From positions 1 through 43,275 of the forward strand of contig JAQBPO010000024.1 of NCBI GenBank assembly GCA_028287465.1: a stretch of 43,275 nt of DNA, read 5' to 3'. The notes below the pieces were generated by a model. It had not been told where the DNA came from, did no database searches, and saw nothing but the letters and a program-made list of their open reading frames with translations. Numbering within the stretch: the stretch's first letter is position 1; every line of letters starts with the position of its first letter. The translations under genes and the position numbers were made by a program. Of the stretch, positions 1-43,275 are shown one piece after another. The DNA is from Fibrobacterota bacterium. GTDB taxonomy: Bacteria; Fibrobacterota; Fibrobacteria; UBA11236.

Positions 1-497
1 TGGTCCGCATTTCGGCCGAAAAAGAGCTCATCCTGCGCCGGTTCTCGAAATACAACGTCCCTATGCGCCAGACGATCGGCGGCGGGGCGCAAATCGATAC
101 CGATGTCTTGGGCGGCAAAATGGGCTATTCGGGACGCCAGATCGAAAAGATCATGGAGATGGGCCTGCGCCACTCCTCGCTCGACGAGCCGATCAACGGT
201 GAAGAGGGAAGCTCCATCATGGACGTCATCGAAGACGGCCATACGGAATCCCCCGATACCGTGACCACCCAGACGTCCCAGAAGAAGTTCGTGGCCCGGT
301 TGCTTCATAAACTGAACGACCAGGAACGTACGGTTCTGAGCATGTACTTCGGCATCAGCCATCACGAGCCCCTGAACCTGGAAGAGATCGGCGAAATCAT
401 CGGCCTTTCCAAGGAACGGGTACGTCAAATCAAGGAAAAGGGCCTGGCCAATCTCCGTACCATGGAAGATATCCAGGAACTGACCTTGGCCAGCTGA
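1..497 (+). CDS. RNA polymerase sigma-70 family factor, C-terminal part (5' end outside window)
   Basis: The frame is open from base 3 at the window edge, so only about the last 164 residues are present. The visible part covers the end of region 3 and region 4. Region 4.2 is a clear helix-turn-helix: LNLEEIGEIIGLSKERVRQIKEKGLANLRT, preceded by LNDQERTVLSMYFGI. This is the -35-binding part of a primary or group 2 sigma factor rather than an ECF sigma, because the spacing and the VRQIKEKG signature match RpoD/RpoS-type proteins. Region 2 lies outside the window, so its group cannot be decided. A second sigma factor of the same general type lies at 20652. An intrinsic terminator follows about 100 bases after the stop codon. 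Confidence 0.9.
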   Translation, partial: VRISAEKELILRRFSKYNVPMRQTIGGGAQIDTDVLGGKMGYSGRQIEKIMEMGLRHSSLDEPINGEEGSSIMDVIEDGHTESPDTVTTQTSQKKFVARLLHKLNDQERTVLSMYFGISHHEPLNLEEIGEIIGLSKERVRQIKEKGLANLRTMEDIQELTLAS

Positions 498-594
498 CCC
501 CGCTGATTGGGATACCGGTTTTGTCGGGCCTGCCCCCGATAGGACCGGAACCCACACGAAGGCCCTTCGGATTTCATCTTGAAGGGTCCCGAAG

Positions 595-629
595 AAAAAC
601 CCGCCGGATTTCTCCCCCGGCGGGTTTTT
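595..629 (+). terminator. Intrinsic terminator after the sigma factor
   Basis: A 13-bp perfect inverted repeat (AAAAACCCGCCGG at 595-607 and CCGGCGGGTTTTT at 617-629) encloses a 9-base loop. It ends in a T-run and is flanked by an A-run, so it could also work on the opposite strand. It lies between the sigma factor and the UDG-family gene, and shows that an apparent upstream start of the UDG gene at 579 is not real. Confidence 0.85.
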
Positions 630-650
630 CGTTTTCCCCCTTTTTTATTT

Positions 651-1280
651 ATGGATTGGAACCTTAATGAGGCCATACGGCCGGATGCCCGGTACCGGGA
701 ATGGAAAATGGAAAAACTGCTCGCCGAAATCGCCGCATGTAACGCCTGCTCGGCCCATCTTCCCCATGGGCCCCGGCCCGTGGTTACGGCCGGCGGGAAT
801 TGCCGGATCCTTATTATTGGGCAAGCGCCCGGTCGGCGCGTCCACGAAAGCGGTATCCCTTGGATGGATCAGAGCGGGAAGGAATTGAGACGCTGGTTGG
901 GGGTGACGGAGGAGCGATTTTACGACCCCGAGGCGTTCGGGTTGATTCCCATGGGATTCTGCTATCCGGGGAAAGGGAAATCCGGTGATCTGCCCCCGAG
1001 GCCGGAATGCGCGCCCCTATGGCATAAACGCCTGCTGGGTGGATTGCCAAGGGTGAAGCTCACCCTTCTGATCGGGAAATACGCCCAGGAATACTATCTG
1101 GGAACGGCCGCGGCGCCGAGCGTGACCGAAACCGTCCGGAATTTCAGGAAATCCCTACCTGAATACCTGCCCCTGGTCCATCCGTCCCCGCGCAATAAGA
1201 TTTGGCATTTGAAAAATCCCTGGTTCGAGGCCCGGGTCCTGCCCGAACTCAGGAAACGCGTCCAGGACATCCTGTCCTGA
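651..1280 (+). CDS. Uracil-DNA glycosylase superfamily protein
   Basis: Predicted 209-residue member of the uracil-DNA glycosylase fold (UDG superfamily, PF03167), which cleaves uracil or related damaged bases from DNA in the first step of base excision repair. The active-site motifs are visible: GQAPG at residues 57-61 (motif 1, like the GEAPG of family 4/5 enzymes) and HPSPRN at 177-182 (motif 2 with the catalytic His). A CxxC pair (C30, C33) near the N-terminus could belong to an iron-sulfur site, but I cannot place all four ligands. The ATG at 651 is just past the terminator T-tract. It has no clear Shine-Dalgarno, and ATG 708 with GGGA upstream is an alternative. The family assignment is solid; true uracil specificity is inferred. 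Confidence 0.8.
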   Translation: MDWNLNEAIRPDARYREWKMEKLLAEIAACNACSAHLPHGPRPVVTAGGNCRILIIGQAPGRRVHESGIPWMDQSGKELRRWLGVTEERFYDPEAFGLIPMGFCYPGKGKSGDLPPRPECAPLWHKRLLGGLPRVKLTLLIGKYAQEYYLGTAAAPSVTETVRNFRKSLPEYLPLVHPSPRNKIWHLKNPWFEARVLPELRKRVQDILS

Positions 1281-1338
1281 TCCCGATCCAATCCCCATCC
1301 CCATGGACCTCCGCCCGCCCGGCATTCTACAATAGGAT

Positions 1339-2781
1339 ATGGATCCCACCGAGCTTTTAGGCCGCTTCGCCTCCCAGACCGTCTTGGTCCTCGGGGACGT
1401 ATTCCTGGATGAATTCCTGAGCGGGGATTGCTCCCGGTTGTCCCCGGAAGCGCCCGTACCCATCATCAAGATCGATGAGACAAAGACCCGCAGGGTCCTG
1501 GGAGGCGCGGCCAATACGGCCGCCAACGTGGCGTCCCTGGGAGCCAAGGCCGTGCTGATCGGTATCGACGGGGACGATTGGCATGGGGCGCGGTTCCAGG
1601 AATTGATGCGCAGCAGCGGCATCGAATTCGATTCCATCCAGGACGGAAGGCCGACCATGCGCAAGACCCGCCTGGTTGGGCAAGGGCAGCAATTGCTCAG
1701 GCTGGATTATGAGGAAACCCCCACGGTCGACGAAGCCACGGCCCGGAAAATCCTCGCGGCCTTCCGCAAACGTTTGCCCCAGGCCGGCATCGTGGTGCTC
1801 TCGGATTATGCCAAGGGCTTCCTGACCGAGGCCATGACCCAGGCCATCATCAAGGAAGCGCATGCGGCGGGCAAGGAGGTCCTGGTGGATCCCCGTCCCC
1901 AGCATGCCTCCTATTATTTGGACTGCGATTATGTGACCCCGAACTGGAAGGAATCCCAAGGATTGCTGGGCCAGACCGAATCCGATCCCACCGAGGCCCT
2001 GATCCTGGAGAACGGCGCCGCCTTGCGCGACGCCCTGCGTACCAACGTCATCCTGACCCTCGGCCCTCGCGGCATCACCTTCTTCGATCGAGACGCCGGG
2101 TCGCATTTCAACCTGCCGACCCAGGCGCGGGAAGTCTTCGACGTGAGCGGCGCGGGAGATACCGTGGTCGCGACCTTCGCCCTGGCGCGTGCCGCCGGGG
2201 GCGGTCTGGAAGATTCGGTACGCCTGGCCAACAAGGCAGCGGGCGTGGTGGTTGGGAAATTCGGAACGGCCACGGTCACGCGCGAAGAGCTATTGGATGC
2301 GGAACCGGGTGAATCGCGGTTGCTGAACCGGGCCCAGTTGGCTCCTTTGGCCCAGGCCCTCAAGGCCCAGGGAAAGCGCATCGTCACCCTCAACGGATCC
2401 TTCGATCTGCTGCATGCCGGGCACTTGCACATTCTCGAGGAGGCCCACAACCAGGGGGACGTGCTCATCGTGGGACTCAACAGCGACGCCTCCGTTCGGG
2501 GCTATAAAGGCGCCCATCGTCCCATCATCCCGGAGGATCAGCGCGCCCGCATGCTGCTGGCCTTGAGGGCCGTGGATTTCGTTCATATCTTCGATGAGAC
2601 CGAGCCTATGCCGTTCCTCGCCGAAGTCAAACCCAACGTCCACGTGAACGGTTCCGAATACGGGGCCGATTGCATAGAGGCGCCCCTGGTCAAGGCCAAC
2701 GGCGGCCGCATCCACATCATCGAGAAGATCCCCGGGCTATCCACTTCGGAAATCCTGGCCCGCATCCGTTCCGCGGAATGA
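1339..2781 (+). CDS. hldE: Bifunctional heptose 7-phosphate kinase / heptose 1-phosphate adenylyltransferase
   Basis: 480 residues, the usual length of HldE (RfaE). The N-terminal ribokinase-like domain (about 1-320) phosphorylates D-glycero-D-manno-heptose 7-phosphate; it shows the GGAANTAANVASLG sugar-binding signature and the GAGDTV motif with catalytic Asp274. The C-terminal nucleotidyltransferase domain (about 345-480) transfers AMP to heptose 1-phosphate; it shows FDLLHAGH with the HxGH motif at 359-362 and an LSTSEI-type end. The product is ADP-heptose, the precursor of the LPS inner core, made in the cytoplasm. This argues for a diderm envelope. Its stop codon overlaps the start of the next gene (ATGA), so the two are probably translated together. 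Confidence 0.96.
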   Translation: MDPTELLGRFASQTVLVLGDVFLDEFLSGDCSRLSPEAPVPIIKIDETKTRRVLGGAANTAANVASLGAKAVLIGIDGDDWHGARFQELMRSSGIEFDSIQDGRPTMRKTRLVGQGQQLLRLDYEETPTVDEATARKILAAFRKRLPQAGIVVLSDYAKGFLTEAMTQAIIKEAHAAGKEVLVDPRPQHASYYLDCDYVTPNWKESQGLLGQTESDPTEALILENGAALRDALRTNVILTLGPRGITFFDRDAGSHFNLPTQAREVFDVSGAGDTVVATFALARAAGGGLEDSVRLANKAAGVVVGKFGTATVTREELLDAEPGESRLLNRAQLAPLAQALKAQGKRIVTLNGSFDLLHAGHLHILEEAHNQGDVLIVGLNSDASVRGYKGAHRPIIPEDQRARMLLALRAVDFVHIFDETEPMPFLAEVKPNVHVNGSEYGADCIEAPLVKANGGRIHIIEKIPGLSTSEILARIRSAE

Positions 2782-3206
2782 CTTCCTCCAAATCCATCTT
2801 CGTCACCGCCTATAAGGACGCCGCCGCGCAGAACCGGGACGGGACCGGGAATCCGCCCTCCGAAGAAGACGGCAAATTCGTCATCCTGGCCAAGGGTAAG
2901 GGCGTCCATCTGGTCCTCTCCCCGATTTCCCTCACCCCCTACCACGCCAATATCGTTTACCAGTATCTGCAGGTGGAAGGCCGCGGGGACGTCGAGGCGG
3001 TGAGCAGCAGCGGCTGCCGGATCATCACCAAGGGGTGGAGCGTGCATGGCGGGGGGTATTTCACCCTACAGCATTGGCTGCACAACCTGACCCTCCACGG
3101 AAAATCGACGGCCTTCGGAAAGTACGAGAAGAGCCTGCTGGCCGCCTTCGAGGATCAGATCGGGGAAAAGCTGGGGTTGGCCGGATATACCCTGGAGTTC
3201 AAATGA
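2778..3206 (+). CDS. Small protein resembling PHPT1/Janus-Ocnus phosphohistidine phosphatases
   Basis: 142 residues, start ATG overlapping the hldE stop by four bases (ATGA), so it is translationally coupled. From memory of human PHPT1 (125 residues), several elements line up in the same order. YHANI (His56) corresponds to YHADI with the catalytic His. GCRI (Arg81) corresponds to GGRI. HGKSTAFG (Ser110) corresponds to the YGYSMAYG phosphate-binding loop. AGYTLEF lies near the end where PHPT1 has PDYEVTW. If correct, it would remove phosphate from phosphohistidine or phospholysine in the cytoplasm. This is a visual alignment only; nothing in the context explains the link to heptose synthesis. 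If the resemblance is chance, it is a hypothetical protein. Confidence 0.55.
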   Translation: MTSSKSIFVTAYKDAAAQNRDGTGNPPSEEDGKFVILAKGKGVHLVLSPISLTPYHANIVYQYLQVEGRGDVEAVSSSGCRIITKGWSVHGGGYFTLQHWLHNLTLHGKSTAFGKYEKSLLAAFEDQIGEKLGLAGYTLEFK

Positions 3207-3224
3207 AGCGAGCGCCGGCCTGAC

Positions 3225-4622
3225 TCATTTCCCTATGCAGAAGCCCGAAAAGATTTTCCCCAACACCTCATCGGTCGAGATCTCCCCCAGCAACTCCCTT
3301 AGGTGACCCGCGGCCTCCCGCACTTCGAAGGCCAGGATCTCGATCGCCGGCCGGCCCCGCATCCCTTGCAACGCCGCGTCCACCCGGTCCCGGGCCGCCT
3401 CCACGGCGCGGAACTGCCGCTCCGTGGTCAGCATGATATCCTCCCCGGCCCCCCGGTCCCGGAATACCAGGGCGTCCAGGGAGGATCGGAACGCATCCAG
3501 GCCGGATCGCGTCCGGCTCGAGACCGAAAGGGATCCTTCCCCGGATACGAACCCAGGCAGGTCCGATTTGGTGCGTATGCGCAAGGAGAAATCCCCGACG
3601 GTGACTTCGGGATCGGCGGATTCGGCGAAGGCCTCCGGCGTGGTCCCGGTTTGCCCGGTCTTAGACCGTGAGGTCCCGTCCTGCACCCAGATCCTCAGAT
3701 CCGCTTGTTCCGATTGGCGGCGCGTCCGCTCCATGGCCAGCCCGTCCAGGCCGTCCACCGGCCGGCCGAGGCCCGCCGTGTCGACCAGGTGCACCAGCCC
3801 GCTGGGTAACCGCAAGGTTACCTCCACGTAATCCCGTGTGGTCCCGGGGATGTCCGAGACAAGGAGGCGATCCTCCTCCACCAGGGCGTTGATGAGGCTG
3901 GACTTTCCCGCATTGGGCGCCCCCAGGATCACCACGCGCGGCGGTCGGGCCAGGTTGCGGCCCTTATCGAATCCGGCGGCCAAGCCGTCCAGGGCGGCGC
4001 GGACCGCTTCCAAGCGCGGCATCCAGGAGGCGTAATCCGGATCGGCCTCTTCCTCGGAAAAATCCACGTCCAGCTCCAGCCGGACCGATAGGTCCACCAG
4101 GGAGTCGCGAAGGCCTTTCAAGGGGGCGCTGAGATCCCCGTCCGCGATGCGCTGGGCATTCCGCAGGGCGCTTACGGTCTGGGCATGGATGAGCTGGCCC
4201 ACCGCTTCGGCTTGGAGCAGATCCACCTTACCGCTTTCGAAGCTGCGGCGGGTGAACTCACCGGGTCCGGCCAGCCGCACTCCCGGATGATCGAGCAGGG
4301 CTTTAAGAATGCGATCCACCAGAAGCATATTGCCATGGGGATAAAGCTCTAGGACGTCTTCCCCGGTAGAGCTGGCGGGCGCGGGAAAATGGACGAAGTT
4401 GAGCCGGTCGAGAATCTCGCCGGCGGAATGGGCAGAGGGCATGCCCGAGGCGGGGGCGCCTGGGGCCCGCCCGCGGAAGGCGCCGTAATAGACATGACGG
4501 GGAACCGGTTCGCCTCGTCCCAGATGGACCCGGGCGACGGAAAGGCAGGCGGGGCCGGACAGGCGGATGACCGCCAGGCCCGATGTCCCCGGAGGCGTGG
4601 AGAGGGCTACTATCGTCTCCAT
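3225..4622 (-). CDS. mnmE: tRNA modification GTPase MnmE (TrmE)
   Basis: 465 residues, full length. The N-terminal dimerisation domain begins METIVALSTPPGTSGLAVIRLSG, the standard formyl-THF-binding start. The G domain carries a P-loop GAPNAGKSS (Lys240) and a G3 DTAG. The protein ends in the diagnostic CIGK, whose Cys acts in the reaction. With MnmG it makes the cmnm5 modification at wobble U34 of certain tRNAs. MnmG is not in the window. It is last in the leftward block rpmH-rnpA-yidD-yidC-mnmE, 62 bases after yidC, and convergent with the PHPT1-like gene. Confidence 0.97.
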   Translation of the reverse strand: METIVALSTPPGTSGLAVIRLSGPACLSVARVHLGRGEPVPRHVYYGAFRGRAPGAPASGMPSAHSAGEILDRLNFVHFPAPASSTGEDVLELYPHGNMLLVDRILKALLDHPGVRLAGPGEFTRRSFESGKVDLLQAEAVGQLIHAQTVSALRNAQRIADGDLSAPLKGLRDSLVDLSVRLELDVDFSEEEADPDYASWMPRLEAVRAALDGLAAGFDKGRNLARPPRVVILGAPNAGKSSLINALVEEDRLLVSDIPGTTRDYVEVTLRLPSGLVHLVDTAGLGRPVDGLDGLAMERTRRQSEQADLRIWVQDGTSRSKTGQTGTTPEAFAESADPEVTVGDFSLRIRTKSDLPGFVSGEGSLSVSSRTRSGLDAFRSSLDALVFRDRGAGEDIMLTTERQFRAVEAARDRVDAALQGMRGRPAIEILAFEVREAAGHLRELLGEISTDEVLGKIFSGFCIGK

Positions 4623-4684
4623 TAAAGGCTCCTCGCTCTAGAGTTCGCTCACGCGAACTCTACGCTCGTCGCGTTCACGGGCTT

Positions 4685-6529
4685 TCAGGTCCTCGCCGGT
4701 TTGTTGCGCGGCGGGAGCTGCTTGCCGGTCGTAGCCGCGACGGGCGCGCCCGCCGGCTTCAGCCGGTTGGTGTAGAAATGGGTCTGCGCGATGGTGAAGA
4801 GGTTGGACACGGTCCAATACAGCACCAGGCCCGACGGGAAGGAACACGAGAAGATGTACATCATGCAAGGCATCATCCAGACCATGAACTTCTGGTTGGG
4901 GTCCTTGATGGACGCCTTCATCTGGAAATACATGGTTGCGGCCATGAAGAAGGGAAGGATTGTGAGGCCCAGGGGGAATACGTAAGGGACCTGGAATCCG
5001 CTATTGACCACGTCCGGCAGGGAAAGGTCATGGATCCAGAGCATGAAGGGCGCGCCCTTCAGTTCCACCGAGCGCCCGAGCACGTTGAACAGGGAGATGA
5101 AGATGGGCATCTGCAGGAGCACGGGGAAGCACCCCATCACGCCCGACAGGGGATTCACCCCTTCCTTCTTGTAGTACTCCATGATTTCCATGTTGGCCTT
5201 CTGGGGCTGGCCTTTGTGCTTCTCCCGGATCTTGGCGATGGCGGGCATGTGCTGCTGCATCTTGACGCCCTGTTTGGTCTGGGCGATGGTCAGGGGGAAG
5301 GTGATCGCCCGCACCAGCAAGGTGAGCAGGATGATGGCGACGCCGTAGTTGTGGACGAAGCCGTAGAAGAACTTCAGCAGGTGCAGGACCACCCCGCACA
5401 GGCCCACGTACCAGACATCGGCGCGGAAGAAGGATTCCCAGCCCGAGAAGATGATCTTCTCGTAGTTCTGGTTATAAGTGATGAGCTGGTCGTACGAAAG
5501 GGGCAGGATGAGGAAATCGAAATCCAGGGTCTTCTCATCCACGTTGTTGCCGTAGATCTGGAGGTCGTACTCCTTGGGGTAGGTCTTCTCCTCCCCTTCC
5601 GGGATCTTACCCGTCGCCACCACCTTGTTGGTGGTCTCGCGGTTGAAGTTCACCAAGGCGGCCACGTACTTGCGGCGGAGACCTACCCATTTGAGCACCC
5701 CGCTTTCCCCGTTGAAGGTCTTGGAACCCGTGAAGGCCGTGCGCTCAACATTCACGCCGTTGTCGAACACCACTTCGCTGAAGTAGGCGTTCATGAGGCC
5801 GACGCCCTTGCCATGGTTGATCTTCTCGGTCTCGGCCAATCCCGAAGGCCATCCGAGGACGTAGGAACCGATGGGGGCCGAGGCCTCCAGGTGATGGGTG
5901 AATTTGTTGCTGTCCGGGAAAAAGGTGTAGGTCCGCACCAAGGTCTTCTTGCCGTCAGGGGTGGTGAGCTTGAACGCCACGGAAACCGGCGCGCCCGAAA
6001 CCTTGATGGTCCTATCCGCATCCGTCTGCCAGAGCTTCTTGGACAAATCCTGGTTGTCCACGGTCAGGGTGAGGGATCCCCCGTCCTTGGGGATGATGTC
6101 CGGGTTCAAGGGTTGGTGGCCGGCAAGGTCCTTCAGGGAGATGGCCTGGACCTTGGCGCCCTCGTTGTCGAGCGAGACCACGAAGCGGTTGGTTTCGACC
6201 GTGATGACCGACCGGGTGACGGCGGGTACCGAGTCGGTCTTGGCAACGGCGGGGAGCGCGGTCGCCGCCGGGGCGCCGGCGGAAGGAGCGCCCGCGTTGG
6301 GAGCGGTCTCCCCGAGGGTGCCCGTTCCCTTGGCCGCGGCAGCGGCGATGGCGGCCGAATCGCCCGCGGTCGCCGGGACCGGATTCTTGGCGAGGTTGGC
6401 CAGGGAATCGGCCTTGTGTTGTTCGGTCTTCTTCCTATTCTCGGCCGTGGCCTGCTTCTGCTTGTACCCGGTCCATACGAACATCAGGCCCAGTAAAAGG
6501 ACCCATGCCACGAGGCTGTTTCTATTCAA
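4685..6529 (-). CDS. yidC: Membrane protein insertase YidC
   Basis: 614 residues, the long Gram-negative form. TM1 is at the extreme N-terminus (SLVAWVLLLGLMFVW), followed by an Ala/Pro-rich stretch and the periplasmic beta-sandwich domain (about 90-340). The conserved core carries the membrane Arg in LLVRAITFPL and the cytoplasmic hairpin QTKQGVKMQQHMPAIAKIREK. It inserts and folds inner-membrane proteins, alone or with SecYEG. The C-terminal tail is short, basic and Pro/Lys-rich. It sits in the conserved block with rnpA, yidD and mnmE; AtpE encoded downstream of the origin block is a typical YidC substrate family. Confidence 0.97.
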   Translation of the reverse strand: MNRNSLVAWVLLLGLMFVWTGYKQKQATAENRKKTEQHKADSLANLAKNPVPATAGDSAAIAAAAAKGTGTLGETAPNAGAPSAGAPAATALPAVAKTDSVPAVTRSVITVETNRFVVSLDNEGAKVQAISLKDLAGHQPLNPDIIPKDGGSLTLTVDNQDLSKKLWQTDADRTIKVSGAPVSVAFKLTTPDGKKTLVRTYTFFPDSNKFTHHLEASAPIGSYVLGWPSGLAETEKINHGKGVGLMNAYFSEVVFDNGVNVERTAFTGSKTFNGESGVLKWVGLRRKYVAALVNFNRETTNKVVATGKIPEGEEKTYPKEYDLQIYGNNVDEKTLDFDFLILPLSYDQLITYNQNYEKIIFSGWESFFRADVWYVGLCGVVLHLLKFFYGFVHNYGVAIILLTLLVRAITFPLTIAQTKQGVKMQQHMPAIAKIREKHKGQPQKANMEIMEYYKKEGVNPLSGVMGCFPVLLQMPIFISLFNVLGRSVELKGAPFMLWIHDLSLPDVVNSGFQVPYVFPLGLTILPFFMAATMYFQMKASIKDPNQKFMVWMMPCMMYIFSCSFPSGLVLYWTVSNLFTIAQTHFYTNRLKPAGAPVAATTGKQLPPRNKPART

Positions 6530-6564
6530 GTGATTCTCCTAGAGTTTATAAGTCGCAAGGGTGA

Positions 6565-6828
6565 TCAGGATCGGGCCGGCGCCCCGGGGGTCCGGACCGG
6601 ACCGGCGGGGACGGGGTCCCATCCGCCCTTGCAGAAAGGATGGCAACGCGCGATGCGGAAAGCTGAAAGCAGGATGCCCCTGCCAACGCCATGGGACTCG
6701 ATGGCTTCCACCGCATAGTGGGAGCAGGAAGGTTCGAAACGGCAGCAGCCCAGGTAGAAGGATCCATGCAAAGCCTGGTACATGCGGATGATGAAGATGG
6801 CGAGCGTACGGACGAGAAGCATGATCAT
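6565..6828 (-). CDS. yidD: Membrane protein insertion efficiency factor YidD
   Basis: 87 residues. The signature [20 protein letters not shown] and the following [17 protein letters not shown] are the family hallmark. It is a small peripheral membrane protein that assists YidC-dependent insertion. I chose ATG 6828 because it overlaps the rnpA stop in an ATGA arrangement; ATG 6822 is possible. A longer in-frame reading reaching 7056 lies wholly inside rnpA and is not supported. The C-terminal tail after GGWDPVP is Pro/Arg-rich and slightly longer than usual. Confidence 0.93.
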
Positions 6829-7220
6829 GCCCGCGAATCCGGGAACGTGACCGTGAGGAGCAATCGTTCCGCCTGGGCCCGCAGTTCCCCGCGGGTCCCC
6901 TGAGAAGCCTTGTCGGATACGTCGAAAATGATCCACGTGCCTTCCCGGAATCGCGGCAGCGCGTCCACGAAGCAGTTCCTCAGGGTGCGGCGGATGGAAT
7001 TTCGCATGCATGCGTTGCCGACTTTTTTCCGGATGATGAAACCGAGGCGGGAGCATTCCTGGTCTTCGTGGATGAAGCGGATGGTGAGTGGCGCGCTTCG
7101 CAGCACTCTCCCGCCCTCGAAGACCTTTTTATACATATACGGCTTATTGAGCCGACGTCTATTGAGCGGGAAGGGCGTCGGCCGGTTTTCTCCCGGCCGC
7201 GGGGACGAGCTTGCATTCAA
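6825..7220 (-). CDS. rnpA: Ribonuclease P protein component
   Basis: 131 residues with TTG start. A GGGAG ribosome site about eight bases upstream supports this start, and the next in-frame ATG would remove conserved N-terminal residues. The family core is clear: [18 protein letters not shown] near the start, then [27 protein letters not shown], the RNR motif region that binds the P RNA. The protein helps the RNase P RNA cleave 5' leaders from pre-tRNA. It lies between rpmH and yidD, as in most bacteria, and overlaps yidD by four bases. Confidence 0.95.
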
Positions 7221-7258
7221 TGGCGAAACTCTCCCCGATCAGAAGCGGAGGGTGTGGG

Positions 7259-7420
7259 TCAGATGTCCTTGTAGGCCATGGTATCGCTGACGGTCAGCTT
7301 GTGGCGGCCCTTGGAGCGACGGCGGGACAATACCGCGCGGCCATCTTTGGTTGCCATGCGGGTGCGGAAGCCGTGCTTGTTGACGCGTTTCCGATTGCGG
7401 GGCTGGAATGTTCTTTTCAT
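7259..7420 (-). CDS. rpmH: 50S ribosomal protein L34
   Basis: Small basic protein of 53 residues. It begins [20 protein letters not shown] and continues [26 protein letters not shown], the L34 signature. It is slightly longer than the 44-46 residue norm through a short tail ending AYKDI. It is the first gene of the leftward block, 38 bases before rnpA. The upstream Shine-Dalgarno is weak. A promoter-like sequence with an 18-bp palindrome lies just upstream. Confidence 0.96.
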
Positions 7421-7452
7421 GATGAGAAATCCATTTTGGAGATGAGGGGATC

Positions 7453-7485
7453 AATTTAGTTTTCATCCCCTTGAAATTTCAAGGG
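7453..7485 (-). promoter_or_regulatory. Probable rpmH promoter overlapped by an 18-bp palindrome
   Basis: Read on the minus strand, TTGAAA (7482-7477) and TAAATT (7458-7453) are separated by 18 bases, a good sigma-70 promoter match 33 bases from the rpmH start. The -35 element lies inside a perfect 18-bp palindrome CCCTTGAAATTTCAAGGG at 7468-7485. The palindrome has no loop, so it looks more like a site for a dimeric protein than an RNA hairpin. What binds it is unknown. Confidence 0.5.
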
Positions 7486-7552
7486 TTAGGCTGGCTCAGG
7501 TCGGGTTTTCCTTGTGGACTTGCTTCAACAACACAATAAGGTCTAATTTATA

Positions 7553-8524
7553 TTGTTTAGACAATTTCTATATAATCTATACCTTCGGACCCTTTCCCTT
7601 CCTCTAGTTGGGGGGCTTATTATAATAGGGTGGAAGCGGAACACGATCCGGATCAATGCCCAGGTCTGCGGACTGTCCTATGGGTTGGGCTTCCGGATCC
7701 GGTTCTACCTGAATCTCGTCCATGACCTCCTTATCTTTTTCCATGGCCGCTATGGTTTGGCCATCCAGTCCCGCCCCAGGGATGCGACCAAGCTCCACCT
7801 ATTACGCGTCTCCCCCACCCACTTCCTCACCGCGCATTTCCATAACTGGGAACATATGGGCGCCTGGATGACCCGCCAAGGCATCTCCCTGCTCAGTGCC
7901 GCCCGGCCTCTGATGAACGGAAAAAGTCAGGCCCTATTGTCGAACCTCCGGACTCGTCTCGGCATGCGGATCGTGGACGAAGGGATTCCAAGGCGGGCTT
8001 TACGCCATCTGAAGCAAGGGGGATGCTTCGCATTACTTTGGGATCAGCGCGTTCCCGGGTCCGAAACCCGGGCCTCGTTTTTCGGGCGGACTTTGGATAT
8101 GGATCCACTCCCCCGCTTCCTTACCCGGCACTCCGGGGTTCCGGTCTTTTTCGGGGTCCTGCTCCCCGGGGGACGCTTCCGCTTAATCCAACTCGCGGAC
8201 CCGGAACGGGTCTCCAAGCGGAAGCCCGGGAACGACCCCGCTTTGGGCGCCGGTCGTCTCTCCTCTCATTCTTTAACCGACGCCGGATCAGGGTCCCCAG
8301 AACCCGCCCCTCAGGGAGCCATAGCTCCCACGGATCCCTACCGGAATCTGGGTCGGCGCTATCATCGGGTTCTGGAGCTTTTGGTCCGGGCGTTCCCGAC
8401 CTATTGGTATGGCCTTGCCCATAAGCGGTTTCTGGATGAGGTCACCTATAGTTCCCGAAGCCATGTTTCACGTGAAACATCCGGCCCATCTGAGGTTATG
8501 GTTTCACGTGAAACCAAGGTCTGA
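7553..8524 (+). CDS. LpxL/HtrB-like lysophospholipid (lipid A) acyltransferase
   Basis: 323 residues with TTG start; an in-frame stop lies three codons upstream, and no ATG occurs until about residue 102. The catalytic HX4E motif of the lauroyl/myristoyl acyltransferase family is present as HFHNWE (His95, Glu100). MRIVDEGIPRRALRHLKQGGCFALLWDQRV and FFGRTLDMDPLPRFLTRHSGVPVFF match the later family blocks. It probably adds a secondary acyl chain to lipid A at the inner membrane. A low-complexity insert (about 225-265) is unusual. The last 20 residues contain the pentapeptide VSRET twice, because two parS sites are embedded in the codons. It stands where dnaA would be expected next to rpmH. Confidence 0.82.
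   Translation: MFRQFLYNLYLRTLSLPLVGGLIIIGWKRNTIRINAQVCGLSYGLGFRIRFYLNLVHDLLIFFHGRYGLAIQSRPRDATKLHLLRVSPTHFLTAHFHNWEHMGAWMTRQGISLLSAARPLMNGKSQALLSNLRTRLGMRIVDEGIPRRALRHLKQGGCFALLWDQRVPGSETRASFFGRTLDMDPLPRFLTRHSGVPVFFGVLLPGGRFRLIQLADPERVSKRKPGNDPALGAGRLSSHSLTDAGSGSPEPAPQGAIAPTDPYRNLGRRYHRVLELLVRAFPTYWYGLAHKRFLDEVTYSSRSHVSRETSGPSEVMVSRETKV
8464..8479. promoter_or_regulatory. parS centromere site 1
   Basis: TGTTTCACGTGAAACA is a perfect 16-bp palindrome identical to the canonical bacterial chromosomal parS. It is bound by ParB, whose gene starts 1.6 kb downstream. It lies inside the acyltransferase coding region. Confidence 0.97.
8500..8515. promoter_or_regulatory. parS centromere site 2
   Basis: GGTTTCACGTGAAACC is a perfect 16-bp palindrome with the full TTTCACGTGAAA core; only the outermost bases differ from site 1. 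It is 36 bp from site 1 start to start, a multiple of three, so both sites read as VSRET in the acyltransferase frame. Confidence 0.93.
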
Positions 8525-8697
8525 GCCTAGACCTAGAGACTTGAGGAATCCCCGAATTCGAACGTTTCCAATGGAAGTCACTTTTGTATTTAGGATCGAC
8601 AGCCTTTGGCGATTTGGCAATCCTAAGAAAAAGCTTGCGGTGGCTGGAGCCGATAGTCATTGAAATCCAAAACTTTTATGATACATTTACTGACCCT

Positions 8698-9297
8698 ATG
8701 GAAAACCTTTTACAGGATCCGTCGAAATTCGACGACAAAACGCTCCAAAAGCTTAGGGAGGTTGAACACTTCCTTCGAAAATGGAATAAAAACATCAACC
8801 TGGTAAGCGAAAACGATGAGCCGACCGTCTGGGAACGGCATATCGTGGACTCGGTCCAATTGATGCCTTTTTTCAAAGAAGTGAACAAGCTGGCTGATAT
8901 GGGGAGCGGCGTCGGTTTGCCGGCGGTTCCCTTGGCCATCGCCTGCCCGGATATCGATGTCTTTGCCATCGAGCCGAAGCAGAAGCAATCCGCCCTTATG
9001 GCCGAGCTCATCCGGGAAATCCGGATCCCCAACCTGCATGTGCTGACCGAGCGGGTGGAAAAGGTATTCCTATCCCATATGGATGTGGTCTGTTGCCGCG
9101 CCTTCGGAGAGTTCACCCGGGATGCGCGCCTCGCCTATAAGATGCTGAAACCAGGCGGACTGTTCATGACCTTCAAGACCGCGGAAGAGACCAACCTTCC
9201 CCAGGGCTATGATAAGGTCGAGAACTTCGCCTACCACCTGCCGGGCAATCCCCGGAAATACTACGTGGTCATCGCGTATAAAACAGGAGAGATGTGA
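8698..9297 (+). CDS. rsmG: 16S rRNA (guanine-527-N7)-methyltransferase RsmG (GidB)
   Basis: 199 residues from ATG 8698, close to the 207 of E. coli. The AdoMet-binding loop is DMGSGVGLPAVPLAI (from residue 67, canonical DxGSGxGxPGxPLAI), preceded by NLVSENDEPTVWERHIVDS, a family block. It methylates G527 of 16S rRNA. A longer reading from TTG 8584 exists, but it adds residues without family support. The 170 bases between the acyltransferase and this start hold nothing I recognise. The stop overlaps the parA start (GTGA), continuing the rsmG-parA-parB order known in many bacteria; mnmG, the usual upstream partner, is absent. Confidence 0.93.
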   Translation: MENLLQDPSKFDDKTLQKLREVEHFLRKWNKNINLVSENDEPTVWERHIVDSVQLMPFFKEVNKLADMGSGVGLPAVPLAIACPDIDVFAIEPKQKQSALMAELIREIRIPNLHVLTERVEKVFLSHMDVVCCRAFGEFTRDARLAYKMLKPGGLFMTFKTAEETNLPQGYDKVENFAYHLPGNPRKYYVVIAYKTGEM

Positions 9298-10073
9298 GCC
9301 GAATCATTGCTGCCTGCAACCAAAAGGGTGGGGTAGGCAAAACCACGACTTGCGTAAATGCCTCGGCCGCCCTTGCGGCCATGGAGAAAAGGGTATTGCT
9401 GGTGGACATGGATCCCCAGGCCAATGCCACGCAGGGACTGGGATTCGATCCCAAGGAATTCGAAGAAGACATCAGCGACATCCTCACCCAGGCGGAAAAC
9501 GATGTCACCCGGGAACAGGTCCGCAAATATATCCGCCCGACAACCATGCCTTTCCTCGAAGTCCTCCCTTGTTCGCATTCGCTAGCCGGCCTGGAAGTAG
9601 GGCTCATCACCCAACCTCTGCGCGAGAGACGACTGACCCGCGTTCTAGAGGCCGTGCGCCAGGATTACGATTTCATCTTCATCGACTCCCCTCCGTCCCT
9701 GAGCATGCTGACCTTGAACGTGCTCACCGCCGCGGACACGGTCATGATCCCGATCCAATGCGAATACTACGCCTTGCAGGGTCTGGCCGAACTGCTCAAT
9801 ACAATCCGCTTGGTACAGCAGAATCTGAATCCGAAACTCTCCATCGAAGGCGCCTTGCTTACCATGTACGATAGCCGGTTGAACCTGTCCAAGCAGGTGG
9901 CCGAGGACGTGCAGAGCACCTTCTCCGAAAAAGTCTTCAAGACCATCATCCCGCGCAGCGTCAAGCTGAGCGAGGCGCCCTCCTTCGGCCAGCCCATCAT
10001 CCTATATGATGTCCTCAGCCTGGGCGCGACGCGGTATATGGAATTGGCAAAGGAGATCCTCCTGAATGACTAG
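9294..10073 (+). CDS. parA: Chromosome partitioning ATPase ParA (Soj)
   Basis: 259 residues with GTG start; AGGAGAG lies upstream and the rsmG stop overlaps. The deviant Walker A is KGGVGKTT (Lys11 signature Lys and Lys16), with VLLVDMDPQANAT and FIFIDSPPSLSMLTLNVL as the switch and Walker B regions. ParA binds DNA non-specifically as an ATP dimer and drives movement of ParB-parS complexes at the nucleoid. It overlaps parB by eight bases, so synthesis of the two is coupled. Confidence 0.96.
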   Translation: MSRIIAACNQKGGVGKTTTCVNASAALAAMEKRVLLVDMDPQANATQGLGFDPKEFEEDISDILTQAENDVTREQVRKYIRPTTMPFLEVLPCSHSLAGLEVGLITQPLRERRLTRVLEAVRQDYDFIFIDSPPSLSMLTLNVLTAADTVMIPIQCEYYALQGLAELLNTIRLVQQNLNPKLSIEGALLTMYDSRLNLSKQVAEDVQSTFSEKVFKTIIPRSVKLSEAPSFGQPIILYDVLSLGATRYMELAKEILLND

Positions 10074-10929
10074 GAAAGCGCTGGGCAAAGGCCTCGAAGC
10101 GATTTTCGGCAATTTGGGCCAGGAAGTGGTGCACCCCAAAACGGGATCCGCTACCCTAGAAATTGAAATTTCCAAAATAGCTCCAAATCCCTTCCAGCCC
10201 CGAACCGAGTTCGGCCCGGAAGAGCTCCGGGAGTTGGCGGATTCAATCCAGGAGAAGGGGCTGCTCCAGCCCATCCTGCTGCGGAAACACGGCGGCAATT
10301 TCCAGATCGTAGCGGGCGAGCGCCGCTTCCGCGCCATGCAGGTGCTGGGACGTACCACCATTCCCGCCCTGGTCCGGGACCAGTTGTCCGACCGGGATAT
10401 GATGGAAATGGCGCTCATCGAGAACATCCAGCGTGTGCAGCTGAATGCCATCGAAGAGGCCATTGCCTTCGAGCAATTGATCAATACATGCGGGATCACC
10501 CATGACGAGCTGGCGCAGAAACTGGGCAAGAGCCGTTCCGCCATCACCAATACCTTGCGGCTCCTAAAGCTGGACGATGACCTTAAGGCCATGATCAAGG
10601 AAGGCAAGCTGACCGCCGGCCATGGCCGCGCCCTGCTTCAGACCGATCCGAAGAAGCGCCAAAAGCTGGCCCAGAAGATTGTCGAGGATCACCTGAACGT
10701 GCGCCGGGCCGAAAAATCCGGCGGCCGCAAAGGGGATGGGCCCAAACCATTGAATCCCAATACCCAGGCATTCCTGGAAAAGCTCCGCTTCCTGGTGGGC
10801 ACCAAGGTCACCTTGAAGGGGAACGAAAACAAGGGTATCCTGGAGATCCATTACATGAACCGCCATGATCTCGAGGTCCTGGCGGACACGCTCGAAAAGG
10901 GCCAGGAAGCCAAGAGCGCGGCGGGCTGA
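10066..10929 (+). CDS. parB: Chromosome partitioning protein ParB (Spo0J)
   Basis: 287 residues, normal length. The N-terminal CTPase/nuclease-fold domain has NPFQPRTEFGPEELRELADSI and the GERRFRAM motif that binds CTP. It is followed by ENIQRVQLNAIEEAIAFEQL and the HTH region LAQKLGKSRSAITNTLRLLKL that recognises parS, then the C-terminal dimerisation domain. ParB loads at parS as a clamp and spreads. The two parS sites at 8464 and 8500 are its expected targets. Confidence 0.96.
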   Translation: MTRKALGKGLEAIFGNLGQEVVHPKTGSATLEIEISKIAPNPFQPRTEFGPEELRELADSIQEKGLLQPILLRKHGGNFQIVAGERRFRAMQVLGRTTIPALVRDQLSDRDMMEMALIENIQRVQLNAIEEAIAFEQLINTCGITHDELAQKLGKSRSAITNTLRLLKLDDDLKAMIKEGKLTAGHGRALLQTDPKKRQKLAQKIVEDHLNVRRAEKSGGRKGDGPKPLNPNTQAFLEKLRFLVGTKVTLKGNENKGILEIHYMNRHDLEVLADTLEKGQEAKSAAG

Positions 10930-10975
10930 AAGCCGGCCCCACCTTTCAGGACCCCGCCAGAGCGGCTCCGGTTCC

Positions 10976-11794
10976 ATGTCGAAGAAACGATACATCACCA
11001 TCCAAATCCTGCCGGACGATTCCAGCGATGCCTGGACCGTCAAGCTGCGCTATCGCTTCTTCGAATTCCTCTTCTACGCCGTCATCATCGCCCTCTTCGC
11101 CGTGGCCCTCGCGGCCGTGAAGATCACGGAGATCAACGGTAAGGTCCTAACCGCCGCGCACTTGGCCACCATCAACCGCGAGCTCATCGAGAAGCAGGAG
11201 AAGATGACCTTGCTGGAAAGCGAACTGGCCCAGATGGCCGAGCAGGAGCGCAAGATCCGCGGCATCGTCCAAACCTTCATCGCCGAACAGAGGGCCGACA
11301 CGGTCAAGGACGCGGACCGCGGGAGCCGCTTTTCCCAAGCGGACCTGGACAAATTCGTTTCCCAGGTTCGGGCCATCGAAACGCGCAAGCGGGGTCCCAC
11401 CCCCTTCCCATCCCGGGAGGAAATCCCCGATATCTGGCCCGTGGCCGGCATCATCAGCCAGAAATTCAACGCCGGCGCCTCCCCGGAAGCGCGTCATGAA
11501 GGAATCGACATCATCGCGGAAAGCAACGCCCTGGTCCTGAGCGCCGCCAAGGGAATCGTTATCCAGGCCGGGCAGGATCGGGACTTGGGCCGTTTCATCA
11601 AGATCGATCATAACCATGGCGTGCAGACCCTATACGCGCATCTGAGCCGCAGTTTCATCCAGGCCGGGGACCAGGTGGAAAAGGGGACCAGCATCGGGGC
11701 GGTGGGAAATACGGGAAACAGTTTCGGCCCGCATCTCCATTACGAGATCCTGGTCAAAGGCAAATCGGTCGACCCCGAGCAATACCTGAAATAA
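10976..11794 (+). CDS. M23 (LytM) family peptidoglycan endopeptidase, membrane anchored
   Basis: 272 residues. A single membrane helix (about 31-50) follows a short cytoplasmic N-terminus, then a Glu/Lys-rich coiled coil (about 62-100), then a LytM domain from about 150. The zinc and catalytic residues are present: HxxxD at His174/Asp178 (HEGID), His222 (YAHLS) and HxH at 253-255 (GPHLHYE). It should therefore be an active peptidase cutting peptide cross-links in the periplasm, not a degenerate activator. It lies 46 bases after parB and 26 bases before a bactofilin gene; paired LytM/bactofilin genes are known in cell-shape control, which is the likely role. Confidence 0.9.
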   Translation: MSKKRYITIQILPDDSSDAWTVKLRYRFFEFLFYAVIIALFAVALAAVKITEINGKVLTAAHLATINRELIEKQEKMTLLESELAQMAEQERKIRGIVQTFIAEQRADTVKDADRGSRFSQADLDKFVSQVRAIETRKRGPTPFPSREEIPDIWPVAGIISQKFNAGASPEARHEGIDIIAESNALVLSAAKGIVIQAGQDRDLGRFIKIDHNHGVQTLYAHLSRSFIQAGDQVEKGTSIGAVGNTGNSFGPHLHYEILVKGKSVDPEQYLK

Positions 11795-11820
11795 CGTTTG
11801 AATCGAAAAAGAGGAACCCC

Positions 11821-12165
11821 ATGTCCAAATCCGTAACACCTGCCATGACCTTTATCAGCGAGGGGACCAATATCCTGGGGGATATCAAGTCCGAGCACGA
11901 CCTGAGAATTGAGGGTTACCTAAAGGGAACTGTAGAGGTGGGGGGTATGCTGGTCCTCAGTCCGACGGGGAAGATCGAAGGCCAGGTCCATGCGCGTACG
12001 GCAACCATCGCGGGACAAATCATCGGGAACCTCAAAGGTCAGGATAAAATCGTCCTGGAAAGCACCTCCAGCCTGGTGGGGGATCTGCAAACCCGCGAAC
12101 TCGTGATCAATGAAGGAGCGGTTTTCCAGGGCAATTGCACCATGCATCGGGATGAAAAAAAGTAA
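11821..12165 (+). CDS. Bactofilin
   Basis: 114 residues with a clear Shine-Dalgarno (AGAGGA). The whole protein is one bactofilin domain (PF04519). Repeated beta-helix rungs such as IKSEHDLRIEGYLKGTVEVGG, GKIEGQVHARTATIAGQIIG and LVGDLQTRELVINEGAVFQG carry the typical alternating hydrophobic and glycine pattern. Bactofilins polymerise without nucleotide into membrane-associated filaments that localise cell-wall enzymes. Its position directly after an M23 peptidase suggests it scaffolds that enzyme; closeness to parAB recalls bactofilins that organise ParABS in Myxococcus. Confidence 0.93.
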   Translation: MSKSVTPAMTFISEGTNILGDIKSEHDLRIEGYLKGTVEVGGMLVLSPTGKIEGQVHARTATIAGQIIGNLKGQDKIVLESTSSLVGDLQTRELVINEGAVFQGNCTMHRDEKK

Positions 12166-12403
12166 GCCGGAAGCCGGGGAAGAAGAAGCCTCCACCTCCT
12201 GGCTCGCCTTCCTCAACCTCGGCTGGATCATCGTTTGCAACATGCTGCTCTTCGTGGGCGGCGGATTGTGGCTGGACCGCCATTTCCATACGGCACCGAT
12301 CCTATTAATTGCAGGGGTATTCCTCGGCTTCTTCGGCAGCGGGTATACCCTATATAGAGCCGTCAAAAAACTGGAACGCGACGAAAGCGCCAAGCCCCAG
12401 TAA
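12152..12403 (+). CDS. AtpZ/AtpI family small membrane protein
   Basis: 83 residues; starts inside the last codons of the bactofilin gene (14-base overlap). There are two membrane helices, about 16-40 (LAFLNLGWIIVCNMLLFVGGGLWLD) and 48-66 (PILLIAGVFLGFFGSGY), with the GLWLD...G signature of PF09527. Members sit at the head of F-type ATP synthase operons and assist assembly or Mg2+ supply. The overlap with the bactofilin gene puts it on a shared transcript with the shape genes upstream. Confidence 0.82.
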   Translation: MKKSKPEAGEEEASTSWLAFLNLGWIIVCNMLLFVGGGLWLDRHFHTAPILLIAGVFLGFFGSGYTLYRAVKKLERDESAKPQ

Positions 12404-12480
12404 CCAATCATTTATGCGCCGCGCGTGGAGTTGCCGCAACTCCGAAGCAAAGGCGCCATTAGGCCGTTCGGACCCGTTTT

Positions 12481-12969
12481 TTGGGCAAGGCCGCGGCCTT
12501 TAAAGATCAAGGGCGCTTAGCTATTATTCCCACGCGAAATAAACCTCCGGGAAAATCTTTTTCCGGGAAAACGGATTTCCTTTTCTTGTCCACCTACTCC
12601 AAAAAAATCGCGCTCGTCATGGTACTTTTGGCCGTGGCAGCCGCCTTGCTTTCCTTCCGCCTGGAAGGGTTTCCGCTCGCGTTCGCGACCGGAGCGGTGG
12701 TCTTCATGGCCCTGAACGCCTTGGCCGCGATCTACCCCCTCTACCGTTTCAAAGGCAAGAATACGAATCCCTTCAATGTCTACCTGATGGGCATGGTGGT
12801 CCGCATGGCCGTCATCGGCATGGTCCTGATCGGGATCATCCTGACAGCCGGCCTGAGCCAGTCCGCCCTGCTCTCCATCACCTTGACGGCGATGGTTTCC
12901 TTTATCGCCTACCTGGCCGTGGAAATCCACCATTTCCTACGCCATAACGCCAGCCTGATGAGCCATTGA
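12481..12969 (+). CDS. atpI: ATP synthase subunit I (AtpI) family protein, start uncertain
   Basis: Four hydrophobic segments follow a basic stretch: KKIALVMVLLAVAAALL, AFATGAVVFMALNALAAI, MGMVVRMAVIGMVLIGIIL and ALLSITLTAMVSFIAYLAVEI. This fits AtpI (PF03899), which helps c-ring assembly. The longest reading starts at TTG 12481 (162 residues), but TTG 12586 or ATG 12619 are as plausible because no start has a good ribosome site and residues 1-35 look non-family. The 180 bases before 12586 contain short hairpins (for example GGAGTTG/CAACTCC near 12427-12443). Its stop overlaps the atpB start by one base (TGATG). Confidence 0.7.
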   Translation: MGKAAAFKDQGRLAIIPTRNKPPGKSFSGKTDFLFLSTYSKKIALVMVLLAVAAALLSFRLEGFPLAFATGAVVFMALNALAAIYPLYRFKGKNTNPFNVYLMGMVVRMAVIGMVLIGIILTAGLSQSALLSITLTAMVSFIAYLAVEIHHFLRHNASLMSH

Positions 12970-13832
12970 TGCAGATAAAGAAAAGCCTCCTCGCCCCCTT
13001 CGCCCTGATCGCCTCGGCCTTTGGCGCCGGCCCGGTCCGCGCCGAGGAGAACCTGGGCGACTTCCTCACCCACCATATCTCCAACTCCTACGAGTGGCAT
13101 CCGGTCCCGGGCGTAACCCTGCACCTGCCCCATTGGATGGTGGGCGGCATCGACATGGGAATCTCCCAGCATGTGCTGATGATGTTCATCGCCGGCGGCC
13201 TGCTCATCCTGCTGTTCGCCATGGGCGGGCGCCGCAAGCGCAATGCCCCCACCGGCAGGCTCGGCCATGCCTTGGAGGCCCTGGTCATCTACATGCGCGA
13301 CGAGGTGGTGGAACCGAACCTGGGCAAGAAGGAAGCGCCCAAATGGCTGCCGTTCTTCCTGACCATGTTCTTCTTCTTCCTGGCCCTGAACCTGATCAGC
13401 CTTATCCCGGGTTTCTCGGCCGCCACCGGCAACGTGAACTTCACCGCCACCATGGCCCTGATGGTCTTCATCGTATATAACGTGGCGGGCATGGTCCACA
13501 ATGGACCCGGCCATTATATCGTCAACGTGGTCCCCAAGGGCGTCCCCCTCTTCGTGCTTCCCATCATCGCCCTGATCGAGTTCATGGGCCTGTTCACCAA
13601 GGCCGTCGCCTTGTGCATCCGTCTTTTCGCCAATATGACGGCGGGCCACATCCTGATCCTGTCCCTCACCGGCCTCATCATCGTCTTCAAGTCCTATTAC
13701 GTCGCCATCGGATTCCTGCCCATGACCCTGTTCATCTATCTGATCGAGGTTTTGGTGGCCTTCCTGCAGGCGTACATCTTCACTTTGCTTTCGGCCCTAT
13801 TCGTGGGAATGGCCATCCACCAGGAACATTGA
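12969..13832 (+). CDS. atpB: F-type ATP synthase subunit a
   Basis: 287 residues. A signal-peptide-like N-terminus (KKSLLAPFALIASAFGAGPVRAEE) precedes a periplasmic stretch and the multi-helix proton-channel domain. The essential arginine that faces the c-ring is Arg218 in FTKAVALCIRLFANMTAGH. The last helices (LIEVLVAFLQAYIFTLLSALFVG) are typical. N-terminal extensions with a cleavable-looking signal occur in subunit a of Bacteroidota and relatives. It forms the proton half-channels of Fo in the inner membrane. Confidence 0.96.
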   Translation: MQIKKSLLAPFALIASAFGAGPVRAEENLGDFLTHHISNSYEWHPVPGVTLHLPHWMVGGIDMGISQHVLMMFIAGGLLILLFAMGGRRKRNAPTGRLGHALEALVIYMRDEVVEPNLGKKEAPKWLPFFLTMFFFFLALNLISLIPGFSAATGNVNFTATMALMVFIVYNVAGMVHNGPGHYIVNVVPKGVPLFVLPIIALIEFMGLFTKAVALCIRLFANMTAGHILILSLTGLIIVFKSYYVAIGFLPMTLFIYLIEVLVAFLQAYIFTLLSALFVGMAIHQEH

Positions 13833-13858
13833 ACCCAACTAGAATCCACAAGGAGTAA

Positions 13859-14095
<237 letters not shown>

Positions 14096-14149
14096 TCTAT
14101 TGATCGGAACGGGACGGCATTTCGCCGCCCGCGTGGAGAGGAAAGAACA

Positions 14150-14761
14150 ATGAGCGCCGAACTGAACGGGCTGCAACTTGCACAGGCAGCGGAAACGCCA
14201 TCCGGCGAGACGCATGCCGAAGTCGGGCATAGCGAAGGCGGGCACGCCGAAGCGGGCGGCCTTCCGGCCTTCCTGCGTTTCGATCCCGGCGTCTGGTGCT
14301 GGACCGCGATCGTATTCGTCGTCCTATTGCTGATCCTGAAGAAAATGGCCTGGAAGCCGATCATCGCCTCCATCGATGAACGCGACAAGACCATCAAGGA
14401 CAGCCTGGATCAGGCCGCACGCATCCAGGAGGAATCCAAGCGCATCACCGAGGAGCAGAACAAGATCCTGACCGCGGCCCGGCACGAAGCCAACTCCATG
14501 ATGCAGTCCTCCAAGCAGGCCGCGGAAGAACTCCGCCGCAAACTCGAAGTGACCGCCCAGGAAGAGAAGGCCCGCATCATCGCCTCCGCCACCGCCGAGA
14601 TCGAGTCCTCCAAGCGCGCCGCCATGGCGGAGCTCAAGCGGACCACCGCGGATCTGTCCATCCGGATCGCCGAGAAGCTCATCCAGGCCAGCCTTGACGA
14701 TTCCAAGCAGCGCGCCCTGGTCGACCAACTCATCAACGAGGTCTCGGCTGCCAAGGCGTAA
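14150..14761 (+). CDS. atpF: F-type ATP synthase subunit b
   Basis: 203 residues. The N-terminal extension (about 1-42) is rich in His, Glu and Gly (THAEVGHSEGGHAEAGG) and should face the periplasm. A single membrane helix follows (WCWTAIVFVVLLLILKKMAW), then a long charged helix (about 75-200) forming the peripheral stalk dimer. The His-rich extension is longer than in E. coli (156 residues in total). A good GAGAGGAAAG ribosome site precedes the ATG. Confidence 0.93.
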   Translation: MSAELNGLQLAQAAETPSGETHAEVGHSEGGHAEAGGLPAFLRFDPGVWCWTAIVFVVLLLILKKMAWKPIIASIDERDKTIKDSLDQAARIQEESKRITEEQNKILTAARHEANSMMQSSKQAAEELRRKLEVTAQEEKARIIASATAEIESSKRAAMAELKRTTADLSIRIAEKLIQASLDDSKQRALVDQLINEVSAAKA

Positions 14762-14791
14762 GCCTTCGCACGCGACCGGAATCGATAAGGC

Positions 14792-15328
14792 ATGAAAAAG
14801 GAAAAAGCCGCCGTCATCTATGCCCGCATGCTCTTGCAGGCCGCGGAAGACAATAAGGCCTCGGACGCCGTTTCCGCGGACATGCACATCCTGGCGCAAA
14901 GCTTCCGCAATCTGCCGGCGCTCCATATGTTCCTGACCAATCCCGTGCGCCGGGCCGAAGAGAAGGCCAAGGTCATCGGATCGGTGGCGGCCAAGCTCGC
15001 GCCCCTCACCCAGAAGTTCCTCAAGCTGCTGGAGACCAAGAACCGTTTCGCCCTGCTCCGTCCCATCGCCGACGCGTACATCACCTTGGAAGAGGCCCGC
15101 AAGAACATCCTGCGCGCCACCGTGGTGAGCGCCAAACCCCTGGCCCCGGACCAACTCGACAAGTTGACCCGCGGCCTCGAAGTCAAGCGCCCGGGCAAGA
15201 CCTACATCCTCACCAACCAAATCGACGCGTCCCTTATCGCCGGATTCCGAATCGTCCAGGGCGACACCATCACGGACGCGAGCATCAAGCATAAACTCGA
15301 TCTGCTCCGGCAGAAATTAGCCGCATAG
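14792..15328 (+). CDS. atpH: F-type ATP synthase subunit delta
   Basis: 178 residues, normal length. An N-terminal helical domain (YARMLLQAAEDNKASDAVSADM) is followed by FLTNPVRRAEEKAKVI and a C-terminal region with VVSAKPLAPDQLDKLTRGLEV and IDASLIAGFRIVQGDTITDAS, matching the conserved C-terminal block of OSCP/delta. It links the F1 crown to the b-stalk. It ends ten bases before atpA. Confidence 0.94.
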   Translation: MKKEKAAVIYARMLLQAAEDNKASDAVSADMHILAQSFRNLPALHMFLTNPVRRAEEKAKVIGSVAAKLAPLTQKFLKLLETKNRFALLRPIADAYITLEEARKNILRATVVSAKPLAPDQLDKLTRGLEVKRPGKTYILTNQIDASLIAGFRIVQGDTITDASIKHKLDLLRQKLAA

Positions 15329-15337
15329 GAAATCAAC

Positions 15338-16864
15338 ATGGCAGCTGAAGTCCGTTCCGACGAAATCACATCCATCTTGCGAAAGCAGCTGGATTCCATC
15401 AACACCTCCGCCGATACCTACGAGACCGGCACGGTGCTGCAGGTGGGCGACGGCATCGCCCGCATTTTCGGCCTTTCCAACGTGATGGCCGGCGAGCTCA
15501 TCGAAATCAAGGGAGCGGTCAAGACCGTATCCGCCTTGGTGCTGAACCTCGAGACGGATAACGTAGGCGTGGCCATTCTCGGCGACGCAGCCGCCGTTTC
15601 CGAAGGCGACACCGCCCGCCGCACCAAGACCATCGCTTCCGTTCCCGTGGGCAATACCATCCTAGGCCGCGTGATCAACGCCCTGGGCGAACCCATCGAC
15701 GGCGGGCCCGCCCTCGATCGTACCCACATGCGCCCCATCGAAGACAAGGCCCCGGGCATCGTCCGCCGCCAGAACGTCTGCGAACCGATGGAAACCGGCA
15801 TCAAGGCCATCGACACCATGATCCCGATCGGCCGCGGCCAGCGCGAGCTCATCATCGGCGACCGTAAGACGGGCAAGACCGCCATCGCCATCGACACCAT
15901 CCTGAATCAGAAGGGCAAGGGCGTAAAGTGCATTTACGTCGCCATCGGTCAGAAGCAGAGCACGGTGGTCCAAATCGTGGAACGCCTCAAGGCCGCCGGC
16001 GCCATGGAATACACCTGCGTCGTGGCCGCCAACGCTTCCGACCCCGCTCCGCTCCAGTATCTGGCTCCCTATTGCGGCGCCACCATGGGCGAGTACTTCA
16101 TGTACAATGGCCAGCACGCCTTGGTCGTCTACGACGATTTGACCAAACAGGCCCAGGCCTACCGCCAGCTCTCGCTGTTACTCCGCCGCCCCCCGGGACG
16201 CGAAGCGTTTCCCGGCGACGTGTTCTATCTCCACTCCCGCTTGCTCGAGCGCGCCGCCAAGATGTCCGAGAAGGAAGGCGGAGGTTCGCTCACGGCCCTT
16301 CCCATCATCGAGACCCAGGCCGGCGACGTTTCCGCGTACATTCCGACCAACGTGATTTCGATTACGGACGGCCAGATCTTCCTGGACACCAACCAGTTCA
16401 ATGCCGGCCAACGTCCCGCCGTGGACGTGGGTCTGTCCGTGTCCCGCGTAGGCGGCGACGCCCAGATCAAGGCCACCAAGCAGGTGACCGGTCCCCTGCG
16501 TATCACCTTGGCCCAGTACCGCAACCTGGCCGCCTTCGCCCAGTTCGCGTCGGATCTGGATAAAGCTACCCAGAAGCAGCTGGCCCGCGGCGAGCGCATG
16601 ATGCGCATCCTGCGCCAGGGACAGTACGTGCCTTACCGCATCGGCAAGACCATCATGATCGTGTACGCGGGCATGAACGGTTACGCCGACGATGTGCCGG
16701 TAAACAAGATCGCCGCCTACGAAGACCAGCTCTTCTCCTTCATCGACGGGAAGTATCCCGCGCTCATCGATTCCATCGAAAAGGAAAAGAAGCTCGACGA
16801 CAAGCTGACCGCCGAAATCAAAAAGGCCCTGGAGGAGTTCGGCAAGCAATTCGCGGCTGCCTGA
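15338..16864 (+). CDS. atpA: F-type ATP synthase subunit alpha
   Basis: 508 residues, full length. The P-loop is GDRKTGKT (Lys180), preceded by [15 protein letters not shown]. The region [29 protein letters not shown] contains the alpha-subunit signature. It forms the non-catalytic nucleotide sites and contributes the arginine finger to the catalytic interface. Codon use and spacing are in line with the rest of the operon, and nothing is out of the ordinary. Confidence 0.98.
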
Positions 16865-16873
16865 GACTGAACC

Positions 16874-17761
16874 ATGCCGACAATCAAAGAATTACGTCTG
16901 CGGATTAAATCCCTGCAGAACACCAGCAAGATCACCTCGGCCATGAAAATGGTCTCGGCGGCACGCTTGCGCAGGGCCCAGGACGGGTTCAACCGCAACA
17001 AGCCCTACGCCGAGAAGATGCAGGAGCTGTTGGAGCAGGTTACCGCCTCGTTCCAGGACCTCGATCATCCCTTGATGAAGGTGCGGGAACAAAAGCGGGT
17101 GCGGTACATCGTGGTCGCTTCCGATCGCGGTCTGGCCGGCAGCTTCAACAACAACTTGCTGAAATTCTTCGTCCGCTCCGTGGACGCGGCGAGGGTCAAC
17201 GAAGCCCTGGGCCTGGGCCGGCGCGCCAAGGACTTCATCCCCCGGAACCCGCATGTGGCGAAAGCGGCCAAGGCCTCCGAACGCTTGCACAGCAACGTTC
17301 CGACCTATGCCAATGCCCTGGAGATCGCCACGAACGCCATCGAGGATTTCACCTCCGGCGAAGTGGACGCGGTATACCTGGTGTACAACAAATACAACTC
17401 GGTATTGTCCCAGACGCCCATACTCATGCAGATGCTTCCCTTCGCCAAGCCGGCGAAGCCGAAGTCCGCGGCATCGGCCAAGGAAGCCCATGGGTTTCGC
17501 CTGGATTATATCGTGGAGCCGAACGCGGCCGAAGTGTTCGCCGAGTTGCTTCCCAAGCTGGTCACCATCCAGGTCTTGAGGGCGCTTCTCGAGAACGCCG
17601 TGGGCGAACATACCGCCCGCATGACCGCCATGGACGCGGCCACCAAGAATACCAAGGATCTCATCGGATCGCTTACCTTGAAGATGAACCGCGCCCGTCA
17701 GGCCGCCATCACCAAGGAACTCATCGAAATCGTCTCCGGAGCGGAAGCGTTGAACGGGTAG
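16874..17761 (+). CDS. atpG: F-type ATP synthase subunit gamma
   Basis: 295 residues. The N-terminal helix PTIKELRLRIKSLQNTSKITSAMKMVSAARLRRAQ and the C-terminal helix ARMTAMDAATKNTKDLIGSLTLKMNRARQAAITKELIEIVSGAEAL form the central coiled-coil shaft and are strongly conserved. The central Rossmann-like part has RYIVVASDRGLAGSFNNNLLKF. It rotates inside the alpha/beta hexamer. Nine bases separate it from atpA. Confidence 0.97.
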   Translation: MPTIKELRLRIKSLQNTSKITSAMKMVSAARLRRAQDGFNRNKPYAEKMQELLEQVTASFQDLDHPLMKVREQKRVRYIVVASDRGLAGSFNNNLLKFFVRSVDAARVNEALGLGRRAKDFIPRNPHVAKAAKASERLHSNVPTYANALEIATNAIEDFTSGEVDAVYLVYNKYNSVLSQTPILMQMLPFAKPAKPKSAASAKEAHGFRLDYIVEPNAAEVFAELLPKLVTIQVLRALLENAVGEHTARMTAMDAATKNTKDLIGSLTLKMNRARQAAITKELIEIVSGAEALNG

Positions 17762-19243
<1,482 letters not shown>

Positions 19244-19278
19244 GGCTCAAGCAAGGTCAAGCAAAGGATATCGATTCC

Positions 19279-19542
19279 ATGAAGCTGCAGATTCTCACTC
19301 CGGACCGGGCCGTGTACGATGGAGAGGCCGAATCCCTCCTCGTTCCCGGCGCATCCGGGCCGTTCCTGATCCTCAAGGACCATGCGCCCATCCTGTCCAG
19401 CCTGATCCCGGGCGAAGTCCGGATCACGGCCAACGGCAAGGAAACCTATTATACTGTTTCCGGCGGCTTCGTGGAATTCCACAAGAACCTGGCCGTGGTC
19501 CTGGCGGAAACCGCCGAAGACAAGGCCAAGGCCAAAGCCTAA
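19279..19542 (+). CDS. atpC: F-type ATP synthase subunit epsilon, short form lacking the C-terminal helices
   Basis: Only 87 residues against about 135-140 in E. coli. The N-terminal beta-sandwich is complete: MKLQILTPDRAVYDGEAESLLVPGASGPFLILKDHAPILSSLIPGEVRI to FVEFHKNLAVVLAETAE. The two-helix C-terminal domain that inhibits ATP hydrolysis is missing and replaced by a short Lys/Ala tail. Short epsilons are known in Bacteroidota and relatives. A small hairpin (GGGCCT/AGGCCC, 19567-19581) lies after the gene without a T-tract, so moxR may be read through. Confidence 0.93.
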   Translation: MKLQILTPDRAVYDGEAESLLVPGASGPFLILKDHAPILSSLIPGEVRITANGKETYYTVSGGFVEFHKNLAVVLAETAEDKAKAKA

Positions 19543-19597
19543 CCTTCCGTAGCAGCCAAGTTACCGGGCCTATAAGGCCCACCAAGGGGATGACCAG

Positions 19598-20569
19598 ATG
19601 CCGATAGCTCTTCAGGAAATCCCCGGCCTCCTCCAACGGTTCCAAAAAGAAGTCTCCAAGGTCATAGTCGGACAGGATGAGGTGCTGGAGAAAATCCTCA
19701 TCGCCCTGCTCGCCCGCGGCCATGTCCTTCTCATAGGCGTGCCCGGCATGGCCAAGACCACCATGGTCAACGCCTTTTCCCAGGCCCTCAATCTCAAGTT
19801 CAACCGTATCCAGTTCACTCCCGACCTCATGCCTTCGGACATCCTGGGCACGGAAATCCTCCAGGAGAACAAGAGCACGGGTTCCCGCGAACTCGTTTTC
19901 ATCCATGGTCCGGTCTTCACCCAGATCCTATTGGCGGATGAGATCAACCGCACCCCTCCCAAGACCCAGGCGGCCCTGCTCCAATCCATGCAGGAGAAGA
20001 TCGTCACGGTTTTCGGCCGAACGGAAAAGCTGGAAGAACCCTTCATGGTCCTGGCCACCCAGAATCCCATCGAGCAGGAAGGCACCTATCCCCTTCCGGA
20101 AGCCCAGTTGGATCGCTTCCTTTTCGCCCTGCAGTTGGAATACCCTTCCTACGAGCAGGAACTTGCGATCATCAAAAAGCATACGGCCAAGCTGACGGAG
20201 AAAATCCAACCGGTATTGGATCGGAGCCAAATCCTGGAATTGCAGGACCGGGTCATGGAAATGACCGTTCCGGATCATATATTCGAAATGGCGGTAAAGC
20301 TGGTGCGCGCCACGCGGCCCACTTCTGACAATCCGGACAAGGAAGTGTTGAAATATGTAAAGTGGGGAGCCGGGCCCCGCGCGATCCAATTTCTTGTCCT
20401 GGCCGCAAAAGCGCGCGCGCTTCTCAACGGCCGGCCGACGCCGGTTGAGGAGGATATCCGCGCCATCTTCAAATCCGCCCTGAATCATCGGGTATTGCTG
20501 AATTTCCAGGCTGAAGCGGAAAGCCTGACTCCGAACCACATTCTCGATCAGCTTCTCAAAAAAGCGTAA
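19598..20569 (+). CDS. MoxR-family AAA+ ATPase
   Basis: 323 residues. Walker A is GVPGMAKTT (Lys53), Walker B is QILLADEINRTPPKTQAALLQSMQE, sensor 1 is LATQNPIEQEGTYPLPEAQLDRF, and the arginine and sensor 2 areas follow (YVKWGAGPRAIQFLVLAAKARAL). MoxR proteins act as chaperones in assembly of enzyme complexes or envelope functions, usually beside genes for DUF58 and von Willebrand A proteins. None of those partners is present here: upstream is the ATP synthase and downstream a sigma factor. An AAGGGG ribosome site precedes the ATG, and an intrinsic terminator follows. Confidence 0.92.
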   Translation: MPIALQEIPGLLQRFQKEVSKVIVGQDEVLEKILIALLARGHVLLIGVPGMAKTTMVNAFSQALNLKFNRIQFTPDLMPSDILGTEILQENKSTGSRELVFIHGPVFTQILLADEINRTPPKTQAALLQSMQEKIVTVFGRTEKLEEPFMVLATQNPIEQEGTYPLPEAQLDRFLFALQLEYPSYEQELAIIKKHTAKLTEKIQPVLDRSQILELQDRVMEMTVPDHIFEMAVKLVRATRPTSDNPDKEVLKYVKWGAGPRAIQFLVLAAKARALLNGRPTPVEEDIRAIFKSALNHRVLLNFQAEAESLTPNHILDQLLKKA

Positions 20570-20605
20570 ACGCCTGAACATCCGTTTCATTACGGGGTGC
20601 GCGTG

Positions 20606-20635
20606 ACCGGGCTCATTTTTCATGGCCCGGTTTTT
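20606..20635 (+). terminator. Intrinsic terminator after moxR
   Basis: ACCGGGC (20606-20612) pairs with GCCCGGT (20625-20631) around a 12-base loop, followed by a T-run. It ends the moxR transcript, which may also carry the ATP synthase operon. It shows that the sigma factor's apparent start at 20622 cannot be right. Confidence 0.82.
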
Positions 20636-20651
20636 GATTATCCATTCCTGC

Positions 20652-21530
20652 ATGAGAACACTGTCAGCTTCAACTTCGTCCCATCATGATAAACCCGTAG
20701 CCCGCGAAGAATACAATTCCCTCTATTACCGGGAAATCAGCAAGACCAAACCCTTGTCCTCGCAAGAGGAAGCAAGCCTGGCCAAGCGCATCCGGAAGGA
20801 TGACCGCCAGGCATTGAACCAATTGATCCGGGCGAACCTGCGCTTCGTCGTATCCGTATGCCGCAATTACCAGAACCAGGGATTGCCTTTGAACGATCTC
20901 ATCAATGAAGGGAACCTCGGATTGATCCGGGCCGCCAGACGTTTCGATGAAACCCGGGAATTCAAATTCATCTCCTATGCCGTTTGGTGGGTCAGGCAAT
21001 CCATCCTGCAGGCCCTTTCCGAACAGGCCCGCTTGATCAAATTGCCGACGAGCCGCATCAGCAAACTGAGCCGTATCAATAAGGCCGCGGCCAAGCTGGA
21101 ACAGAAGCTGGGACGTCCCGCCACGCCCCAGGAAATCTCCAACAGCCTGCAAATGGACGTGGGTTCCGTCCTCACGAGCATGTCCATGGGCCATACCCCC
21201 ATTTCCCTGGACGCTCCCATGTCCAAGGACGAAGAGATCGGTCTCCTGGACATCCTGCCTTCCAACCATGAGAATGGCCCGGAACATTTCATGGAACGGA
21301 CCCAGATCGTGGAAGACGTCTCCCATGCCTTGCAATCCCTTCGGCCGAAGGAAGAAGCCGTGCTCAAGATGTACTTCGGGATCGAACCTGAAGTCCCCCA
21401 TTCCCTGGAAGACATCGGGAACCGGCTGAACATCACCCGGGAACGGGTCAGGCAGATCAAGGAAAAGGCCTTGAGCAAAATGAAGCACGCCTCCCGGAGT
21501 AAACCGCTTTCCAGCCACATCTATTATTGA
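20652..21530 (+). CDS. RNA polymerase sigma-70 factor, short primary-like/group 2
   Basis: 292 residues from ATG 20652. Region 1.2 is NSLYYREISKTKPLSSQEEASLAKRI. Region 2 is NLRFVVSVCRNYQNQGLPLNDLINEGNLGLIRAARRFDETREFKFISYAVWWVRQSI, with the -10 recognition and core-binding residues. Region 3 follows from about residue 128 (LIKLPTSRISKLSRINKAA), and region 4.2 has NRLNITRERVRQIKEKALSKMK. Region 1.1 of housekeeping RpoD is missing. It resembles primary or group 2 sigmas that set general or stationary-phase transcription. The ATG lies only 17 bases after the terminator T-run and has no clear ribosome site, so the promoter is unknown. It is a paralogue of the fragment at the window start. Confidence 0.92.
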   Translation: MRTLSASTSSHHDKPVAREEYNSLYYREISKTKPLSSQEEASLAKRIRKDDRQALNQLIRANLRFVVSVCRNYQNQGLPLNDLINEGNLGLIRAARRFDETREFKFISYAVWWVRQSILQALSEQARLIKLPTSRISKLSRINKAAAKLEQKLGRPATPQEISNSLQMDVGSVLTSMSMGHTPISLDAPMSKDEEIGLLDILPSNHENGPEHFMERTQIVEDVSHALQSLRPKEEAVLKMYFGIEPEVPHSLEDIGNRLNITRERVRQIKEKALSKMKHASRSKPLSSHIYY

Positions 21531-22274
21531 TGAGGTGGAACAACCTCCGGATAAGCCGTGGGAAGATTATGAAGAACCGTATGGGGAAAAGATTTTCCTT
21601 GCCCGGATGTGGATAAGGGTTTTGTTTTCCTCTTCAATCCCGGGTCCGCCTTCGGATCGACGACCGCCCTTCCGGAGGCGCGTGGGACCGTTTCAGGGGT
21701 CAGGGAGAGGGAAGGACCTCAACCGGGGTGTCGGACGCCTCGGGCGAGGCTGAAAGGTCGGTCAGAAAGGACCGGGCTTGGACTCATCCCGGTGTTGCTT
21801 TCAATCCAAGCTATGACTCTCAACGTGTTTCTTTTCCTATTCATTCTTGTTTTATATAAATACAGGATTAGGAATAGACTCGTGAGTAGAGGGGGATAAC
21901 TCCTTTTTTCCTCTCCAAGTCAAAGCCTTCCGGGGTTTTATAACAAGAACGGGAATGTGGAATCTTTAGGGAAGACCTGAAAGTATTCCCCGAAGAGTAG
22001 TGTGCATAGATGGTGAAAACTCTTTTCCCATGCGTATCCACAAGTTGTGCCCAGACTTGTGATTGATGGGTGAGTTTTAAACAGTTTCGTGTGGGTATTT
22101 GTTGAAAAAGCCGGAGGCATTCCGAGATATCAACAATCAGCCCATACATTGTTGAAAAAACACCCTTCCCAAAGTACCTGTCTAGAACCATTCGGTATAC
22201 TTTCGAATGCCTTTTGAAAATTTTAGTTTTTCCATGAAATTTTGAAAGCAACCTAGTCCCATCAAGGAGTTGAT
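21531..22274. other. Gene-free 0.74 kb stretch with origin-like motifs
   Basis: I see no convincing gene here. The left part (21640-21800) is GC-rich with short hairpins: GCCTCG/CGAGGC at 21737-21750 and ACCGGG/CCCGGT at 21771-21793. The right part (21836-22260) is visibly AT-richer than its surroundings. It carries a perfect DnaA box at 21608, a one-mismatch box GTATCCACA at 22034-22042, a CACAAGTTGTG palindrome at 22039-22049, and TTGTTGAAAAA at 22099 and 22149, with an inverted TCAACAA at 22130. These could belong to a replication origin or a regulatory region; I cannot tell which. Confidence 0.5.
21608..21616 (-). promoter_or_regulatory. Perfect DnaA box
   Basis: TGTGGATAA on the plus strand is an exact match to the consensus TTATCCACA read on the minus strand. 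A single 9-mer match can occur by chance, but a near-match box lies 420 bases away in the same gene-free stretch. Confidence 0.5.
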
Positions 22275-22865
22275 ATGTTCAAGTTCGCGAACCTTCCCTG
22301 GAAAAGCCTTTTGCTGGCGGGAACGGGTCTTTTCCTCTTCGCTTGCGGCGGAGGCGGAGGAAAAAAGGTCTATTTCGGAAACCTTGAGGACGGATCCAAT
22401 GTGGAAAGCCCGTTCAAGGTGGATATGAAGGTTGAAAACCTGATTGTTGAACCCGCCACCATGGGCGTGAACGAGGGTCATGGGCATTTCCATATCATCG
22501 TGGATGCTTCCCTGGCCTCCCCCTCGGAACCGATGTCCAAGGATGCGAAACATATCCATTATGGCGATGGCCAGACGAGCACGACCCTGGATTTGCCCGT
22601 TGGACAGCATACTTTGATCCTGCAATTCGCCAAGGGAGACCATGTTCCCTACGATCCCCCCATTTATCAGCAAATCCAGGTCAATGTCACCAAGCAAAAC
22701 GCGGTAGACACCACGGCCCAGGCGGCTCCGGTCGCCGATTCCGCAGCTGCTATGGCCAAGGCCGGAGCGGACACCTCCGCTGCCAAGGTAGTGGATTCGA
22801 CTTCCGCGAAGGGTGATTCGGCGGCGGCTAAAGCCCCCAAGAAACCCGCTAAAAAGGCGAAATAG
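22275..22865 (+). CDS. DUF4399 lipoprotein
   Basis: 196 residues with AAGGAG upstream. It has a signal peptide with lipobox LFAC (Cys24), followed by a glycine run. The domain GVNEGHGHFHIIVDA ... HYGDGQTSTTLDLPVGQHTLILQFAKGDHVPYDPPIYQQIQVNV matches DUF4399 (PF14347), whose conserved His residues suggest metal binding, although function is unknown. The C-terminal quarter is a low-complexity Ala/Asp/Lys tail ending in PKKPAKKAK, perhaps spanning or contacting peptidoglycan. It ends six bases from the convergent YfhO-like gene. Confidence 0.85.
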   Translation: MFKFANLPWKSLLLAGTGLFLFACGGGGGKKVYFGNLEDGSNVESPFKVDMKVENLIVEPATMGVNEGHGHFHIIVDASLASPSEPMSKDAKHIHYGDGQTSTTLDLPVGQHTLILQFAKGDHVPYDPPIYQQIQVNVTKQNAVDTTAQAAPVADSAAAMAKAGADTSAAKVVDSTSAKGDSAAAKAPKKPAKKAK

Positions 22866-22871
22866 GGGGAT

Positions 22872-25409
22872 TCAGGGCTTCTTCCGGAATCGGAAGAAGC
22901 TGAGTAGACCCACGGTCAGGACCAGGCAAAACGCCAAGGCCTGATAAAAGCCAATGGGGGAGTAGACCATTTCCACGGTCTTCCCTCCTCCCACCAAAGG
23001 CATGGCCACGAAATGGTCGGCCGTTTCCTGGGGCAGGCCCCAGGCTCCCCCATCCACCCGGAAGCGCCATTCGGAACTGAACCGTTCCCGGATGATCAAG
23101 GTATCCCCAGGCGGAAAAGGACCCAGGATCCGGAAATCCCCGTCCCGAGGCTCTTGGACGCAAAGTCCCCCATAGCCGGAATAGCCGGCCGGGCATGCGG
23201 TCCGGTTGCGCGCGGACCGCGCTTCGGCATGTATCGGCCTAGGCGATTCGGCCTCTTCGGCCCTCAAATGGCTCGAGGTCTCGAGTCGCGGACGCCAATC
23301 CAGGATTTCAAAGGCGTTAACGGAGCCGAACCGGCCCAGGAGTTCGAGGGAATCGGTCTTGTAGGAGGTAAGGTCGCGGTTGCTGAACAGGTAGCGGGTG
23401 GACTTGCCCGCGGGCGTGAGCGCGGGATCCCATTTCCAGACCAGGGGAAGGTGGGCCGTTACATGGCGATAGCCGAATATGGCGTGGATGCCGCAGCTCA
23501 AGGCTTCCTTTTCGCGATCGATCAATCCGAAGTTCGCGACCGGATCATTGTGCATCCGCCACATCTCCAGGCCCGGGTATTCCAGGTAATGGGAGACGCG
23601 CCAGTACGGGGAGGTTTCCCGATCCAGGACCTGCGCCGTGGCCGGCGGGCGGCGGTAGAAATCGGCGGGAAACAGGTAGAAGTGATCCCAATGGATGCGG
23701 AGCAGATCGGCGAGCAGGACGGCGAAGAGCAGGACCACCCCAGGGCGCTGGAACCCGAAAAGCAGGCGGGAACGGGTGCCGGGATCGCCCGCGGCGGATG
23801 TACCGGCGCCGCTCCGCCGGCGGCCCGCCTGCCACCAAACGGCCAGGGCCGAGAGGGAAAGGAAGAGGGCATCCATGGAGCCGCGTCCGAGCAGGGCGGC
23901 CATCTTTTGACCATAATCCTTGGTCGGATCCAGCTTCTTGAAGGTCTGCACGAGGGCCAGGGCCGAATGGGCCGTTTCGGGCAGGTAACGGAGGGCGGCC
24001 AGGCCTCCGGCGAAGGCCAGGGCGGCGGCCGCGAATAATCCCGCCGCGCGCGCGCCGCGGGGATGGCCCAGCCAGCGTTGGAAGCCGTGGCCGGACAGGG
24101 CGGCCAGGGCGAGGACGAAGAGGATCAGGAAGCGCGCGGGCCGGCGGAAATTGTTGAACACGGGAACGTGGTAGAGGATCTGGCTCGCGCCCAGGTGCGC
24201 GCCGAAGGAAAGCCATAACCCGATCGCCCCCAGGATCCAGACCCAGCGCAGATCGCGGTTCGCGCGCCGGAACGAGGCGGAAAAGCAGAAGAACAGGCCC
24301 AGGCCGCCCAGATAGACGAAGACCTCGCCCCACACTTCCCCGCCCCACCAGGACCCGTTGGACGGGCTGCCCAGGGCATGCGGGGCCGCCAGGGAGAGCA
24401 GGTGGATGGGCCGCATGCCGCCGGTGGCGAACTTCTCGAACCCGAAAACCCCGGCTTCCAGTTTCTCGGCCGCGCCGGATTCCGCGGCCGCTTGGGCCTC
24501 GGCGGCGGTCGCCTTCTCCCCGGGCTTGCCGCCTTCCCAGGCTACGCCGTCGAAACGATCGGTCTGATCGATGAGGTGAAGGAAGGGAATCAGCATGGGT
24601 GAGCAATAGGCGAGGGCGAGGAAATGGCCGCCGACGATCCAGACCCAGGGTTTCCCGGCTGATCCCTTGGGTAACCTGCTTGGTACCTTATCGCCGGAGA
24701 CCCCGGCGGGCGCCGCGCCTCTCCCGAAGAAGGCCCGTAGGGTGAACGCGGCGATCAGGATGGCGGTGGTGACCGAGGCCTGGGGATGGCCGCCCAGGGC
24801 CTGCAGGGCGACGGCCCCGGCATACAGGAACAGGGTCCTGGGGCGGGGACGGTCGCGCAGGGCCAGGAAGGCGGCCAGGACCAGGGGCATCCAGGCCCAT
24901 CCGGAAAGGAAGGTAGCATGCTCGTAACGGGCCAGCATGGTACCGGAAAGGGAAAAGCAGATGCCCGCCCACAGGGAAGCGGTGCGGTGAAGGCCCAGGC
25001 GCGGGCCCAGCTTCAAGAAACCGTAAATGCCCAAGGCGAAGTGGAAGGCGTAGAAAAGGTAGATCCCGTAATGGGGCGACAAGGGCCCGAACAGGAGCCA
25101 GGTGACGGGATAGAGGTATCCCGATTGCCAATAAGCGTGCATGGGCATGCCGCATTGGTAACTCGAGCTCCAGAAGACCAGGGGGTGGCTCCAGGACCAG
25201 TTGCGGTGGAAGTCCCAGAAATAGCAGAAATACGCGACCAGCATGTCGTTGTTCAGGATCGGGCTGCCCTTGATCAGCACGGGCAGGACCGGCGACAGGC
25301 CGAGGACGGCGAGCAGGGAAATGATCGGCCAGCGCCGCCTTGGAGGCCGCGTAGGCGACGGAACGATTGTCACTTCGCAATTGTACGCTTCCGACCGTCG
25401 GAAAACCAT
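22872..25409 (-). CDS. YfhO-like large multi-pass membrane protein
   Basis: 845 residues. There is a first membrane helix (about 28-47), then an early periplasmic loop with the NDMLVAYFCYFWDF motif (acidic residues typical of GT-C-type glycosyltransferases). More than ten helices extend to about residue 590. A soluble domain then follows, and a last helix lies at the C-terminus (FYQALAFCLVLTVGLLSFFRF). The arrangement and motifs such as ASLWAGICFSLSGTMLARYEHATFLSGWAWMPLVLAAF resemble YfhO/PF09586 proteins, which add sugars to teichoic acids or other surface polymers in Firmicutes. The substrate here is unknown. A 10-bp perfect hairpin (22877-22900) overlaps the last codons but has no T-run. 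Confidence 0.75.
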   Translation of the reverse strand: MVFRRSEAYNCEVTIVPSPTRPPRRRWPIISLLAVLGLSPVLPVLIKGSPILNNDMLVAYFCYFWDFHRNWSWSHPLVFWSSSYQCGMPMHAYWQSGYLYPVTWLLFGPLSPHYGIYLFYAFHFALGIYGFLKLGPRLGLHRTASLWAGICFSLSGTMLARYEHATFLSGWAWMPLVLAAFLALRDRPRPRTLFLYAGAVALQALGGHPQASVTTAILIAAFTLRAFFGRGAAPAGVSGDKVPSRLPKGSAGKPWVWIVGGHFLALAYCSPMLIPFLHLIDQTDRFDGVAWEGGKPGEKATAAEAQAAAESGAAEKLEAGVFGFEKFATGGMRPIHLLSLAAPHALGSPSNGSWWGGEVWGEVFVYLGGLGLFFCFSASFRRANRDLRWVWILGAIGLWLSFGAHLGASQILYHVPVFNNFRRPARFLILFVLALAALSGHGFQRWLGHPRGARAAGLFAAAALAFAGGLAALRYLPETAHSALALVQTFKKLDPTKDYGQKMAALLGRGSMDALFLSLSALAVWWQAGRRRSGAGTSAAGDPGTRSRLLFGFQRPGVVLLFAVLLADLLRIHWDHFYLFPADFYRRPPATAQVLDRETSPYWRVSHYLEYPGLEMWRMHNDPVANFGLIDREKEALSCGIHAIFGYRHVTAHLPLVWKWDPALTPAGKSTRYLFSNRDLTSYKTDSLELLGRFGSVNAFEILDWRPRLETSSHLRAEEAESPRPIHAEARSARNRTACPAGYSGYGGLCVQEPRDGDFRILGPFPPGDTLIIRERFSSEWRFRVDGGAWGLPQETADHFVAMPLVGGGKTVEMVYSPIGFYQALAFCLVLTVGLLSFFRFRKKP

Positions 25410-25591
25410 GCGGCTTCTTTCGCGCTTATCGCGGGGGAAACCGCCGCAAGTAGGTCAAAAGGGTCGGAAAGCTTTACGGGGGCAAAGACATATTGGCATC
25501 GGGCCCCGGAATAAAGGATCTAATAGGTATGGGTTCGAATGGCCATTCAGCTTCGGGAACCCCGTACCCCGGAAGGGGGATAGGAGAGAAG

Positions 25592-25795
25592 ATGGAAAAC
25601 ATATTGACCCGATGGTTGCACCGCCACAAGGAAGCACATCATGAGGTGACTCTGGAAGACGTGACTCCTTTGCATCCGGAAGAGTATCCGGCCCGCCATC
25701 TCAAGGAAAAGCTGGATGCCCGCCGGGAGGATCTGCGCGATATCGAAGATCGCAGCCATCCGACCGGCATGCCTGAAGGACCGGGGGGGTACTAG
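25592..25795 (+). CDS. Small charged hypothetical protein
   Basis: 67 residues with a good ribosome site (GGAGAG, seven bases upstream). The composition is strongly charged and His/Glu-rich: MENILTRWLHRHKEAHHEVT and later HLKEKLDARREDLRDIEDRSH. No signal peptide or membrane helix is present, and I recognise no family. It is probably helical. It stands alone between the YfhO-like gene (divergent) and the glycosyltransferase gene (convergent). Confidence 0.5.
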   Translation: MENILTRWLHRHKEAHHEVTLEDVTPLHPEEYPARHLKEKLDARREDLRDIEDRSHPTGMPEGPGGY

Positions 25796-25898
25796 GTCGC
25801 GGAAAAGGCCGCGGAGGCCGCGGAAAAAGCCGCGGGATCGGGCGAAGGATGCATCCGCATTGGGTGTTTCAGCGGACGCGTCCCTGGGCCGATCGGTC

Positions 25899-27032
25899 TT
25901 ACGCGGACCGATCGGCGCGGCGGCCTTCGGGCCGCTTCGCTCCGACCGCTCCGACCGCTCCGACCGCTCCGACCGCTCCGTCCGCCGCTTGCGGAAGAGC
26001 CGGATCCCCCGCTTTGGAAGGGGGCCGCATCACCGGAGAGGTATGGTACGCGGCGAGACCTTCTTCCGCGATCAGGTATTCCGGACGCCGTTTGAGATGG
26101 TCGAGGATGACCAGGATGTAGCGTCCAAGGATGCCGAGGTAGATCAGGATCAGGCCGCCCAGGAACAGGGTGGAGGCGATCAAATCCGTATAGCCGGGGA
26201 CATTGTTCCCGCCGATGAATTTCGCCGCGACGTTATAGATGCCGTAGAGGAAGGCCAATGCGGAAATCACGAATCCGGCCCTCATGGCCAGTTTCAAAGG
26301 CACGGCGCTGAAGCTGAAGATGGCCTGGGACCCCAGGCTTAAGGACTTCTTGAAAGAGTAGCCGGCCTGGCCGTAAAGCCGATCCGCCGCCTGGAACGGG
26401 ATGGACGCGGTCTTGAATCCCAGATAGGGGAGGATGGCCCGTACGATCAGGTTACGCTCCGGCAAGGCATTGAGAACGTCGCAGACGGAGCGGCTTATCA
26501 GCCGGAAGTCCGAGGCCTGGGCCAGGATGGGGACTTCCGAAATGGAGTTGAAGACCTTGTAGAATGCCCGGGACAACAGGTCCTTGAACAGTCCCGGCTG
26601 GGACCCGGTGCGGACCATCTGCACCACGTCGAATCCTTCCTGGGCCTTGGCGAGCATGCCCGGGACGGCTTCGGGAGGATGCTGCATGTCCGCGTCCATG
26701 GTCAGGATCCATTGGCCGCGGGCGGCTCGGTAACCGGCGCGCAAGGCATGCTGGTGGCCGGCATTGCGGACGAACCGGATCAGCCGTACGCCCGGGTCCC
26801 TTCCCGCCAGGAGGTTCACCTCTTCGCAAGTGCGGTCGGCGCTGCCGTCGTCGACGAAGAGGAGTTCCGCAGGGATGCCGCGGCAAGCCAGGACCAGGGC
26901 CTGGTAGACGGGGGCGATGTTCTTCTCTTCATTGAAACAGGGCAGGACGATGGAAAGCCGCGGAAGCCCCCCCGTACCGGAGATGCCTCCCGGATCATCC
27001 GCCTGCCAATCCCGTTCCGTCATGCCCTCCAT
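25899..27032 (-). CDS. GtrB/DPM1-like family 2 glycosyltransferase with two membrane helices
   Basis: 377 residues. The GT-A domain is at about 25-245: LSIVLPCFNEEKNI, LLFVDDGSADRT (59-70) and the DxD motif TMDADMQHPP (Asp113/Asp115). Two helices follow (about 250-275 and 288-315), and the family tail LKRRPEYLIAEE. Such enzymes transfer a sugar from a nucleotide donor to undecaprenyl phosphate at the inner membrane; ArnC, GtrB and DPM1 are relatives. The sugar is unknown. The extreme C-terminus reads VGAVGAVGAVGA because of a 9-bp tandem repeat, and is probably disordered. A YfhO-like protein lies nearby and could use the lipid-linked sugar; this is inference. Confidence 0.88.
   Translation of the reverse strand: MEGMTERDWQADDPGGISGTGGLPRLSIVLPCFNEEKNIAPVYQALVLACRGIPAELLFVDDGSADRTCEEVNLLAGRDPGVRLIRFVRNAGHQHALRAGYRAARGQWILTMDADMQHPPEAVPGMLAKAQEGFDVVQMVRTGSQPGLFKDLLSRAFYKVFNSISEVPILAQASDFRLISRSVCDVLNALPERNLIVRAILPYLGFKTASIPFQAADRLYGQAGYSFKKSLSLGSQAIFSFSAVPLKLAMRAGFVISALAFLYGIYNVAAKFIGGNNVPGYTDLIASTLFLGGLILIYLGILGRYILVILDHLKRRPEYLIAEEGLAAYHTSPVMRPPSKAGDPALPQAADGAVGAVGAVGAVGAKRPEGRRADRSA
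25938..25982. repeat. 9-bp tandem repeat, 4 perfect copies plus one imperfect
   Basis: The unit CGCTCCGAC is repeated perfectly at 25938, 25947, 25956 and 25965, followed by CGCTCCGTC at 25974. It is in frame with the glycosyltransferase, giving one GAV/VGA step per unit. Upstream at 25800-25850 there are also purine-rich GCCGCGGA-type near-repeats outside the gene. Slippage could vary the copy number without shifting the frame. Confidence 0.9.
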
Positions 27033-27137
27033 TTTACCATACCCCTACCGCCGGGGGAAACGGGGAAATGGGATGGGATGGGCTTTTCCGGTCATTATTA
27101 TGGGCCGGCGGGCCCCAGGGATCGTATTTTCGGGATC

Positions 27138-28202
27138 ATGACGCATCCAACCTTCCGGGTAGGCATCATCGGGGCGGGGGGCATCGCCAAGGGGGTCCAT
27201 GCCCCCGGATGGCAGAGCCTGCCCAATGTGAGCCTGGTCGCGGTGGCCGATATCAACAAGGCTTCCGCATCCGCCCTGGCCATGGAATACAAGGTCCCGC
27301 ATGTCTTCACCGACTACCAGGAATTGCTCCGGCTCGATCTGGACTGCGTGGACATCTGCACCCCCAACATGGTGCATGTGCCCGCCGTGAAAGCGGCCCT
27401 GGAGGCGGGCAAGCACGTGATCTGCGAAAAGCCCTTGGCGGTCACCTCGCGCGAGGTGCGCGAGCTGGGCGAGCTGGCCGACCGCAAGGGCCTGAAGCTG
27501 ATGACGGCCCAGCATCACCGGTTCGGATCCGCCGCCTGCGCGGCCAAGCAATGGGCCGATGCCGGGCATCTGGGTTCCGTGTACCATGCCCGGGTGAAGG
27601 CCATGCGGCGCGCCACCTTGCCGGTCTCCCCCGGCTTCATCGATTCCAGCCTTTCCGGGGGCGGCCCCTGCATGGACATCGGCGTGCATGCCTTGGACCT
27701 GTGCCTTTGGCTGATGGGCTTTCCGGATCCCACCCGCGTGTCCGGGGTGACGCGCGTGAACTTCGCCAAAGGCGCCGCGATCCCGGGCATGTGGGGCGAA
27801 TGGGATCGCGATACGTTTTCCGTGGAGGACTTCGCGGCCGGGTTCATCCATTTCGGGAGTCCAGGAGCGACCTTGACCCTGGAAACCGCCTGGCTGGGCC
27901 ATCAGGTGGAGAACGAAGACATGAGCTGCCAGCTGTTCGGCATGAACGGCGGCATGAACTGGCCCTCGGGGGAGTTCGCTTCCGTGCAGGCGGGCGTGTT
28001 CACCCAGGGGACCCTGAGGTTACCGGTGCAAATCGACAAGCCGCATTATGAAGAACTGCGGGCCTTCCGCGATTGCATCGTGAACGGCAAGCCGTCTCCC
28101 GTGCCTTGGCGCGAAACCTTCAAGGTCATCGCCATCCTGGAGGCGATCTACGACTCCCAGAAACAGGGCCGGGAAATCATCCTGGATCCGCAAACGAACT
28201 GA
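27138..28202 (+). CDS. Gfo/Idh/MocA-family NAD(P)-dependent oxidoreductase
   Basis: 354 residues. An N-terminal Rossmann fold has VGIIGAGGIAKG, then CTPNMVHVPAVKAALEAGKHVICEKPLA with the catalytic Lys98 of the EKP motif. The C-terminal domain contains GGPCMDIGVHALDLCLWLMG, where the DxGxHxxD pattern holds the active-site Asp and His. Such enzymes oxidise or reduce sugars, inositols or sugar nucleotides. The substrate cannot be read from sequence. The start at ATG 27138 leaves a 105-base gap to the divergent glycosyltransferase; a longer upstream reading lies within that gene and is rejected. Confidence 0.9.
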   Translation: MTHPTFRVGIIGAGGIAKGVHAPGWQSLPNVSLVAVADINKASASALAMEYKVPHVFTDYQELLRLDLDCVDICTPNMVHVPAVKAALEAGKHVICEKPLAVTSREVRELGELADRKGLKLMTAQHHRFGSAACAAKQWADAGHLGSVYHARVKAMRRATLPVSPGFIDSSLSGGGPCMDIGVHALDLCLWLMGFPDPTRVSGVTRVNFAKGAAIPGMWGEWDRDTFSVEDFAAGFIHFGSPGATLTLETAWLGHQVENEDMSCQLFGMNGGMNWPSGEFASVQAGVFTQGTLRLPVQIDKPHYEELRAFRDCIVNGKPSPVPWRETFKVIAILEAIYDSQKQGREIILDPQTN

Positions 28203-28240
28203 AACCGAAAGGAATCGGGCCATGACGGCCCGGAAACGAT

Positions 28241-28615
28241 ATGCGCGAATTCTTCCGTAAAAGCCTGGCCTTCGCCACCGCCCTCTCCAAGGACCCCCGC
28301 ATCCCCGCCCGCGACAAGGCCGTGCTGGCGGGCATGCTGGCCCTGATCCTTTCGCCGTTCGACATCATCCCGGATTTCATCCCCGTCCTGGGGCAGATGG
28401 ACGATTTGATGATCCTGATCCTGATGCTGGACTATGCCTGCAACCGCGTTCCGGACGAGGTGCTGCGGGAGCATTACCCCTGGGAACCCGAGAGCCTGCT
28501 GGCCTGGCGGCGGCGGGTGGGGTTCTTCGTGAAGCTGGTGCCTCATTGGGTGAAGGAGAAGATCTGGCTGGCCCGGGAGCATATCGATGCGCCGGAAGAA
28601 CCGGCCGGGGTCTAG
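28241..28615 (+). CDS. YkvA/DUF1232 family membrane protein
   Basis: 124 residues. The DUF1232 core is LAGMLALILSPFDIIPDFIPVLGQMDDLMILILML, with the SPxDxIPDxIPxxGxxDD signature (about 35-57). Function is unknown; the domain is widespread and membrane-embedded. It starts 38 bases after the oxidoreductase and could be in one operon with it. A GGGCC/GGCCC hairpin lies just upstream of its start. It is convergent with the tectonin lipoprotein array. Confidence 0.88.
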   Translation: MREFFRKSLAFATALSKDPRIPARDKAVLAGMLALILSPFDIIPDFIPVLGQMDDLMILILMLDYACNRVPDEVLREHYPWEPESLLAWRRRVGFFVKLVPHWVKEKIWLAREHIDAPEEPAGV

Positions 28616-28647
28616 CCGCGCCGGGGGTCCGGGAGTTTCCGGATGAA

Positions 28648-29574
28648 TCAGTACCGGTTGTACCAGTAGAGCATGTTGTTTTCGTTTGCGCCCCAGAGGC
28701 CTCCCACGTCATCGGACTGGATTTCCGTCATTCCCTGAGCGCTGTTCGTATTCACGAAAGAGGCGCCGTCCCATTTGTAGACCGCGTATCCGCCCGTACG
28801 GATTTCACCGCTCAACAGGTAAAGTGCCCCGTTGCCGCCGGCCGTGATCTTTTTCCATTTTCTGTCATAGGCCAGGCGGGACCATACGCCGAGGGAGGTG
28901 CGTTTGAATACCTCGCCGATGCTGTTCACGCCGAAGAGGCTTCCATTTGCGTCGACATCGATATCCATCAATCCGCCCGGGATCAGGGTCCAGGAGGAAG
29001 AAGACGTCCCCGAGCCGCTGTACTGGTAGATGACATGCCCGCCGCCGCCGTTCGCGCCGTATACCGTGGCCTTGCCGAGCATGAAAATGGCGCCAGTGGG
29101 ACCGGCGGCGATCTTGCGGAAGTCGCTGCCGTTCTTGGGATAATAGTCCGGCGTGGTGACTTGGGCCCACGTGCCGCCGCCGGGAGCGAGAGGCGCGGTA
29201 TTGAAGAATACGCCCCCTTGATCGCTCGTCCCCCAAATCACATTCTTGAACGTTATATCCAAATCGACCAGGCCGCCCGGAATGACCGTGGCCGTGTTAT
29301 TGTAAATCCGCTTCAAGGCGTACCCGCCGACCGGCCTGGGAAAGATATTGGAGTCCAGGACGAACCCGCTATTGGCCAAGGTGCTGCCCGTGAAGGCCGG
29401 GAGGAATCCGGTGGCCTCGATAAAGGTCCACGAAGGGGTGGCGGTGAGGGCGGCGACGGGCGCCAGGGCGCCTTCATCGGATCGGGTAACGCTGGACCCG
29501 TCATTGAAGCAGCCGGTGAACAGGGCCGCGCCGGTGAGCAGGGCGGCGGGGAGGATGTATTTCGAAGCGGACAT
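28648..29574 (-). CDS. Tectonin-type beta-propeller lipoprotein, copy 1 of the array
   Basis: 308 residues. Signal peptide and lipobox LFTGC (Cys22). The mature part has propeller blades of 35-50 residues; the clearest is WTLIPGGLMDIDVDANGSLFGVNSIGEVFKR, matching the tectonin repeat pattern WxxIPGxxxxIxVxxxGxxxGVNxxGxxxxR. Tectonins in slime moulds and animals bind lipopolysaccharide or other glycans. It is probably an outer-membrane, outward-facing lectin-like protein, but that is inference. It is last of four similar genes read leftwards and lacks the 89-bp cassette on its downstream side. AAGGAG precedes the ATG. Confidence 0.82.
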   Translation of the reverse strand: MSASKYILPAALLTGAALFTGCFNDGSSVTRSDEGALAPVAALTATPSWTFIEATGFLPAFTGSTLANSGFVLDSNIFPRPVGGYALKRIYNNTATVIPGGLVDLDITFKNVIWGTSDQGGVFFNTAPLAPGGGTWAQVTTPDYYPKNGSDFRKIAAGPTGAIFMLGKATVYGANGGGGHVIYQYSGSGTSSSSWTLIPGGLMDIDVDANGSLFGVNSIGEVFKRTSLGVWSRLAYDRKWKKITAGGNGALYLLSGEIRTGGYAVYKWDGASFVNTNSAQGMTEIQSDDVGGLWGANENNMLYWYNRY

Positions 29575-29641
29575 GAAGGGGACTCCTTGGGATTAAGCAG
29601 CGGAAGCGTGATTGCCTCCGGATGCAAGGTTCCTACAACGC

Positions 29642-29670
29642 AAAAACGGATCCACCTTTGGATCCGTTTT
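29642..29670 (-). terminator. Intrinsic terminator after tectonin lipoprotein copy 2
   Basis: AAAACGGATCC pairs with GGATCCGTTTT around a 6-base loop. On the minus strand the stem is followed by a T-run. Only 67 bases separate it from the next start (29574), and no obvious promoter is visible there, so partial read-through is possible. Confidence 0.8.
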
Positions 29671-29730
29671 CCAGCGTGGATTCCGGAGCGGAGTCCGGTG
29701 GTAGGGAAAAACGTCCCGGATCCGGGACGT
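29642..29730 (-). repeat. Conserved intergenic hairpin cassette A (89 bp)
   Basis: Read on the minus strand after the stop of copy 2: hairpin H1, a perfect 20-bp palindrome ACGTCCCGGATCCGGGACGT (29711-29730); hairpin H2, CCGGA/TCCGG (29683-29698); then the terminator stem with T-run (29642-29670). The same order occurs in cassettes B and C. Confidence 0.85.
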
Positions 29731-29759
29731 AGCGGCGGTGATCCCTCCTATCCCCGATA

Positions 29760-30680
29760 TCAGGGGATGTAGCGGTAAAGGAGGTTGAGGTCGTTGGCGC
29801 CCCAAAGGCCTCCGCCGGCATCCACCTGGATTTCCTTCATCCCCTGGGCGCTGTTCGTGTTTACGAAGAAGGCCCCGTCCCATTTGTAGATGGTGTATCC
29901 GCCCGAACGCGCTTCGCCGCTCAGCACGTAATACTTTCCATTGCCGCAGGCGATCTTCTTCCACTTGGCATCATAGGCCAGGCGGGACCAGACGCCGGCC
30001 GCGGTCCGCTTGAACACCTCGCCGATGCTGTTCACGCCGAGCAGGTCCCCATTGTTGTCGACATCGATATCCATCAATCCGCCCGGGATCAGGGTCCAGG
30101 AGGAAGAGGACGTGCCCGAGCCGCTGTACTGGTAGATGACATGCCCGCCGCCGCCGTTCGCGCCGTATACCGTGGCCTTACCGAGCATGAAAACCGAGCC
30201 ATTGGATCCGGTGGCGATCTTGCGGAAGTCGCTGCCGTTCTTGGGATAATAGTCCGGGGTGGTGATCTGGGACCAGGTGCCGCCGCCCGGATTGATCGGC
30301 GTGGCATTCCGGAACACGCCGCCTTGATCGCTCGTCCCCCATATTTCATTGTTCCCCATGATGTCGAGATCGACCAGGCCTCCGGGAATGAGGGTGGAGG
30401 TGTTATTGACTATGCGCTTCAGGGCATAGCCGCCGACGGGCCTGGGGGAGTAGTTGGAATCCAAGACGAACCCGCTGTTCGAAGTGGTGATGCCCGTGAA
30501 GGCCGGGAGGAATCCGGATGATCCGATATAGCTCCAGGTGGCGGAGGCCGTAAGGGCCGCCGCGGGCGCTTGGGCGCCTTCATCGGATCCGGCAACGCTG
30601 GACCCGTCATTGAAGCAGCCGGTGAACAGGGCCGCGCCGGTGAGCAGGGCGGCGGGGAGGATGTGTTTCGAAGCGGACAT
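29760..30680 (-). CDS. Tectonin-type beta-propeller lipoprotein, copy 2 of the array
   Basis: 306 residues; lipobox LFTGC at Cys22. It is close to copies 1 and 3 over its entire length, and long stretches are nearly identical at the DNA level (for example around 30000-30180). The blade motif is WTLIPGGLMDIDVDNNGDLLGVNSIGEVFKR. It differs from copy 1 mainly in the blade at 60-115 and at the C-terminus (LLYRYIP). The leader contains a GGAGGC/GCCTCC hairpin just before the ribosome site, better formed than in copies 1 and 3. Confidence 0.82.
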   Translation of the reverse strand: MSASKHILPAALLTGAALFTGCFNDGSSVAGSDEGAQAPAAALTASATWSYIGSSGFLPAFTGITTSNSGFVLDSNYSPRPVGGYALKRIVNNTSTLIPGGLVDLDIMGNNEIWGTSDQGGVFRNATPINPGGGTWSQITTPDYYPKNGSDFRKIATGSNGSVFMLGKATVYGANGGGGHVIYQYSGSGTSSSSWTLIPGGLMDIDVDNNGDLLGVNSIGEVFKRTAAGVWSRLAYDAKWKKIACGNGKYYVLSGEARSGGYTIYKWDGAFFVNTNSAQGMKEIQVDAGGGLWGANDLNLLYRYIP

Positions 30681-30747
30681 GAAGAGGACTCCTTACGGTT
30701 GGGCGGCGGAGGCGTGATTGCCTCCGGATGCCATAAGGCCTCTATGC

Positions 30748-30777
30748 AAAAACGGATCCACTTTGGGATCCGTTTTT
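30748..30777 (-). terminator. Intrinsic terminator after tectonin lipoprotein copy 3
   Basis: A 12-bp perfect stem (AAAAACGGATCC/GGATCCGTTTTT) with a 6-base loop. The stem matches the terminator of cassette A almost exactly. Confidence 0.85.
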
Positions 30778-30836
30778 CTGCGAGGAATCAGGAGCGGAGT
30801 CCGGCATGAGGGAAACCCGTCCCGGAACAGGGACGG
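30748..30836 (-). repeat. Conserved intergenic hairpin cassette B (89 bp)
   Basis: H1 is CCGTCCC/GGGACGG (30817-30836), with a different loop from cassette A and with the outermost A-T pair of A replaced by a C-G pair here, keeping the stem. H2 is weaker (one mismatch). The terminator stem is AAAAACGGATCC/GGATCCGTTTTT (30748-30777). Confidence 0.85.
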
Positions 30837-30865
30837 CTTGACCGGGACCGATCCGGTCCCGGCAA

Positions 30866-31780
30866 TCAGGGGATGTAGATATAGATGTCGTTCGAGCTAT
30901 TGGCGCCCCAAAGGCGTCCGCGGTAATCCACCTGGATTTCAGTCATTCCCTGGAAGGTGTTCATATCCACGAAAGAGGTTCCGTTCCATTCGTAGATCGC
31001 GAACCCGCCCTGCCGGGCTTCGCCAAGCACATAATATTTTCCGTAGCCGCAGGCGATCTTCTTCCATTTGGGATCATAGGCCAGGCGGGACCAGACGCCG
31101 GCCGCGGTGCGCTTGAACACCTCGCCGATGCTGTTCACGCCGAGCAGGTCCCCATTGTCGTCGACATCGATATCCATCAATCCGCCCGGGATCAGGGTCC
31201 AAGAGTAAGAGGTAGTGCCTGAGCCGCTGTACTTGTAGAGGACATGCCCGCCGCCGCCGTTCGAGCCATAGACCATGGCCTTGCCCAGCATGAAAACGGA
31301 GCCATTGGATCCGGTGGCGATCTTGCGGAAGTCGTTTCCGTTCTTGGGAAAATAATCCGGGGTGGTGATCTGGGACCAGGTGCCGCCGTCCCCATTGAAT
31401 GCCGTGGCATTGCGGAATACGCCGCCCTTATTGCTTGTCCCCCAGATTATCTCTAGTCCCGTGATATCCAAATCGACCAGACCTCCGGGAATGATGGCGG
31501 TTCTGTCAGACTGTATCTGCCTCAAGGCATACCCTCCGACAGGCCTGGTAATCATGGAATCCAGGGTGAATCCCCAATACCCCAGTTGATCGCCAGAGAA
31601 GGCCGGCAGGAAGCCGAGGATGTGGGTATAGGACCAGGTGCCGGAGGCGGAGAGGGCGGCCGCGGGCGCCTGGGTATCTGCGGCGGACCCGGCAACCCCG
31701 GACCCGTCATTGAAGCAGCCGGTGAACAAGGCGGCGCCGGCGAACAGGGCGGCGGGCAGGATGAGTTTCGAAGCGGACAT
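30866..31780 (-). CDS. Tectonin-type beta-propeller lipoprotein, copy 3 of the array
   Basis: 304 residues from ATG 31780, which has AAGGAG upstream; a longer in-frame reading to 31861 runs into the terminator and is wrong. Lipobox LFTGC (Cys22). Blades are as in copies 1 and 2: WTLIPGGLMDIDVDDNGDLLGVNSIGEVFKR and ARQGGFAIYEWNGTSF. Parts are almost identical to copy 2 at the DNA level. Others diverge more (the first blade, around residues 60-90), which fits patchy gene conversion. Confidence 0.82.
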   Translation of the reverse strand: MSASKLILPAALFAGAALFTGCFNDGSGVAGSAADTQAPAAALSASGTWSYTHILGFLPAFSGDQLGYWGFTLDSMITRPVGGYALRQIQSDRTAIIPGGLVDLDITGLEIIWGTSNKGGVFRNATAFNGDGGTWSQITTPDYFPKNGNDFRKIATGSNGSVFMLGKAMVYGSNGGGGHVLYKYSGSGTTSYSWTLIPGGLMDIDVDDNGDLLGVNSIGEVFKRTAAGVWSRLAYDPKWKKIACGYGKYYVLGEARQGGFAIYEWNGTSFVDMNTFQGMTEIQVDYRGRLWGANSSNDIYIYIP

Positions 31781-31847
31781 GACGAGGACTCCTTGCGGTT
31801 GGGCGGCGGGGACGTGATTGCCTCCGGATGCCATAAGGCCTCTATGC

Positions 31848-31877
31848 AAAAACGGATCCACTTCGGGATCCGTTTTT
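31848..31877 (-). terminator. Intrinsic terminator after tectonin lipoprotein copy 4
   Basis: AAAAACGGATCC (31848-31859) pairs with GGATCCGTTTTT (31866-31877), loop ACTTCG. A T-run follows on the minus strand. Confidence 0.85.
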
Positions 31878-31935
31878 CAGCGAGGAATCCGGAGCGGAGT
31901 CCGGCATGGGGGAAAGCCGTCCCGGCTTCGGGACG
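31848..31935 (-). repeat. Conserved intergenic hairpin cassette C (88 bp)
   Basis: H1 is CGTCCC/GGGACG (31918-31935), again with a new loop. H2 is CCGGA/TCCGG (31889-31904). The terminator stem is at 31848-31877. Order and spacing are the same as in A and B. It lies after copy 4, which is much more diverged, so the cassette is better conserved than the protein upstream of it. Confidence 0.85.
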
Positions 31936-31938
31936 AAA

Positions 31939-32823
31939 TCAGAGTTGGCAGTAATAGGTGATGGATTGGTTGCTTGAGCCCCAGAGCCTGCCTCCGGCAT
32001 CGATGTTGAGATGATCAAGGTTCCCCGGAATGGATTTCCAACCCGAATACGTCCACTGCATAAGGGTATTTCCCTTTCCGCCGAACACATTGGTGATGGC
32101 TGCGATCTTGCCTCCGCCGGCTGAAATCTCGGTGGCGCCGTATTGGCTGAAATCCCCTTCGCCGACCCAATTCGGGCTTCCGGCCGGAAGCCGGAAGGCC
32201 CAGGCGTTGTTGCTGATTACCCACAGATCCCCGTTCGAATCGTAATCCAAATCGATTCCGGCGCCGATGATGTCCACCCAGGTTTTGTTCCAGGCGGAAT
32301 AGACCTGGATCCCGTATCCCCCGGTCTTGACCTCGTTGGTCAGGATGGCGATGTTCCCCACGCCATTCACTCCGATGCGGCGCGCTCCTTTGGGAGGAGT
32401 CGGCAAATCGCTCCAGGTCGATCCCTTCAGGACCGCTATCCGTCCCGTACCGGCCTGGAGCATGTAGAAGTCCCACAGGGAGGCATCCATGTCGGCGAAG
32501 TTCGTGAACGGCGGTTGGTACTTCCGAATGGTTCCGGTAGGCCCATGCCATACCAGGGGAGTGGCCGGAATGACGGGGTAGTTGAAGGAAAAGGTATACC
32601 CGGATCGTTTGTCGGTCGAGTAATCATATTCCAGGGTCGGCGTTATGCAGCCGGAACAGTATTGGTACCAGGTGATTGCGGACGCGGTGACCGCCGCCGT
32701 CGTCAGGGTCGACGGCTTTGGTTCATCGCCGTCCGTAGTGGCGTCGTTCTGGAACAGGCAGCCGGAAAAGGCGAGGCCGCCGGCCATGCACAATGCGGAT
32801 AAAAGGTTCGTTTTCGAATTCAT
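31939..32823 (-). CDS. Divergent tectonin-type lipoprotein, copy 4 of the array
   Basis: 294 residues from ATG 32823 (AAGGAA upstream). Lipobox AFSGC (Cys22). The overall plan matches the other three: Ser/Thr-rich linker, an N-terminal WYQYCSGCITPT... part with extra cysteines, then propeller blades such as VDIIGAGIDLDYDSNGDLWVISNNAWAFRL and KSIPGNLDHLNIDAGGRLWGSSN. Sequence identity to copies 1-3 is low. It is first in the array, 382 bases from ssb. Confidence 0.78.
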   Translation of the reverse strand: MNSKTNLLSALCMAGGLAFSGCLFQNDATTDGDEPKPSTLTTAAVTASAITWYQYCSGCITPTLEYDYSTDKRSGYTFSFNYPVIPATPLVWHGPTGTIRKYQPPFTNFADMDASLWDFYMLQAGTGRIAVLKGSTWSDLPTPPKGARRIGVNGVGNIAILTNEVKTGGYGIQVYSAWNKTWVDIIGAGIDLDYDSNGDLWVISNNAWAFRLPAGSPNWVGEGDFSQYGATEISAGGGKIAAITNVFGGKGNTLMQWTYSGWKSIPGNLDHLNIDAGGRLWGSSNQSITYYCQL

Positions 32824-33122
32824 CGGGGATTCCTTGCAAAGAGGTGAATCGGATCCGCTCCCCGGTTCAGGGGATGCGGATATACGAGGGCGACTCCTTG
32901 CGAACGCAAAATCGGATCCAATCATGAAGACGGTTTGCCGCCTCCAATCCGCAACCCGGTACCGTCTGCGGGATCGGGGTCCCGACCCCGGGATCCGGTA
33001 GCGGTTCCCGGTTCCTGGGTATCTATGGCGGGTCGGCTGCGCGGACGGCATCAACCATTATGAAAACCTGCAGCGCTGGAATTACTGGGCCCTGGGCCTG
33101 GAGGGGAACCTGCGAGGGAAAC
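32824..33122. other. Gap between lipoprotein copy 4 and the ssb terminator
   Basis: No gene is seen. The stretch carries the ribosome site of copy 4 and a fragment similar to the array leaders (CTCCTTGCGAACGCAAAATCGGATCC, broken here at 32892-32919), without the matching right arm. A near-perfect 26-bp palindrome around 32971-32996 has core GGGGTCCCGACCCC. It looks like a decayed cassette. Confidence 0.4.
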
Positions 33123-33151
33123 AAAAAGGCCGGACCCTTCGGGATCCGGCC
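33123..33151 (-). terminator. Intrinsic terminator after ssb
   Basis: GGCCGGA (33128-33134) pairs with TCCGGCC (33145-33151) around a partly paired CCCTTCGGGA. On the minus strand a T-run follows (A-run 33123-33127). Confidence 0.82.
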
Positions 33152-33204
33152 TGCATTCGATTTTAAGGTTCCTTCAGGGAGCCTCGCGGCGCCCGAAGGT
33201 TTTT

Positions 33205-33726
33205 TCAGAACGGGAGGTCGTCTTCCGCCTGGGGGGGCATGGACGAAGGCGCGCCGTAATTGCCGCCTCCCTGGCCCTGGCCGTATCCCGATGCGCCACC
33301 CGAAGAGCGGGAAGGCATGGCGGGCGCTTCGTGCTGCTGCGAGAAGTTGCCGCCTTCTTCGCGCTGGGCGCCGCCTCCGCCTCCGCCACCGCCCGCGGGA
33401 CGTCCCAGCATGACCATATTGTCCGCGACGATTTCGGTCGTATAGCGCTTCTGCCCGTTCTGGTCGTCCCAGGAACGGGTCTGCAGGCGCCCTTCGATAT
33501 AGACCTGCGAGCCTTTGCGCAGGTATTTCTCCGCGACTTCCGCCAGCCCGCGCCACATCACGATATTATGCCATTCGGTCTTGTCGACCTTCTGGCCGTC
33601 CTTGCCGGTGTAGCTCTCGGTGGTGGCGATGGAGAAGTTGGCGACCTTGGCGCCGGAGGGGATGGCCCGGACTTCCGGATCTTTTCCCAGGTTCCCGATC
33701 AAAGTGGCTTTGTTGAGAGATCCCAT
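33205..33726 (-). CDS. ssb: Single-stranded DNA-binding protein
   Basis: 173 residues. The OB fold (about 1-110) has [47 protein letters not shown] and the [15 protein letters not shown] block. A Gly/Gln/Ser-rich linker follows, ending in the acidic tip EDDLPF that recruits repair and replication partners. It is a tetramer in the cytoplasm at replication forks. GAGGAA precedes the ATG. It is divergent from namZ and separated from the lipoprotein array by its own terminator, so it is probably not co-regulated with it. Confidence 0.97.
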
Positions 33727-33829
33727 TTTGTTCCTCGATTCTCCCGGGGAGGGTGAGTCCCAGGGGCACTGCGTTTGAGTTGTTTTTTCCCGCCCTGTAC
33801 GGTTATGCGGTCCGGCGAACTACTTTATT

Positions 33830-35038
33830 ATGCATGCGGAAACGCATAAGGAAAGCACCCTCCGGACCCCACTGGGCAAGATGAAAAATAGAAAAAATCA
33901 GGTCTCCCTTCCCATTGATAGATTGGCAAAAATCTGGCCGCGCGATCTCAAAAACGCCCGGATCGGCGCCGTCCTCCATCCCGCCTCGGTTTCGGCCTCT
34001 TTGGTCCATTCCAGCGATATCCTGAAATCCCATGACGGCGATCTGTTCCGGCTGAAAGCCCTCTTCGGGCCCCAGCACGGCTATCTGGGCCAGACCCAGG
34101 ACAACATGATCGAATGGCAGGGTTTCAAGCACCCGCAATGGGGCGTTCCCGTGTACAGCCTGTACGGCGAGCATCGCGAACCGTCCCCGGAAATGCTGCA
34201 GGGCCTGGACGTTATCCTCATCGACATGCAGGACGTGGGCGCGCGGTATTACACCTTCATCTGGACCCTATACCTGTGCATGAAGGCGGCGGAAAAGGCC
34301 GGCATCCATGTGGTTGTGCTGGAGCGGCCCAATCCCATCGACGGCGTGACGGTGGAAGGGCCGCTGCTGGATCCGGAATACCGCTCCTTCGTAGGCCTCC
34401 ATCCCATCCCCGCGCGCCATGGCAAGACCATCGGGCAATTGGCCGGGCAATTCAAACGGGAAGCCTTCCCCAAGTGCGCCCTGACCGTTCTGGACATGGA
34501 AGGCTGGGATCCGGCCATGTATTTCGAGGAGACCGGCCTCCCCTGGGTGCTGCCTTCCCCGAACATGCCCACGGTGGACACGGCGGTGGTGTACCCGGGC
34601 ATGTGCCTGCTCGAAGCGACCAATATGTCGGAAGGGCGCGGCACAACCAAGCCCTTCGAGCTCTTCGGCGCGGGATTCATCGTCGACGCCCGGGATTTCA
34701 CGGACAAGCTGAACAAGCTGGGCCTGCCCGGGGTCTTCTTCCGCGAGGCCTATTTCCAACCCACCTTCCACAAGTTCCAGGGCAAGTTGTGCGGCGGCGC
34801 GCAGTTCCACGTTACGGATCGGAAAACCTTCCTTCCGTACCGGAGCACGGTGGAGATGATCAACCTGGTCCGCCGGGAGTATCCGGACTTCCGCTGGAAG
34901 GCCCCGCCCTATGAATACGAGCTCAAGAAGCTGCCCATCGAAATCCTGATCGGCGGGCCGGTGGATTCGGCTTTCCCTGGACCGGCGACGGCCACCGTGG
35001 AGATAAATCCCCAAGCCCCGCACGCCGCCTCGAAGTAA
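33830..35038 (+). CDS. namZ: DUF1343/NamZ-like exo-beta-N-acetylmuramidase
   Basis: 402 residues if ATG 33830 is used, 385 from ATG 33881; neither has a clear ribosome site. The DUF1343 (PF07075) blocks are clear: KALFGPQHGYLGQTQDNMIEW, VPVYSLYG, IDMQDVGARYYTFIWTLYLCMKAAEKAG, LERPNPIDG and SPNMPTVDTAVVYPGMCLLEATNMSEGRGTTKPFELFGAGF. Characterised members release MurNAc from the non-reducing ends of peptidoglycan chains. No signal peptide is visible, so it may act in the cytoplasm on recycled fragments. One base separates it from a nucleotidyltransferase gene that could use MurNAc-phosphate. Confidence 0.88.
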   Translation: MHAETHKESTLRTPLGKMKNRKNQVSLPIDRLAKIWPRDLKNARIGAVLHPASVSASLVHSSDILKSHDGDLFRLKALFGPQHGYLGQTQDNMIEWQGFKHPQWGVPVYSLYGEHREPSPEMLQGLDVILIDMQDVGARYYTFIWTLYLCMKAAEKAGIHVVVLERPNPIDGVTVEGPLLDPEYRSFVGLHPIPARHGKTIGQLAGQFKREAFPKCALTVLDMEGWDPAMYFEETGLPWVLPSPNMPTVDTAVVYPGMCLLEATNMSEGRGTTKPFELFGAGFIVDARDFTDKLNKLGLPGVFFREAYFQPTFHKFQGKLCGGAQFHVTDRKTFLPYRSTVEMINLVRREYPDFRWKAPPYEYELKKLPIEILIGGPVDSAFPGPATATVEINPQAPHAASK

Positions 35039-35039
35039 C

Positions 35040-35939
35040 ATGTCGGATACCCTGTCCGCCTTCTTCCTCTGCGCGGGATACGGCAAGCGCCTGCGTCCCC
35101 TCACCGACCGCGTGCCCAAGCCCGCCATCACCTTCCAGGGCCGCACCGCCCTGGAAATCAATTTCAAGCGGGCCCAGCCCCTATTCCCCAACCGCATCCT
35201 GTGCAATACCCATCACCTGTACGCGGAGATGGAGAAGCCGGCCCAGCGCCTGGGCATGAACATCCTTTTCGAACCGGAGATCCTGGGCACGGGCGGATGC
35301 ATCTGGAACGCGAAGCATATCCTGGAGACCACGGACCGGTTCCTGGTCCACAACGGCGATCTGATCCATACCATCGATCTGAAGGACATGATGGCGCGCC
35401 ACAAGGCCTCGGGCGATATCGCGACCCTGGCGGGGATCTTCCGGCCCACCCACAATACCCTGAGCGTGCACGAGGACGGCAAGCTCCTGGGCGTGCATGG
35501 CTTCGAGGGCTTTTCGCCCGCGGGGGGCGAGATGGCGCGGCTGACCTTCGCCGGCATCGCGATCTACGATCGGGCCTTCCTGGACTTCGCGCGACCGGGC
35601 TGCGAGGACATCAAGCCCTATTGGACCGCGGCCCTGCGCGCCGGGCATACCATCGGCGTGGCCAACTACAGCCATGACGCGGCCTGGTACGATTTCGGGA
35701 CGCCCCAGGGCCTATGGGAGGCCGCGCGCTTCTACATGGACCTGACCAAGAACTACAGCTACGGCTACGCTCCCGATATGCGGGAGTCGCGGCCGTTCGT
35801 GTCGAACGAAGCGAGCGTGGAAGGGTTGCCGGAGGCGTTGCGGGACGTTCTGATCTTCGAGGAATCCGCGACGCCCATCGCCCACCATACCATGAACCAG
35901 ATCATCGGGCGGGATTTCCGCTGGCCGATCAGGCCCTAG
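35040..35939 (+). CDS. Sugar-1-phosphate nucleotidyltransferase, MurU-like
   Basis: 299 residues. The nucleotide-binding signature is FFLCAGYGKRLRPLTDRVPKP (from residue 8), and later LGTGGCIWNAKHIL, VHNGDLIHTID and WYDFGTPQGLWEAARFY fit NTP-transferases. The closest role I can suggest is MurU, which makes UDP-MurNAc from MurNAc-1-phosphate in the cell-wall recycling route. This is because it starts one base after a namZ homologue. Mannose-1-phosphate guanylyltransferase is an alternative. It is about 75 residues longer than Pseudomonas MurU, from a C-terminal extension. The kinase AmgK, its usual partner, is not in the window. Confidence 0.75.
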   Translation: MSDTLSAFFLCAGYGKRLRPLTDRVPKPAITFQGRTALEINFKRAQPLFPNRILCNTHHLYAEMEKPAQRLGMNILFEPEILGTGGCIWNAKHILETTDRFLVHNGDLIHTIDLKDMMARHKASGDIATLAGIFRPTHNTLSVHEDGKLLGVHGFEGFSPAGGEMARLTFAGIAIYDRAFLDFARPGCEDIKPYWTAALRAGHTIGVANYSHDAAWYDFGTPQGLWEAARFYMDLTKNYSYGYAPDMRESRPFVSNEASVEGLPEALRDVLIFEESATPIAHHTMNQIIGRDFRWPIRP

Positions 35940-35966
35940 CGGAATCCCTTGAGGCTCGGCTAGAAC

Positions 35967-38900
35967 TCAGAAATTCGATGAACTCCCTCCGGGAGCCCTC
36001 GGATGGGGCCCAGGCGTGTATTGGAGAGTCGTATACCAGATGCGATGCTTCTCGTCCGTTGCCCATGTCACACCGCTGGGAGAAATCTGGATGGACGCGA
36101 ATCCGGCCGACTCCAGAGGCATCATGAAGGCCCAACCGGTACTGGTCCAGGCTTGCAGGATATATGAGGTTGCCGTCAAACACAATGTCCTCCCGGAACC
36201 GACGGCCAGGTTGTTGCCCACCGTTTCGGAGGCATCCGACATCGGGGCCCAGTACATCAAGGGATCGTTACCGTGCATGTAAAAGGCGGCCATCCGGGAG
36301 GTCACGCCCCATAAATCGCCATTGTCATCCGCATCGATATCGATGAACCCTCCCGGAACGACGATCCAATTCGCGTTGTCGATCCGTTTCATGACCCGGA
36401 ATCCTCCCGTGACGGCCTCCTTGGTGAGGGCATAGACCAGGCTCGGATCGCCGGAATTTACTCCCCGCGCGGCCGCGATCTTGGAGAACTGGATGGATGG
36501 GACCGCGCTACCGGCCTGCCAGGCCGAGCCGGAGTTGCAGGCATCCGGATTGAAAAAGACCGTGCCGGAATCGGTCACGGCCCATACTTCGCAATCCCTT
36601 CCCTCGTCGATGTCGACGAAGCGTTTGGCGATGAGGGTGGATTGCCCATTGGCGAACCACCGCACCGCGAAGCCGCCAACGCCGCGAGCCGTATTGTCCA
36701 AAGCGTACCCGTTGGGGATGGCGGAGCCGCTGAAGGCCACGACGTCGCCCGGGGAGTCGAGGTAAACCCATTGGCCGGAAGTGGAGGGAGGGGATGGCGG
36801 GACCGGGGGAACGGGAACGGCGGCCGGGTCCGCATCGGGATTCGGGTTCAGCGGGGGCGTCGCAAGGGCGGTTCCGGGGTTCCAGCGGGTGACGCTCCCG
36901 TCCGCTTTCGCGATCCAGGGATTGCCGGATGGATCGAGGTCCACGACCGCCGCGCCGATGGCGATTTGGATCCAGGCTGCGCCGTTCCAGGACCAGACCG
37001 TGGAACCGCCCGTAACATTGACGGTACCGACCTTGTAGATTGCCCCGCCCGTACCTGCATCGATATCCCTGGCGGAACCGGGCTTGGCTTCCCAAGCGGT
37101 GCCGGTCCATTGCTTGATCTCGCCCGTGGACGTGACGACCCAGGGAAAGCCTTTCCTGTCCACCGCGATGCGGACGCCGGACGCGCCGGGGAACAAGGTC
37201 CAACCCGACCCAGTCCATTTATAGACCGGATGGTCCTGGGCACCGGCCGTCTTGACCAGGCCATAGACGTCGTTGACGCCATTGACCCCGATGTCGAGGA
37301 ACTGCTTGCCTTGTTCGCGCCCGACCCAGCCGGTATTGTTGAAATAGCAAAGGGCTCCAGCGCTATTGGCCACCCAGGCGTTCCCGGCGGCGTCGACGTC
37401 CAAGGTCACGGCGGCTCCCGCCACCGGAACCCATTGGCCATTGAGTCCCGACTTCCGGTAGATGGTCTTTCCCCCCGCCGGCGCATCGGTAGTGGATAGG
37501 ACCCATGCGGTGATGTTCCCTTCGACTCCGCCCGCCCCGATGGCCGAGGCTGAAACGGCTTCCGGCAACCAACCGCCCGGGATGGGCGCGGGCGGATCCG
37601 GGGGAGGAAGGGCGGGATCGGGAATCCGGCTATAGACATTGCCCGGGAGATTAGCAATCCAAGGGTTTCCGGCAGGATCCACGTCTATGGCGGTGCCTCC
37701 ACCCATGATCGGGCTCCAGCCGCTTCCGTTCCAGAGGGAAACCGTGCCTCCTCCCGGAACGTTATCCGCGCCCACGATGTACACGCGCCCATCGGAGCCG
37801 GCGCCGATATCCCTCGCGGCGCCGGACAAGTTTTCCCAAGCGGTCCCGGTCCACCGCTTGATCGCTCCCGTCGAGGCGACCACCCAGGGGTTGCCATTGT
37901 TATCGACCGTAATCCGCGTTCCCGACGCCCCCGGGAACGGGCTCCAGACCGATCCCGTCCATTTGTAGACGGGATGATCCGCCGCGCCCGCGGCCTTTAC
38001 GAGTCCGAATACGTTGGTCATTCCGCTCACGCCGATATCCACGAATTGCTTGCTCTGTTCGCGCCCGACCCAGGCGGTATAGTTGTAGTAGAAAAGCGTG
38101 CCCAGGCTGCTGACGACCCAGGCATTGCCCGCGGCGTCCACGTCCACGGCCACGGAGGCTCCCGGAATCAAGGTCCATTGGCCGCCGGCTCCCGCTCTCC
38201 TGTAAATGGTTTTCCCTCCCACCGGGGCATCGGTGGTGGAAATCGCCCAGGCGGTGATGTTAGCGGCGGTTCCCCCGACCCCGATATCGCTGGCGAAGGC
38301 GTTTTCCGACCGCCAGCCCTCCGGCATCGGAACGGGAACCTGAACCGCAGCCGGGGATACCGTACCGGCCGGAGCCAGGGTGCCGGTGAAAATAGAAGCG
38401 AGGTCATCGAGACGCCAGGGATTCCCGCCCGGTCCCACGTCGATGGACTTTCCGCCTCCGGGAACGCGCCTCCAGTCGCTTCCGTTCCATAAGGCGACCG
38501 CCTGTCCGCCCGCTACGGTGGCATTCTCGAGTATGTAGACCGAACCGTCCGGTCCCGCCCCGATGTCGGTCGCGGAACCGGGCAAGGTCTCCCAGGCCGT
38601 TCCATTCCAACGTTGGACGGCGAAGGCGGAGTTGACGATCCAGGGATTGCCGAAGTTGTCGACGGTAACGCGGGTGGCCCCGCCGCTGGGGAACGCAACC
38701 CAGGCCGAACCGGTCCACTTGAGGATCTGGAAACCCGCTCCCGATGCCGTCTGGCTCACGCCGAATACGCTGCCTTCCGATCCGGCCCCGATGTCCAGGA
38801 ATTTCCTGCCCTGTTCGCGTCCCACCCAGGCGGTGGTGTAATAGAAGAGAGCGCCCGCATTGTTGATGACCCACGGGTACCCGTCCTTGTCCACGTCCAC

Positions 38901-39947
38901 GCGCACCGCGCCGCCGGGGACGAGGGTCCAGGAGGTTCCGGACCGTTTGAATATCTGATACCCGCCGGTCGTGGCCGCCGATCCGATGATCCAGGCGGCA
39001 CCGTTGGCTCCCACGCCCACGTCCAGGGCCTTTCCAGCGATCGCGGTCCAGAAGGACGGATACATGGCGGCGACCCCGCCGATATCGCCGGTCGAAAGCG
39101 CGGTGCGCTGCGCCGGCCAGGTGGATCCGTCCGAGACCTTGGTCATGGTCGGCTTGGAGGGATCGATCGCCGCGGCATAGGAACCGTCCATCATGATGGA
39201 AGCGAAATCCAGGGCCCCGAAATCCGTGCCGTCCAGGGGAGCCGGAGCGCGCAGGACGTTATTGAACGCGTAGAACCGACCGCGTTGGGTTTCGGGGACG
39301 TTATTGAAGTCGATGGCGATGGAACCGGCCTGATCGGACCGGCATTGCTCATGATACAGGCCGATGGCGTGGCCGATCTCATGGATGGCGTTGCCTTCGC
39401 CGCAACCCCCGTCCAGGTTGATGATCTGCTTTCCGCCCGTACGCCCGATGCCGCCGGAAAAGCAGCCGTCGCCTTCGACGCTCTGGAATTCCACGTAGTC
39501 GGGATGGCCCGATAGGGCTGGCGACCATTGCACGAATCGTATCGATGAGTTCGCTTCCCAATGCGCGATGGCGGCCTTGGCGGCGGGCGCGCCTGTAAAG
39601 GCGGGGTCAAAGCGATAGTAGACGATGTTATTGATCCACCTGGAGGACCCGAGGGCCCGGCCAACGGAAGCCTCCTTGCCCAACGGGGGGGCGGCCAGCA
39701 ACCCTTCTTCCGGAAACACTATGTCCCCGCCCACCACGGCAAGGCCATCGATCTCCCGGTACTCCACGGGTTGGCCGAAGAGGAAGCCGTTTTTCACCGG
39801 ACCGCTTCGTCCCGGGAAGGCTTGTTCGAACCCGCCGTTCGCCTTAGCCGCGGACCCCGCTGTTCCTGAATCCTTTTCCGCCACATTGCAATGCTGCAAT
39901 GCCAACGGGATTACCATCCATCCAATCCATGCGAATCTTGCCTTCAT
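35967..39947 (-). CDS. Astacin-like metalloprotease with four tectonin-type propeller modules
   Basis: 1326 residues. The N-terminal hydrophobic segment ends LALQHC (Cys20), a non-standard lipobox. The pro-region (about 30-95) is followed by the M12A catalytic domain with HEIGHAIGLYHEQ (His189, Glu190, His193, His199) and a Met-turn SIMM at 250-253. The usual Tyr after the Met-turn is Asp254. Four repeat modules follow at about 306-525, 548-770, 797-1022 and 1058-1326, split by Pro-rich linkers. Modules 2 and 3 are very similar. Module 4 resembles the stand-alone lipoproteins of the array. Typical blade: WTLVPGGAVRVDVDKDGYPWVINNAGALFYY. It is probably exported and surface-bound; substrates and glycan ligands are unknown. 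Confidence 0.85.
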   Translation of the reverse strand: MKARFAWIGWMVIPLALQHCNVAEKDSGTAGSAAKANGGFEQAFPGRSGPVKNGFLFGQPVEYREIDGLAVVGGDIVFPEEGLLAAPPLGKEASVGRALGSSRWINNIVYYRFDPAFTGAPAAKAAIAHWEANSSIRFVQWSPALSGHPDYVEFQSVEGDGCFSGGIGRTGGKQIINLDGGCGEGNAIHEIGHAIGLYHEQCRSDQAGSIAIDFNNVPETQRGRFYAFNNVLRAPAPLDGTDFGALDFASIMMDGSYAAAIDPSKPTMTKVSDGSTWPAQRTALSTGDIGGVAAMYPSFWTAIAGKALDVGVGANGAAWIIGSAATTGGYQIFKRSGTSWTLVPGGAVRVDVDKDGYPWVINNAGALFYYTTAWVGREQGRKFLDIGAGSEGSVFGVSQTASGAGFQILKWTGSAWVAFPSGGATRVTVDNFGNPWIVNSAFAVQRWNGTAWETLPGSATDIGAGPDGSVYILENATVAGGQAVALWNGSDWRRVPGGGKSIDVGPGGNPWRLDDLASIFTGTLAPAGTVSPAAVQVPVPMPEGWRSENAFASDIGVGGTAANITAWAISTTDAPVGGKTIYRRAGAGGQWTLIPGASVAVDVDAAGNAWVVSSLGTLFYYNYTAWVGREQSKQFVDIGVSGMTNVFGLVKAAGAADHPVYKWTGSVWSPFPGASGTRITVDNNGNPWVVASTGAIKRWTGTAWENLSGAARDIGAGSDGRVYIVGADNVPGGGTVSLWNGSGWSPIMGGGTAIDVDPAGNPWIANLPGNVYSRIPDPALPPPDPPAPIPGGWLPEAVSASAIGAGGVEGNITAWVLSTTDAPAGGKTIYRKSGLNGQWVPVAGAAVTLDVDAAGNAWVANSAGALCYFNNTGWVGREQGKQFLDIGVNGVNDVYGLVKTAGAQDHPVYKWTGSGWTLFPGASGVRIAVDRKGFPWVVTSTGEIKQWTGTAWEAKPGSARDIDAGTGGAIYKVGTVNVTGGSTVWSWNGAAWIQIAIGAAVVDLDPSGNPWIAKADGSVTRWNPGTALATPPLNPNPDADPAAVPVPPVPPSPPSTSGQWVYLDSPGDVVAFSGSAIPNGYALDNTARGVGGFAVRWFANGQSTLIAKRFVDIDEGRDCEVWAVTDSGTVFFNPDACNSGSAWQAGSAVPSIQFSKIAAARGVNSGDPSLVYALTKEAVTGGFRVMKRIDNANWIVVPGGFIDIDADDNGDLWGVTSRMAAFYMHGNDPLMYWAPMSDASETVGNNLAVGSGRTLCLTATSYILQAWTSTGWAFMMPLESAGFASIQISPSGVTWATDEKHRIWYTTLQYTPGPHPRAPGGSSSNF

Positions 39948-39949
39948 GC

Positions 39950-39972
39950 GGAGACCCCTTCCAGTGGTCTCC
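39950..39972 (-). promoter_or_regulatory. Hairpin around the ribosome site of the 1326-residue astacin gene
   Basis: On the minus strand GGAGACC and GGTCTCC (39972-39966 and 39956-39950) pair two bases before the ATG, with GGAAGG in the loop. The loop could present or hide the ribosome site, so it may control translation. No ligand or known riboswitch core is recognised. Confidence 0.4.
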
Positions 39973-40115
39973 CATTCTTGTGTTATTCGCCGTGGGAAAC
40001 CATCGCGAAGCCTGCGCTTGACGCGATATCCGGGGGAGTTTCTTTGGGTAATGGGGAATGTTGCACTGGACCGGCCGCTACCAATGAAATTGGTGACGAG
40101 CCGGGTTCCTCACTC

Positions 40116-41669
40116 TCAGTAATAGACACCCTGGTCGGTGCCGACCACCCAGGGATTGCCGCCCGGGCCGATGTCGACGGCCGAGGCCATGCCGGCTACG
40201 CTTGTCCAGTCCAGGCCGTTCCAGATCATGGTCGTATAATTCTGCGCCGTCGCATACTTGCTGACCATGAAGACCGTACCCTCCGGACCGCAGCCGATGT
40301 CCTTGGCCAGCCCCGGCATGGGGGTCCAGGACGATCCATTCCAGCGCAGGACTTTCCCGTCCACGTCTACCATCCAGGCCATTCCGTTCCCGTCCACGCT
40401 GATGCGGGCGCCGCCGCCCGGCATGAGGACCCAATCGCTTCCGTTCCACCGGTAGGGCTTGCCCCCTCCCGTGATGGCCTCATCGCTGATGGCCCATACC
40501 GTTCCGTCGCCGCCGATGCCGATGTCCTTGAAGGACCTGCCGCGCTCGCGGCCCACCCAGGAGGTCCCGTTCCAGGAACAGATCCTCCCCGCGTCGGTGA
40601 CGACCCAGGCGTTACCGGCGGGATCGACATCGAGCTTGACCGCGCCCCCGGGGATGTTGACCCAGGACGTTCCCGAGAGCCGGTGGATCGTTCCGCCTCC
40701 GGTGGTGGCGTTGGTGGAAATCATCCATCCCGTCCCGTTCGCGCCCACGCCGATATCCATGGCGGGGGGAGTGGAGCCGAGGTTGATCCAGATGCTGGGA
40801 TACATGCGCAGAACCCCGCGGACGTCCCCGGAGGAAATGACGCTGGAGGCGCCCCAGGTGGAGTTGTCCAGTTTGCGCATGACGGCAATCGAGGGATCGA
40901 TGGCAATGGCCGGGTCGCCGATAAACGATGGGTACATCATGATGGAAGTGAAATCCATTCCCAGGTCGTCGAAGCCGTCCTCATTCTGCGCGGCATAGGT
41001 CGCGAAATTGAACCTCGCGCTCATCTTGATGTTGCCGTAATTGACGGTGATCCATTTGGCCTGGTCCCGCCTGCATTGCTCATGCCATAGCCCCAAGGTA
41101 TGCCCGATTTCATGGATGGCCGAGGCGGTATTGCATCCGGAACCGATATTGACGAATACCTGCCCTGGGTTCATCCCCACCGGAGAGCTGCACCCGGTTC
41201 CGCCATTGTCCGCGAAGGTGACATGGTTGTTCGGGTTGCCGTATTCCCATCGCACGAAGCGGACATAGGTCTTCGCTTCCCAGGCCTTGATGGCGTCGAA
41301 GACCCGATATTGGTCCTTCATGGTTTCCGAGACGTTGTAATAGACGACGTCGTTGGGCCAGCGATAGCTCAGGTTCGAGCGTCCGGTGCTCGCATCCTTG
41401 GAAAGGCCCGGGGGCGCCGACGGATCCGGGGTGAGGAGGATGTCCCCCTGGAAGACGGCCTTCCCATCGATTTCCAGGTACTGGATGGAGTCCCCGTTGA
41501 GGGTCCCTTGCCGTACCGTTCCTTCCCGGCCGGGGAAGGCGATTTCCACCGGCCGATCCTTTGCGATTTCCCCCGTAGCCGGTGCATTCGCCAACGGGTC
41601 CGCGTTCATGCAGTTCTGCAGCGCGAACGGCAGCGCCGCCAAAGCCATCCAACCCAATTTACCCTTCAT
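40116..41669 (-). CDS. Astacin-like metalloprotease with one tectonin-type propeller
   Basis: 517 residues. The N-terminus MKGKLGWMALAALPFALQNC matches the larger neighbour and ends at Cys20 with the same odd LQNC box. The pro-region is followed by the catalytic domain: HEIGHTLGLWHEQ (His186, Glu187, His190, His196) and Met-turn SIMMY (242-246), with the Tyr retained, so all usual zinc ligands are present. The propeller (about 285-517) has about six blades, for example WVNIPGGAVKLDVDPAGNAWVVTDAGRICSW. It has a good AAGGAT ribosome site. It lies 168 bases upstream of the larger paralogue on the same strand, and the two may be co-transcribed. Confidence 0.87.
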   Translation of the reverse strand: MKGKLGWMALAALPFALQNCMNADPLANAPATGEIAKDRPVEIAFPGREGTVRQGTLNGDSIQYLEIDGKAVFQGDILLTPDPSAPPGLSKDASTGRSNLSYRWPNDVVYYNVSETMKDQYRVFDAIKAWEAKTYVRFVRWEYGNPNNHVTFADNGGTGCSSPVGMNPGQVFVNIGSGCNTASAIHEIGHTLGLWHEQCRRDQAKWITVNYGNIKMSARFNFATYAAQNEDGFDDLGMDFTSIMMYPSFIGDPAIAIDPSIAVMRKLDNSTWGASSVISSGDVRGVLRMYPSIWINLGSTPPAMDIGVGANGTGWMISTNATTGGGTIHRLSGTSWVNIPGGAVKLDVDPAGNAWVVTDAGRICSWNGTSWVGRERGRSFKDIGIGGDGTVWAISDEAITGGGKPYRWNGSDWVLMPGGGARISVDGNGMAWMVDVDGKVLRWNGSSWTPMPGLAKDIGCGPEGTVFMVSKYATAQNYTTMIWNGLDWTSVAGMASAVDIGPGGNPWVVGTDQGVYY

Positions 41670-41973
41670 CCGTTCATCCTTTGCATTTTAACCGGCTTCG
41701 GCCGGCAAAGATATGGATTCGCAAGGTCGATGCCAACGGGCGGGAATGGAGAAAGGGGGAATTCCGGGTAATCAAGGCTTCATCCATGCGTGGGAATCCC
41801 GGACCCTGGAACCGGGTCCCATTCCCGGGACGTTATTAGCGGAAGCTTGGGTTTTATTGGTTGGTTACCCGCCCGTCCGAAACCTTATTTCGCGGTTAAT
41901 TTTTAGCTTTTCAGCCTGCGGGAAGGACCGGAAGCAATTTCCGGCTTCGCGATTCCGCTCGCTTTAAACTGGC
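41670..41973. other. Divergent intergenic region between astacin and kinase genes
   Basis: About 300 bases with no gene. It holds the leaders of two divergent genes and several inverted repeats: CCGGAA/TTCCGG at 41930-41946, and a mirrored GGGAAT/ATTCCC set with CCGGG cores around 41790-41833. An AT-richer patch (41850-41915) could hold promoters, but I see no convincing -35/-10 pair. Confidence 0.4.
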
Positions 41974-43275
41974 ATGGATTTCCTTATGACCCCGCAAGGG
42001 CGTTACACCATACTTGGGGAAATAGCCTCTGGGGGAACGGCCACGGTCTTCCTGGCCGAGGACATCGTATTGCGCCGGAAGGTCGCTCTCAAGAAATTGC
42101 ATCCGCACCTGCTCAATCATCCGGAAATGGTAAAGCGCTTCGAAAAGGAGGCGGTGGCCGTGGCGTCCTTGTCGCACGAGAACGTGGTCAAGATCTTCGA
42201 CTTCGGTCGCGAAGACAAGAGCGTGTTCCTGGCCATGGAGTACGTGGACGGCTCCTCCCTGGATTCCATCCTGAAGGGATCCGACGGACGCATTCCCAAC
42301 CTGGCCGCCCTGTGCCTTTTCCACCAGCTGCTCGCAGGCCTGGCCGCGGCCCATGCCTGCGGCATCTTCCATCGGGACATAAAGCCCTCCAATGTGCTGG
42401 TCGATCGGAAGGGTTGCGTCCGCATCGCCGACTTCGGGATCGCCTTCCTTTCCGAGGACACGTCCATCACGCGGACGGGCGCCTACCTGGGCACCCCCGG
42501 CTATTCCGCTCCGGAGCAGGCGGTCGGGCGACCGGTCACGGCGAAGACCGACATCTACGCAACGGGCACCCTCTTCTACCGCTGCCTGACGGGCAGGCTT
42601 CCGTTCGCGGGGGAAACGCCCCATGCGGTGCTCATGGCCATCGTCGAGAAGACCCAGGTCAAGGCCAACCTGGTGAACCCGCGCATCCTTCCCGGACTCG
42701 CGGATCTGGTCCAGGACATGCTCGCGAAATCACCGGCCAAACGCCCGGATGCGTTGGAGTGCGCACGGCGCCTTGAAAAGATCGCCGTCGACGCCGGGTT
42801 CCCGCTCGACCCCGCCAGGCTCTGCCGGATGACGGCGGGTGCGTCCGCCTATGCGGAAAAGGAGCGCAAGGAGTTGGCGGCGCGCTTCGTGGAGCAGGCC
42901 CGCCTCATGGAAACCCAGGGCAAGACGCGCGAAGCCATGAAGCGCTATTCCCTGGCGGAGATCTTCACCGAAAAAAACGATGAACAGGCCAGGGAAGCCG
43001 GCCGCCACCTGCGCATGGGCACGGCAACCTCCCTGCGGCGCGGCGCCGCAGCCTTAGCGGCCATCGCGCTGTTGGCCTTTGGAATCCGCCTTGCGGTGAA
43101 GACCTCCCGGGAAGCGGAACCGGACGCGCCGAAGGCGGGAAAGGAACTTACCGCCGCCGTTTCCGCGCCGGCGACGGCCGCGGAGTCCCTGGAACTGCCC
43201 TCCCTGGTGCCCGAATGGCCGGAAGGCGACGCCCGGACCGGGATCGGGAATGGAACCTTTTCCGACGCGACCGCC
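41974..43275 (+). CDS. Transmembrane Ser/Thr protein kinase (PknB-like), 3' end outside window
   Basis: Open to the window edge, 434 codons visible. The kinase domain is complete: Gly loop GEIASGGTATVFLAED, VALKK with Lys40, HRDIKPSN (133-140), DFG at 153 (IADFGIAF), activation-segment GTPGYSAPEQ, and TDIYATGTLFYRCLTGRLPF. It should be an active eukaryotic-like kinase. A helical, charged region (about 285-350) may be TPR-like, followed by a membrane helix (about 355-372) and an Ala/Pro-rich outer part that is cut. ATG 41974 or ATG 41986 could be the start. It is divergent from the astacin gene, and a regulatory link is possible but unproven. Confidence 0.93.
   Translation, partial: MDFLMTPQGRYTILGEIASGGTATVFLAEDIVLRRKVALKKLHPHLLNHPEMVKRFEKEAVAVASLSHENVVKIFDFGREDKSVFLAMEYVDGSSLDSILKGSDGRIPNLAALCLFHQLLAGLAAAHACGIFHRDIKPSNVLVDRKGCVRIADFGIAFLSEDTSITRTGAYLGTPGYSAPEQAVGRPVTAKTDIYATGTLFYRCLTGRLPFAGETPHAVLMAIVEKTQVKANLVNPRILPGLADLVQDMLAKSPAKRPDALECARRLEKIAVDAGFPLDPARLCRMTAGASAYAEKERKELAARFVEQARLMETQGKTREAMKRYSLAEIFTEKNDEQAREAGRHLRMGTATSLRRGAAALAAIALLAFGIRLAVKTSREAEPDAPKAGKELTAAVSAPATAAESLELPSLVPEWPEGDARTGIGNGTFSDATA

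Follow-up and report, generated by a model that had tools for sequence, protein, structure and literature searches.

Astacins are zinc endopeptidases, and the astacin peptidases (PF01400, MEROPS M12A) share their zinc motif and full domain with a 1326-aa protease that we analysed in an uncultured Fibrobacterota. Against the LegP model NF045530, this protease scores 157.3 bits, below the 300-bit cut-off, and does not qualify as a LegP equivalog; LegP is named as an injected Legionella effector, whereas the 1326-aa protease instead carries, as judged from its sequence, a putative export signal and C-terminal propellers. Astacin–tectonin proteases of the same genus (559 aa in G003:C62, 566 aa in G000:C43 and a fragment in G005:C195) show the same order of astacin then tectonin, but they have one propeller where the present protease has four, lack the module of the lipoprotein clade described below and possess clear lipobox cysteines (ALMGC, AILGC and FLGGC). 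The G003 protease is encoded at the site syntenic with ours, and the 566-aa protease (L034:7631-9331, lipobox ALMGC) elsewhere in the genome analysed here. Our literature search found no paper mentioning both 'tectonin' and 'astacin'.

For the propellers, the closest described system is tectonin-2 of Laccaria bicolor (Lb-Tec2; PDB 5fsb/5fsc), which binds O-methylated fucose/mannose (PMC6272156, PMC5238581). Structure prediction, one of the checks proposed in a first-pass annotation of the locus, was performed for the C-terminal propeller of the protease (C module; pLDDT 79.5, pTM 0.81) and for lipB, a free lipoprotein encoded nearby (pLDDT 83.1, pTM 0.80). The two AlphaFold models share tectonin-2 as their best match, with Z 25.6 and an rmsd of 2.1 over 214 residues for the module and Z 25.9 and 1.9 over 212 residues for lipB. 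Both models, which are not independent because the predictor alignments contain both modules, thus have a predicted six-bladed tectonin-like fold (TMt 0.79–0.86, Z >25). LipB also matches tectonin-2 in sequence (5.6e-10). Identity to tectonin-2 is nevertheless only 15–25%, and Asp stands in two blades in place of the Arg of most bacterial tectonins. The second fold match is fish-egg lectin (PDB 4ruq/4rus), an animal lectin, at Z 23.7 for both models but only 14–16% identity, and designed and other six-bladed propellers reach Z of about 22.5 and below.

Layout of the locus and domain make-up of the protease

The window, by which we mean the whole stretch of DNA that was analysed, is an entire 43,275-base contig of a 5.8 Mb genome. 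The following features are considered:

28648..29574, minus strand: lipA, free tectonin lipoprotein of 308 aa, lipobox ...LFTGC (Pfam Tectonin 5.1e-13)
29760..30680, minus strand: lipB, free tectonin lipoprotein of 306 aa (Pfam Tectonin 8.8e-13; model; best fold match 5fsc)
30866..31780, minus strand: lipC, free tectonin lipoprotein (Pfam Tectonin 2.7e-15)
31939..32823, minus strand: lipD, more divergent free lipoprotein of the same clade (tree 97/95; own profile match)
35967..39947, minus strand: 1326-aa astacin (M12A) protease (Pfam Astacin and Tectonin; HExxHxxGxxHE)
35970..36776, minus strand: C module (residues 1058-1326), a six-bladed tectonin propeller that is divergent and belongs to the lipoprotein clade (BLASTP, trees, model)
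36612..36614, minus strand: Asp1112, first Asp-for-Arg position common to the module and lipA–C (column comparison)
36339..36341, minus strand: Asp1203, second Asp-for-Arg position common to the module and lipA–C (column comparison)
40116..41669, minus strand: 517-aa protease combining a second astacin domain with a single tectonin propeller (Pfam Astacin 3.1e-31, Tectonin 1.6e-18)

The likely starts of lipC (MSASKLIL at 31780) and lipD (MNSKTN at 32823) lie within longer listed open reading frames, which extend to 31861 and 33054, respectively. LipA–D are separated from the 1326-aa protease by an SSB gene on the minus strand and by two plus-strand genes (33830-35939), one for a NamZ-type exo-beta-N-acetylmuramidase and, directly after it, one for a nucleotidyltransferase. 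The order of these two is kept in all six genus genomes seen, and we would guess that they form a muropeptide recycling pair. The window also contains an 845-aa open reading frame without a Pfam match (22872-25409, minus strand), which is conserved in the genus (66–70% in G002 and G003, 56% in G004), and an open reading frame leaving the contig end (41974-43275, plus strand), whose homologue in G004 is a PEGA-domain-containing Ser/Thr protein kinase.

In the 1326-aa protease, the astacin domain (residues 103–296; Pfam PF01400, 4.4e-26) contains the HExxHxxGxxHE zinc motif of the active site at residue 189, and Tectonin repeats are matched by Pfam PF19193 (2e-35). The propellers comprise p1 (~297-549), p2 (~550-789), p3 (~790-1045) and the C module; p1–p3 are ordinary Tectonin propellers and the fourth is divergent. 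All motifs quoted in the first-pass annotation are indeed present in the 1326-aa open reading frame. The whole protease (122.7 bits) and lipA–C (48.6–56.9 bits) exceed the PF19193 gathering score of 30, whereas lipD remains below it (12.9 bits, E 0.076). Because all modules and lipoproteins belong to or resemble PF19193, the term 'propeller' may be narrowed down to 'six-bladed tectonin'. We further observed that p2 and p3 (residues 550-1045) are internal duplicates with 61% residue identity and a dS of 1.3, and that Ala or Thr replaces the Arg of the Arg-type blade of p1 in p2/p3. The signal cysteines of the two proteases in the window (LALQHC in the 1326-aa and FALQNC in the 517-aa protein) follow a residue −1 that is not G/A/S, and lipid anchoring of the 1326-aa protease is uncertain because of this non-canonical lipobox.

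Gene order around the locus is conserved across the genus, and neighbouring genes share 83–90% identity with their orthologues in G002 and G003, the sister genomes closest to ours. The interval from the nucleotidyltransferase (35939) to the kinase near 41974 (L131, L132) is a hotspot of differing tectonin genes: two proteases in the window, one astacin–tectonin protease plus two free tectonin lipoproteins in G003, and two free tectonin lipoproteins in G004. The free lipoproteins of G003 and G004 belong to other sub-clades than lipA–D, and the astacins at the syntenic site are only 41–44% identical to that of G003. Within the stretches read, no tectonin gene was present beside the nucleotidyltransferase in G001, G002 and G005, and none was present at the lipA–D site beside the SSB gene in G002 or G003.

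Similarity and divergence of the C module and the free lipoproteins

The first-pass annotation had claimed that the C module is homologous to the stand-alone lipoproteins, and this holds beyond general tectonin likeness in alignments, shuffled controls, trees and shared residues. In pairwise BLASTP alignment, the similarity of the module to lipA–C exceeds that to any other tectonin module compared: it reaches 87 bits with lipB (28.9% over 270 columns), 77 bits with lipA and 72 bits with lipC, in each case over nearly the full length and at 27–29% identity, while the match to lipD is partial (50 bits). Its own upstream propellers score 40 (p1), 35 (p2) and 32 bits (p3), and 65 tectonin modules of other loci from many phyla score 47 bits at best, with a median of 29. 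We therefore regard the module as a divergent tectonin, the only close partners of which are the neighbouring lipoproteins. In absolute terms, 72–87 bits are ordinary for two tectonins, the between-locus median being 68 bits; the peculiarity is that a divergent module has its best partners only next door. The reverse comparison is weaker. Beyond lipA–C themselves, the module is the best partner of lipA (79 bits) and lipB (89 bits), but the ordinary tectonin L056 scores 69 and 76 bits with them, and for lipC the module and an ordinary tectonin are tied (72.4 vs 73.2 bits).

The signal is unevenly distributed along the module. In shuffled controls, its residues 1–95 reach z 17–20 with lipA–C and do not exceed 6 with the remaining modules, whereas residues 96–269 resemble lipD, ordinary tectonins and lipC to about the same degree. 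The module and lipA–C have in common, at 17 columns, a residue that is present in <15% of other modules; Asp1112, Asp1203, Gly1074, Asp1084 and Leu1212 are identical in all four and occur in 0–5% of other modules. At the columns of Asp1112 and Asp1203, 76% and 86% of other tectonin modules carry Arg, respectively, and none carries Asp. LipD also has Asp in the second of these Asp-for-Arg blades.

The divergence is nonetheless large. Module and lipoproteins differ at 68–73% of residues, while neighbouring genes retain their 83–90% identity to G002 and G003, which points either to an early separation or to very rapid evolution. Given the low identity of the syntenic astacins to that of G003, rapid evolution or turnover of genes is credible. 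In a global alignment, the module and lipB are 32% identical (dN 0.77, pS 0.63), and the p2/p3 duplication is intermediate between this value and that of the neighbouring genes; recent gene conversion between the module and lipB was rejected at a nucleotide identity of only 48%. LipA–C are duplicates with dS 0.39–0.47, lower than the window–G002 dS of 0.56–0.75 at neighbouring genes, and may therefore have multiplied after the window–G002 split.

These values bear on the strongest alternative, to which we assign a substantial but minority share of belief: module and lipoproteins would stem from a common tectonin sub-family older than the genus, or would have been acquired horizontally when already fused and free, without exchange within the locus. 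Both the high residue difference amid well-conserved neighbouring genes and the module–lipB pS, set against lipA–C duplicates whose dS is below that of the window–G002 split, are compatible with it. Against it, members of the sub-clade were found neither in 166 other phylum genomes, where only partial ordinary-tectonin matches occur outside the window, nor in a scan covering 84,980 species (profile A1, genome contigs). Viral contigs (profile A1) and phages yielded none, and plasmids yielded one ordinary tectonin only. Among ~395 genomes of the phylum of G168, no member was present; the single tectonin lipoprotein detected there, L144, was rejected as a candidate and is ordinary (p1 147 bits vs lipB 56). 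The ~395 genomes of the phylum of G169 gave no match, but no positive control matched either, so this sample shows little. These scans rest on short patterns or samples. Since no other genome searched yielded a member of the clade, and since tectonin genes at this site evolve or turn over fast, a local origin is possible.

Phylogenetic placement and direction of the fusion

A maximum-likelihood tree of 62 rows groups the module with lipA–C (98/90) and then with lipD (97/95), whereas p1–p3 form a clade with the propeller of the 517-aa protease (99/81), which the propellers of the G003 and G005 astacins join (98/85). The tree of modules proposed as a further check thus places the module with lipA–D and apart from p1–p3. 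A trimmed set of 41 rows, which leaves out the longest branches and lipD, retains the module with lipA–C at 100/98. In split trees, the last two thirds suffice to recover the module with lipA–D (95/95), and the first third by itself yields no supported set containing the module, although lipA–C are the rows nearest to it. A mosaic module that owes only its first third to the lipoproteins is disfavoured, because the last two thirds group with them as well.

In the best 62-row tree, the fused module sits between two free branches, lipD and lipA–C, and a transition from free to fused therefore needs fewer changes. The converse, in which the free lipoproteins originated as copies of the C module that left the fusion and gained a lipoprotein signal, appears improbable: the branching of module, lipD and lipA–C is not firmly resolved, as the AU test does not reject a clade of lipA–D that excludes the module (p 0.23), but the best tree points the other way, and free tectonin lipoproteins, though of other sub-clades, also occur in G003 and G004. 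We give equally little credence to the C module being an old, fast-evolving duplicate of p1–p3 that resembles the lipoproteins by convergence or long-branch attraction, since, although module and lipD are both long branches meeting in one tree and the AU test on 62 rows does not reject a grouping with p1–p3 (p 0.127), the trimmed set does reject it (p 0.005, to be read together with the former value because the 41 rows were chosen after the first test), and the 72–87 bits to lipA–C against 32–40 to p1–p3, the z of 17–20 of the first 95 residues with lipA–C only and the common Asp-for-Arg in two separate blades argue against it.

The first-pass annotation had concluded that a module was moved between the protease fusion and free lipoproteins within the locus. 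This conclusion is only partly supported: movement within the locus is possible on this evidence, and a clade found in this genome only fits a local origin, but the trees and divergence values settle neither the direction nor the time of the fusion.

A tethered protease and free lectins: proposed explanation

With its domain make-up, sub-clade and predicted fold established, the 1326-aa protein is most likely a surface-anchored astacin with glycan-holding propellers, the last of which derives from the lectin family of the free lipoproteins. We hold the full explanation with moderate confidence. The protein would be a zinc endopeptidase of the astacin type that is exported and probably anchored by a lipid, with four six-bladed tectonin propellers arrayed after the astacin domain on proline-rich linkers. 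Whereas p1–p3 would have arisen through duplication of the one propeller that astacin–tectonin proteases of the genus usually have, the fourth would have another source, the tectonin sub-clade common to lipA–D; it most likely descends from a free lipoprotein gene, or from an ancestor shared with one, that became joined to the protease gene at its 3' end. As putative glycan-binding modules, the propellers may keep the protease on a glycan-bearing surface, for which the cell's own envelope, a substrate or a neighbour cell are candidates, and the free lipoproteins would display this kind of propeller with no protease attached, possibly for a common ligand.

The glycan binding may, however, have changed or been lost: tectonins conserve 84 columns, of which the module retains only 32 and lipA–C about 37. 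That the module and the lipoproteins bind the same or related targets, as the first-pass annotation had suggested, is a guess at this divergence, and a predicted fold common to module and lipB is no proof of a common ligand. A bolder and, in our view, unlikely scenario is that a genome-restricted tectonin sub-family, charge-reversed in two blades (Asp for Arg) and addressing a new class of ligand, arose here, multiplied in the form of free lipoproteins at the surface and was taken over by the protease next to it, with enzyme and free lectins acting on one target.

Fibrobacterota are best known for breaking down plant polysaccharides. The present locus is a well-supported, if modest, example of domains being shuffled within a known family, in which a lectin-type propeller is common to a protease fusion and to free lipoproteins of one locus, beside a site where three of six genus genomes carry differing tectonin genes. 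If the common glycan binding were true, a protease of Fibrobacterota would share its aiming module with separate surface lectins.
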